Assembly: GCA_937872225.1 (NCBI GenBank)
Contig: CALMRZ010000092.1
Span: 1 to 50,411 of the forward strand
Reading direction: 5' to 3'
Source of the DNA: an uncultured Spirochaetota bacterium
GTDB taxonomy: Bacteria; Spirochaetota; UBA4802; UBA5550
Length of the DNA stretch: 50,411 nucleotides
Part shown: one piece after another, positions 1-50,411 of the stretch
How positions within the stretch are numbered: the first letter of the stretch is position 1
How the letters are laid out: each line of letters begins with the position of its first letter
Program-made: the position numbers and the translations under genes
The notes under the pieces: model-generated
Told to the model about the DNA's origin: nothing
What the model saw: the letters and a program-made list of their open reading frames with translations, nothing else
The model's database searches: none

Positions 1-1
1 T

Positions 2-70
2 GACGTGGTTTATGGGTATACGAACAAGGTGGAAAAAATTGAAAAAAATAGAGGTGCCAGAGTAAAATAA
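2..70 (+). CDS. possible 3' end of an upstream gene (partial)
   Basis: An open frame enters from the left edge and ends at TAA 68-70, giving the C-terminal residues DVVYGYTNKVEKIEKNRGAR followed by VK. It is too short to identify. The stop lies inside the first copy of a CAGAGTAAA motif that recurs just downstream. REP-associated (Y1) transposase genes often end beside such motifs, so a transposase remnant is one possibility, but this is only a guess. Confidence 0.25.
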   Translation, partial: DVVYGYTNKVEKIEKNRGARVK

Positions 71-120
71 ATTGCTGGATATAAAACACGGGGGGTCAGA
101 GTAAACCCTAGAGTAAAACC
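57..120. repeat. three short AGAGTAAA repeats
   Basis: CAGAGTAAA occurs at 58-66 and 97-105, and TAGAGTAAA at 109-117. The second copy is preceded by a run of Gs (GGGGGGTCAGAGTAAA), a form common at the ends of REP-like dispersed repeats. They may be debris of a mobile repeat. Nothing else is evident before the terminator at 131. Confidence 0.35.
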
Positions 121-124
121 AAAT

Positions 125-156
125 AAAAAAGAACACCCGCCATCAGGCGGGTGTTC
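125..156 (-). terminator. rho-independent terminator of the large lipoprotein gene
   Basis: GAACACCCGCC (131-141) and GGCGGGTGTTC (146-156) form a perfect 11-bp stem with a 4-base loop. Read on the minus strand the stem is followed by TTTTTTATTT, the classic U tract. It lies 27 bases past the stop codon of the lipoprotein gene and should end its transcript. Confidence 0.9.
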
Positions 157-182
157 CACAATTACCAAATACTTCCCTCTGC

Positions 183-3100
183 CTAGTTCGCCTGAAACCC
201 GAGGTTCTTGATGATCGCATTGATGTCAACCCTCGGATCATTCATGTCCGCCATGGCGTCAAGCATCAGCGACAGGTCATCCCAGAGGGGTGAATTGGGA
301 TCGCTGATGATGCTCCATCCCAGGAACCGGTCCAGGTCTTCAATTACATCGCCGGCTGTATACGGCGTGGACATACCCTCCAGCAGGGTATGCACAAGGC
401 TGGTCTGGTCTTTCATCAGGATGTCGACATTCTTCAGTAGCCGATTGTATTTAACGCCCGAGCCGTCACTGGACTTCATGACATCGTGCACCTGGGGCAG
501 GTATGTCAACATATCGACCAGCTGGTCGTAATTATCAGGCTGACCCGCGCCATGGTCATAGCCGTGGTACAGCCATGCGCCACCCGGATATGTCTGGTTG
601 TATTTTGCAAACAGCTTACCTACAGTATACAGGAGGCCATGGACCTCGTCTTCGGTAAGCTGCTGGGCAAGGACTGCGTTCACAATATTGACAAGGTTTT
701 GTCTGATATCCCTGGAACCACCCATAAAGCTCTTCATCATGTCGACCATGTCTTCAAAAGTCTCCCAGTCACCGCCGTCCGCGGTTGTACGGTATTCACC
801 TTCGTAGCCGAGGAAATCCTCGAGATCCAGGTCTTCCGCCCTCTTATTGAACATCCACTCGTATTTCGAGAAATCAAGGGTGGTGAAATAATTGTTCGTG
901 ATGGCCTCGCTCTTGTTGAACTTGGCCGCGGTCATAACCTGCTCAAGGCCCAGGGCGATGTTTGCCCGCGGTTCGGCGAATTCTTCGCCGCCCAGGAGCT
1001 GCAGAAGCCCCAGGAGCCTGGTCACCATGCCGCCGCCGTCCGCCATCATGGGCATCACGCCGTCATAGCTGTCGATGCTGTTGCCGACGAGGACGCTCAA
1101 CGGTGTGCGCAGGGTATCGGGGGGAATATAATTATTGACAGTAGGCGGATACCCATAACCCGTCACATTGGGTCGCAAATATGCGAAGGTGGCGTCGCTA
1201 TCATTCTTTACCCGCGGGACCCAGCGAGGAGACGATCCAGTGTCCGCCGTATTGAAACGCCGGAACATCGGCTTGCCCAGGGGCATGAGTACGCCTTCCA
1301 GAAGGTCCGCCAGGGGATACTTGTGCGGCGACGGCGACGCGTAATTGTAGTTATACCCCGTGCCTGATGTTGAGGGCACATATTTGGTCCCGTCATGGAG
1401 TGTTCCCGCCAGGGCTACCAAGACCGGGGCAAGTTTATTTCTATTTGCCCATGCAGTGTCCCAGGTGGCTGTTCTGTCATCAGAGAGTATGTCGACAGCA
1501 TCTTCGGTCAGGAAAGCCATCCGCGCCACCGGCTCGATATTTCTTCCGACAGCGTCCGGGAGAACATAGCCGCTACCGAGAACATTGTCAAACAGGAATG
1601 TTGCATTGATTGTTGCAATTGCTAAAGTCACGGACCTACATAAAACAATAATTCGTCCATCACCAGGTATATTTGAATCACCATAATCAGGGTTATTGCC
1701 ATAATTGGGATTATATGTCGTGCCAGGAATACCTTCACTTCTTAGTTTAATCCAACGGCCATTTGCAGATCCTTTCTTGGCATTGGCCAAACCTACGGCG
1801 CCGTTTGCCTCAATGATTATGAAAGCACCGCCGGCATTCAAGCTAAGAGCATCAACCCACATGGGAATAATAAAGGCAAATTTCTTTTCAAAAAGGAACC
1901 ACTGTATATTCCTGTATATAGCCTCTTCCTGGGTGGCGCATTCCCGTACCGAGATGCCCGAACCGGTTGAGGTTTCCTGTTTTTCGCCGATCCTTTCCCA
2001 TAATTTGAAGGGTTTTGCCGAAGGGGCGCCTGCATCATCCGGATCAATGGGTTTTAATCTGAACTTGTCACCGCTTTGAATATAATCAGAGCCATTATCA
2101 TTCATGGGAGGAACATTATAACGGCTGTCCCATATGCCATCGAGAAGTCCTCCGCCGTTATGCTGGATAAGATAGTTGTCTGAGACCACTACATCTTTAT
2201 AGCGGTTCGCCCTCTGTCCATTGGCATCATCCGGATCGGCTATATCGTTGCCGATGCCGGTCTGTAGGGAGTTGGGATAAAAATATTCCCACGTGCTTGG
2301 ACTCGATGATTGTTTATACACATAGGCATAAACCTCTCCGTTGGGCTTGTAATACACATTGACTGTCTGCGAACCGTTTACGGGCATGTTATAAGTCGTT
2401 GTTGCCGGATGTGTTGCGTCATTGGTGTAGGTCGTTGAATAATAGGGCCCCTGGCCGTCCCAGGCGACCCGGGCGACCCACCCCATGAGGAACTGCGAGG
2501 TATTTAGCACACCCTTGCCGTCAGCAACTTTCGGCCAGTAAGTCCGGTAATCATTGGTGCCACCCGTTGTGGATTCAGTTGTAGGCTGATTAACAGTTAT
2601 TGCTGTTTCTCCACCATTAGGAATACCGGCATCACCGGCACAGTTGGAGGGCAGAAGCAGCATGGTCGGGTAATCATAACCCAAATAAAACTTATGTGAT
2701 CCTCTATTAGAATACCCGAATGACGATGAACTGCGGGAGATATGGTCTGCCTGACCTGTCCTATCGGCAAGGGCAAGGGCATAGGAATCCATACCTATGC
2801 TGCATCCCATAATTGCTGCGGAAGCGTCTTTTGATGTCAGGGCAAACATAGAGTCATTTACAGTAATTATGCCATTTGTTGGGATACCATGGCCATAGTT
2901 AAAATTAGTATAACCTCCTTCACCGGAGGCAGAACCGACACGGGCAAGGTAACCGAAATAATAGGCGGACCCGATGGTATAGACCAGGTGATCCAAGTAG
3001 GACATCCGCGACCATGAGAAGTCGCTCGACCGGTCCTTCATCCTGCCGTTGTACTGCATGGTCCTCTTGAGGGTCGGCTCCAGGGCATTGGCCGTATCTG

Positions 3101-4505
3101 AATAATCGATGCCCGCCGCTTTTAATTTATTGAGACTGACCATCAGGGCTTCGATGGGAGACTGGTTATCGGAGTTGATTATCGAATAATCCTGAGCACT
3201 TGACCCGTCGTTGCGGATAAAGAGCTTAACCAGGGTGGGGAGCATGTCCCTCAGGGTTTCCTTGAATGACGCGTTCACATAACCGGTGGAAATGTCGTCA
3301 TTATGATAATCAGCGTTGCTTTCGTATTCGCTGATGCCTATTTCATCAACGGCAAAATAGTTCGACATGTTGACAATAAGGTTCTGTATCTTGGTCGTGG
3401 CGTCCGGATCTGAGTTAAGCAGGCCCGGAAGGTCCGTCAGGATCATGGCGTCAATGGTATTACGCACCGTTTCATCGCTCGCCGCTATGGTGTTGAGGCC
3501 GTAGAGGAGCTTGATGACCCCCTTGACCGCGTTGCCCAGGTCCGTGTTGGTGGTATAGGCGCCGCTGTTGGCGTTGTCCCTGTTGGCCGCCGGCACGCCG
3601 CTGCCGTTGACCCACATCGGGTAGTCGCAACTCATGGTCACTTTGCCGGCAAGCTTTGCCAGCTTGGTTAAATCATATTCGATTTTAATGGACCGGGCGC
3701 GGTCATTCCAGTTAGCCGGGCCCGCCCCCACCAGATTGTCCGTCAGGCAGCGATCGCCCGATGTCAGTTCGAGGGAATTACCGGTAAAATCGGTCCCGTC
3801 ATAAAGAGTCACCTTGACACCTATGGGGATGGATATCGAGGATGCCACAGCGCTATGGGCTCCCAGTGCTGTCGAATCGTATGAACCGACCGAAAGGTCT
3901 ATATATAATGACGTACTCGTTTCATCATACATGCAGTTGTCATAGAGACGCACCTTCATCATGTTCCCCATGTCCTCTTCGATCTCGGCCGGGGTCTTGG
4001 TGTCGACAAGGTAATCCACAACCTGCGTCGCGATGTCAAGGATGTCGGCGCTCAGGTCCGTATTGTCCACCACCGTTTCAAGTGCAGCGTAGAACTGGGC
4101 CAAGCGGTCGATGGAGCCATTGGTGGCATCATAATATCCGCCGTCATCGTTGGTAGGGTCATCGTAGTGAACCGGGGTCCTGTCCATCATGACCTTGAGC
4201 ACGCCATGGAGCTCGTTGATCATGGGCACCAGGAAAGGCGCCTGGACAAGCTGCACCGCGTCCCGGAGAAACTCCGGCGTCTCATACCCGTTGATCATCA
4301 TGTCTCCCAGGCCGTCGTTCAGCTTCTGGGAATCGATGCTTTCAACGGCGCTGTGAAGCGCGGGAAAGCTGTCGAATAGATTCAGCAGGCTGTACTGCGG
4401 CTCCTGGTCGTTCTTCTGGAAGGCGGCCATTTGCTCCTGTGAACAGCCGGTATATGTCAGCGCCAGAAATAATGTGCTGACCGCTATGGATAGAATCTTC
4501 TTCAT
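183..4505 (-). CDS. very large lipoprotein (1440 aa) with a beta/gamma-crystallin-like segment
   Basis: The N-terminus is a lipoprotein signal (KK, then a hydrophobic stretch, then lipobox TYTGC), so the product is exported and lipid-anchored at Cys21. The start is supported by GGGGAGGA about 8 bases upstream. Around residues 230-275 is a stretch (VTLYDGTDFTGNSLELTSGD, then a C, then WNDRARSIKIEY) that resembles a beta/gamma-crystallin Greek-key unit. The rest is rich in Asn, Gly, Asp, Tyr and Thr and matches no family I can name. It is one continuous frame without repeats obvious by eye. It is monocistronic, ending in a strong terminator. Some middle lines (for example 1621-1680, about 37% GC by hand) are more AT-rich than the 5' third. 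Function unknown; a surface-exposed role is inference. Confidence 0.85.
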   Translation of the reverse strand: MKKILSIAVSTLFLALTYTGCSQEQMAAFQKNDQEPQYSLLNLFDSFPALHSAVESIDSQKLNDGLGDMMINGYETPEFLRDAVQLVQAPFLVPMINELHGVLKVMMDRTPVHYDDPTNDDGGYYDATNGSIDRLAQFYAALETVVDNTDLSADILDIATQVVDYLVDTKTPAEIEEDMGNMMKVRLYDNCMYDETSTSLYIDLSVGSYDSTALGAHSAVASSISIPIGVKVTLYDGTDFTGNSLELTSGDRCLTDNLVGAGPANWNDRARSIKIEYDLTKLAKLAGKVTMSCDYPMWVNGSGVPAANRDNANSGAYTTNTDLGNAVKGVIKLLYGLNTIAASDETVRNTIDAMILTDLPGLLNSDPDATTKIQNLIVNMSNYFAVDEIGISEYESNADYHNDDISTGYVNASFKETLRDMLPTLVKLFIRNDGSSAQDYSIINSDNQSPIEALMVSLNKLKAAGIDYSDTANALEPTLKRTMQYNGRMKDRSSDFSWSRMSYLDHLVYTIGSAYYFGYLARVGSASGEGGYTNFNYGHGIPTNGIITVNDSMFALTSKDASAAIMGCSIGMDSYALALADRTGQADHISRSSSSFGYSNRGSHKFYLGYDYPTMLLLPSNCAGDAGIPNGGETAITVNQPTTESTTGGTNDYRTYWPKVADGKGVLNTSQFLMGWVARVAWDGQGPYYSTTYTNDATHPATTTYNMPVNGSQTVNVYYKPNGEVYAYVYKQSSSPSTWEYFYPNSLQTGIGNDIADPDDANGQRANRYKDVVVSDNYLIQHNGGGLLDGIWDSRYNVPPMNDNGSDYIQSGDKFRLKPIDPDDAGAPSAKPFKLWERIGEKQETSTGSGISVRECATQEEAIYRNIQWFLFEKKFAFIIPMWVDALSLNAGGAFIIIEANGAVGLANAKKGSANGRWIKLRSEGIPGTTYNPNYGNNPDYGDSNIPGDGRIIVLCRSVTLAIATINATFLFDNVLGSGYVLPDAVGRNIEPVARMAFLTEDAVDILSDDRTATWDTAWANRNKLAPVLVALAGTLHDGTKYVPSTSGTGYNYNYASPSPHKYPLADLLEGVLMPLGKPMFRRFNTADTGSSPRWVPRVKNDSDATFAYLRPNVTGYGYPPTVNNYIPPDTLRTPLSVLVGNSIDSYDGVMPMMADGGGMVTRLLGLLQLLGGEEFAEPRANIALGLEQVMTAAKFNKSEAITNNYFTTLDFSKYEWMFNKRAEDLDLEDFLGYEGEYRTTADGGDWETFEDMVDMMKSFMGGSRDIRQNLVNIVNAVLAQQLTEDEVHGLLYTVGKLFAKYNQTYPGGAWLYHGYDHGAGQPDNYDQLVDMLTYLPQVHDVMKSSDGSGVKYNRLLKNVDILMKDQTSLVHTLLEGMSTPYTAGDVIEDLDRFLGWSIISDPNSPLWDDLSLMLDAMADMNDPRVDINAIIKNLGFQAN

Positions 4506-4755
4506 TATGTAATCCTCCCCAACTCTTTAATTCTTTCTATGCATCTTACTTTTTTATACTTTTTATACTTCCGGCAAAAAAATAAAAAACCGTCCAGCCG
4601 GTATTTACATATTCATTTCTATTATTCTTTTTTGGTTCTTTTTTTAAAAATAAATCTTTGTATTTTAGGTTATTTTACAGACAATGTGATTTTTTTGAAT
4701 ATGCACCCGCGAAATATACGCCCTTATTAATTTACTATACCCGGATACCCCTCAA

Positions 4756-4787
4756 TTAGTGAAATATTAATAACAGGGTTTCACTAA
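4756..4787. promoter_or_regulatory. inverted repeat TTAGTGAAA / TTTCACTAA
   Basis: TTAGTGAAA (4756-4764) and TTTCACTAA (4779-4787) are perfect 9-base inverted copies 14 bases apart in the divergent region. No T tract follows on either strand, so a protein-binding operator or a transcript hairpin is more likely than a terminator. Which regulator might bind is unknown. Confidence 0.4.
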
Positions 4788-5058
4788 CTGTATTTAAATA
4801 ATCACGATATATATGTATAAAGAAAGTTAATGCACAACCAAGAATATGTCAATAGAAAAAACTGATGATTCAGTTTTTAACTTCTGCGTAATTAATTCAA
4901 GAAAAAAATTTGATTGTCCCTGTTATAGAATATTAATTTTTTAAAAATAAAAAACAAAATGATTGTATACAAATTACAGGTGATTGACAAATTCATTATT
5001 CCAGGCTGATATTTTTTTTATAAATTATAAAAGGATAATAACTTTTATAAATTGATTC

Positions 5059-5087
5059 TTGACCAAAATTCAGACCTGCTGCATAAC
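5059..5087 (+). promoter_or_regulatory. candidate sigma-70-type promoter for plsC
   Basis: TTGACC (5059-5064) and CATAAC (5082-5087) are separated by 17 bases and lie 24 bases upstream of the plsC start. The -35 matches five of six consensus bases and the -10 four of six. Confidence 0.45.
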
Positions 5088-5110
5088 TTAATAATTGTTA
5101 AGCAGGAACA

Positions 5111-5851
5111 ATGAATCTATCAGGCAATACATTTCTCCCGGCAGTGCGTTCCTTGTCTATCACCTTTGCGGCCACCCTTATATTCGGGATTCCAGCCGTT
5201 CTCTCCGCCATGGTTGACAGGACCGGCAGGATACCCTACCGCATCGGTCAGGTCTGGGCCAGGATAATCCTCAGGCTCAACGGTGTCAGAGTACGCGTGG
5301 AGGGACTGCCGAACATCGACACAAAGACCTCCTATGTATTCATTTCCAATCACCAGAGCAATCTCGACGGTCTTGCCATTGGTACGTCCCTGCCCTCGCC
5401 CCTCCGCTTCGTCATCAAGAAGTCGCTGTTGAAAATACCCATCATGGGACAGGCCTTCAAGCTGGGGCGGATGATCCCCATAGACCGCAGTGAAGGCCAG
5501 AAGGCGATCGAAACAATAAACCGCTGCGGCAGGGAGCTTACAGACGGCATCAGCGCCCTCTTCTTCGGCGAGGGACGCCGGAGCAGGGACGGAAAACTCC
5601 AGCCCTTCAAAAAGGGGGGCATCATCTTCTCGATTACATCCAGGCTCCCCCTGGTGCCGGTCACCGTGGTCAACAGTTTCAATCTCATGCCCGCCGGGGC
5701 GCTCCATATCAGGAAAGGCACCATCACCATCATCATCGGCACCGCCATTCCGACTTCCGGCTTCGGTCCCGAGCATGCAGACCAGCTCCGGGAGCGGGTT
5801 TGGTCCGTGATATCGGAAAATCTGAAAAAATACGCCCCTCAAACCGTATGA
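5111..5851 (+). CDS. plsC: 1-acyl-sn-glycerol-3-phosphate acyltransferase family protein (PlsC)
   Basis: The enzyme family transfers an acyl chain to lysophosphatidic acid to make phosphatidic acid at the inner membrane. The HX4D catalytic motif is seen as NHQSNLD (His81, Asp86). The glycerol-phosphate-binding block FGEGRRS is a variant of the usual FPEGTRS, with GlyGlu in place of ProGlu and Arg in place of Thr. A later PLVPVTVVN block also fits. The N-terminus (residues 10-35) is hydrophobic and should be a membrane anchor. The 246-residue length is normal. The ATG at 5111 follows AGCAGGA. It lies just upstream of a membrane-anchored hydrolase, which may also act on lipids. The family call is firm; the exact acyl acceptor cannot be read from sequence. 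Confidence 0.9.
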   Translation: MNLSGNTFLPAVRSLSITFAATLIFGIPAVLSAMVDRTGRIPYRIGQVWARIILRLNGVRVRVEGLPNIDTKTSYVFISNHQSNLDGLAIGTSLPSPLRFVIKKSLLKIPIMGQAFKLGRMIPIDRSEGQKAIETINRCGRELTDGISALFFGEGRRSRDGKLQPFKKGGIIFSITSRLPLVPVTVVNSFNLMPAGALHIRKGTITIIIGTAIPTSGFGPEHADQLRERVWSVISENLKKYAPQTV

Positions 5852-5874
5852 CCCTGCCGTGCCGGTAAAAAACC

Positions 5875-5906
5875 TTGACAATGGCGACGTTTGAAACAAG
5901 TATACG
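5875..5906 (+). promoter_or_regulatory. weak candidate promoter for the alpha/beta hydrolase
   Basis: A perfect TTGACA lies at 5875-5880 in the 110-base gap after plsC. The -10 is poor: AAGTAT at 17-base spacing or TATACG at 20-base spacing. The hydrolase may therefore be read from its own promoter or with plsC. Confidence 0.3.
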
Positions 5907-5961
5907 TGTTCATCTGTCATAGTGGCATGCTGGAAGAATCATTCAACAGAGGGATATACGC

Positions 5962-7026
5962 ATGAAGATCAAAAAGACCCTGGCTATAGCGGCAATAGTG
6001 CTGGCATCGATCCTCGTCCTGCTCGCGGCATCCGCAGGCACCGCCTATTACATCCTCATCCAGAAGCCGAGCGTAAAATTCCTTCTTGCCAATTCAGGTT
6101 TCAGGGAGCCGGCCCATTATACAAAAAAAGAAATCATCATGGATGTGAAGGGCGAAAAAGTGCCGGTCATGGTCTACCGCCACGAATCGGCCAGGTCCGA
6201 CAGATACTTCATGCTCCAGCACGGCCTCACGCCCCAGGCCCACAGGCACCCGAAGATCGACCGCTTCGCCTCAAGCCTCTGCGACGCCACGGGCATGAAC
6301 GTGGTGATCCCCTATGTCAAGGGAAGCATCCAGGGCGGGTCCCTGACAAAAACATACCAGGATATGGCCGATATCTACACGGTCCTGGTTAAGCAGTTCC
6401 CCGGGAGATACCGCGCCTTCGGCGCCTGCATCGGCGCCAACATACTCCTGGTGGCCCTGAACCGGGTGCCGGACGAGATATACCCGGAAAAGATATTCAT
6501 GCTGGGGCCCTTTTTCAACGGCAGGACCCTTTTCGATTTCTACAACAAGATATCGAAGCCGGAAGACATCGACATCATGGTCAAGATGGCCATTACGCTG
6601 AACATGGACGTTTTTTCGGAAAAGGAAAAGGACCTGATCCGCAAGGCCATTGCCGCGTCAAAACCGGGCACCACCGACCGGAGCGAGATGAAAAAAATAC
6701 TCGGCGATAAGCTCTTCAGCGACATTGCCGTAGTACAGCTCCATCACAGGGACTTTGAAAACATCAACCCCGGCACCATGTTCGGAAAAAACAGGGCGAA
6801 GTGCAAGTTCTTCATCCTTCATTCAAAGAATGACAATATCATTCCTTACTTCGAAGGAAAAAGCCTGGCGGAATTCATGAAGAAAAGCGGCATCAGCACC
6901 CGGTTCCTCGGCACCGAGTATGTGGAGCACGCCCAGAACCAGGCATCGGTGACGGGATTCCTCAAGGAGATGAAGTACCTCATCAAATTCTTTGATGAAC
7001 TCTTCGAAGGGGACGTGGCGATTTAA
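5962..7026 (+). CDS. membrane-anchored alpha/beta-hydrolase-like protein with Cys nucleophile
   Basis: Residues 5-32 form one long hydrophobic segment, so the protein is probably anchored in the inner membrane with the body outside the cytosol. The remainder has alpha/beta-hydrolase signs: an HGL block (LQHGLTPQ), a nucleophile elbow GACIG with Cys156 where Ser is usual, a candidate acid Asp291 in HSKNDNIIP, and a candidate base His323 in EYVEHAQ. The spacing and order (nucleophile, acid, His) fit the fold. A Cys nucleophile is known in dienelactone hydrolases, but overall length and the anchor differ. It follows plsC by 110 bases. The substrate is unknown; an ester or lipid is a reasonable guess only. 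Confidence 0.7.
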   Translation: MKIKKTLAIAAIVLASILVLLAASAGTAYYILIQKPSVKFLLANSGFREPAHYTKKEIIMDVKGEKVPVMVYRHESARSDRYFMLQHGLTPQAHRHPKIDRFASSLCDATGMNVVIPYVKGSIQGGSLTKTYQDMADIYTVLVKQFPGRYRAFGACIGANILLVALNRVPDEIYPEKIFMLGPFFNGRTLFDFYNKISKPEDIDIMVKMAITLNMDVFSEKEKDLIRKAIAASKPGTTDRSEMKKILGDKLFSDIAVVQLHHRDFENINPGTMFGKNRAKCKFFILHSKNDNIIPYFEGKSLAEFMKKSGISTRFLGTEYVEHAQNQASVTGFLKEMKYLIKFFDELFEGDVAI

Positions 7027-7031
7027 ACCCT

Positions 7032-7064
7032 GCCGCCCCCCAGCCCCCCGAAGGGGGGCTTATC
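7032..7064. repeat. GC-rich hairpin repeat, left arm of pair 1
   Basis: AGCCCCCC (7042-7049) and GGGGGGCT (7053-7060) form a perfect 8-bp stem around GAA. It lies just past the stop of the hydrolase gene and could also slow or end its transcript; a run of T appears 12 bases later (7072-7077). It is the inverted partner of the copy at 7080-7110. Confidence 0.7.
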
Positions 7065-7079
7065 TTGCCTATTTTTTGT

Positions 7080-7110
7080 AAGTCCCCCTCCGGGGGATTT
7101 AGGGGGCTAC
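7080..7110. repeat. GC-rich hairpin repeat, right arm of pair 1
   Basis: The pattern is AAGTCCCCCTCCGGGGG then ATTTAGGGGGCTAC. Its core is almost identical to the reverse complement of 24286-24315 and to 7508-7534 on the same strand. Together with 7032-7064 it forms an inverted pair about 79 bases long. Confidence 0.8.
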
Positions 7111-7126
7111 ATTAATATTCAAATTT

Positions 7127-7493
7127 ATGATGAATTCAATGCAAACAAAAATCAGATCACCAAGATACGTTATAGATCTTGCAAGAAAAATGAGAGTTAA
7201 TCCAACTCCAGCTGAAAAATATTACGGAGCGAATTAAAAGAAAAGAAATTGGATGGATATAAATTCAGGAATCAGCACCCGATTCATAGATATATTTTAG
7301 ATTTTTATTGTGTCAAAAAGCTTCTTGCAATAGAAATAGATGGAGATATACATAAACAAAGGCTTGACTATGATGAATATAGAGACGCCTTTTTAAAAAG
7401 TATTGGCATAGAACATTGCGGTTTAAGAATGAGGATGTTATTGAAAATATAGGCGATGTACTGGATACTATTCGTATTAAATTACACTCTTAG
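7127..7493 (+). pseudogene. DUF559-family (Vsr-like) endonuclease gene, broken by two frameshifts
   Basis: The three frames read in turn give a complete small DUF559 protein. From 7127 the first frame reads MRVNPTPAEKYYGAN and stops. Restoring one A in the run after GCTG (about 7216-7222) continues as LRSELKEKKLDGYKFRNQHP, then YILDFYCVKKLLAIEIDG. Near 7420-7425 a second missing base is needed to reach RFKNEDVIENIGDVLDTIRI and the stop at 7491. DUF559 proteins share the PD-(D/E)XK nuclease-like core (here DFYCVKK and EIDG). The gene is clearly more AT-rich than its neighbours and is flanked by direct copies of the GC-rich repeat (7080-7110 and 7508-7534), which suggests it arrived with them. 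Sequencing error in A runs is possible for the first shift. Confidence 0.75.
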
Positions 7494-7507
7494 AATAATA
7501 ATTATTT

Positions 7508-7534
7508 AAGCCCCCTCCGGGGGATTGGTGGGCT
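7508..7534. repeat. GC-rich hairpin repeat, copy downstream of the DUF559 remnant
   Basis: The copy reads AAGCCCCCTCCGGGGG then ATTGGTGGGCTC, in the same orientation as 7080-7110. It ends 15 bases before the larE start codon, so larE translation may begin right beside it. Confidence 0.75.
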
Positions 7535-7548
7535 CAAAACATTGCATA

Positions 7549-8371
7549 ATGAAAAACACCTTTAGCGAAAAATTCAACAGGCTCCAGGACATTCTCGCTT
7601 CCTATAAAACCGTGGCCGTCGCCTTTTCCGGGGGCGTGGACAGCACCTTTCTCCTGAAAACCGCCCATGGCCGCCTGGGTCAGGGGGCCGTGGCAGTGAC
7701 CGTGGACTCCCCCCTCATAGCTCCGGACGAGATCCAAACAGCCAGGTCCTTCACCGCAACGGAAGGAATTCCCCACGAGATCATCTACGTGGACATATTC
7801 AAAAACGAGGCGGTCATCGCCAATCCGCCGGACCGCTGCTATCACTGCAAGCTCGACGTGTTCCGCGCCATCGCCGCCTTTGCCTCATCGAGGGGGATAG
7901 CCCGGATCGCCGAAGGGTCCAATGCAGACGACCGGGACGATTACCGTCCGGGGTTCCGGGCCATTACGGAGCTCTCGGTCCGGAGCCCGCTGATGGAAGC
8001 GGGCTTTACCAAGAAGGATATCAGGGAAGCCTCCCGCGCAATGGGCCTGACAGCATGGGACAAGCCTGCCAATCCCTGCCTGGCCACGAGGATACCCTGC
8101 GGCACCGCCATCACGAAGGAAATGCTTGACGCCGTGTACCGGGCAGAGGAATACCTTCACGGCCTCGGCATACGCGACGTGCGTGTGCGCCACCATGGCT
8201 CTGTTGCGAGGATCGAGGTCCCCCGGGACCAGCAGGACATAATTCTCCGCGAGCCGGCGGCATCCGCAATAGCGAATGTTTTCAAAAGACTCGGCTTCGC
8301 CCATATAGCGCTTGACATCGAGGGGTATCGCAGGGGCAGCATGAATAAACCGGCATCCGGGGGGAGGGACG

Positions 8372-8385
<14 letters not shown>
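7549..8385 (+). CDS. larE: ATP-dependent sacrificial sulfur transferase LarE
   Basis: LarE donates sulfur to the biscarboxylated pyridinium nucleotide on the way to the nickel-pincer nucleotide (NPN) cofactor of lactate racemase-type enzymes. The PP-loop SGGVDS is at residues 27-32, and RCYHCK and the PANPCLATRIPCG block carry conserved cysteines. The second block holds the position of the sacrificial Cys in the family and here has two Cys residues seven apart. I chose ATG 7549; a TTG at 7525 in frame lies inside the repeat and would add eight odd residues. No clear ribosome binding site is seen. The gene overlaps larB by 14 bases, so the two are translationally coupled. Length (278 aa) is normal. 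Confidence 0.93.
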
Positions 8386-9124
<739 letters not shown>

Positions 9125-9125
9125 C

Positions 9126-10298
9126 ATGAGGATCGCCTACTTCGACTGCTTTTCCGGCGTGAGCGGCGACATGGTCCTCGGGGCACTCATCGACGCAGGC
9201 GCCGATTTTGATGCCTTGAAAAAAATCCTCTCCACCGTACCCCTTTCAGGCTATGAGCTGTCAGCTGAAAAGGTGCTGAAAAACGGGATAGGCGGCACCC
9301 GCTTGAAGGTGAAAACTTCCGGGAACCAAAATGAAAGGCATCTGTCCGATATCATCTCTCTTATAAGCACAAGCTCGATTTCGGAAAAAGCGAAACAATG
9401 GGCGGGGGATATCTTCCGTCTGATAGCCGGCGTTGAGGCCGGGATCCACGGAAAAAAAACAGAGGAGATTCACTTCCACGAAATAGGGGCCGTTGACTCC
9501 ATCATTGACATAGCCGGCGCCTGCGCCGCCCTGGACATGATGGGCATCGGCGCCGTCCACTGCTCCCGGATCAATGTCGGCGGCGGCTTCGTGAAGACCG
9601 GCCACGGCACGCTCCCGGTGCCGGCGCCGGCCACGGCGAAGCTCCTCGCCGGCGTCCCGGTATATTCCAGCGGCATCGAGGCCGAGCTCGCCACGCCCAC
9701 GGGCGCGGCCATCATGAAATACTTTGCAAAGAGCTTCGGCCCCCTGCCGGACATGACCGTGCGTAGCGTGGGCTACGGGGCGGGCATGAAGGACCTTCCG
9801 GTCGCCAATCTGCTGAGGGTCTACATCGGCGAGGACGAAATGCGGGAAGGATACGACCGGATCCTCTCCCTGGAGACCAACATCGACGACATGAACCCTG
9901 AATTCTACCAGCACGTGTGCGAGCGCCTCTTTGAAGCCGGGGCCCTTGACGTGTTCACCACGGCGATCATCATGAAAAAGGGACGCCCGGGGACCCAGCT
10001 CACGGTGCTGGCCCGGGAGGAGCGCCGCGAGGCCCTCACGGAAATCATCTTTGCCGAGACCACCACCGCCGGCATACGCGCGGGCAGGCTTGAGCGTACG
10101 GTCCTGGACCGTGAGATGAGACGGGTTGCGACGCGCTTCGGCGAGATACCGGTGAAGGTCCTTTCCCGGGGCGGCAGGGTCGTCAGCGTCTCACCGGAAT
10201 ACGAGGAGTGCAGAAAGATAGCGAAGGAGCGGCAGGTCCCCCTGAAAGAGGTGTACGACGAGGCGAAAAAAACAGCCGCCGCCCTGTCCGCGGAGTGA
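9126..10298 (+). CDS. larC: nickel insertion protein LarC (single full-length frame)
   Basis: LarC is a CTP-dependent cyclometallase that inserts Ni(II) into the pincer nucleotide. The N-terminal FDCFSGVSGDM block, the EIHFHEIGAVDSIIDI block and LETNIDDMNPEFYQHV are all family hallmarks. Both parts (LarC1 and LarC2 in Lactobacillus, joined there by programmed frameshifting) are here in one continuous 390-residue frame. I chose ATG 9126; an in-frame GTG at 9117 lies inside larB. The gene follows larB by one base and precedes cobO by five. No larA is in the window, so the enzyme that uses the cofactor is encoded elsewhere or is a LarA homologue not seen. Confidence 0.94.
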   Translation: MRIAYFDCFSGVSGDMVLGALIDAGADFDALKKILSTVPLSGYELSAEKVLKNGIGGTRLKVKTSGNQNERHLSDIISLISTSSISEKAKQWAGDIFRLIAGVEAGIHGKKTEEIHFHEIGAVDSIIDIAGACAALDMMGIGAVHCSRINVGGGFVKTGHGTLPVPAPATAKLLAGVPVYSSGIEAELATPTGAAIMKYFAKSFGPLPDMTVRSVGYGAGMKDLPVANLLRVYIGEDEMREGYDRILSLETNIDDMNPEFYQHVCERLFEAGALDVFTTAIIMKKGRPGTQLTVLAREERREALTEIIFAETTTAGIRAGRLERTVLDREMRRVATRFGEIPVKVLSRGGRVVSVSPEYEECRKIAKERQVPLKEVYDEAKKTAAALSAE

Positions 10299-10303
10299 AA
10301 CAT

Positions 10304-10831
10304 ATGCTCTCAAAGGGATACATACATATTTATACCGGCAACGGCAAGGGAAAGACCAGCGCCGCCCTGGGGCTGGCCTTCCGCGCCTCGGGATCCGGAC
10401 TTCGGAGCATCATCATACAGTTCATGAAGGGTCTCCCCACGGGGGAGCTTGAGGCGGCGGCGAAGACCGGCGGGCTCATCACCATCGAGCGCTACGGCAG
10501 CACGCGCTTCTGCAGGCCCGATGACGGATCCTTCGACGAGCACCGGCAATTCGCCCTGCAGGGATACGGCCGCGCCAGGGAGGTCCTTGCCGGGGCCCTC
10601 TTCGACATCGTCATCCTTGACGAGATCATTACCGCCGCAAAGTTCGGACTGCTGTCCGATGACGATATCCTGGCGCTCTGCGGCGCCAGGCCTAACGCCA
10701 CGGAGCTGGTCCTGACCGGCCGGGGCGCCTCGGACGCCCTCATCGCCCGGGCCGACCTGGCCACCGAGATGAGGGAGATAAAGCACTATTACCGGGCCGG
10801 CGTGGCGCCGCGCAGGGGGATTGAAGACTGA
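10304..10831 (+). CDS. cobO: cob(I)alamin / corrinoid adenosyltransferase (CobO/BtuR type)
   Basis: The family transfers the adenosyl group of ATP to Co(I) corrinoids to give adenosylcobalamin. The P-loop GNGKGKTS is at residues 12-19, and VILDEIITAAKFGLL plus LVLTGRGA are typical of the CobO/BtuR family (the last is TGR in almost all members). Length 175 aa is normal. I use the ATG at 10304, five bases after larC. The stop codon shares its A with the ATG of the next gene. Placement directly after larC couples corrinoid adenosylation with nickel cofactor synthesis in one transcript; the reason is not obvious. Confidence 0.92.
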   Translation: MLSKGYIHIYTGNGKGKTSAALGLAFRASGSGLRSIIIQFMKGLPTGELEAAAKTGGLITIERYGSTRFCRPDDGSFDEHRQFALQGYGRAREVLAGALFDIVILDEIITAAKFGLLSDDDILALCGARPNATELVLTGRGASDALIARADLATEMREIKHYYRAGVAPRRGIED

Positions 10832-12336
10832 TGAAGGCCGCACGGTACGCCGCATATTCACTGCTCCCGCTCCTGATCGCCGTCATGGCGCTGGGCGCCC
10901 CCGCTGCGGAAAAACCCCTCATCGGCATCGCCACGGTGCGGAACAACAGCCCCCGCGCCCTGGCCCTCGCCGCGCTCCTTGACGAGAACCTCTCCCGCCT
11001 GGTGGAGCGGACCGGCATATTCCAGGCGGTAAACCCAGCCCTGCTGCGTGAGGAACTACAAAAATTCGGATGCACCGACGAGCAGTGCCTCCTCGGTTTC
11101 GCCCGCGACGCCGGTCTCTCCCTGGTCATTCGCGGGGACCTGGACGACGCCGGCGACTTCATCAGTCTCACCCTCCGGGCCTACGGTACCGGTTTCCCGT
11201 ACCAGCGGCAGGTGGTGTACCGCTACTCGGTGCGCATCCCCATGACCGGGCAGTTCGGCCAGGTCGAATACAGCAATATCACCGGAGAGCATACGGGGAT
11301 TTTCTTCTCGCGGCTCCTGGCGCGGTATCAGTCGGCCCACACGGTCACGGCCGTCCCCGACGGTGCCATGAAGGTGGCCCGGAGCCTTACCGGCTCCTTC
11401 ACCCTGTACCGCCCCGACCCCGCCGGCGATACAAACGCCCTCCGCGGCTACCGTCCCGTGGGCGCGGCGCGCCTTTCCGCCGGGACCATAGTGAAATCGG
11501 ACACGCCGGCGCGGCCGGGAGACTTCATCCTGACCGGGCATGAAGAAACGGCCCGGTTCGTCGACAAGCTGACCTATGAGGGCAAGCGCGAGGTCGTGTT
11601 CCGCGCGCCGTCGCCCCTTGACACCTTCTACGCCCTGCTCCTCACCGGTCCGGCCAGCGCGGTCATGCCCATTCTCGCGCCGACCCTGGGATACTACCGG
11701 TCAAACGACTGGACCGGCCTGACCCTCTGGACCTTAAGCGTCACGCCTTACCTGTACCTGGAGCTGAACGGTTTTTCGAACTACTACGAGAACTATCACA
11801 AAAAGAAAAAAACAGTGCCCCGGGACGTGCAGGCGCAGCATTATTTCGGCTGGTACATGCTTTTCGCCGGCGGCTCGTCGCTCTTCGTGGACTCCATGGC
11901 CCATGGCATGCTCGACAAGGCGGCCAACTACCAGGGGATACAGCCCTACCTGGGCAACGCCCTTACCGCCGCGTACCTGTCCCTGATTTCCGGAGGGGGA
12001 GGACTTTTTTACCGGGGGGACCGCCTCTTCGGCTACCTTTATTATCACGCGGACAATCTGCTCATGTATTTCATGATCCGCGAGTTCTGCCCTGAAAAAA
12101 AATTCGACCCCCTGACGCGGACCTTTTCAACGGGAAAAATAAACAAGACCCGGGCCTTTTCCCTCATGTCGGTCTTCTGTGCCGTCAAGATAGCGGAGAT
12201 CATCCACGCCGTGCTTATCCGTGACGCCATAGGAAACGGCGAGGTGTTCGATGAAGGCTATTCGATAGAGCCGGTCATATACGCCGGCGAACAAAACGAT
12301 ACCGGTCTCGGACTGCAGTATTCGTATAGGTGGTGA
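10831..12336 (+). CDS. exported TolB/CsgG-like N-terminus with C-terminal membrane segments
   Basis: Residues 1-26 are a signal peptide (AAYSLLPLLIAVMALGAPAA). Residues 30-130 (IGIATVRNNSP, LDENLSRLVERTGIFQAV, CTDEQCLLGFARDAG, LVIRGDL) resemble the alpha/beta domain found at the start of TolB- and CsgG-like proteins. From about residue 265 on, several hydrophobic stretches (YALLLTGPASAVMPILAP, AYLSLISGGGGLFYRG, LLMYFMIREF) suggest insertion in a membrane. The protein shares this plan with the next gene, including a GGGLFY(R/K)G motif, so the two are diverged tandem paralogues. Its ATG overlaps the cobO stop, so it is on the lar transcript. Function unknown. Confidence 0.65.
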   Translation: MKAARYAAYSLLPLLIAVMALGAPAAEKPLIGIATVRNNSPRALALAALLDENLSRLVERTGIFQAVNPALLREELQKFGCTDEQCLLGFARDAGLSLVIRGDLDDAGDFISLTLRAYGTGFPYQRQVVYRYSVRIPMTGQFGQVEYSNITGEHTGIFFSRLLARYQSAHTVTAVPDGAMKVARSLTGSFTLYRPDPAGDTNALRGYRPVGAARLSAGTIVKSDTPARPGDFILTGHEETARFVDKLTYEGKREVVFRAPSPLDTFYALLLTGPASAVMPILAPTLGYYRSNDWTGLTLWTLSVTPYLYLELNGFSNYYENYHKKKKTVPRDVQAQHYFGWYMLFAGGSSLFVDSMAHGMLDKAANYQGIQPYLGNALTAAYLSLISGGGGLFYRGDRLFGYLYYHADNLLMYFMIREFCPEKKFDPLTRTFSTGKINKTRAFSLMSVFCAVKIAEIIHAVLIRDAIGNGEVFDEGYSIEPVIYAGEQNDTGLGLQYSYRW

Positions 12337-12337
12337 A

Positions 12338-12368
12338 GACCCCCCTGTCCCCCTGAGGGGGCACATGG
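12338..12368. repeat. GC-rich hairpin repeat, left arm of pair 2
   Basis: It reads GACCCCCCTGTCCCCCTGAG followed by GGGGCACATGG. It is the near-perfect inverted copy of 12587-12614. It starts one base after the stop of the preceding gene and can form CCCCCTGAGGGGG-type hairpins. Confidence 0.8.
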
Positions 12369-12401
12369 GAAGATATAGATGGGTTTTCAGTAATTTTATA
12401 C

Positions 12402-12536
12402 ATTTGTCATCGCGAGCGCAGCGAAGCGATCTTGAAATTGTTAAAGATAAGGTATAGTATAATACCTATATTTCGATTTCATTGAATCTGGCATTAGCGT
12501 GATTGCTTCGTCGTTGCACTCCTCACAATGACAAAT
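12402..12536. mobile_element. MITE-like element with TGTCAT ends
   Basis: ATTTGTCATCGCGAG (12402-12416) and the reverse complement of 12522-12536 (ATTTGTCATTGTGAG) match at 13 of 15 positions and form terminal inverted repeats of a 135-base unit. The arms continue with GCAGCGAAGCGATCTT and, inverted, GCAACGACGAAGCAATC. This arm type is common as a dispersed non-coding repeat in many bacterial phyla. It contains no gene and is nested between the two arms of GC-repeat pair 2. Confidence 0.8.
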
Positions 12537-12561
12537 TATTATAAATGGTAAATCATTGTTT

Positions 12562-14079
12562 ATGAAAAACATTAAGCACATTATATCATGCCCCCTCGGG
12601 GGGACAGGGGTGTCATTACTGATTTTCTTTTTGATGATCCTCTTTCTCTTCGTCCCCGGAGGACGCCTTGCGGCGGAAAGGGCCCCCGTGGCCGGGACTA
12701 TTGCCATATTCCCGATCCAGGATTCCGGCATACAGCTCAATGCCCTTTCCGAGAAATCCGCCCGGGCCGTCATGGACGCCTGCGACCGGCTGGGGAGGTT
12801 TCTCCCCGTGGAAAGCGACCGGATAGAAAAAGCGATGGACGCCATTCCCGAAGGCTCCGGCGAGGAGGAACTGCTCAGGGCGGCGCAGCAGCTCAAGGCC
12901 GATCTTGTTGCCGTGGTAACCGTTGCAACGGACGGCTCCGCCTTCACCGGCACCCTCGCCATCCGTTCCGTTTCAGGGCAGTACAAACAGATGGAGCAGA
13001 ACATCATCGTCAGAAGCAGGGTCATGATGAACATCCCCCTCAAGCTCGCCCGGGAGATGGCCCTGCTTCACCGGGGCAGGCCGCTGGAGGCGCGTATCCT
13101 GGAAAAGAGGAACGGTCTGCATCTCTTAGACGCCGGCCAGTGGCAGGGCCTTGATCCGGGACGGTACCGCACCGCGGAGGGCGGGACCATAACCGTCCTG
13201 AACAGCGGCAGGTTCCACTCGCTGGCTTCAGTGCCGGAGCGGCTCGCGAAGCTGCCGCGCATCACCATAAAAAAATATCCTTCGTGCCGGGCGGTGGTCA
13301 AATACCTGGAGGACCAGATAGACTACAACACCAACAAGAAGTACAGCCTGGTGGCCACGGGGGTCAAGGGCCAGGACCCGGAAAAGCAGTTCACCCTCGG
13401 GATGTGCCTCGTCAATCCGGGCGCCAACGCCTGCCTTCCGGGATACGGTTCCTACCTGACCACGTCGTACATGGGCTTCAGGAACACGACCCCCAGCGTC
13501 GGCGGCATCGTGTTCTCGACGCTTCTCATCGTCACCCACTTCATCCTCCCGGAGGCCATGACGAAATTCAAGATCAATTTCGTACCCGGCATCATGGACA
13601 AGGACAAGACAAGGGCGATGAACAATCTCCAGATATTCTGCTGGGCCACGGTGCCCCTCACGGCCTCCGTGGCCTTCCTCGACCAGCTGGCGTACCAGTT
13701 CATGGTGAACAACGCCCTGCCGCCTTTTTTCATGACAAGAAACGAGTCAGCCATGGTCCTCTCGCTCTTCATTCCCGGCGGCGGCCTTTTTTACAAGGGA
13801 TACCGGCTCCCGGGCTGGAGCTTCTATCTTTCCGAGATGTTCCTGGCCGGGTTCTGCGTGTATACGAAGGATGATAAAAAAAAGGTCCTCTACGGCGGCA
13901 TAGCCCTTGGCGGGGTGAAACTTATCGAGCTCATCACAGCATATTTCTGCCCGCCGGCCTTCAGTTTTTTTAAATATGAACAGGAAGGCAGGATAACCCA
14001 GACATCATTATCCCTTAAAATCGTTCCCACCGATACTGGAGATCTGGTTTATAAAATCGGTTTATCCCGCAATTTTTAA
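12562..14079 (+). CDS. exported TolB/CsgG-like protein, paralogue of the preceding gene
   Basis: After a hydrophobic signal segment (LLIFFLMILFLFVPGG) comes an AGTIAIFPIQDSG block and an alpha/beta region like that of the 10831 gene, then a C-terminal half with hydrophobic stretches and the motif FIPGGGLFYKG, shared with its neighbour as ISGGGGLFYRG. A PGGG-FY-G motif of this kind also occurs in small membrane domains of the TM2/DUF5683 type. The start is uncertain. ATG 12562 lacks a ribosome binding site and its first residues (ISCPLGGTG) are coded by the GC-rich repeat. GTG 12610, just after GGGGGGACAGGGG, would remove them (489 aa) but also the positive N-terminal residues. Function unknown. 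Confidence 0.65.
   Translation: MKNIKHIISCPLGGTGVSLLIFFLMILFLFVPGGRLAAERAPVAGTIAIFPIQDSGIQLNALSEKSARAVMDACDRLGRFLPVESDRIEKAMDAIPEGSGEEELLRAAQQLKADLVAVVTVATDGSAFTGTLAIRSVSGQYKQMEQNIIVRSRVMMNIPLKLAREMALLHRGRPLEARILEKRNGLHLLDAGQWQGLDPGRYRTAEGGTITVLNSGRFHSLASVPERLAKLPRITIKKYPSCRAVVKYLEDQIDYNTNKKYSLVATGVKGQDPEKQFTLGMCLVNPGANACLPGYGSYLTTSYMGFRNTTPSVGGIVFSTLLIVTHFILPEAMTKFKINFVPGIMDKDKTRAMNNLQIFCWATVPLTASVAFLDQLAYQFMVNNALPPFFMTRNESAMVLSLFIPGGGLFYKGYRLPGWSFYLSEMFLAGFCVYTKDDKKKVLYGGIALGGVKLIELITAYFCPPAFSFFKYEQEGRITQTSLSLKIVPTDTGDLVYKIGLSRNF
12587..12614. repeat. GC-rich hairpin repeat, right arm of pair 2
   Basis: It reads CATGCCCCCTCGGGGGGACA then GGGGTGTC, the inverted copy of 12338-12368 apart from two substitutions and a two-base indel. 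It overlaps the 5' end of the following coding frame and its G run could act as a ribosome binding site for GTG 12610. Confidence 0.8.
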
Positions 14080-14097
14080 AAAAATTTTTTATATGAA

Positions 14098-14126
14098 TTG
14101 ACAAAATATACGATTTTCATTATTCT
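14098..14126 (+). promoter_or_regulatory. sigma-70-type promoter for the TetR gene
   Basis: TTGACA (14098-14103) is followed after exactly 17 bases by TATTCT (14121-14126), in an AT-rich gap, 58 bases upstream of the TetR start. It begins after the stop codon of the previous gene, so the regulator starts a new transcript. This is among the best promoters in the window. Confidence 0.65.
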
Positions 14127-14184
14127 ATACTTAATTCGTAAACATTGACGATTTCAGTATAAATATAATAAATATGTAAAAAAT

Positions 14185-14799
14185 ATGGGTGAATCTCATT
14201 TAGATAATAAGAAATATCAGGATTTATTGAACACGGCCCGGGAGCTCTTCTTCAAGCACGGCACCAAGAGAGTGACCATCGAAGAGATATGCGAAAAAGC
14301 GGACGTGAGCAAGATGACCTTTTACAAGTTCTTTCGCAACAAAAGCGAGCTTGCCACCAGGGTGCTGTCGGATCTGAACGACAGGATACTGAAGGAGCAG
14401 GACGAGATCATGAACAGTTCGATCCCTTTCATCGACAAGATACGGGGGATCATCAACCATCTCATAAAGACAAGCGAAGAGCTTGAAGATATATTTCTTG
14501 ACGAGATGTGGGGCGCCAACGAAGATTTTATGCTCTTTTTCAACGCGCTGAAAATGGGATCGTACCAGCTCATCAGCGATTTCATCCGCCAGGGCCAGGA
14601 GGAAGGGGTCATCCGTAAAACGCTGAAGCCGGACGTGATCCTGTACGTGATCGAGAAATTCCAGGAAATGCTCAACAGCGACAGGATGAAGACCATTGCG
14701 CCGGACCCCCACGAGCGCCTGGACATGATGCTGAATCTGATGTTCTACGGAATTATCGATTCCGCCACTCAGGGCGGCGCATCAATGAAGGAAGGATGA
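14185..14799 (+). CDS. TetR-family transcriptional regulator
   Basis: Residues 8-60 form the typical TetR DNA-binding domain: a first helix with LLNTARELFFKHGTKRVTIE, then EEICEKADVSKMTFYKFFRN, which is the helix-turn-helix. The C-terminal 140 residues are the variable ligand-binding and dimer part. Length (204 aa) is standard. It lies 140 bases upstream of the LolA-like/ABC operon on the same strand, and a perfect dyad in that gap (14838-14857) is a plausible binding site. Control of the downstream transport operon is therefore likely but inferred. The ligand is unknown. Confidence 0.9.
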   Translation: MGESHLDNKKYQDLLNTARELFFKHGTKRVTIEEICEKADVSKMTFYKFFRNKSELATRVLSDLNDRILKEQDEIMNSSIPFIDKIRGIINHLIKTSEELEDIFLDEMWGANEDFMLFFNALKMGSYQLISDFIRQGQEEGVIRKTLKPDVILYVIEKFQEMLNSDRMKTIAPDPHERLDMMLNLMFYGIIDSATQGGASMKEG

Positions 14800-14837
14800 C
14801 ACGATCATCAGGGTCATGATTCGGATGACCGGACATT

Positions 14838-14857
14838 CCGTTCATTCAACAGAACGG
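14838..14857. promoter_or_regulatory. candidate TetR operator (CCGTTC-N8-GAACGG)
   Basis: CCGTTC (14838-14843) and GAACGG (14852-14857) are perfect inverted half-sites centred in the gap between the TetR gene and the LolA-like gene. The dyad ends two bases before a TTGACG (14860-14865), with TAAAAC 15 bases on. A repressor here would block that promoter. Assignment to this TetR is inference from position. Confidence 0.5.
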
Positions 14858-14939
14858 CTTTGACGACAAAAAGGACAAAATAAAACAGGAGCCGGAGGCG
14901 TGTTATATCGTCCCCGGCACCGCCATCAAGGAGTACAGT

Positions 14940-15725
14940 ATGAAAAAAGCAGTGTTAACGATTACCGCGGTGCTGACGGCGGTCCCCCTGCTGTATGGAA
15001 CGTCGCACGCCCTGACGGCCAGGGAGATCATCAACAAGGCCGAGCTGGCGGTCCGCGGCGACACCCAGATCGCCCTGGTGGAAATCACCATCAAGAACCG
15101 CCGCTGGACACGGACCTTGAAGATGAAGAGCTGGGACAACCGCGTCGCGAAAAAATCCTTTGCCGAGATACTGGCGCCCAAGAAGGACGCCGGCAACCGC
15201 TTCCTCATGATCACGGCGGAAAAGCTCATGTGGCACTACAATCCCGACATCGGCAAGGAGATGAAGATCCACCCCTCCATGATGCTCCAGTCCTGGATGG
15301 GATCCGACTTCACCAACGACGACATCGTCAAGGAATCGAGCATCCTCGACGACTACACCCATACCCTGGACGGAAAAAAAACCGTCGAGGGCTATGAGTG
15401 TTATGTCATAACCTTGATGCCGAAGCCGGACGCCGCCGTCGTGTGGGGCAAGCTCCTCTACTACGCCAGGGTCAGCGACTGTCTGCCGGTGAAGCAGGAA
15501 TTCTACGACCAACACGGCAAGCTGAAAAAGGTGCTGACCCTGAGCAATTTCAGGAACATGGACGGCCGCGTCATACCCGCGACGATGAAAATGATAACCC
15601 TGAAAAAGCGCCGCGACCAGGGCGAGACCGGGGAGGAATACACCCAGATGGACATAAAGGACGTGCAGTTCAACGTGAAAATACCCCATAACGTGTTTTC
15701 TCTTCAAAATCTCAAGAGGAGATAG
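14940..15725 (+). CDS. LolA-like outer-membrane lipoprotein-sorting protein
   Basis: Residues 1-27 are a Sec signal peptide ending at SHALTA. The rest fits the LolA-like family best known from Treponema TP_0789: REIINKAELAVRGDTQIALV at the start, then AEILAPKKDAGNRFLMI, EKLMWHYNPDIGKEMKI, the MLQSWMGSDFTNDDIV block, YECYVITLMP and a final VQFNVKIPHNVFSLQNL. These periplasmic proteins have a half-barrel that carries lipids or lipoproteins. It begins an operon with two FtsX-type permeases, an ATPase and a beta-barrel, and the next start is five bases after its stop. AAGGAG lies about 6 bases upstream. What it carries is not known. Confidence 0.88.
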   Translation: MKKAVLTITAVLTAVPLLYGTSHALTAREIINKAELAVRGDTQIALVEITIKNRRWTRTLKMKSWDNRVAKKSFAEILAPKKDAGNRFLMITAEKLMWHYNPDIGKEMKIHPSMMLQSWMGSDFTNDDIVKESSILDDYTHTLDGKKTVEGYECYVITLMPKPDAAVVWGKLLYYARVSDCLPVKQEFYDQHGKLKKVLTLSNFRNMDGRVIPATMKMITLKKRRDQGETGEEYTQMDIKDVQFNVKIPHNVFSLQNLKRR

Positions 15726-15730
15726 CAGTC

Positions 15731-16981
15731 ATGAACCCGCGGAAGGAAGCCCCGGTCGAGGTCATGCTGGCATGGCGCAACGTCTGGAAAAACAAGCGAC
15801 GCACGGTCCTCACGCTCCTAACCATCATGGTGGGGTGCGCCATGATCATTTTTTCCCGCGCCTTCCAAGACGGCGGCTACGGTAAAATGATCGAAGATTC
15901 CATCGCGTCCAATACCACGCATATCCAGATCCATGAAAAAGGGTTTTGGGAAAACCAGAGTATCGACTACGCCTTCAAGCCCGACAGCGAACTCATGGCC
16001 TTCCTCCGGACGAGTCCCGCGGTGTCCGCCTGCACCCGGCGCATCCACGCCGCCGGCCTCGTGTCTTACGGCAAAAACACCTACGGTGCCCTCATACAGG
16101 CCGTGGAGCCCGACACCGAAAAAAAAGTGAGCAACCTTCACACAACGATTCAGAAGGGCGGCAGGTACCTCGTCGCCGATGACGGGAAAAACATCATCAT
16201 GGGGGCCGCCCTGGCGAAGAACCTCAAGGCAAGGGTCGGCGACACCGTTGCCGTCATATCCCAGGGGTTCGACGGCTCCATTGCCGCCGCCAACGTCACC
16301 ATTGTAGGCATATTCAAGTCGAGGAACCCCCGGTACGACCAGTCGACCATCATGATGTCCTTCAACCAGGCCGCGGAAACCTTCACCATGATGGACTACA
16401 TAAGTTCCATTGCCGTCAGGCTGAAGCAGACCGAGGACATGGAGAAGGTCCGCGACCAGTTACGCCGTCTGACCGGGTCAAAGCCCCTTGAGGTAATGGG
16501 ATGGGACGAGCTGCTGCCCGAGCTCATCCAGCATATCGTCATGGATGATCTCTTTGCCAAAATTTTTTATATCGTGCTTCTCCTCATCATTGCCTTTGGC
16601 GTCCTCAACACCATCCAGATGTCGGTGTTCGAGCGCCGGCGCGAACTCGGCATCATGATGGCCATCGGCACCAGGCCGTCCCAGATCGTAGCCATGGTGC
16701 TCTTTGAATCGGTCTACATCTCGTTTATCGGGTCCCTGCTGGGGATCCTTCTCGGCTCCGCGATCAGCTATTATTTTACCGTTTTTCCCATTGATTTCAG
16801 CGAATATCAGAAAGAACTGGCTGAATTCAACCAGATCACCACGATCCTGCCGACGAAATTGACCGTTAAAAACGTCATAACGACCGCCTTTTTCACCTTC
16901 TGCATCGGCGTGCTCTTTTCCATCGCCCCTGCCCGGCGGGCTTCACGGCTGAAGCCGCTCGACGCGATTCGGCAGCTGTAA
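15731..16981 (+). CDS. ABC transporter permease, FtsX/LolE type (first)
   Basis: An N-terminal membrane helix (around TVLTLLTIMVGCAMIIF) is followed by a long extracytoplasmic MacB-type domain (residues about 45-270) and three C-terminal helices (around FYIVLLLIIAFGVLNTI, SFIGSLLGILLGSAISYYF and the last, before ARRASRLKPLDAIRQL). This is the MacB/LolCE topology. The FERRRELGIMMAIGTRPSQI block is the coupling region to the ATPase. Length 416 aa is normal. It starts right after the LolA-like gene and precedes the second permease by 13 bases, so the two probably form a heterodimer. Confidence 0.9.
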   Translation: MNPRKEAPVEVMLAWRNVWKNKRRTVLTLLTIMVGCAMIIFSRAFQDGGYGKMIEDSIASNTTHIQIHEKGFWENQSIDYAFKPDSELMAFLRTSPAVSACTRRIHAAGLVSYGKNTYGALIQAVEPDTEKKVSNLHTTIQKGGRYLVADDGKNIIMGAALAKNLKARVGDTVAVISQGFDGSIAAANVTIVGIFKSRNPRYDQSTIMMSFNQAAETFTMMDYISSIAVRLKQTEDMEKVRDQLRRLTGSKPLEVMGWDELLPELIQHIVMDDLFAKIFYIVLLLIIAFGVLNTIQMSVFERRRELGIMMAIGTRPSQIVAMVLFESVYISFIGSLLGILLGSAISYYFTVFPIDFSEYQKELAEFNQITTILPTKLTVKNVITTAFFTFCIGVLFSIAPARRASRLKPLDAIRQL

Positions 16982-16994
16982 GGAGAAGCATCCG

Positions 16995-18254
16995 ATGATA
17001 ACAACAACAATGGAAACCGCAAAAACATTCATACTGCTCGGCTGGAGGAACCTGTGGCGGCAGAAGCGCCGGTCCCTGGTCGTCATCCTGTCCATCACCA
17101 TTGGAGTCGTCCTGATGCTCCTTCAGATCGCCATCATGAACGGGATGATTACCCAGATGCTTGAAAACAATATCAGCACCAAGCTCGGCCACATTTCAAT
17201 CGCCAAGAAGGGTTTTTTTGACGACATGAAGCTGGAATCCAACTTCTTTCCCGATCCCTCCATGCTCGACAGGATCAGGAATGAAAAGAACGTCGTCGCC
17301 GTGGCGCCGCGCGTCAAGGCCTTTGCCATGATACGTTCCAGCGAGACCTCCCGCGGCGTCATTGTCATGGGGGTCTATCCGGACAGGGAAAAAAAGATTT
17401 CCAAGATCAATGAATACACCCTCGCGGAACAGGGCGGCAGGTATCTCGACGACCCGGCTTCGAACGATATACTCATTTCCAAGTCTCTGGCCGAAAAACT
17501 TGATGTTTCCGTTGGCGACAAGATCGTCCTCCTCGTTCACGATGAGGACAGCGAGATGACCAATTACGGCCTCACGGTCAGGGGCCTGTTCCAGACGCCG
17601 GTGCGGGATTACGACAACGGCGTGATCTACATGGGGATCAAGCGGCTCCAGGAGATCACCGGCCTTAAGGACAACGTCTCTGAGGTAATGGTCATAACGA
17701 CCAACAAAAATGTCGTCGATTCAGTCAAGCCGCGGATCGTGAAGAGCGTCGCCGATGACAACCTGGAAATCCTCACCTGGAAGGAGATGGCGCCGTTCCT
17801 GTTGAGCGCCATCGCCATGATCGACAAGCAGATGATCGTCTTTTATTTCATCGTGTTCATAACCATTATCTTCTCCATAGCCAACACCCTGATCATGTCC
17901 ATCATGGAGCGGTTCCATGAACTGGGCGTCATGAAATCGATCGGCACGCGCCCGTCGCAGATATTTTTCATCATCATGTTCGAGGCCATGAATCTCGGCG
18001 CCGTGGGCCTCGGTGTCGGCGTTCTGATAAGCATCGCCGCGGTCAATATCCTTGCCATCAAGGGTATCGACTTCTCCCTCTTCATGGAGGCGATGCGCCA
18101 GTGGGGCGCCGGGAGCATCATTTACCCCCTGATCTATGCGAGGGATATCGTCATTTCGGTCGTGGTGGTTGAATTCACCACCCTGCTCGCGGCCGTGTAC
18201 CCGGCGGTCAAGGCGGCGCGCATTAAACCGCTCGAAGCGCTTCATTACATTTAA
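16995..18254 (+). CDS. ABC transporter permease, FtsX/LolE type (second)
   Basis: This has the same plan as its neighbour: N-terminal helix (SLVVILSITIGVVLMLLQIA), periplasmic domain, and three C-terminal helices with the coupling block MERFHELGVMKSIGTRPSQI, nearly identical to that of the first permease. Both start with a W(R/K)N(V/L)W(K/R)xK(R)R block. It probably pairs with the first permease. The ATPase gene starts 10 bases after its stop, preceded by AAGGAGGG. Confidence 0.9.
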   Translation: MITTTMETAKTFILLGWRNLWRQKRRSLVVILSITIGVVLMLLQIAIMNGMITQMLENNISTKLGHISIAKKGFFDDMKLESNFFPDPSMLDRIRNEKNVVAVAPRVKAFAMIRSSETSRGVIVMGVYPDREKKISKINEYTLAEQGGRYLDDPASNDILISKSLAEKLDVSVGDKIVLLVHDEDSEMTNYGLTVRGLFQTPVRDYDNGVIYMGIKRLQEITGLKDNVSEVMVITTNKNVVDSVKPRIVKSVADDNLEILTWKEMAPFLLSAIAMIDKQMIVFYFIVFITIIFSIANTLIMSIMERFHELGVMKSIGTRPSQIFFIIMFEAMNLGAVGLGVGVLISIAAVNILAIKGIDFSLFMEAMRQWGAGSIIYPLIYARDIVISVVVVEFTTLLAAVYPAVKAARIKPLEALHYI

Positions 18255-18264
18255 GGAGGGCGCC

Positions 18265-18993
18265 ATGTCCATCATAACCATCAGCAGTCTGACAAAAACC
18301 TATGACGGGGGCGGCATCGAGGTCAAGGCCCTCCGCGGCATCGACCTTGCCATCGGCCGCGGCGAGTTCACCGCCATCGCGGGGCCCTCCGGCTCGGGCA
18401 AAACGACCCTCCTGAACCTGATCGGCGGCCTGGACCACCCGACCGGCGGCGCCCTGACCGTGGCCGGCAGCGACCTGAACCGCATGACGCCCCGGGAATT
18501 GTCCGATATCCGCCTGAACAAGATCGGCTTCATATTCCAGGCCTACAACCTGATCCCGGTCCTCTCGGCGCTGGAGAACGTGGAGTATATCCTGCTCCTC
18601 CAGGGCGTTGCAAAGGGCGAGCGCCGCGACCGCTCACGGCGCATCCTGGAGGAAGTGGGCCTGGGCAGGGAGATCAACCGTCTCCCCAAGGAGCTTTCCG
18701 GCGGCCAGCAGCAGCGCGTCGCCGTGGCCCGTGCCATTGTGTCCGAGCCGGAGCTGGTGCTGGCCGACGAGCCCACGGCCAACCTTGACCAGAAGACCGG
18801 GTCAAGCCTCCTGGACCTGATGCACGACCTGAACCACCAGAAAAACATAACGTTCCTCTTTTCGACCCACGACGCCATGGTCATGGATTACGCCGAGAGA
18901 ATAATCAGGCTTTCCGACGGCATGATCATCTCCGACGACAAGAAAAAGAGCGGACGGGAAAGCTCGGTGAAAAAAGTGAAAAAGAAAAAATAA
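18265..18993 (+). CDS. ABC transporter ATP-binding protein, LolD/MacB type
   Basis: Walker A GPSGSGKTT, Q-loop FQAYNLIPVLSALENV, signature LSGGQQQRVAVARA and Walker B LVLADEPTANLD are all intact, and the SALENV and DEPTANLD forms place it with LolD/MacB/FtsE ATPases that pair with FtsX-type permeases. I start at ATG 18265 after AAGGAGGG; the longer open frame upstream overlaps the permease and is not real. The C-terminal 20 residues are rich in Lys. With the two permeases it forms a four-subunit type VII ABC system, which drives substrate release to the periplasm instead of transport across the inner membrane. Confidence 0.95.
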   Translation: MSIITISSLTKTYDGGGIEVKALRGIDLAIGRGEFTAIAGPSGSGKTTLLNLIGGLDHPTGGALTVAGSDLNRMTPRELSDIRLNKIGFIFQAYNLIPVLSALENVEYILLLQGVAKGERRDRSRRILEEVGLGREINRLPKELSGGQQQRVAVARAIVSEPELVLADEPTANLDQKTGSSLLDLMHDLNHQKNITFLFSTHDAMVMDYAERIIRLSDGMIISDDKKKSGRESSVKKVKKKK

Positions 18994-19005
18994 AGGTCCT
19001 CCCCC

Positions 19006-20535
19006 ATGCCCGTTAACAGAACAGCCCGTATCCTGAGCATAGTCCTCCTTATCCTTCTGACCGGAGCGATAACGTCCGTCGTGGCGCAGAAGAAAGAGAA
19101 AAAGCCGGACTCAACCGCGCCTGCCGTGGAGAAGGACGCAGACGCTGCCGATGCCGGCAGGGACGATGCTGCCGGGAATGATGCGGAAAAGAAAAAAACC
19201 GGCACCGGGGAAAAGCAGGAGGCGAAAAAAGAAGCCGTGGAGTCAGGCGGGGGCGACGAAGATACCCTCGGGGATGAAACACAGGGAGCCCGGTTCAAGT
19301 TCAAGGGCCAGGTCAAAAATCTTTTTTCATTTCATGAAACAGACAATTTCATCGAGTACAATCCCTTTGAAACGACCCACCGCAACCTGGCGGCCGACCT
19401 GACCAGGGTGCGCCTCTCGCCGGAATTCAATTACAAGGAAATGGTCACTATCAGGGTGGACTATGACAACGAGCTGATCGCCAGCAATTACGGCAACAGC
19501 CTTTATTTCAAGGGTTACTGGCGCCCCTCGCAGTACAACGACTTTCTGCACCTGTCCTGGGAGCCGTACCGCGGCAGCGAGGTCTATTACCGCACCAAGA
19601 TCCACCGCGCCTACGTGAAGGTAAGCGTCGATTGCTTTACCGCCACCGTCGGCAGGCAGCAGATACGCTTCGGAAGCGGTAAACTCTGGAACCCCCTGGA
19701 TATCCTCAACCCCCTATCGCCGACCTTCATCGAGGGAGTTGACGATCAGAAGGGCACCGACGCCGTAAAGCTCGACTTTTTCCCTGACGATAAGACCGAA
19801 ATATCCCTCGTGTATGACATGAAAAAGAGCAGCAACAAAATCGAGCATTTCAACATGAGGGACTGCAATTACATACTGCGGGCAAAGACCTCGATCAAGG
19901 ACACGGACATCGCGGCCCTGGGCGGCTACGTGTCCCGCCGGGGCGTCGCCGGGTTCGATTTCGCCGCAATCCTCTTTGACGGGATGTTCAGGGGAAGCGT
20001 GATAGTAAACCAGGCCGCCGATCCCTACTATAAAAAAAATGAAGATCTGCGCTACTGGTGGCGGTATATCCTCACCGGCAGGGACCAGCCCTACCCGGTC
20101 TATTTCCAGGCCAATGTCGGATATGAATACAACTTCAAGGCGGGGGTCTATTTCCTCGCGGAATATTTCTACAACCAGCGGGCTCTGAACTACAACAAGG
20201 ACCTCAAGCTGGCCTATGCCTCGGCCCAGTTTAACGCCATGGACCAGAGAACCTATCTGCAGATCGCGAACCAGTTCCTCACCACCAACCAGCACTACCT
20301 GGCCGTGGCCCTGGGTTACGATTTCCATCCCCTGGTGCGGGGCGAGCTCTTTACCATCGGCGACATCCAGGGCCGGGGCATTTTCTGGTCTCCGGCGCTG
20401 AAAATCAACGCCTATGAAGACCTTGACTTCACCGTGGGGGTCATGGGTGCCTTTGTGTTCAACAACAAGGCGTCCGATTTTTCAGAGTTCAGGAAGAATT
20501 ACCTCTATTACGCATCGGGGAGCTACGTGTTTTAA
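19006..20535 (+). CDS. outer-membrane beta-barrel with charged N-terminal region
   Basis: A signal peptide (ILSIVLLILLTGAITSVVAQ) is followed by about 65 residues rich in Lys, Glu, Ala, Asp and Gly, a likely flexible periplasmic linker. The rest has alternating aromatic strands typical of a barrel (FKFKGQVKNLFSFHETDN, RVRLSPEFNYKEMVTIRVDY, the GRQQIRFGSGKLWNPLDILN block) and ends with Phe (YYASGSYVF), the usual signal for the BAM machine. The GRQQIRFGSG...NPLD block resembles DUF1302/alginate-export type porins. It is 12 bases after the ATPase gene, so it is the outer-membrane part of the same operon. Whether it forms a channel or receives lipid is not clear. Confidence 0.78.
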   Translation: MPVNRTARILSIVLLILLTGAITSVVAQKKEKKPDSTAPAVEKDADAADAGRDDAAGNDAEKKKTGTGEKQEAKKEAVESGGGDEDTLGDETQGARFKFKGQVKNLFSFHETDNFIEYNPFETTHRNLAADLTRVRLSPEFNYKEMVTIRVDYDNELIASNYGNSLYFKGYWRPSQYNDFLHLSWEPYRGSEVYYRTKIHRAYVKVSVDCFTATVGRQQIRFGSGKLWNPLDILNPLSPTFIEGVDDQKGTDAVKLDFFPDDKTEISLVYDMKKSSNKIEHFNMRDCNYILRAKTSIKDTDIAALGGYVSRRGVAGFDFAAILFDGMFRGSVIVNQAADPYYKKNEDLRYWWRYILTGRDQPYPVYFQANVGYEYNFKAGVYFLAEYFYNQRALNYNKDLKLAYASAQFNAMDQRTYLQIANQFLTTNQHYLAVALGYDFHPLVRGELFTIGDIQGRGIFWSPALKINAYEDLDFTVGVMGAFVFNNKASDFSEFRKNYLYYASGSYVF

Positions 20536-20603
20536 TATTAAGAAAATTACTCTCTCATTATATTCAGCCAAAAAGGCATCATGATGTGTATCTGAACTGC
20601 ATT

Positions 20604-20635
20604 CCGTCCATGTCACTACGAAAAGTACTGGACGG
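20604..20635 (+). other. hairpin in the leader of the FadL-like gene
   Basis: CCGTCCA (20604-20610) and TGGACGG (20629-20635) are perfect 7-base inverted copies in the 161-base gap upstream of the FadL-like gene, with a possible inner ACT/AGT pairing. There is no T tract, so it is not a standard terminator. Its role is unknown. Confidence 0.35.
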
Positions 20636-20696
20636 CGTGTCAAAATCCTGATTACCCTTACCTGCGATACCTGCCGGACTTCATGGAGGAGGGAAT

Positions 20697-21947
20697 ATGA
20701 ACGCGTGGCTGAAAATTGCACTGCTGGCTTCGATGGTTTTTTTGTCAACAACCGGGGCCTATCCCGATGCCTTTGACATAACCACCGACTACAGCGCCGA
20801 GATGAACGGCATGGCCGGCGCCGGCATGGCCCACTGCGACGGCGGCATGGCCATCGCGGTCAATCCGGCGGGGATGGCGGGAATCAGGAAATTCAATTTC
20901 AGCATGACCCTGACGAACATGGTGGTATCGCTGGAAGCGCCTGCCAACGGACCGGGCACCAGCGTCTCGTCAACGTCCTACGCGCCCATCGGCGGAGCCG
21001 GCGCGGCATACCGGGTGCATGACAACATCATCCTTGGCGTTTTCCTTTTCGCACCTTCCGGGGGAGGGTCAAGCATCAACAACGTGGACTTTGGCTATCC
21101 CCTGCAGGGGTACACGAACGTCTATCGGAGGAAATTTTCCGGCAGGCTGGCCTTCATCGAGTTCGGGCCGGCCATGGCGGTCGATCTTCCGTACGGTATA
21201 AAGATAGGCGTGGTATACCGTATAAACTTTGTGGAGAACTGGGCGAATCTCTGGGCGCTCTCCCCCGGGTTCCTCTCGGGGAAAATGGAAGCTCATTACA
21301 CCAAAGTGCACCTTTCGGGATACGGTTTCGACGGTATCAGGGTGGGGATTCAGTTCAATCCCGTGAAACAGCTCCACATCGGCGTGGCGTACCGCAACCC
21401 GGTCAGGATACACACCTCGGGGAAGACCAGGATCGATTCAGCTTACAGCGTGAAGACGGAGAAGATCGAACGCTACGCCGAGCGCTACAGCGCCGGGATC
21501 ACTTACGAGTTCGTGCCGGGGATATTCCTGGCAAGTCTGGATTATGAGTTCTGCGGGTACAGCAGGTACAAGTACAACACGGTGAAGACCATGGGCCTGA
21601 TAACCAGTTCCACACCCACGAAAAGAAGGGACGCCCACTGGGCCCGTCTGGGCTTCCAGGTTATGGCCCATCCCCGGGTGCCGGTGCGGTTCGGGGTGGG
21701 CGCCACGTCAGGCTCGACCAACAAGAAGTATCATACCGTCACCAGCACCGGGGCGCCGGGCTATCCCTTCTTTCTGGGCCTGGGGAGCGGGTACCGGTTC
21801 GACGAGACCTGGGAGCTGAACCTGTCGGTGAATTTTCTCTATAACACCGGGCGCGTTCCCATGAAATATTTCTATTACGGGGCCATGCCCGGCTATTACA
21901 GCTCGCTTGGATACTTTACTTCAATAGAACTGATATGCAACCTGTGA
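20697..21947 (+). CDS. FadL/OmpP1/TodX-family outer-membrane protein
   Basis: FadL-family barrels let long-chain fatty acids and other hydrophobic compounds cross the outer membrane. After a signal peptide (ALLASMVFLSTTGAYPDA) the mature N-terminus YSAEMNGMAGAGMA followed by GGMAIAVNPAGMAGI is the family hallmark. Further strands (GIRVGIQFNPVKQLHIGVAY, DYEFCGYSRYKYNTVKTMG, FETWELNLSVNF) and total length of 416 aa fit. GGAGGAGGG just upstream sets the start. It is 161 bases past the barrel gene, so it could share that transcript or have its own promoter. It fits a region concerned with lipid traffic. Confidence 0.85.
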   Translation: MNAWLKIALLASMVFLSTTGAYPDAFDITTDYSAEMNGMAGAGMAHCDGGMAIAVNPAGMAGIRKFNFSMTLTNMVVSLEAPANGPGTSVSSTSYAPIGGAGAAYRVHDNIILGVFLFAPSGGGSSINNVDFGYPLQGYTNVYRRKFSGRLAFIEFGPAMAVDLPYGIKIGVVYRINFVENWANLWALSPGFLSGKMEAHYTKVHLSGYGFDGIRVGIQFNPVKQLHIGVAYRNPVRIHTSGKTRIDSAYSVKTEKIERYAERYSAGITYEFVPGIFLASLDYEFCGYSRYKYNTVKTMGLITSSTPTKRRDAHWARLGFQVMAHPRVPVRFGVGATSGSTNKKYHTVTSTGAPGYPFFLGLGSGYRFDETWELNLSVNFLYNTGRVPMKYFYYGAMPGYYSSLGYFTSIELICNL

Positions 21948-22041
21948 TTCCCGGGCGACTGCCGGCGGGATGAACAAAATGTCATTATTCACCATGCGGG
22001 TTATCGGGCCAGGGTAAGCGAAGGCAACGGGGGAACAGCTT

Positions 22042-23160
22042 TTACCAGTTTAAAAACTTCTTCGGATTGATTTCGGTTATCTTCCGCCGCTCCTCCGCGG
22101 TCAGTTCCACGAAGATGGTGTTGATTGAGGAGTAGAAGTGTCCTTCCATTTCAGCCATGTAATAATCGGAACCGAAGAGGATTTTGTCTCCCATGGGCCC
22201 GGCGATCATTTTCCTGATCGTGGGATAGAAATCCCTGTGGCAGAAGGTGTAGGAGATATCGGTATAAACGTTTTCGTAGCGCATGGTCAGGTTGATGATC
22301 TTGTCCACCCAGGTGCCTTTTTTGCCTGAAAGATAGAGACGCCATTCATCCTCGCCGCCGAAATGGGCAAGGTTGAGACGCAGGTCCTTGAATTCCTCCA
22401 GGACCGGCACCCAGTTGCGCGGCTCATTGAAGTAGCGCCGCCACCGGGAACGGAACAGCTTCCGCTTGGTTTCATCCACGTCAACATACCGCTCCCCGTC
22501 AAAGACCTTCCCCTTCACCGGCAGGGAAAAAGAGTCGGAATTCACGCCGCCCCGTGAACAGTGGGCGGTCACCGGAATATCCTCTTTCGCGCAGAAGGCG
22601 AACACCTTCATGAGAACGGGGTGGCTTGGCAGATATCCCAGTGCGGGGTAGACCTTGATGCCGAGAAAGTCCCTGTTCCTGCCCACCGTCCGCTTCACCA
22701 GGTCGAGGATCCCCTTTCTCCTCGGGTCCACGGCAAGGAACGGGTACACGGTTTTCCGGTGCCTTTTCTTTATCCCGATCATCTCCCGCATCTGCATGGC
22801 GAAGCATTGTTGCTTGTCCTGCCCTTCCAGGGAACATGGCAGATCCGCAGCGCCGCCCATGCACGTGCTCCTGTTTTTGCAGCCGCTGATTCCCAGGCAG
22901 AGGTCCATCATGAGGGGAGTGAATATCGTGCCGGGCGGATAATAGCGGGCCATCGCATCGAGGATCTCCTTCATTGAATTCCCACTTCCGGTCCTGAGAA
23001 AACGGGCGTAGCTGCTCAGCCTGTCGCGGTCGGTCCAGGGGAGGAATGTATCGAGAAATACCGACACCTTCCCGACGCCCTCCCGCCTGACGGAGAATTT
23101 CTGGAAATAGCCGTCCGGCACATACTTGAAATTGAAGATATGGGCGTGTACGTCAATCAT
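22042..23160 (-). CDS. metal-dependent amidohydrolase-family protein with Cys-rich insert
   Basis: The TIM-barrel metal sites of the amidohydrolase-2 (PF04909) type are seen: MIDVHAH (His5, His7) at the N-terminus, VTAHCSRGG, LNLAHFGGEDEW and ILFGSDYYM near the C-terminus. Between the first and second sites is an insertion with Cys88, Cys94, Cys100, Cys109 and Cys119 (region 22804-22899), unusual for the family and perhaps metal- or Fe-S-binding. It is last of three minus-strand genes with a 12-base gap to the one upstream. Substrate unknown. Confidence 0.8.
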   Translation of the reverse strand: MIDVHAHIFNFKYVPDGYFQKFSVRREGVGKVSVFLDTFLPWTDRDRLSSYARFLRTGSGNSMKEILDAMARYYPPGTIFTPLMMDLCLGISGCKNRSTCMGGAADLPCSLEGQDKQQCFAMQMREMIGIKKRHRKTVYPFLAVDPRRKGILDLVKRTVGRNRDFLGIKVYPALGYLPSHPVLMKVFAFCAKEDIPVTAHCSRGGVNSDSFSLPVKGKVFDGERYVDVDETKRKLFRSRWRRYFNEPRNWVPVLEEFKDLRLNLAHFGGEDEWRLYLSGKKGTWVDKIINLTMRYENVYTDISYTFCHRDFYPTIRKMIAGPMGDKILFGSDYYMAEMEGHFYSSINTIFVELTAEERRKITEINPKKFLNW

Positions 23161-23172
23161 GGAAATCCCGTT

Positions 23173-23550
23173 CTACTGGATCTGGTTCTTCAAGTCTTCA
23201 AGGTTAACCCCGTCCAGGTTTTCCTGTATCAGGGGCTCCAAGTCATCGGCGGTGGCGAGCATATCTTCCGCCGTGGGATGGTGGTTGAAGATGAACACGA
23301 TATACGACATGAAGCTCTTGGTTATCTTGATGCCGAATTCAGCGAAATAGACATCGACGCCGTCCTGGAGGCATTTTCCCACGGCGATGGAATCCTCAGC
23401 TTCATTGAAGTATTCGGCCCGCTCTTTGAAGAGGCGCGGCACCGCCGCATCGTCATCAAACATCATGTAGGTGACGCCGGATTCCTCCAGCAGCTTGGTG
23501 AAGGGCTTTACGCCGATGAATTTATACAGAGAATACGGTTCCTTTGCCAT
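23173..23550 (-). CDS. hypothetical protein, 125 aa
   Basis: I start at ATG 23550 (MAKEPYSLYKFIGVKPFTKL); the open frame extends 12 codons further but those residues look unlikely. The protein is acidic, soluble and without signal or membrane segments. It contains YMMFDDDAAVPRLFKERAEYF and an acidic C-terminus. I do not recognise it. It is between a membrane-anchored protein and the amidohydrolase, 11-12 bases from each, so the three are one operon. Confidence 0.65.
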   Translation of the reverse strand: MAKEPYSLYKFIGVKPFTKLLEESGVTYMMFDDDAAVPRLFKERAEYFNEAEDSIAVGKCLQDGVDVYFAEFGIKITKSFMSYIVFIFNHHPTAEDMLATADDLEPLIQENLDGVNLEDLKNQIQ

Positions 23551-23561
23551 GGGTCCTGTTC

Positions 23562-24248
23562 CTAACGGTTCCGGTAGGCCTCCCACTGTTTGCGCTCCTT
23601 ATTCACAATGTAGTATCCCCTGATGAGGTTGCCGCCGCGGAGATACTCGCCGCTGTACTGTTGCGTGAAATAGGCGTTGGCTCCCACCCGCCTGAGCTCC
23701 TGCTGGGTGCTCACGGAACGGGTGAAGTAAAGCTTCCCGTTATAAATGCGTACGTTTTTCAAATACTCGGTGGCGCCCCTTCCCCAGTCCGGGAAGCGTA
23801 TCGTGCCGTAGAGGTAACCGCCGCTGGCGCGAAGCGACAGATATCCGTGATTACCGGCAGCGTTGACGGTGTAGTCTCCCACGTAATCCTTGAGGGAGGG
23901 CTGCCACGCTCCCAGTGCCGGTCCCTCTTCATCTTTGCCGCCGGTAATCTCTATGTACTCGACCTGTTTCATAGACACGAAAGAAAGGCTCCTCCCGGTG
24001 TCCTTAGCCTGGAGCGCGCCCTGCTTGGTGGGACAATTGGACGCGTCACGGGAGCAGATAAAGAGGTTCCCGGCTATGAACAGTGACCGTGCCCGAAAGA
24101 AATTCCCGGAGGTATCCTTCACCAGGGCGTCATAGCGCGCAAAGGCCGCCAGGAGAAACAGCATTACAACCGTTGCCAGGATTCCCGCGGCCAGGGAGAT
24201 AACAACTATCTTAATGTGCTTTTTATCAGATATAACACCATCCTCCAT
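23562..24248 (-). CDS. membrane-anchored hypothetical protein, 228 aa
   Basis: One hydrophobic segment (IKIVVISLAAGILATVVMLFLLAA, residues 12-37) anchors the protein; about 190 residues would lie outside the cytosol. This part holds CSRDASNC and then a series of short repeats rich in Gly and Tyr (YLSLRASGGYLYGTIRFPDW; LKNVRIYNGKLYFTRS; YSGEYLRGGNLIRGYY) that look like beta strands. I cannot name the family. It is first of three co-directional genes. Its upstream DNA holds GC-repeat pair 3 and a TATAAT at 24373-24378 with a poor -35. Confidence 0.65.
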   Translation of the reverse strand: MEDGVISDKKHIKIVVISLAAGILATVVMLFLLAAFARYDALVKDTSGNFFRARSLFIAGNLFICSRDASNCPTKQGALQAKDTGRSLSFVSMKQVEYIEITGGKDEEGPALGAWQPSLKDYVGDYTVNAAGNHGYLSLRASGGYLYGTIRFPDWGRGATEYLKNVRIYNGKLYFTRSVSTQQELRRVGANAYFTQQYSGEYLRGGNLIRGYYIVNKERKQWEAYRNR

Positions 24249-24285
24249 GGTATAAGTAGTATCGTTATATAGTTATTGTCCTATT

Positions 24286-24315
24286 GGCCCCCAAATCCCC
24301 CGGAGGGGGACTTAT
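24286..24315. repeat. GC-rich hairpin repeat, left arm of pair 3
   Basis: The core AAATCCCCCGGAGGGGGACTT is matched in reverse complement by the copy at 7080-7110 over nearly its whole length. It and 24335-24364 form an inverted pair separated by about 19 bases, between leuS and the membrane-anchored gene. Confidence 0.8.
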
Positions 24316-24334
24316 GCGGTCAGTACTGGCCCTC

Positions 24335-24364
24335 AAAGCCCCCCTCCGGGGGGTGTGGGGGGTG
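24335..24364. repeat. GC-rich hairpin repeat, right arm of pair 3
   Basis: The copy reads AAAGCCCCCCTCCGGGGGGT then GTGGGGGGTG, same orientation as 7080-7110 and 7508-7534 and inverted to 24286-24315. Confidence 0.8.
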
Positions 24365-24372
24365 TTCTGAAT

Positions 24373-24378
24373 ATTATA
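24373..24378 (-). promoter_or_regulatory. perfect TATAAT box upstream of the membrane-anchored gene
   Basis: On the minus strand this is TATAAT. No good -35 is at normal spacing; TTGATT lies 20 bases away. If used, the transcript would run through GC-repeat pair 3 before reaching the gene that starts at 24248. Confidence 0.3.
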
Positions 24379-24471
24379 CGTTCAAAGGTCCCCGAAAAAA
24401 TCAAGCAACAAAGAAAACCTCCCATCATCTGCAGGGACGGGATATTCTCTTTGCAGGCACAGCGGGACCTG

Positions 24472-26946
<2,475 letters not shown>

Positions 26947-27283
26947 CGCTAACCTCGGTGCGGAATAATTCGGTGATACTTGACGGGCGGGATGACCCGC
27001 ATCCCTTGCATCCTGCCGCAGCGTCTCAAGTCCCCATAAGAAAAATGAACGGGGGTGTCTTTTGTCAAGAGTATTTTAAGACACATCTTATCGTCTGATA
27101 AAGACGGGAATACCCTGCCTTCGCATGACTCATGGTTTTATTTATAGATTATCAAAGTAATTCTCATATGACAGGGTGATCCTTTCGCATACAGGGGACA
27201 GGATGTCCCCGCCCGCCATAGTACATGGATGTAGTATTTTGGCGGGTAAGCGAAAGGGTCGCCCCGCCATATATAAATTCAAT
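26947..27283. other. intergenic region between the EIIA-like gene and leuS
   Basis: It holds the structured element at 27174-27264, an imperfect hairpin at about 27055-27085 (GTGTCTT / AAGACAC) and, on the minus strand, a TTGACA at about 27065-27070 that could be a leuS -35 but lacks a convincing -10. No gene is supported. Confidence 0.5.
27174..27264. repeat. predicted three-way-junction palindromic element
   Basis: The outer arms 27174-27192 and 27246-27264 pair over 19 positions with one mismatch and two G-T pairs. Inside are two hairpins: GGGGACA/TGTCCCC (27194-27210) and CCCGCCA/TGGCGGG (27212-27246), the second with a further near-palindrome TAGTACAT/ATGTAGTA. It lies 20 bases past the end of the EIIA-like gene. 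It may be a mobile palindromic repeat, or a structured RNA. The G-T pairs are tolerated only as RNA of the plus strand. Confidence 0.6.
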
Positions 27284-27736
27284 TTAGTTGTAGGACCGCA
27301 GTATATCCAGCACCTCTTCGCTGGACGGGGCGTTGATGATGCTCTCCTTCACGTTTTCCTTCTTGATGATGGACATGATGTTGGAAAGGAGCCGCAGGTA
27401 TTCCTTGTGCTGCTTCTCCCCCGCCGCGACCAGGATGACCAGGTGGACGGGTTCCCCGTCCATGGAGTCGAAATCGATCCCCTGCTTTGAAATGCCGATG
27501 GCAAAGGCCATTTCCTGTATCGTCCCTATCTTCGCGTGGGGGATGGCTATGCCGAAGCCTATGCCGGTGCTCATGATCTCCTCCCGCTCCTTCAGGGCTC
27601 TGATAAGGGAGTCGATGTCACCGCACACGTCACAATCCTTGAAAACCAGCGCCAGCTCCTCGATGGCCTTGAACTTGTTGGTCGAATCGAGGACCTTGAT
27701 ATAATTGCTCTTCGTGTATTCGGTTACTGACGCCAT
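27284..27736 (-). CDS. ptsN: PTS EIIA(Ntr)/fructose-type IIA domain protein
   Basis: A single IIA domain of the PtsN/fructose type. GIAIPHAK carries the phosphorylated His67; VILVAAGEKQHKEYLRLLSN is the usual second block. At 150 residues it is a stand-alone IIA and so a regulator, not a sugar transporter part. I start at ATG 27736 (MASVTEY) behind GAGAGGTG; the open frame continues upstream without support. No HPr, EI or rpoN is nearby, so what it regulates cannot be told. Confidence 0.85.
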   Translation of the reverse strand: MASVTEYTKSNYIKVLDSTNKFKAIEELALVFKDCDVCGDIDSLIRALKEREEIMSTGIGFGIAIPHAKIGTIQEMAFAIGISKQGIDFDSMDGEPVHLVILVAAGEKQHKEYLRLLSNIMSIIKKENVKESIINAPSSEEVLDILRSYN

Positions 27737-27851
27737 TGATGCACCTCTCCCGGTATATGGTGATATCATACGGCTCGATCGGGGACATCTGTCAATAATT
27801 AATTCCGGTCATCAACGCGGATTAACGGGGTTCGGCCGGAGGGGGCGCTTC

Positions 27852-29450
27852 TCAGTTTATTCCGGCGGCGACATTCCCGCCGACGGGACCGATGAGCGAT
27901 TGCTCCTCTTTCGTGGCATATTTTGCCAGGTCATACCCGAGCCCGAGGGGATACGGGTGCGTCCGCGCCACATCGCCGAACCGTTCCAGCAGGGATGCGT
28001 AGGTGTTGTTCCGGAACTCCTCGGGAATGGCATATCCGCTCCGCACGAGGCCCATGTCCCGCGCCGCCCTGAAGAGGTCCTCCTGGAAGGCGGAATCGGC
28101 CAGCTCAATCATGGCAATGGCCCGCTCTTCGATCGACGCGAACCTGAGCTGCCGCCATCCGTATTCCGTGACCACGCAGTCCATCTTGTTGCGGGTGACG
28201 GCCACCACGTTCCGCAGGACCGGCACGATGTTGCTCATGACCGGCTCCCCCGCGTCGTTCCTGAAAGAGCTCCGCAGGCAGAGGATCGACTTCCCCCCCT
28301 CGCTCTTCATGGCCGATTCCTGGAACTCGAACTGTCCGCCCATGCCGGTATACTGCACGAAGCGGTCATTCAGGAAAAACCCCTCCGACGAGGCCTGGCT
28401 GAAGAGGTCCATCTGGAGCGTGCTGTTGATCCCGTGAAATTTCGGGAGCTTGACGATGTGGTCCTTGTTGTTGGTCTCGTGCACCTCGGTCATCCAGACA
28501 TCGGGGTTGTCGTCTATGTACCGGTACAGGTCCTCGCCCCCGACCACGAAGGCCCCCGTGAGGAGCGCGCCCCGGCGGTCGCGGCGGGTGATGACGCCGT
28601 TGCGTATCAGATAGAGGAACGCCGGTGATATAAGCTCGGAATAGCCATTGATGCCGGTCCGTCCCTTGTTCACGAGCCAGTAGGCTATTGCGTCCGCCAT
28701 CTGCCCGATACCGATCTGGAGCGTCGCGCCGTCGGGAACCAGGTCCGCAACATAGCTCCCGATGGCGTGCTCCAGCACGGACAGCGGCTGGTGCGGCATG
28801 ATGAAGAGGGGCTCGCTCTGCTTCACCACGAAATCTATGCAGTCGTCGGGGATATCGGCGTTGCCGCGGCAGTAGGGCATAGCGTCGTTTTCCAGGAGCA
28901 TGACCGCGCCGTTGTTCCGTTTCACGTCGCGGATTGCCTGGAGCATCAAGTCCACGTTGGTCCCGCAGTTGTACCTGCCGTGCCGGCGGGACGCCTTCAT
29001 CACCACCATGTTCAGCCCCCGCGACCGGGCCGCCTCGCTGGTGTCCCTGAAATTCACCGCCAGGTAGTCGGACTGGATGCCGGGGAATTTCCTGCCCAGG
29101 CCCGGTGAATAATAATAGCTGTGATAGGTCAGGTACCGCGGCGGCTCCTCTCCCCGGGCGGCCGCGGCTTCGCATTCGTCAAAATAGCGGAAGGTGGTGT
29201 AATCCCTGAAGATTCGTTCGTAGATCGAGGCGAGGGCCTCCGCCCGGGGACTGCCGGCGGGCCGGGGCTTTTCCAGGGTCAGGGCCGCTATGACGGAAAA
29301 ATCGATCTCTCCTTTTTTCGCGTGTTCAGACAGGGCGTTCAGGTAGGCGTTCCCGGAACCGACCCCTATGGGGGTCATGGCGAAAATCCTTCTGCCTAGT
29401 TTCCGGACTGCAAGGGCGGCCGCTTCATTGACATTTGCGCACAGTATCAT
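27852..29450 (-). CDS. acetyl-CoA hydrolase/transferase family protein (CoA-transferase)
   Basis: The family moves CoA between acyl groups through a glutamyl-CoA intermediate. The C-terminal domain shows GIGQMADAIAYWLV, then GINGYSELISPAFLYL with the probable catalytic Glu272, GGEDLYRYIDDNPD and FVQYTGMGGQFEF, all as in acetyl-CoA hydrolase/4-hydroxybutyrate CoA-transferase proteins. At 532 aa it is about 100 residues longer than the typical 430-residue enzymes. I start at ATG 29450, six bases after GGAGG; a GTG one codon upstream is too close to that site. A good promoter lies at 29486-29514. Substrate cannot be assigned. Confidence 0.88.
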   Translation of the reverse strand: MILCANVNEAAALAVRKLGRRIFAMTPIGVGSGNAYLNALSEHAKKGEIDFSVIAALTLEKPRPAGSPRAEALASIYERIFRDYTTFRYFDECEAAAARGEEPPRYLTYHSYYYSPGLGRKFPGIQSDYLAVNFRDTSEAARSRGLNMVVMKASRRHGRYNCGTNVDLMLQAIRDVKRNNGAVMLLENDAMPYCRGNADIPDDCIDFVVKQSEPLFIMPHQPLSVLEHAIGSYVADLVPDGATLQIGIGQMADAIAYWLVNKGRTGINGYSELISPAFLYLIRNGVITRRDRRGALLTGAFVVGGEDLYRYIDDNPDVWMTEVHETNNKDHIVKLPKFHGINSTLQMDLFSQASSEGFFLNDRFVQYTGMGGQFEFQESAMKSEGGKSILCLRSSFRNDAGEPVMSNIVPVLRNVVAVTRNKMDCVVTEYGWRQLRFASIEERAIAMIELADSAFQEDLFRAARDMGLVRSGYAIPEEFRNNTYASLLERFGDVARTHPYPLGLGYDLAKYATKEEQSLIGPVGGNVAAGIN

Positions 29451-29485
29451 CACATACCTCCAGAGAGATACGGACGCCCTCTTCC

Positions 29486-29514
29486 ATTAGAGTTTACGCT
29501 ACTTTATGCGTCAA
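29486..29514 (-). promoter_or_regulatory. sigma-70-type promoter for the CoA-transferase gene
   Basis: On the minus strand TTGACG (29514-29509) and TCTAAT (29491-29486) are separated by 17 bases, each five of six to consensus. It lies 36 bases upstream of the start. Confidence 0.65.
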
Positions 29515-29550
29515 GTCAAACATTTGGACTAATGACCAATTTTTTATTTA

Positions 29551-29623
29551 TGGGCACCTTTAAAAATTAGAATTTTCAAAATAGTAACATTAAACATTCT
29601 AATTTTTACATTAATAGTGCCCA
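29551..29623. repeat. 73-base palindromic element
   Basis: TGGGCAC (29551-29557) pairs with GTGCCCA (29617-29623) and AAAAATTAGAAT (29562-29573) with ATTCTAATTTTT (29596-29607), both perfectly. The ends are GC-rich and the inside very AT-rich. It lies between the zinc-ribbon gene and the CoA-transferase promoter. It may be a small palindromic mobile repeat or form a transcript hairpin past the zinc-ribbon gene's upstream neighbour; no gene is inside. Confidence 0.6.
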
Positions 29624-29655
29624 CAAGGGAATATCAAGTTTTGATTTTTCGAGGT

Positions 29656-30384
29656 TCACTTATTATACTTCGCCACGGCGTAGGCAACGGCAGCCGGCCA
29701 GAAAATGAAAAGGAGCAGGATAAAAACAGGGAGGGAAAAATCCTTTCTGGCGCCGGGGGCCGCGGGTGCTCCCTGACCGGCTCCGGCCTGAACGGAATCC
29801 CGAATATCCTGGTCTTTGATGCCTTCCAGGACCGTTCTTCTCATTTCTTTCCACCGGTCTGCGGCCACAGCAGTGCCGCAATAGGGGCATTTCGGCGGCT
29901 CTTCCTGCGAGGCGGGAAAACTCCTGGAAATGCCGCTCCCGCACCGGTCACACCGGTCCACGAGGACCATCTTCTTGTGGAGCCGGCCGTCTATGATCCG
30001 GTCCGACCCCCGGTCCAGCACGTAATACCCGAGACCGCGGCGGTTGATAAGGAGCAGGGCCCACTCCACCGTCCGGCGGCCGTACCCGGTGCTGGCCATC
30101 AGGTCCGCCACCGGAGCTTCCTGCGCCAGTTCCATCTTGTGCAGGATCGCCGCAGCGACCTGTTCCTTGGCGCGGAAATGGTACCCGATCATCAGAAAAA
30201 GGGCTGCCGGGATGAAAAGCGATGCCGTGGCCACGAAAAGAGTATCGGACCGATCAGGAGATGGCTGTTTCAGCATGGCGGACAGGGCGGTCCCGCCGGT
30301 AAGGATAAAGAGCAGGAGAAAGACGTACCCGACCTTTATAAGAACATCATCAATGCGGTAAAGGTTGTAGCGTTCACCGTCCAT
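29656..30384 (-). CDS. membrane protein with winged-helix-like and zinc-ribbon segments
   Basis: Two hydrophobic segments near the N-terminus (VGYVFLLLFILTGGTAL and LFVATASLFIPAALFLMIGY), then a soluble part (residues 75-190) and a last hydrophobic segment (FSLPVFILLLFIFWPAAVAYAV). The soluble part includes PVADLMASTGYGRRTVEWAL, which reads like a small helix-turn-helix, and CDRCG ... CPYCG, a zinc ribbon. No named family is recognised. It begins seven bases after the stop of hisF, so the two share a transcript. Confidence 0.7.
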   Translation of the reverse strand: MDGERYNLYRIDDVLIKVGYVFLLLFILTGGTALSAMLKQPSPDRSDTLFVATASLFIPAALFLMIGYHFRAKEQVAAAILHKMELAQEAPVADLMASTGYGRRTVEWALLLINRRGLGYYVLDRGSDRIIDGRLHKKMVLVDRCDRCGSGISRSFPASQEEPPKCPYCGTAVAADRWKEMRRTVLEGIKDQDIRDSVQAGAGQGAPAAPGARKDFSLPVFILLLFIFWPAAVAYAVAKYNK

Positions 30385-30391
30385 GGCATTA

Positions 30392-31157
30392 TCAGAGGAT
30401 CACCTCCAGCCCCTTCTCCTTAAGATATTGTTTCACCTGCCTGATGCTGAAGGTGCGGAAATGGAACACCGACGCCGCGAGGAGTATCTGCGCGCCGCCC
30501 TTGACGGCGCCTTCGTAGAAATGTTCCAGCTTCCCCGCGCCTCCCGAGGCGATGACCGGCACCTTCACCGCGTCCGCCACGGCCCTGGTGAATTCCAGGT
30601 CGTATCCCGCCAGGGTGCCGTCGCCGTCCATGCTGGTGGGGAGCACGCACCCGACCCCGGCCGCGTCGCAGGCGCCGGCCCATTCGATGGCGTCCTTCCC
30701 GACCGGCGTTGTTCCGCCGGAGACCACCAGCTCGAATCCCGACGGCATCGCTTTGTTCCGCCGTGCGTCTATGGCGATCACGATCCTGTCGGAACCGAAT
30801 TCCTTCACCGCCCGCTTCATCAGGTCAGGGCTGTTCACCACGGCGCTGTTCATGGACACCTTCGCGGCACCGGCCTCAAGCACCATCTCGATATCCTCAA
30901 GGCTGTTAATGCCGCCATCCCACCGTGAGGGGGATGGTGATGGCCGATGAGACCTGCTTCACCCATTCAAGCCTGGTCTTGCGGTTTTCAACGGTCGCGG
31001 CTATATCAAGCATGGCCAGCTCGTCGGCGCCTTCCTTCTCGTAAAAGGCCGCGTTCTGCACCGGATCGCCGGCGTCGCGCAGGTTTACAAAATTTATCCC
31101 CTTGACGACCCTTCCCTCTTTCATGTCAAGGCAGGGCATTATCTTTATTGTTTCCAT
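30392..31157 (-). pseudogene. hisF: imidazole glycerol phosphate synthase subunit HisF, frameshifted
   Basis: Two adjoining frames together make a whole HisF. The first (from ATG 31157) reads [17 protein letters not shown] with catalytic Asp11 and runs to IPLTVG; the second carries [27 protein letters not shown] (second catalytic Asp), TSMDGDGTLAGYD and IASGGAGKLEHF. The break is one extra base in the glycine codons of TVGGG (plus-strand A at about 30917). Removing it restores GTGGGAGGCGGCATTAAC. All key residues are kept, so the break is either recent or a sequencing error. Start supported by GCGAGGA. No other his genes are nearby, so it may be a HisF-like protein of another pathway. Confidence 0.88.
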
Positions 31158-31383
31158 GGTATTCCTCGCCTGTTTTCAATGGTATCGCTCAACAGTACCG
31201 TACCCCCGCGGAAAGTCAAGAGAAGATTTCGGTCTTGCATGGTGCATCTGGATCAATTTTAAATCTTGACAGAAAATTATTCTTCTCCGGAAATACACCG
31301 GACATGATCCGGCGGGCGATTATAAACAGATCGGCGGCTCCGGGTCTTAACAGTCCCCTTGCCGGGAACAAAAGGAGCGTCCT

Positions 31384-32112
31384 ATGGATCTGCATAAAAT
31401 CATATATCTTCTCTGGCCCATCAAGGGACAGGACAAGGCCAAGACCCGCGAGATCCTTCTGCGCGACCTGGCGACGCGCCTTATCGGCTCCGGCGCCGAA
31501 CGACTCACCATGGACATAGCGGACCCGGAAGCGGACATCAAGTCCCCGGCGCCGAAACTCTACAGCGGTGATCCCATCTGCGCCCTGGTCAACGTGTGGG
31601 TCGAGGACCTGGGCAAGAGGAGGAACATCGAGGACATGCTCCGGTATGCGGGCTTTAATATCGCCGGCTATCTCGTCGAGGAATCCATTTACACGGAATA
31701 CGGCGGGAACCGCCACGCCAAGCCGCGGGACTGGGCCGACGGCAAACGCTCGCCGGGAGTCACCATGGTCACCCTGATGGAGCGGCCCCGGCGGTTCACC
31801 CGCGACGAGTGGGTAAAGCGCTGGCACGGCATCATGTCGCCGGTATCGGAAGAGATACAGCCCCGGACGCGGTATGTCCGCAACCTGGTGATCGAGTCTA
31901 TCACCCCCGGCGCCCTTCCCTTTGAGGGGATCGTGGAAGAGGCCTGGCCTTCAAAAGAGCATGTTTCGAACAAGTATCTTTTTTACGGGGCAACCAACCC
32001 GGTGCAGCTCGTGAAGAACATGATCAAGATTCTGAAGGCGGTGAAATCCTTCCTTGACCTCAGGCGCATACGCACCACCGTGATGAGCGAATACCTCATC
32101 AAGACAAAGTAA
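31384..32112 (+). CDS. EthD-domain-like protein (dimeric alpha/beta barrel)
   Basis: The C-terminal half contains RPRRFTRDEWVKRWHGIMSP followed by QPRTRYVRNLV, like the EthD signature (F-T-R-E-E-F...W...H...P...RY). The N-terminal half (LHKIIYLLWPIKGQDKAKTR) may be a second ferredoxin-like unit of the same fold. Soluble, 242 aa. An AAAGGAG lies about 8 bases upstream. EthD-type proteins bind small molecules or act as isomerases; the role here is unknown. TTGACA at 31266-31271 may belong to its promoter but has no good -10. Confidence 0.65.
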   Translation: MDLHKIIYLLWPIKGQDKAKTREILLRDLATRLIGSGAERLTMDIADPEADIKSPAPKLYSGDPICALVNVWVEDLGKRRNIEDMLRYAGFNIAGYLVEESIYTEYGGNRHAKPRDWADGKRSPGVTMVTLMERPRRFTRDEWVKRWHGIMSPVSEEIQPRTRYVRNLVIESITPGALPFEGIVEEAWPSKEHVSNKYLFYGATNPVQLVKNMIKILKAVKSFLDLRRIRTTVMSEYLIKTK

Positions 32113-32187
32113 CCGACATAATCAACCATCCGGCGGAAGCAGTCATTGAAGCGTCGTCCCCGCCGGATACCAGTGTTAAATTAATAT

Positions 32188-32216
32188 TTGACATCGGCGC
32201 TGTTCCTCACTACATG
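32188..32216 (+). promoter_or_regulatory. candidate promoter for the small lipoprotein
   Basis: TTGACA (32188-32193) with TACATG (32211-32216) at 17 bases, 56 bases upstream of the gene. The -35 is perfect, the -10 weak. Confidence 0.35.
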
Positions 32217-32271
32217 ATTATTATAGTCGCTGTTATACATAACACCGCAATGCCAATCAGGGGTGCCCTCT

Positions 32272-32727
32272 ATGCATAACGTACGGTTTCTCATGATCAT
32301 ATCATTGGTTCTGTCGATGGGATTTCTGGCATGCTCTACCGAAACAAAAAAAACCGCCGCCGGCCCCCCGTCCCCGACCCTCGTCGGCAGGTGGGAAGGC
32401 GTCGACCGGACCGGCAAGCCCGGGGCCTTCCACTTTTTCGAGGACGGTACGGTCATACTCATCATTGACGGCAAACCCCTGGGAGGTCCAGATTCCAGCG
32501 GCATCGGCAGGCTCAGGTATAACGCGGATTACGCCAAGGATCCGATAGAGCTTGACATAATCGGGATCGATGCAAACGGCGTGGAGCGCGGCAAGATCCT
32601 GATGATAGTACAATTCATGACACGGGACAGGATCAAGATACGGACGCATTTCAACGATGCCCGGCCGAGGGATTTCAACGAGGAAACCATCGACGACACC
32701 ATCCTGCTGGACCGCAAAGCGGACTGA
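32272..32727 (+). CDS. small lipoprotein, 151 aa
   Basis: The N-terminus is a lipoprotein signal with lipobox GFLACS, so the mature protein is lipid-anchored. The body starts LVGRWEGVDRTGKPGAFHFF and goes on to DGTVILIIDGK and ELDIIGIDANG, a pattern like lipocalin-type small beta proteins of unknown function. I start at ATG 32272; an in-frame GTG at 32263 overlaps the likely ribosome binding site AGGGGTG. The leader CAATCAGGGGTG is shared with the gene at 34289. Confidence 0.8.
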   Translation: MHNVRFLMIISLVLSMGFLACSTETKKTAAGPPSPTLVGRWEGVDRTGKPGAFHFFEDGTVILIIDGKPLGGPDSSGIGRLRYNADYAKDPIELDIIGIDANGVERGKILMIVQFMTRDRIKIRTHFNDARPRDFNEETIDDTILLDRKAD

Positions 32728-32735
32728 TTCCGGTC

Positions 32736-33869
32736 CTAACCCTCATTTCCGAACAGCCGGTCAATGATACGCCGTGACCAGTCCGTCGTGCTCAGGGAGA
32801 TCATCAGGTTGAATAACGGACTGTTGATCATGTTCCTGAATAACGTTGCCCTCCTGAGACGGAAATTGAATGCCTTCTTGCACATGAATTCATATTCGGC
32901 AAGTGAACTCTCATCGGGCATGCCGTCGCGCCCCCCGGCATAGGCCTTCATGACCGCGTCCGCGGCGAGGACCCCGCTTTCCATGGCATAGGATATTCCC
33001 TCGGCCGTGGCGGGGTTGCAGAGCCGCGCCGCCTCGCCGGCGTAGAGCATCCTCCCGGCGTACACGTCCTTCACCGATCCGGCGGTATTGATGACGAAGG
33101 AATAGCTTTTCCCCGCCCGTTCGGCTTCCTTCAGCCGCCGCGCGTAGTGCTTTTCCAGGAACTCATCAAAGACATCGGCAACGTTCCTCCCCCGGAGCCT
33201 GTCCTGGTAAAGGCAGATGCCGATATTGACCATGCCGTCTCCTTCGGGAAAGACCCAGCCGTAATGGGGCAGCAGGTCCCTGTCGAAGACCATCTCCATG
33301 GTCCCCTCTTCAATATCGAAATTCCTCCACCACCCGATCCGCGAGGCGATCAGTCTGAGGGGCCGCCGGTCGGCGAAATACCGTTCCCTAAACTCCCGGT
33401 TCCTGCCTCCGTTGGCCAGTATGGTCACCTCCGCCTCAATGGACCGGCCGCCGTCCCGGGCTCCGACGACCCTGCCCCGGCCATCCCGCATGAGTTCTCT
33501 CACGGTAAAACCGGGAACAAACCGGGCCCCCAGCGCCCGGGCCCGGTCAAGGAGGGCGGCATCGAAAACGCGCCTGTTGATGGTCATGGCCTTCAGGCCG
33601 GTGGTCATGATGATATTCTGGCCCCCGGGACCCACGAAGCGCACCCGGCTCATCCGGGCACTCGGCCTGAGTTCGGCGAGCAGGTCCTCCATTCCCATCC
33701 TCTGTATAAAACGCATCGAAGAGGGGGCTATGCCGCCGGCGCACGGCTTCAGGCGGGGAAAATCAGATCTGTCGGCCAGGATAAAATCATGAAACCCCCC
33801 GCTCGCCAGCCGGTACGCGGCCATGCTCCCCGCCGGCCCCGCCCCGATTATTAAAATTTTTGTTTTCAT
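32736..33869 (-). CDS. geranylgeranyl reductase-family FAD-dependent oxidoreductase
   Basis: N-terminal FAD site IIGAGPAGSMAAYRLA, the family motif KPCAGGI (residues about 43-49; usually PCGGG), and LYAGEAARLCNPATAEGISY, which is the second FAD/DG-like block, all agree with the geranylgeranyl reductase family. Enzymes of this group reduce prenyl chains of archaeal lipids, menaquinone or chlorophyll; in bacteria the substrates vary. Start at ATG 33869 (MKTKILIIG) chosen over the longer frame. The 377-residue length is normal. Confidence 0.85.
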   Translation of the reverse strand: MKTKILIIGAGPAGSMAAYRLASGGFHDFILADRSDFPRLKPCAGGIAPSSMRFIQRMGMEDLLAELRPSARMSRVRFVGPGGQNIIMTTGLKAMTINRRVFDAALLDRARALGARFVPGFTVRELMRDGRGRVVGARDGGRSIEAEVTILANGGRNREFRERYFADRRPLRLIASRIGWWRNFDIEEGTMEMVFDRDLLPHYGWVFPEGDGMVNIGICLYQDRLRGRNVADVFDEFLEKHYARRLKEAERAGKSYSFVINTAGSVKDVYAGRMLYAGEAARLCNPATAEGISYAMESGVLAADAVMKAYAGGRDGMPDESSLAEYEFMCKKAFNFRLRRATLFRNMINSPLFNLMISLSTTDWSRRIIDRLFGNEG

Positions 33870-33960
33870 GCTATTGTTCACGCCAGTACGGACCTTCAAC
33901 CCGGAGTGTCACCTGAAATCTGAAGATTGTATAATTTCATCATAATGTGTCAAGCAATTG

Positions 33961-33990
33961 GCAGCCCCCGTCCCCCCGGGGGTGCACGTG
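33961..33990. repeat. GC-rich hairpin repeat, left arm of pair 4
   Basis: It reads GCAGCCCCCGTCCCCCCGGG then GGTGCACGTG. It is inverted relative to 34124-34153 and the pair encloses the MITE-like unit at 34023-34106. Confidence 0.7.
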
Positions 33991-34022
33991 GCGTGCAACC
34001 GTATACCGCCTTGCTTCATCAA

Positions 34023-34106
34023 TGTCATTTCAAAGGAACGGAACGAACGAAAAATTTTTATTGCTGTTATAAAAGATTTATCACCCCTCCGCGGCTTGAA
34101 ATGACA
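34023..34106. mobile_element. second MITE-like element with TGTCAT ends
   Basis: TGTCATTTCAA (34023-34033) and TTGAAATGACA (34096-34106) are perfect 11-base terminal inverted repeats of an 84-base AT-rich unit without coding capacity. It shares the outermost TGTCAT with the unit at 12402-12536 but the inner arms differ (AAGGAACGGAACGAACGA here). It sits between the arms of GC-repeat pair 4. Confidence 0.75.
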
Positions 34107-34123
34107 ATGGAGCCATGTTCCTA

Positions 34124-34153
34124 GTGCATGCCCCTTCAGGGGCAGGGGGGATC
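34124..34153. repeat. GC-rich hairpin repeat, right arm of pair 4
   Basis: It reads GTGCATGCCCCTTCAGGGGC then AGGGGGGATC. Its reverse complement resembles 12338-12368 closely (CCCCCCTG-CCCC-TGA-GGGG-CA). Confidence 0.7.
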
Positions 34154-34192
34154 ATCGAGGAACGCGCACCATCCTTCAACATTAAAAAATCA

Positions 34193-34222
34193 TTGACTTT
34201 ATTCATTATGTCACCGTAGCAT
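34193..34222 (+). promoter_or_regulatory. candidate promoter for the charged protein gene
   Basis: TTGACT (34193-34198) and TAGCAT (34217-34222) at 18 bases, 67 bases upstream of the start. The remainder of this gap after 34153 shows nothing else. Confidence 0.4.
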
Positions 34223-34288
34223 AGGTACGACAGGTCAGCGTCAGCTAATACCGGGCCGCATCAACAGCACGACAATCAGGGGTGTACT

Positions 34289-34861
34289 ATGAAGGTTATC
34301 CATGTAATAAAGCGCATCGAGGAAATCGATAACGACATCAGGGAATTGAAAAAGCTCGAAAAATCGGTGAAGAGGAACAAGTCGTTCACCACCCCGATTT
34401 TCATGTCGATAGAAAAACAGATCAACATACTCCTGGGCGACAGGATCAAAATGCTGGACCTGAAGATCGAGAATCCCCCCGAGGCGATGCGCAAGCAGCT
34501 CGAGGGGGACGAGGAGGAGGAAAAACCGGCTCCCCAGGCCAAGACCGCGCCCGAGCCTGAAAAAAAGAAAAAGGAACCGAAGCCGAAAAAGGTGGAGCCT
34601 GTTGAATCCATCGATGACGATGAAATACCGATGCTGACCCAGGACCAGATCGATGCCAAGATCGGCGCCCTGGAGATTGATAAAGAAAAGACCAGGACAC
34701 CGGCAGCCAGGAAGGACGCGGAAAAAAAGGCCGTCGACGACAGCAGCGTCAAAATACTCGATATCGCCCTGGAAAAGGGGACCCTGGGCGGCGACCTTGA
34801 CGACAAAAAGGACAAGGAAAAAAAGGTGAAATTCTTCCGCGACAACTTCCCGGTGGAATAG
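34289..34861 (+). CDS. highly charged coiled-coil protein, 190 aa
   Basis: Residues 3-65 (KRIEEIDNDIRELKKLEKSV and on) should form a coiled coil. Residues 70-115 are a low-complexity linker rich in Lys, Glu and Pro (EEEEKPAPQ, EKKKKEPKPKK). The C-terminal part is again charged and helical. No signal or membrane segment. I do not recognise a family. GGGGTG precedes the ATG. The gene converges on the adenylate cyclase gene with a one-base gap. Confidence 0.75.
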   Translation: MKVIHVIKRIEEIDNDIRELKKLEKSVKRNKSFTTPIFMSIEKQINILLGDRIKMLDLKIENPPEAMRKQLEGDEEEEKPAPQAKTAPEPEKKKKEPKPKKVEPVESIDDDEIPMLTQDQIDAKIGALEIDKEKTRTPAARKDAEKKAVDDSSVKILDIALEKGTLGGDLDDKKDKEKKVKFFRDNFPVE

Positions 34862-34862
34862 G

Positions 34863-37595
34863 CTACTTCACCGCTTTACCGATTATCAATTCCAGCCTGT
34901 ATTTTTCGAGGAAATAAGGCGTAGATCCGAGGCGGATCTCCTTATCCGGCATGCCCTCGATCACCATGTTATTCACCGCGGCGAAGCAGGAGGGGTTCGC
35001 CCGTATCATGGCCGCGACCTGCGCCGCAGCCTGGTTCAGGGGCACCGGCGACAGTGCCGAACTGCCCTGGACCGCCACCGCATAGTTCGTATCGCCTCCC
35101 TCCGTCCTGGACACCCGCACGGAGAAGGCCTTCCTGGTCTTGTATTTGACCAGGTACAGTTCCTGGACCCACTGGCTTTTATTCTCAAAGGAAAGTTTTC
35201 CGGAGCGGTCGATGACGACCTGGAAATACTGGATCCCCTGGTTGATGCGGGGGAGGCTTTCATTGCTGCTGATCCTGCCCAGTGTATTCTGGCAGAAATC
35301 GTACAGGAACAGTATCGTTTCGTCCTTGATCCGCTTCGGCCTGATGAAGACGAAGAGGTTGTCCCGCTCGTTTATGACATAGAGAAGCGTATACTCTCCC
35401 GACTCCTCGCCCACGATGGTGATCGAGTTCTTCTTTCTCATCTTGTACATCGCATCGAGGATCAACAGACGCGGGTCGGACTGATGAAAGGAGTATACGA
35501 TCTCAGGCCGGGGGTTCAGCGATACCCGCATCAGGGCCTTGACGATATCCGCGTCGGAGTTCACCGAGACGCCGTCGCCTTCGCGCGTGACCGTCACGTA
35601 CTGTCCCCCGAGACGGGCGCAGAACCTGAAGGAGATCCGCTTGTCCTTCTGGATAATAAAATCATAGGCTTCCTTGAACACCTGCTCTATTTCCCGGTAG
35701 GGCTTTTTGAACGGCTCGGGCGAGACGATGACGCAGTAGCCGTCGAATTTCTGGCGGGAAATGATCCCCTCCTTCAGGATGGTGCCGAGAATCGCCACCA
35801 GGTCATCGGCCCTGGCATATTCATCGATATACGATTCGCCCCAGCTGGTCTGATAGATATGGTGTATCATCTGGACCGTCTCGGCGTTTTCTATGCCGAA
35901 ATTGATGATTATCATGTTGGCCATGTTAAAGGGCGGCCGCAGGTAATGCTCGTTTTTCAGCCTGGACATGGTCCCGGAAAAGAGTGTCGCTATGCCGGAC
36001 AGGAGGTCGGCAACGGCGTTCTGGTTGATCCGCTTGGTCCCCGCCTGGACCTTCAGCCTGCTGAACTTGGGGTCGTATATCTGGTTGATGGCGGTCCACG
36101 CCGCGAGCCGCACCAGGCCCTTTTCGCTCCGGAGCACCACCGTCGAGGACGCGTCATCCCCGGTCTTCCTTTTTTTTACCAGGCTCCATTCCCCCGACTC
36201 TTCGCCTCCGCCCGCGGAAGGCTCCAGGTAGAGCACCGACTCGTGGGGCGTGTCCTTGAAGGTTATGTAATTGTCTATCTTGTTCTTCTCCTGGGCGAAA
36301 TGAGACTTGATCTTGCCGCTCAGGAGCTTGAAATCGGAAGCTGATATCTTGTCTTCCAGCTTCATCGCCGGGATCTGCAGGACGATCTTCTGGTAGCTCA
36401 GGAGCATGAACTTCTTGACCATGTTCCAGAACACCATGGTCTGGTTATAGTCCCAGTTCTCGAAATTATCGAGGTGCTGGATTTCCTTGGCGCTCCACTC
36501 CCACTCCTTGACATACTTGAACATGACCAGGACCTTGTAGGGAAGGCTCTGGCGGTCTTTCACCCCGATATAGCGCGAAAGCTGCGGGTCGATTTTGAGG
36601 TAGAGGTTCTGCCGCAGTATTTTCAGGAGCGAGGGTTCGTCCATGGTCGAATCGTAGTAATCGTACACTTCCTCAAACATCAGCATGTATGAATCGATGA
36701 CCTTGTTGTCGAGGTTCCCGCTCAGGATGTTCGTTTTTATCTTCTGGCACAGGAGGGGGGAGTAGCCGGGGGCAAAAAGGTATTTCTCCAGGAGCCCCAG
36801 CTTGATGATCGACTTGAAGGGATTGTTCAGCGATTTTATGATCAGGAAGAGGGCCGGCCCGATGAAGTCCTGCTTTGATATTTCATAGAGGTTCCCCAGG
36901 TCGACAAAGTATTTTTCACGTTCTTCGGAGGGAACCATGGCATAGAGCTTTTCATATTCGCTGTCCTGAACAAAGCGCGGCAGCACCCACCAGAAGGGTA
37001 TCTTGCCCGCTATGATAATGGAGCTCCTGAAAAATTCATCCTTCAGTACCGTTCCGATAATGGAGCCGAAGGCCTCTTCATTGCTCTCGGCGAAAATATT
37101 GTTCTTTATATCTACGATATCGTTGATGAATATATGGACTTCAATATCGGCCTCTTCCATGGCCCACTTCTGGACCGCTTCGACTTTTTTCGTGAACGCC
37201 TCCAGCTTCTCGGCTGATATGCTCCGCCGGTCTATGCAGACCCAGTAGTCAAAATCGGAGCTCCTGGTATAGGCGATGGTCCCGACGCTTCCCATGACGG
37301 CCATCATCTGTATGAAGGCATTTTTTTTCCTGATTTCGAATTCCTTGGCGTAAAAACGCCCCTGGAGGAACTTGATCGCTTCCATATCAGGCTCAAAGCC
37401 GACTATGCCGCAGGGCGGGTCGATGTCCGTATATCCCGGCAGCCGTTTATAATTGGTGCTGAGAAGGATAGGGATTGAATTGATGACCTTCCGAATATTC
37501 GGATTGCCGATAAGCAGCTGGAAGCGCTTGTACTTGACATCGTTAAATTGCAGGAACAATTCACGATTCTTCTGTATGTCATCCAGGATAGACAT
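34863..37595 (-). CDS. cyaA: class I adenylate cyclase-like protein
   Basis: Class I cyclases (CyaA of enterobacteria) make cAMP from ATP. The N-terminal catalytic motif is seen as GSVGTIAYTRSSDFDYWVC (residues 102-120), with Ser103, Ser113, Asp114, Asp116 and Trp118 matching the residues known as essential in the E. coli enzyme, at the same numbers as I recall them. The 910-residue length fits the CyaA family (about 850), with a catalytic first half and a large C-terminal regulatory part. The C-terminal part is not clearly like that of E. coli. It is divergent from lon. Cyclase activity is inferred from the motif; a related nucleotidyltransferase role cannot be excluded. Confidence 0.8.
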   Translation of the reverse strand: MSILDDIQKNRELFLQFNDVKYKRFQLLIGNPNIRKVINSIPILLSTNYKRLPGYTDIDPPCGIVGFEPDMEAIKFLQGRFYAKEFEIRKKNAFIQMMAVMGSVGTIAYTRSSDFDYWVCIDRRSISAEKLEAFTKKVEAVQKWAMEEADIEVHIFINDIVDIKNNIFAESNEEAFGSIIGTVLKDEFFRSSIIIAGKIPFWWVLPRFVQDSEYEKLYAMVPSEEREKYFVDLGNLYEISKQDFIGPALFLIIKSLNNPFKSIIKLGLLEKYLFAPGYSPLLCQKIKTNILSGNLDNKVIDSYMLMFEEVYDYYDSTMDEPSLLKILRQNLYLKIDPQLSRYIGVKDRQSLPYKVLVMFKYVKEWEWSAKEIQHLDNFENWDYNQTMVFWNMVKKFMLLSYQKIVLQIPAMKLEDKISASDFKLLSGKIKSHFAQEKNKIDNYITFKDTPHESVLYLEPSAGGGEESGEWSLVKKRKTGDDASSTVVLRSEKGLVRLAAWTAINQIYDPKFSRLKVQAGTKRINQNAVADLLSGIATLFSGTMSRLKNEHYLRPPFNMANMIIINFGIENAETVQMIHHIYQTSWGESYIDEYARADDLVAILGTILKEGIISRQKFDGYCVIVSPEPFKKPYREIEQVFKEAYDFIIQKDKRISFRFCARLGGQYVTVTREGDGVSVNSDADIVKALMRVSLNPRPEIVYSFHQSDPRLLILDAMYKMRKKNSITIVGEESGEYTLLYVINERDNLFVFIRPKRIKDETILFLYDFCQNTLGRISSNESLPRINQGIQYFQVVIDRSGKLSFENKSQWVQELYLVKYKTRKAFSVRVSRTEGGDTNYAVAVQGSSALSPVPLNQAAAQVAAMIRANPSCFAAVNNMVIEGMPDKEIRLGSTPYFLEKYRLELIIGKAVK

Positions 37596-37663
37596 CGTAG
37601 CTGGTTTGTGTGGTCCTTTACATGGTCATCCGGCCCATTACGCCGCGCACCCGGTCATTATCC

Positions 37664-37701
37664 AATGCCGGGCCGAAATATCGCACGGTCGGCATTTTTT
37701 T
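37664..37701 (+). terminator. rho-independent terminator on the plus strand in the cyaA-lon gap
   Basis: AATGCCG (37664-37670) pairs with CGGCATT (37690-37696), extended inward by CCG/CGG, and is followed by seven Ts (37695-37701). No plus-strand gene ends upstream within 2.8 kb, and the likely lon promoter is downstream, so it must end some other transcript: a small RNA, an antisense RNA over the cyaA 5' end, or a long lon leader. Confidence 0.65.
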
Positions 37702-37715
37702 GCTGGCGGACCGTG
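37684..37715 (+). promoter_or_regulatory. alternative hairpin overlapping the terminator
   Basis: CACGGTC (37684-37690) and GACCGTG (37709-37715) are perfect inverted copies. The left arm overlaps the 3' arm of the terminator stem, so the two structures exclude each other, as in attenuators and riboswitch expression platforms. Nothing in the preceding 60 bases matches a riboswitch I know. Confidence 0.4.
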
Positions 37716-37795
37716 TTATCTCAACATTAGTATTCTCCGATCAAAAATACAATTATTAAAAATTGTCCGGCGCCCAAATTTTTCATACTTTAAAA

Positions 37796-37824
37796 TTGAC
37801 AAATAAGGCTCTTTTAATTACAGT
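37796..37824 (+). promoter_or_regulatory. candidate sigma-70-type promoter for lon
   Basis: TTGACA (37796-37801) and TACAGT (37819-37824) with 17 bases between, 117 bases upstream of the lon start. No CIRCE-type heat-shock operator is visible. Confidence 0.55.
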
Positions 37825-37940
37825 AAATCAGGAGATGGCACGCGGCATTGCCATTGCATAAAGCGAAAAAAACAACATTTGCCGGATAAACACAGAATAC
37901 ACAAACCGGGCCATTACCTGTTTGAAGACATCGAGGCATC

Positions 37941-40388
37941 ATGGATTTTGACGACATAATACTGGACAAAAACGACATATCAATCGACACGGAGCTCCTT
38001 GAAAGCGACCTGGTTGCCATAGACCAGGTCCTTCCATCAAAGCTCTACATCATACCGATACGGTACCGCCCCATATTTCCGGGGATCATTACGCCCCTTA
38101 TAATATCGCATGGACGCTTCACCGAGGTCATCGACAAGGTCATCCACGACACCCGGACCATCGGCCTGGTCCTCATCAAGGACGACAACAAGGATGAAAT
38201 ATCCGCCGGCGACCTGTACAGCTTCGGCACGGCGGCGAAAATACTGAAGCGCATCAACCTCCCCGACGGAGGATTGAACGTCCTCATCAACAGCATCAGG
38301 CGGTTCCGCGTGCGGAGGATCATCTCCGATGAGCCCTACATCCTCGCCGAAGTCGATTACATCGAGGACATCGTGGCCGATAAAAAAAGCATCGAGTTCA
38401 AGGCCATCACCCGCGAGGTGTTGAGCAAGCTCAAGATCCTGTCGGACAACAACCCCCTGTTCACCGAGGAGATGAAGCTCACCATGCTGAACGTGGACGA
38501 GCCGGGTAAAATAGCCGATTTCGTCACCTCCATCCTGAACATCGAAAAAAACGAGTACCAGGACATCCTGGAGACCCTGAACATCAAAAAGAGGCTGCAG
38601 AAGGTACTCGTCCTGCTGCACAAGGAGATCGAGGTCCTGTCGGTGCAGCGGCGCATCCAGGGAAGCATCAACGAAAAGATAGACAAGCAGCAGCGCGACT
38701 TCTTCCTCCGCGAACAGCTCAAGGCGATCAAGAACGAACTGGGAATCGAGGAGGACGAGCGCACCCGGGAACTGAAGGAGATCCGCAAAAAGCTGGAGGA
38801 GCTCAAGCTCGAGGGCGAGATAAAGGAAAAGATGGAGGAGGAAATCTCCAAGCTCACGATGATGGACACGGCCTCATCGGAGTACACCGTGACCCGCAAC
38901 TATGTCGATACCGTGCTTTCCTTGCCCTGGAACAGCAAGACCGTCGATTCCATCAACCTGGAAAAGGCGGAAAAAATACTGAACCGCGACCATTACGGCC
39001 TGGAGGACGTAAAAAAGAGGATCCTTGAGTTTCTGGCGGTCAAAAAGCTGAAGCCCGACGGCAAGGGCTCCATCATATGCCTGGTGGGCCCTCCGGGTGT
39101 CGGCAAGACATCGCTGGGCAAATCCATCGCCCGCGCCCTCAACCGGAAATTCTTCCGCATATCCCTGGGGGGGATGCGGGACGAGGCCGAGATCAAGGGC
39201 CACCGCCGCACCTACGTGGGGGCCATGCCCGGCAAGATAATCCAGGGCATCAAGATATGCAAGGTCCGCAACCCGGTCTTCATGCTGGACGAGATCGACA
39301 AGCTGGGCCAGAGCTTCCAGGGCGACCCGGCCTCGGCGCTCCTCGAGGTGCTCGACCCGGAACAGAACGCCGAGTTCCGCGATTACTACGTGGACGCGCC
39401 CTTCAACCTGTCCGACGTGCTCTTCATCACCACCGCCAACACCATCGACACCATCCCCCAGGTGCTGGCCGACCGGATGGAGATCATTCGCCTTTCGGGC
39501 TACATCGCCAATGAAAAATACGAGATCGCCCGGCGCTACCTCCTCCCCAAGCAGATGGAGCAGCACGGCCTCAGGAAAAACAGCATCAGGATCGACAAGA
39601 AAGGCTTCATGCACATCATCAACAACTATGCCCGAGAGGCTGGCGTGAGGAACCTGGAGCGGCAGATAGAGAAGATCTGCCGCAAGACCGCCACGTCCGT
39701 GGCCGGCGGCAAGAAGCTCCCGGCCAAGGTCCTCAGCATCAAGGCAATCCGCGAATACCTCGGCACGGAGCTCTTTACCGACGATTCACTCATTAAGATA
39801 ACCAGGGCGGGACTGGCCATAGGCCTGGCCTGGACCCCCTACGGCGGGGCCCCCCTCGTGGTCGAATCCATCGGCATCACCAACAAGAAGGGCGGCGGCC
39901 TGAAGCTGACGGGCCAGCTGGGCGAGGTCATGAGCGAATCCGCCACTATCGCCTACAGCTACGTCCAGCACCTTTTGAAAGACCGGGACGAGGCCGCGAA
40001 GGTCTTCAACAACAACATCATCCACATCCACGTGCCCGCCGGTGCGACGCCCAAGGACGGCCCCTCCGCCGGCATAACCATGGCGACCTCCCTCTATTCC
40101 ATGGCGACGGACAGGAAAATCAAGCCGGGGCTGGCCATGACCGGCGAGCTCACACTCACGGGCAGGGTCTTCCCCGTGGGCGGCATAAAAGAAAAAATAA
40201 TCGCCGCGAAGAAGGCCCATCTCAAGGAGATCATCCTGCCGCGTGAAAACAGCAGGGACCTGGACGATATACCGCCCTACATCAAGAAGGGGCTCAATTT
40301 TCACCTGGTCGACCAGGTCGAGGAAGTCATCACTATCGCCTTTACTGAAAAGGGAAAAAAGGCAAAAAAATCTTCAACAAAAAAATAA
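37941..40388 (+). CDS. lon: ATP-dependent protease Lon
   Basis: Lon degrades misfolded and regulatory proteins in the cytosol. The N-terminal substrate domain covers roughly residues 35-230, followed by a coiled-coil part ([20 protein letters not shown]), then the AAA+ module with Walker [14 protein letters not shown] near residue 383 and Walker [11 protein letters not shown]. The protease domain has the Ser-Lys pair Ser709 (DGPSAG) and Lys752 (VGGIKEK). Length 815 aa is standard LonA. GAGG lies seven bases upstream of the ATG. The next gene follows by 13 bases. Confidence 0.98.
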
Positions 40389-40401
40389 ATGGAGAAACGT
40401 G

Positions 40402-41076
40402 ATGCCGGTAAACAACTTAATGAAAGACATCGTTATCAACACCCTTGATGAAGTCTTGAAAAAAGAAGCGCCCGCGGATGTCTCCAGCGCCAGCAGGGAC
40501 GATATCATCGCCTATGTTCTGAACCGCGTGCCCCCCAAGTATGTGACCAGCGAGCGGGGGTTTCTGTACGGCATCCTTGACGCCCGGTACAAGGTGCAGG
40601 AGCGCATCGACGTACTGTTCCTCATCTATGAAGCCATTTATAAGATCCTGAAGCGGCGGGATCCCGCCAGCGCCGCACGGGCTATCACCGTCCCGGAATC
40701 GACGGCATACCTGCCCCACCTGGTGGGCCAGGTCCTGGAGGAATCGACGCTTTCCGTGATACCCGATGTTGAAGTGACGCTGATGTTCGGCACGGCCCCG
40801 GCGGCAATGATCGATTCAGACTGGGAGAACCCGTACCGGACAAGCCAGGCCACCAAGGGCCACTTCCATTTCTGGCCGAAATACAGCGACAGCGCCATGA
40901 AAACAACGTCAGGGATCCCCTTCAAGCTGACCTTCAGGCACCCCCACTGCATTGACCAGGCCATTGACGTCAGCCTTGACGTGAGCGGCAGATCGGATTT
41001 CGGCGTTTCCCGGTTCATCCCGATAGTGCTCATGAAAGCAAAGGAGGAAGGCAAGGACTTCCCCTGGTCGCAGTAG
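40402..41076 (+). CDS. ComFB-like N-terminal domain protein, 224 aa
   Basis: Residues 5-85 resemble the late-competence ComFB family: an N-terminal helix, then DDIIAYVLNRVPPKYVTSERGFLYG, where the LNR(V/L)PP(K/R)Y motif is the family core. The zinc-binding cysteines of Bacillus ComFB are absent. ComFB-type proteins of cyanobacteria are reported to bind cyclic dinucleotides, so a signalling role is possible but only inferred. Residues 100-224 are a separate beta-rich region (SVIPDVEVTLMFGTAPAAMI, GHFHFWPKYSDSAMKTTSG) without known match. ATG 40402 follows GGAGAAAC; the longer frame runs inside lon and is not real. The gene is on the lon transcript. Confidence 0.7.
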   Translation: MPVNNLMKDIVINTLDEVLKKEAPADVSSASRDDIIAYVLNRVPPKYVTSERGFLYGILDARYKVQERIDVLFLIYEAIYKILKRRDPASAARAITVPESTAYLPHLVGQVLEESTLSVIPDVEVTLMFGTAPAAMIDSDWENPYRTSQATKGHFHFWPKYSDSAMKTTSGIPFKLTFRHPHCIDQAIDVSLDVSGRSDFGVSRFIPIVLMKAKEEGKDFPWSQ

Positions 41077-41105
41077 TCATGCCATATTTCTTTCCGGAGG
41101 AGTTG

Positions 41106-41672
41106 ATGGAACTCGGCGAAGCCATACTGAACAGGCGGTCGGTGAGAAAGTTCACCGACTATTACGTGACCGATGAAGAGATACGGGCCGTCTTAGACGC
41201 CGCGCACAACGCCCCCTCATGGGCCAACACCCAGGTATGGGAATTCATCGTGGTGCGGGACCGGGAACTCATCAGGGAGGTCACCGACACGTACTCGTCG
41301 ACAAACCCCGCCCGCGCCTGTTCCGCGGACGCTTCGGCGATCATCGTGGTCTGCGCCAGGACCAAGGTGTCCGGATGCAGGGAAGGCAAGGAGCGCACCA
41401 AGTTCCTCGAGTGGTTCATGTTCGACCTGGGCATGGCGGTCCAAAACCTCTGCCTGAAAGCGCATGAAATCGGCCTGGGGACCGTCGTGGTCGGCTCCAT
41501 GGACCATGACGCCTGCGCAAAGGTACTCCGGGTCCCCGAGGGCTACGAGGTCGTTGTGGCATTGCCCCTGGGCAAACCGGCGGCGCCGTCCGGGAAAGGC
41601 CCCACCCGCAAGGAACTGCGGACCTGCGTGCACCTGGACGCCTTCGGCGAGCACTACGGCAAAATCTATTGA
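41106..41672 (+). CDS. nitroreductase-family FMN-dependent protein
   Basis: The FMN-binding start MELGEAILNRRSVRKFTD, the helix block LDAAHNAPSWANTQVWEFIV and the later LKAHEIGLGTVVVGSMDHDA with GYEVVVALPLGKP are typical of the nitroreductase family, which reduces nitro groups, quinones or flavins with NAD(P)H. I choose ATG 41106, five bases after GGAGG; ATG 41079 in frame has no ribosome binding site and would add nine residues. Length 188 aa is normal. The true substrate is unknown. It is part of the lon-ComFB-pepF run of genes. Confidence 0.9.
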   Translation: MELGEAILNRRSVRKFTDYYVTDEEIRAVLDAAHNAPSWANTQVWEFIVVRDRELIREVTDTYSSTNPARACSADASAIIVVCARTKVSGCREGKERTKFLEWFMFDLGMAVQNLCLKAHEIGLGTVVVGSMDHDACAKVLRVPEGYEVVVALPLGKPAAPSGKGPTRKELRTCVHLDAFGEHYGKIY

Positions 41673-41699
41673 GATCATTCATGTGACAAGAAAACAACC

Positions 41700-43502
41700 A
41701 TGGCAGAAAAAATACCGGAACGCAACAGCATCCCCGAGGGACACACATGGGACCTCGCGCCGCTCTATCCAACGGACCAGGCATGGGAATCGCACTACGA
41801 CGAAATCGAACGGGAACTCCCCCGCTACGACGACTACCGGGGCCGCCTGGGCGAGTCGGCGGCGGCACTGAAGGAAGCGGTCGAGTTCGACCTCGGCGTT
41901 TCCCGAAACCTGGAAAAGCTCTACACCTTCGCCCATCTCCGCAGCGACGAGGACAAATCGAACCAACACTACCTGGGCTTCCACCAGCGCGCCATGAACC
42001 TCTACACCAGGGCATCGGAGCTCTCCAGCTACATGACCCCCGAGATCCAGGCGATACCGGACGACGTCATTGCCGGCTTTCTGAAAGATCCATCAATGGC
42101 GGAGTACCGCTTTTATTTCGAGAAAATCCTCCGGTACAAGCCGCATACCCTTTCAACTGAGATAGAAGAGATCATCGCCATGTCCGGCGACATGAGCCAT
42201 GCCGCGTCCGAGATATTCAGCCAGCTTGACAATGCGGACCTCACCTTCGGCCACATCACCGATGAGTCGGGCAAGGACGTGGAGCTCTCCCACGGGAACT
42301 TCAGCTCCTTTCTCCAGAGCCATGACCGGGAAATCAGGAAGAAGGCCTTTTTCCAGTACTACCGGTCCTATGACCTCCACAAAAACAGCATCGCCGCGGC
42401 CCTTCATTACTCCATCAAGAGGGACCGTTTCTATTCCCGTGTCCGCAACTTTGAGAACTGCAGAAGTTCGGCGCTCTTTTCAGACAACGTTCAGGACGAA
42501 GTGTATGACAACCTGATCGAAACGGTCAGGAAGAACCTCGGGCCCCTGTTCCGTTACCTTGATTTCAGGAAAAAAATGCTCGACCTTGACGAGTTGCACT
42601 TTTACGACACCTACGTGCCCATAGTCAAGGACGTACCCTATGCCATGCCCTATGAAGAGGCGGTGGCAACCTGCGTCAGGGCCCTGGCGGTTCTGGGGGA
42701 GGAATACACCGGGACCCTGGAGCAGGGTCTCCTGGGGGGATGGGTCGACCGGTATGAAAACCGCGGGAAGCGGAGCGGCGCCTATTCTTCGGGATGCTAC
42801 GATTCGCCGCCCTATATCCTGATGAATTACCGTGATGACAACATCAACAGCCTCTATACCCTTATCCATGAGGCGGGGCATTCCATGCACTCCTGGTATT
42901 CCAACAGGAACCAGCCCTACGTGTACCACGACTACGCCATTTTCGTGGCAGAGGTGGCTTCGACCTTTAACGAGGCCCTTCTCAGCGCCCATCTCCTGGA
43001 GCGGTACGAGAGCGACCGGAAAATGAAAGCCTACATACTCAACCGGGAGATCGACAACATCCGGGCCACCCTCTTCAGGCAGACCATGTTCGCGGAATTC
43101 GAAAAGCTCACCCACCGGACCGTTGAAGAAAACAGGCCCCTCACCCTTGAGGTACTGCGGGATATATACCGGGGCCTGCTGAAAAGCTATTTCGGGAACT
43201 CCCTCGTGATCGATGAGGAACTGACCCTCGAATGCCTCCGGATACCCCATTTCTATTCCTCTTTCTACGTGTACAAATACGCCACCGGCATATCGGCCGC
43301 CATTGCCCTGTCGAGAAAGGTTCGTGCGGAGGGAAACGCCGCCCGCGATGCCTACCTTACATTTCTCACTCTCGGCGGTAGCGGATATCCTCTGGACGAG
43401 CTCCGCGTCGCCGGCGTGGACATGTCGCAGCCGGGGCCGGTTGAAGAGGCCATATCCCATTTCGGGAGCCTGGTGGACCAGTTCATCGGACTCTATGAAT
43501 GA
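41700..43502 (+). CDS. pepF: M3-family oligoendopeptidase (PepF type)
   Basis: Zinc metallopeptidases of family M3 cut short peptides in the cytosol. The HExxH motif is HEAGH (His390, Glu391, His394) followed by EVASTFNEALLSAHLLE, which holds the third zinc ligand (Glu). N-terminal WDLAPLYPTDQAWE is the usual start of PepF proteins. At 600 aa it is complete. It follows the nitroreductase by 27 bases with only a weak ribosome binding site. Confidence 0.95.
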   Translation: MAEKIPERNSIPEGHTWDLAPLYPTDQAWESHYDEIERELPRYDDYRGRLGESAAALKEAVEFDLGVSRNLEKLYTFAHLRSDEDKSNQHYLGFHQRAMNLYTRASELSSYMTPEIQAIPDDVIAGFLKDPSMAEYRFYFEKILRYKPHTLSTEIEEIIAMSGDMSHAASEIFSQLDNADLTFGHITDESGKDVELSHGNFSSFLQSHDREIRKKAFFQYYRSYDLHKNSIAAALHYSIKRDRFYSRVRNFENCRSSALFSDNVQDEVYDNLIETVRKNLGPLFRYLDFRKKMLDLDELHFYDTYVPIVKDVPYAMPYEEAVATCVRALAVLGEEYTGTLEQGLLGGWVDRYENRGKRSGAYSSGCYDSPPYILMNYRDDNINSLYTLIHEAGHSMHSWYSNRNQPYVYHDYAIFVAEVASTFNEALLSAHLLERYESDRKMKAYILNREIDNIRATLFRQTMFAEFEKLTHRTVEENRPLTLEVLRDIYRGLLKSYFGNSLVIDEELTLECLRIPHFYSSFYVYKYATGISAAIALSRKVRAEGNAARDAYLTFLTLGGSGYPLDELRVAGVDMSQPGPVEEAISHFGSLVDQFIGLYE

Positions 43503-43574
43503 CGGCCCGTGCTGCCATCCCGCAACGGTCCGTGATGACGTTTATCCTTTTTGTCAGGACGACCAATTATATAT

Positions 43575-43603
43575 TTGACATTCCCGTTTTGTTATGCCAT
43601 TTT
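43575..43603 (+). promoter_or_regulatory. weak candidate promoter for the STAS-like gene
   Basis: TTGACA (43575-43580) is perfect, but the -10 at 17 bases (CATTTT) matches only three bases. The 130-base gap after pepF supports a separate transcript. Confidence 0.3.
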
Positions 43604-43632
43604 AAGTAACAATTTACATGGAGGATACCGGC

Positions 43633-44004
43633 ATGAGCAGTAATCTCTACACCTTGCAGTACCTTCAGGACGAAAAGATCCTTCACATGAAATTTTCTGT
43701 AGCCGCTATTGACAAGGACAGCGCCGCTGCCATCTATGACAGCTACACCAAAGAAGCGGACCTTCCCGATTTTTCCGATTTTATCATGGACGCTTCGTCA
43801 GTAACGGAAATAAGCGATCCGGCCATCGGCATCCTCATGAAAGCCATGGGGATCATGAAAAAGGCCAAGGGCTACCTGGTCATCGTCATGACGGAGGAGT
43901 TCCTCCAGAAAATCATGGTCGCCCATCCGGAGATGTTCAATTACATGGCGGTGTTCCACACCCTCGACGAGGCCAGGGCCTACATCAAGAAATCAAAGAA
44001 ATAG
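43633..44004 (+). CDS. STAS-domain-like protein (anti-anti-sigma type)
   Basis: The 123-residue protein has the STAS pattern: strands LYTLQYLQDEKILHMKFS, then DFIMDASSVTEISDPAIGIL, YLVIVMTEEFLQKIM and the final AVFHTLDEARAYIKK. The loop that normally carries the phosphorylated Ser (DSSGLG) reads SDPAIG here, so this Ser seems to be missing. I choose ATG 43633 behind GGAGGAT; an ATG at 43618 is within this site. A role as partner-switch regulator is therefore open; no anti-sigma kinase is nearby. Confidence 0.75.
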   Translation: MSSNLYTLQYLQDEKILHMKFSVAAIDKDSAAAIYDSYTKEADLPDFSDFIMDASSVTEISDPAIGILMKAMGIMKKAKGYLVIVMTEEFLQKIMVAHPEMFNYMAVFHTLDEARAYIKKSKK

Positions 44005-44020
44005 AACCAGGCCGGGCGTA

Positions 44021-45067
44021 TCAGGCAAGCTTGCGGGCAAGACCGCCGAGGATATCCATCACCTTGTCAGCCAGGGGCACGGTGAGGGTGCCGGTACCGC
44101 AGCTGGGCGTTATGATGGACTGATTGATGATATCGCTTTCGCTGATCCCCCTCCGGGCCAGCTTTTTGACCACCGCGTAAAAATTCGCTTCAACGTCCCC
44201 GGCGGTTGCCTTTTCAATCTTTTCCTTGAGGGTCGGCACAACGCCCCAGGCTATGCACTTCCCGTTCTTCAGGTAGCCGGGCAGATTGCGCGCGTTGAGG
44301 AACTTGTCGGCAATGATGTCGTCGGTGGCATCGAAATTGATGATATCCAGGTCCAGGCCAGGGTCCAGCAGTTCGTCCCAGTCGGCGTTCCCGCAGCAGT
44401 GGGTGGCCGCGAGCCCTCCCTCGGCATGGATCCCCTGGATTATTTCCTTGAATGATCCGGCAATCTGGTTTTTGTCCACGGAATAGAATCCCGAACCGAT
44501 GATGGACAGCGACGGCTCATCGAAGGAGATGATCACCGTCCCCAGAAACTCCTTCAGTTTTCGAACCTGCCACCGCGCGTTCATCGTGCAGCTTTTTACT
44601 ATGGCGTCAAAGAGATCGGGCTTGTACAGGGCATACTTGCCGTCCGTGACATCCGTCATGAGGCCCAGCGTCAGGGGACCGGTGGTCTCCCCCTTGAGAG
44701 CCAGGGCTCCGGCGGCCTTTCCTTCTTTCAAAGCATCGATGAAGCACCCGAAGCCGGCGGCATGCTTTTCATCCAGGCCGAAATAGTCCACGTCGTCCTC
44801 GATTACCTTGGTGTAAAAACGCTCCAGCTCGCCGGCTATGTCGCGGGACGTGTCAAAGCCGAGCTTCCTGTTCTCCTCGTCCAGGTGCAGGCAGGGAAGG
44901 CTCCTGCTGAACTGCACGTTCATGTCCTCATAGAATCCCCGCCGGGGGAGCTGGGGCCACGCCGGTATCTGCGTCAGCGTGTCGAACACGAGCCTGCATG
45001 CATCAACCGCTTCCGTATGGGGGAAGCTCCCTATTATGGTCGCAGCGCCGCCTGGGTGTATATTCAT
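44021..45067 (-). CDS. MetE/UROD-superfamily protein (cobalamin-independent methyltransferase-like)
   Basis: TIM-barrel protein of the UROD/MetE-like superfamily. ATIIGSFPHTEA at the N-terminus and LALKGETTGPLTLGL fit. Zinc ligands of MetE-type proteins are seen as HCC (LAATHCCGNADW) and the final Cys in IITPSCGTGTL. At 348 aa only the catalytic barrel is present, not the two-barrel MetE. I start at ATG 45067 behind AAAGGTG; the upstream extension of 30 residues is doubtful. Such proteins move methyl groups from corrinoids or folates, or from thiols. The acceptor is unknown. No SAM or cobalamin riboswitch is visible upstream. Confidence 0.8.
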   Translation of the reverse strand: MNIHPGGAATIIGSFPHTEAVDACRLVFDTLTQIPAWPQLPRRGFYEDMNVQFSRSLPCLHLDEENRKLGFDTSRDIAGELERFYTKVIEDDVDYFGLDEKHAAGFGCFIDALKEGKAAGALALKGETTGPLTLGLMTDVTDGKYALYKPDLFDAIVKSCTMNARWQVRKLKEFLGTVIISFDEPSLSIIGSGFYSVDKNQIAGSFKEIIQGIHAEGGLAATHCCGNADWDELLDPGLDLDIINFDATDDIIADKFLNARNLPGYLKNGKCIAWGVVPTLKEKIEKATAGDVEANFYAVVKKLARRGISESDIINQSIITPSCGTGTLTVPLADKVMDILGGLARKLA

Positions 45068-45427
45068 CGGTTTCACCTTTTCCGCTTTATCGCTGTCAAT
45101 AAACCGCCATGAAAAATTTTTGTAAATAATATTTTTCTCTGGGTCCGCCGCCGTCATGGGCGCTGGCGCGAGTTGCAGGATCTGTACACTTTATTTTAAA
45201 TATATATCAAAGTTATCATCAGATAAAAAATTTTCCGCAAAAATATTGACAAAAAGATTATGTCGTTTTCAGTGGAAAAAGAATGTCATGATGGATGGTC
45301 CATCAAACCGGTGAACACCAGTCTGGCCTATGGCTATCAGGGCTGGGATATACGATATATTGAACAATGCCCGTGTTACAACGGGCATTGTCATGTCCGG
45401 GCATCCACGGGTACTCCCCCGCGTTCC
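45068..45427. other. intergenic region with hairpin
   Basis: It contains a TTGACA at 45245-45250 (plus strand), a perfect hairpin at 45364-45391, and a 59-codon open frame (45260-45439) with four Cys that lacks a ribosome binding site. AT-rich between 45100 and 45260. No supported gene. Confidence 0.45.
45364..45391 (-). terminator. hairpin past the small membrane protein gene
   Basis: ACAATGCCCGT (45364-45374) and ACGGGCATTGT (45381-45391) pair perfectly over 11 bases with a six-base loop. It lies 37 bases beyond the stop of the minus-strand gene at 45428. No T run follows, so it may protect the 3' end or act with Rho. Confidence 0.4.
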
Positions 45428-45790
45428 TCATCGCGTTGAAAATTCCACCCTGCCCGTGCGCACGTGGACCTTAACCGCCGGCTGCATATAATACCGCGTC
45501 GTCTTCGCCGGGTAATCTGTTTTCATCACATAGTACCAGTCACCGTACCTCAGCAGATGCAAGGTCAACGGCCTGTCTTTTCTGTATCGAACGGTGCCAT
45601 GCCCGGGAAGGTAAGGCGTTGCCAAGGCAATTGCGTCAGCAGGCTGTATCGTTGCATCCGGGACATGGGTGGCATGGTCCGTGATGTAGACCGGTTCTGT
45701 ATAAAAAAAGAAGAAAAAGACAAAGGCGGCCGCAATCATTAATATAACAGCCGATAGCAACGAAACGGTAATCGTTATAACCGGTCTCAT
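45428..45790 (-). CDS. small membrane-anchored protein, 120 aa
   Basis: One long hydrophobic segment (ITVSLLSAVILMIAAAFVFF, residues 7-30) followed by about 90 extracytoplasmic residues, including PADAIALATPYLPG and GDWYYVMKTDYPAKTTRYYM, a pattern like small PepSY-type domains (a DAI.A motif followed by W-Y-V strands). The family is uncertain. It lies 81 bases downstream of the CmpB-HD gene on the same strand. Confidence 0.65.
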   Translation of the reverse strand: MRPVITITVSLLSAVILMIAAAFVFFFFFYTEPVYITDHATHVPDATIQPADAIALATPYLPGHGTVRYRKDRPLTLHLLRYGDWYYVMKTDYPAKTTRYYMQPAVKVHVRTGRVEFSTR

Positions 45791-45871
45791 GGCATGGCTA
45801 CAGGCTGGTTGCCGGGAAAGCGCCCGCGGCGCCTGTCATGACGTGTGCAATAATTCCCGCGCATAAACGAG

Positions 45872-47113
45872 TCAGTTCCTCGCCCTTCGGGGATTGCGGA
45901 ATTTACCGGTTTTTCTGCTCCGCTTGAACTCGTCAATGAACTCCTTTGACGACAGGTATTTGTCCGCGAATGTCACGATATACGATTCCTTGTACTTGGG
46001 CGGGACCAGGGTGAGGGGCCACATGTGCTTCACGATAATATCCTTCTCAATGTCATTGAGCTTGAAATACTTTTCCGCGTTAGACAGGGCTATCCGCGGG
46101 TGCTCAATGCCGTGGTACTTGTCCCGGTGAAGGTCAGGCTCATCGTGGTTCCGCCAGTCATAGAGAAAAAAATCATGGAGAAGCGCGCCCCTCGTCGCCG
46201 AGCGGTAATCGAGCTTCAGGTACTTGCAGGCCCGGTAGGTGAAATAGGCGACATCCCGCGCGTGGGCATATATCGAGGAATTATGGTGAAAAAAGCGCTT
46301 GAGCTTCATGAACTCCTCGTGTTTGTAGATATCATTGATGATATCGTAGAACTCCTTCTCAAAGGGCTTCCTCCCCTCCAGGTCCATCATGATCTTGGTC
46401 TGTATTGATTTCATAAAGGTGCTGATCCTGCTTCGGATTTCAACATTAATATTTTTATCGATGTACCGGTCCAGGTCGGGGAAGGCCGACCTGAGACGCT
46501 TGAAGGAATCGAATATCTTCTCGATCTCAACATTGCTCAGATTGAAGTATTCCGAATAGAGATACGCGATTGTTCTCCTGAACGCCGTTATGGATGTCAC
46601 CGACATGACGAAATCGACAATGCCGTACACGGCGAAAACCGCGGCCGCGCCACGGACCAGCGTGTCGTCAAGGGAAACGATATGGCGCACGACGAAGGGG
46701 TTTATCATGGTGACGAATACGAAGGCAAAAATTGTCCAGAACGCCGAAAAGAGAAGGCAGATCCTTCCATGGAGATTAAAAGCATTGTCGGAATAGTCCC
46801 ACAGCTTCAGCTTGAAAATTGTCTCAAACAGATATCCTACAACATACTCCACCATGGTGAGGACAATGCCGTATACCAGCAATTTGACAAGGACGCCATA
46901 GGGTTGCAGAAAGTATTCCAGCAGCATGATGAATGCCGCGCCGAAACCGTAAATGGGAACAAAGGGCCCGTGTAAAAACCCGGCATTGATGAATTTTTTC
47001 TGTTTTGAGGAGCGATAAACAACCTCGATGAGCCATCCCATGAATGAATAGACCGCGAATAGAATAATACCGTTATACAGGCTGATGCTGCTATATATGG
47101 TACTGTCGTCCAT
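45872..47113 (-). CDS. fusion of CmpB-type membrane domain (PF06541) with HD-type hydrolase domain
   Basis: Residues 1-190 have five or six membrane helices and the motifs FMGWLIEVVYRSSKQKKFIN, AGFLHGPFVPIYGFGA and TMVEYVVGYLFE, typical of the CmpB/YcxB-like family once called putative ABC transporter type IV. Residues 270-400 hold an HD-type metal site: H in SIYAHARDVAYFTY, HD in GALLHDFFLYDW, H in KYHGIEHPRIA and IIVKHMWPL, then D in FADKYL. HD domains cut phosphoesters such as nucleotides. In other bacteria the two families are usually separate genes. AAGCAGCA precedes the ATG. The fused protein suggests a membrane-tied phosphohydrolase; function unknown. Confidence 0.82.
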   Translation of the reverse strand: MDDSTIYSSISLYNGIILFAVYSFMGWLIEVVYRSSKQKKFINAGFLHGPFVPIYGFGAAFIMLLEYFLQPYGVLVKLLVYGIVLTMVEYVVGYLFETIFKLKLWDYSDNAFNLHGRICLLFSAFWTIFAFVFVTMINPFVVRHIVSLDDTLVRGAAAVFAVYGIVDFVMSVTSITAFRRTIAYLYSEYFNLSNVEIEKIFDSFKRLRSAFPDLDRYIDKNINVEIRSRISTFMKSIQTKIMMDLEGRKPFEKEFYDIINDIYKHEEFMKLKRFFHHNSSIYAHARDVAYFTYRACKYLKLDYRSATRGALLHDFFLYDWRNHDEPDLHRDKYHGIEHPRIALSNAEKYFKLNDIEKDIIVKHMWPLTLVPPKYKESYIVTFADKYLSSKEFIDEFKRSRKTGKFRNPRRARN

Positions 47114-47382
47114 TAGTGCTGCTTCCCATAAAGCATAGTTATACTCTTCTCCCTAAAGGAGTCATAAGCCGCAACATAGTTTTGATTGCCAATGGCATAG
47201 TATGGTTACAATATCCATACATAATTTTATTAAATATTTTCCGGATTTTTATTAAGAAGAATACTATAAAGAACAGGGGGCAGAGCTTAAAAATGTGTTT
47301 AGTATTCTATCGTAATTACGGGAGAAGACAGTTCCAGGGACGCATCCCCATGCGAGATGCGGATGCCGCAACAAATCGCATT

Positions 47383-48351
47383 TTATTGCTTTCGTAATTT
47401 TCCATTGATATACTGGCCGGTCTTTTCCGCGTTGATCGTAACGCCGTCCTTTTCATAAAATGTCCAATTGCCGTTCCGTCTTTCATTGACATAATCTCCG
47501 GTCGCTTTTACTTTCCCGTTCGAGTAATACTCGGTGAAGCGGCCGTTTCTCAGGCCCATGGTGAAGATCCCCTCATATTTCAGCTGCCCATTCCGGTAAT
47601 ACGATTTCCAGCTGCCGTTCTTCCTGGGATCGTGGGCGAGGCCGTTCATGATGCCTTCACCGGCGAGGCGTCCCTGACTGTAGATCCAGCAGGGGCCGTC
47701 TATCATGCCGTTTTTCATCGTGAGCTTTTTCGTGACCTTCTTGTACTTGTCGTAATACACCCACACGTCTGCCTGCAGTCCGTTCCGGTATTCGCCTTCG
47801 GAATCGAGCCATCCCTCCGGCGAAAAGGAACGCCATACTCCCTCCATGACGCCCTCGGCATAATTTCCTTCCATGTACTTATTGCCGTTGTTATGGTACA
47901 GGGTCCATTTTCCCGTCTTCTTGCCGTCCGCGCACTGTCCCGCCATCATCTTCTGGCCATTGGGGTAATTCATGAAGCAATCGCCGTTCAGCCGGTCGTT
48001 TTTGAATGTTTCATGGCCCTTGACGGTGCCGTCTTCGTAATATTCGATCGAAAGCCCGTCCTTTTTCCCGTCCCGGTATTCCTCTTCCTTGAGGAGGGAG
48101 CCTTTTTCAGAAAAATGCTTTTTCTTGCCGTGGATTTTTCCGTTTACCAGGGGCGTTTCTGACTTGAGCGTGCCGTTCGGATACAGTTCTTTTATTATTT
48201 CCTGCGTCGGCGGTGCCGTGTTATTGGAATCTGATCCATCTTCTGCGGAAACGGCGACCCGGATATATCTCCCGTATGCAGGATACCATACCGCGCTGCA
48301 GACAACAACAAGCAGTATCCCCCGGGCGATAATGCCCATACATCGTATCAT
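47383..48351 (-). CDS. MORN-like (YwqK type) repeat protein, exported
   Basis: After a signal segment (GIIARGILLVVVCSAVW) the rest is a series of about ten units of roughly 23 residues with the pattern Y-NG-L-E-Y-dG-k-G-W-Y, for example LYPNGTLKSETPLVNGKIHG, EYYEDGTVKGHETF, YHNNGNKYMEGNYAEGVMEG and YYSNGKVKATGDYVNERRNG. Such MORN-2 proteins, sometimes labelled YwqK antitoxins, are surface or periplasmic repeat proteins with no known activity. ATG 48351 is chosen behind GGAGGGAC; the 71 codons upstream in frame are low-complexity and AT-rich. Confidence 0.85.
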   Translation of the reverse strand: MIRCMGIIARGILLVVVCSAVWYPAYGRYIRVAVSAEDGSDSNNTAPPTQEIIKELYPNGTLKSETPLVNGKIHGKKKHFSEKGSLLKEEEYRDGKKDGLSIEYYEDGTVKGHETFKNDRLNGDCFMNYPNGQKMMAGQCADGKKTGKWTLYHNNGNKYMEGNYAEGVMEGVWRSFSPEGWLDSEGEYRNGLQADVWVYYDKYKKVTKKLTMKNGMIDGPCWIYSQGRLAGEGIMNGLAHDPRKNGSWKSYYRNGQLKYEGIFTMGLRNGRFTEYYSNGKVKATGDYVNERRNGNWTFYEKDGVTINAEKTGQYINGKLRKQ

Positions 48352-48671
48352 GTTTCGTCCCTCCGTACGATGAAAACAATCCTTGATAGAATATATATCA
48401 ATCCAAAAGATAAAACAAAGTATGTGATAAAAATAATGCAAAATAAGTAAATAAAAAAATATGCCCTGCGATAATATTTCACGCGGCACTATCATTCTCC
48501 CGGCACGGGTGCTTGATGCAGGATCCGGTGTATTTTGATCCCCCGAAGTGCACCCCTCCCCCATCTACCGGACTTTGTATATAAAATTAATTTGACACAT
48601 TCCGCACAATACCAACCATGATCATGGACAATGCCTACAGCGGCATTGCAGATTAGAACCCGGGTGATACC
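48352..48671. other. divergent region between the MORN gene and lysS
   Basis: AT-rich 48380-48480. On the plus strand TTGACA (48592-48597) may serve lysS, with a weak -10. A perfect 12-base palindrome CCATGATCATGG lies at 48616-48627 and a hairpin CAATGCC/GGCATTG at 48629-48648. No gene is supported. Confidence 0.5.
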
Positions 48672-50156
48672 ATGGAAGAAGAAAACAGTCTGATAAAAAT
48701 CAGGAAAGACAAACTCAATGAAATACGAAGCGAGTTGAACATCAATCCTTTTCCGTATAACTATACGGTAACGCACCACTCATCGGAAATTATCAAAAAC
48801 TTCGACGACAGCGCGCCCTCCGAAGCGGAAGTGAGCGCCGCCGGCCGCATTATGACCGTCAGGGAAATGGGCAAAGCCAGCTTCTGCACCATCCAGGACC
48901 GGGACGGCAGGATACAGATTTACGTCGCGATAAACAATGTCGGGGAACAGAACTACAAGCTCTTCAAGAAGCTGGACATCGGGGACATCATCGGCGTGAA
49001 GGGCACCGTCAAAAAGACCAAGACCGGCGAGATCAGCATTTTCGCAACGTCCCTGACGCTCCTCTCAAAGAGCATACGCCCCCTGCCGGTTGTGAAGGAA
49101 AAGGACGGCGAGGTCTTCGACGCCTTCGCCGACAAGGAGCTCCGGTACCGGAACCGCCACGTGGACCTGATCGTCACCCCGGGAGTGAAAGAGACCTTTA
49201 TCAAGCGTATTGCCATCATCAAGCATATAAAGAAAATCCTCGACGGCAAGGGATTTTACGAGGTCGAGACGCCGGTCCTCCAGCCCCTGTACGGCGGCGC
49301 CTCCGCATCGCCCTTCACCTCGCGGCACAATGCCCTGGACATGACCCTCTACCTGCGCATATCCCTTGAGCCCTATCTCAAGCGCCTCATCGTGGGCGGC
49401 TTCGACCGCGTCTACGAAATAGGCAAGTGCTTCAGGAACGAGGGGATCGACCGGACGCACAACCCAGAGTTCACGATGCTCGAACTCTACCAGTCATACG
49501 CTGATTTCACCGACATGATGGCCATCACCGAGGAGATCATCGAGCAGACGGCCATCGCCATCACCGGCGGCACCACGATAGCCTACGAAGGGAAGGAAAT
49601 AAACCTGAAGACCCCCTGGCGGAGGCTCAAGGTCGTTGATGCCCTGAAGGAATATGCCGGCCTCGATGTCATGGCAATGAGCGACGCTGACCTGGCCGCA
49701 GAGGTGAAAAAAACCGGCGCCGAGATCAAGGGGGATTTCATATGGGGCCTCGCCATAGACGAGCTCTTCAAGCAGCTGGTGGAGGAGAAACTGGTCCAGC
49801 CGGTGTTCATCACGCACCACCCGGTTGAAACCACGCCGCTGTGCAAGCCGGACTACAGCGACGAGCGGTTCCTCCAGCGGTTCGAGCTTTTCATCAACGC
49901 GACGGAGATAGCCAACGCCTACAGCGAATCCAACGACCCGGTGTTCCAGCGCACGACACTGTACGAGCAGTCCCTGCGCCGCTCCGTTGACGAGGAAGCG
50001 CCCCCCATGGACGAAAACTTCGTCCAGGCCATTGAAACGGGCATGCCCCCCACCGGGGGCCTCGGCATCGGCATCGACCGGGTGGTGATGCTCCTCACCG
50101 GCGAGACATCTATCCGGGACGTGCTGCTCTTCCCGACCATGCGGCCCCAGGATTAA
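48672..50156 (+). CDS. lysS: lysyl-tRNA synthetase, class II
   Basis: Charges tRNA(Lys) in the cytosol. The N-terminal OB-fold for the anticodon is residues 50-150 (AAGRIMTVREMGKASFCTIQ). The catalytic domain shows motif 2 as FRNEGIDRTHNPEFTMLE and motif 3 as GLGIGIDRVVMLLTGETSIR, both as expected for LysRS. YGGASASPFTSRHNALD is also specific. Length 494 aa is complete. ATG 48672 follows CGGGTGATACC. It has no clear terminator downstream. Confidence 0.97.
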   Translation: MEEENSLIKIRKDKLNEIRSELNINPFPYNYTVTHHSSEIIKNFDDSAPSEAEVSAAGRIMTVREMGKASFCTIQDRDGRIQIYVAINNVGEQNYKLFKKLDIGDIIGVKGTVKKTKTGEISIFATSLTLLSKSIRPLPVVKEKDGEVFDAFADKELRYRNRHVDLIVTPGVKETFIKRIAIIKHIKKILDGKGFYEVETPVLQPLYGGASASPFTSRHNALDMTLYLRISLEPYLKRLIVGGFDRVYEIGKCFRNEGIDRTHNPEFTMLELYQSYADFTDMMAITEEIIEQTAIAITGGTTIAYEGKEINLKTPWRRLKVVDALKEYAGLDVMAMSDADLAAEVKKTGAEIKGDFIWGLAIDELFKQLVEEKLVQPVFITHHPVETTPLCKPDYSDERFLQRFELFINATEIANAYSESNDPVFQRTTLYEQSLRRSVDEEAPPMDENFVQAIETGMPPTGGLGIGIDRVVMLLTGETSIRDVLLFPTMRPQD

Positions 50157-50411
50157 GGAAGAGCGGAAAAAATTTATTTTGTTTCACCACAACACTACTT
50201 GTATCCGTAGTTTGCTCCGTGGTATTATATGTTTCTGTGCGTCCCTCCTGCATGCACCTTCGGGCAAGCGACATCACGCCGCCGTACCGGCCACTCATGT
50301 ACCGACAGTCACTGTATACTCCGCTGTCCCCCTGCGGGGTCATGTATTAACTGATGAATAGTTTTCATCAACCCCCTTCCCCGTCCGTTCCCACTTCATG
50401 TACCTGCGAAC
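50157..50411. other. intergenic region at the right edge
   Basis: No gene is supported. It contains a degenerate GC-rich repeat at 50323-50346 and a hairpin TGATGAA/TTCATCA (50352-50372 approximately). Confidence 0.4.
50323..50346. repeat. GC-rich hairpin repeat, single copy
   Basis: It reads GCTGTCCCCCTGCGGGGTCA then TGTA, close to the left arm at 12338-12368. A degraded partner may be at 50251-50275 (CATGCACCTTCGGGCAAGCG), but this is not certain. Confidence 0.55.

Follow-up and report, generated by a model that had tools for sequence, protein, structure and literature searches.

The composite repeat described here lies on a contig of 50,411 nucleotides (C92, hereafter the window), which belongs to a 4.69-Mb genome assembled in 95 contigs. 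The genome is that of an uncultured bacterium, assigned to Spirochaetota by its best Lon matches among public genomes. The features of the window are collected in Table 1. As the original prediction had it, two GC-rich arms (~12338-12363 and ~12589-12614) are inverted copies of one another (31 nt, 87% complementary; inverted repeat I4), and a separate element, a TGTCAT...ATGACA inverted pair, sits between them (12405-12533); the nesting at this locus is confirmed. The left arm reads GACCCCCCTGTCCCCCTGAGGGGGCA and the right arm, when reverse-complemented, GACACCCCTGTCCCCCCGAGGGGGCA, both following a three-run design of an outer C-run, a short linker, and a C-rich hairpin. The inner unit at 12405 carries a TGTC tag followed by a stem that starts with AT, as do CGTC-tagged REPs. 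The focal inner units are degenerate (5-bp outer stem vs a stem of 8-9 bp, a loop of 4-5 nt, and a CCA-like tail), and canonical CGTC-REP forms were found beside GIY-YIG genes.

Table 1. Repeat units, genes, and gene remnants in the window.
Position	Strand	Feature	Remarks
7036..7106	.	GC-unit inverted dimer left of the decayed DUF559 gene	ATTTA-linker subfamily
7125..7490	+	Decayed DUF559 gene	PF04480 match at 7207-7410 with one TGA; more stops in frame over the whole stretch
7511..7533	+	GC unit right of the decayed DUF559 gene	
10831..12336	+	Upstream gene	Stop codon 1 base ahead of the left GC unit
12338..12363	-	Left outer GC unit	Outer C-run, TGT linker, CCCCCTGAGGGGG hairpin, CA
12364..12404	.	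Left linker, GC unit to inner dimer	Unique among the composites compared
12405..12431	+	Left TGTC-tagged REP-like unit of the inner dimer	TGTC-ATCGC..GCGAT-C
12432..12500	.	Spacer within the inner dimer	
12501..12533	-	Right TGTC-tagged REP-like unit of the inner dimer	
12534..12588	.	Right linker	AT-rich; holds the putative start of the downstream gene
12556..14079	+	Downstream gene	
12589..12614	+	Right outer GC unit	Open frame 12556-14079 runs through it (residues SCPLGGTGVS)
24288..24362	.	Short-spacer GC-unit inverted dimer, empty inside	ATTTA/TGT linkers
33965..33982	-	Second composite, left GC unit	
34023..34106	.	Second composite, inner inverted dimer	TGTCATTTC
34131..34150	+	Second composite, right GC unit	

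When folded as single-stranded DNA, the inner 135 nt gave a z-score of -3.0. Except for the left arm of the second composite (z=-2.7), the short GC arms folded no better than their own shuffles, and the z-scores of the focal arms are uninformative. An Rfam scan of the window at the gathering threshold returned zero matches. At the focal locus, four congeners (G001, G002, G003, and G005) have a short intergenic region with neither element, while in a fifth, G004, the sole element is another kind of GC hairpin, sitting where the focal left arm would be. Besides, the right GC arm reads in frame close to the N-terminal end of the downstream gene (12556-12640), whose true start codon is uncertain; Rickettsia palindromic elements have likewise been reported in frame within genes.

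Two repeat families and their nesting

Both families are dispersed across the genome. GC hairpins are strongly over-represented, the motif CCCCCTNNGGGGG having 145 genome matches (5 for the reversed control), and TGTCATTKCGANNGNAG, with up to two mismatches, has 88 (34 for the reversed control). The GC units, with the consensus TGCCCCCTCAGGGGGACAGGGGGG, occur in extragenic space as inverted doublets of palindromic units, the arrangement by which REPINs are defined. Their linkers separate at least two subfamilies: ATTTA units usually form short-spacer dimers, while ACA/ACG/TCA units, the kind to which the focal arms belong, often form dimers with AT-rich spacers of ~100 nt. Paired TGTCAT elements are inverted with their tags outward in the predominant arrangement, with 37 such pairs in the 1.57 Mb examined vs 1 in reversed sequence. 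Members of both families often lie right after stop codons and share hot spots there.

Two side observations concern the GC units. A family of 57-bp hairpins (GCGTTCTCAGGATGAGGTTGATGCC...) has 21 readable copies in four genomes of the genus, all of them, by eye, within GC-rich units of several subfamilies and mostly in the C-rich side of the GC hairpin, so that its insertion looks site-specific. In G004 (C2:232000-232550), a focal-type GC unit adjoins a hairpin of yet another family (CCCTCTCCCATTAA...), in what looks like one more nest.

The nesting itself recurs too often for chance. Inverted GC units flank 7 of the 37 TGTCAT elements on both sides within 150 bp, compared with 1.2% of non-coding positions (p=3e-7, or p~4e-6 with a duplicated composite counted once), and the whole-contig sample alone gave 4 nested elements out of 12 (p~1e-5). 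Under a strict unit definition only 4/37 were nested since several arms are decayed. A lenient scorer, which finds 132 units in the real and 63 in the reversed sequence, was then run alike on the elements and on the null. These figures rest on seven nested copies, on a crude ORF filter as the non-coding mask, and on a sample partly picked for holding TGTCAT matches, in which some TGTCAT calls fall inside long ORFs. Further decayed nests were seen by eye at C76, C28:115611, C26:5336, C57:8150, and C24:5150.

The second composite (33961-34153) had been foreseen as the same order of elements with different sequence inside. The order stands; the latter part is half right, for the interior is another TGTCAT...ATGACA pair, of the TTTC subtype, and the interiors of both composites (12405-12533 and 34023-34106) fall in one broad class of TGTC-tagged inverted dimers. 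This composite aligns end-to-end at 78% with one on another contig (C24:42026), and the two have both outer-inner linkers in common. Past the GC arms, their flanks display no clear homology (left p=0.03, right p=0.36), although, given the left value, homology there is not wholly excluded. In G004, the composite is absent from the site orthologous to C24:42026. The shared linkers, the end of homology at the arms, and this empty site together indicate at least one move of the composite as a whole. The inverted ends typical of MITEs are present, while no target-site duplication was evident by eye when C24 was compared with the G004 site. A Lon-anchored relative (L119) is likewise without the second composite; owing to rearrangement of the surrounding region, however, it does not provide a clean empty site.

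Two accounts of the nesting had been proposed, and each captures part of it. That the outer pair moves as a unit with its cargo is borne out by this one demonstrated case; among the linkers of eight composites compared, however, no other pair stands out, and since linkers elsewhere are unrelated, most nests look independent. That inner elements are drawn to the space between arms agrees with the excess of nests and the unrelated linkers, yet this falls short of strict targeting, given the ~30 of 37 TGTCAT elements outside nests, the post-stop hot spots shared by both families, and a reverse nest (C12:76224-76349) in which a single GC unit lies inside a TGTCAT inverted pair. Independent placement genome-wide, named beforehand as the outcome that would make the nesting chance, does describe most copies of both families, which are not nested, but leaves the excess unexplained.

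Nuclease genes between the repeats

The window's decayed DUF559 gene, which has GC units on both sides (Table 1), is the only PF04480 match in this genome, and no intact DUF559 gene was found there. G004, in contrast, has on C2 an intact, open DUF559 gene of 118 aa between arms of the focal subtype (CCCCCCtgtCCCCC..DUF559..CCCCCtacGGGGGtcaGGGGG). Across the phylum, C-rich hairpins lay on both sides of 15/30 DUF559 loci, compared with 1/38 GIY-YIG or Y1 loci (p=4e-6). Similar C-rich inverted brackets surround plasmid DUF559 genes in cyanobacteria, Deinococcus, Azospirillum, and Sphingobium (p=0.0016 overall); that of a Pseudanabaena plasmid includes CCCCCTAAATCCCCCAATTCTGGGGGACTT. When nuclease flanks were scored for inverted repeats against mismatched pairs, p was 3e-5 for DUF559, 1e-5 for GIY-YIG, and 0.02 for Y1_Tnp.

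For the inner family, the corresponding gene encodes a small GIY-YIG nuclease. Tag-outward CGTC/TGTC hairpins bracket such genes at 5/26 Spirochaetota loci vs 1/2511 random positions. Plasmid homologues were bracketed in 8 of 15 records, a set that includes related genera and had no random control of its own; the hosts are Rhizobiaceae, Azospirillum, Aeromonas, Neisseria, and Planktothrix. By eye, the small proteins are alike (YVYIL...YIGVT...YEHK...GFTKKY...LVYYE). In the present genome no bracketed GIY-YIG gene was found: one match (C28) is UvrC-sized, and a gene on C74 lacks TGTCAT flanks. In a Neisseria gonorrhoeae record (NZ_CP119140.1), a GIY-YIG open frame that has no annotated feature in the PLSDB table is bracketed by dRS3-like CGTCATTCCC repeats. 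Openly licensed papers on transposition, inverted repeats, or REPINs yielded no report that connects DUF559 or GIY-YIG nucleases with repeats of this kind; the nuclease-repeat link could nevertheless have been described in earlier literature.

Origin of the nest and comparison with known repeats

We consider that the locus probably consists of two unrelated REPIN-like miniature elements, one nested in the other and both relatives of nuclease elements, with inner dimers gathering in the spacer of outer ones. The outer element, an inverted dimer of GC hairpin units, would be a non-autonomous relative of a DUF559-nuclease element with the same ends, and the inner one, an inverted dimer of TGTC/CGTC REPs, would stand in the same relation to a small GIY-YIG-nuclease element ending in such REPs. 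Both repeat types would derive from minimal elements composed of a single nuclease gene between hairpin units. Both elements would land in intergenic space, often directly past a stop codon, and the AT-rich spacer of the outer dimer would offer extra permissive non-coding space in which inner dimers accumulate repeatedly; the outer arms could then serve as the ends of a nested composite that is copied as a whole. From the bracketed genes we infer mobilisation by DUF559 and GIY-YIG nucleases, which might cut at or near their cognate hairpins so that repair of the break copies the repeat. Current mobility in this genome is at most putative, given that neither an intact DUF559 gene nor a bracketed GIY-YIG gene was found.

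The main competitor, a reading that we regard as possible albeit clearly second to the one above, is that both families enter a few permissive intergenic sites independently and that nesting is a by-product of this coincidence. The many unnested TGTCAT elements speak for it, as does the locus C33:111301, where the palindromic insertions of six congeners differ although all sit directly behind one and the same stop codon, ahead of the next gene; among them is a TGTCAT dimer without GC arms in G005. Landing sites common to both families therefore play a part. However, the observed frequency of nests exceeds a null that was already limited to non-coding positions, and one composite was copied as a unit.

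Two further readings concern the GC units alone, and we give little credence to either. If the GC dimers were REPINs mobilised by RAYT tyrosine transposases, their form as extragenic inverted palindromic doublets would be accounted for (PMC3116915), and Y1_Tnp genes do exist in all six genomes of the genus; yet in the 12 Y1_Tnp loci of the genus that were fetched (26 matches in total), neither GC arms nor TGTCAT units occurred within 1 kb, and the GTAG tag is absent from the GC units, judging by eye from the unit sequences listed, which makes this reading improbable. Still harder to sustain is the notion that the arms are duplicated intrinsic terminators. It would suit their frequent start just past stop codons, but the copies read have no T-run behind their hairpins, both the three-run architecture and the inverted pairing are conserved, DUF559 genes are bracketed by the same units, and the arms are missing from the congeners at the focal locus.

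In a wider sense, we lean only slightly towards the view that DUF559 and GIY-YIG nucleases are dedicated mobilisers of two classes of palindromic repeats, apart from the HUH tyrosine transposases, with GIY-YIG moving CGTC REPs, and that nested composites can move as units. The bracketed genes provide a testable candidate enzyme for each repeat class, namely GIY-YIG (in Spirochaetota, Proteobacteria, and a cyanobacterium) for CGTC REPs and DUF559 for GC hairpins. Besides, the nests show that repeats of this sort enter each other and that the resulting composite can go on to copy itself, one way in which intergenic mosaics could form.

These features have counterparts in known repeat systems. 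REPINs are extragenic inverted doublets of short palindromic units that spread as non-autonomous units (Bertels and Rainey 2011, PMC3116915), and the focal units share this layout, whereas the gene linked to focal-type units is a DUF559 or GIY-YIG nuclease, with no RAYT at the loci checked. CGTC-tagged REPs frequently have TGTC as their tag, and their stems start with AT; they are present in several phyla, with Spirochaetes among the hosts, and seem to have no transposase of their own (Di Nocera et al. 2013, PMC3733652). The inner units resemble them in the tag variant, the start of the stem, and the inverted dimer layout; they differ in that small GIY-YIG genes are bracketed by such REPs here and in that the focal copies are degenerate. 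IS elements are also known to insert into REPs (Tobes and Pareja 2006, PMC1525189). Here, palindromic repeats likewise serve as landing sites for other mobile DNA, and the habit of the 57-bp hairpin of landing in GC units agrees with that role, yet what is inserted is a palindromic repeat dimer or a 57-bp hairpin rather than an IS. Lastly, the neisserial dRS3/RS mosaics consist of short inverted palindromes around variable intergenic spacers (PMC3898611). Although their outer family is not the same as the GC units of this genome, dRS3 (ATTCCC-N8-GGGAAT, PMC3898611) resembles the CGTCATTCCC..GGGAATCCA units found around a GIY-YIG gene.
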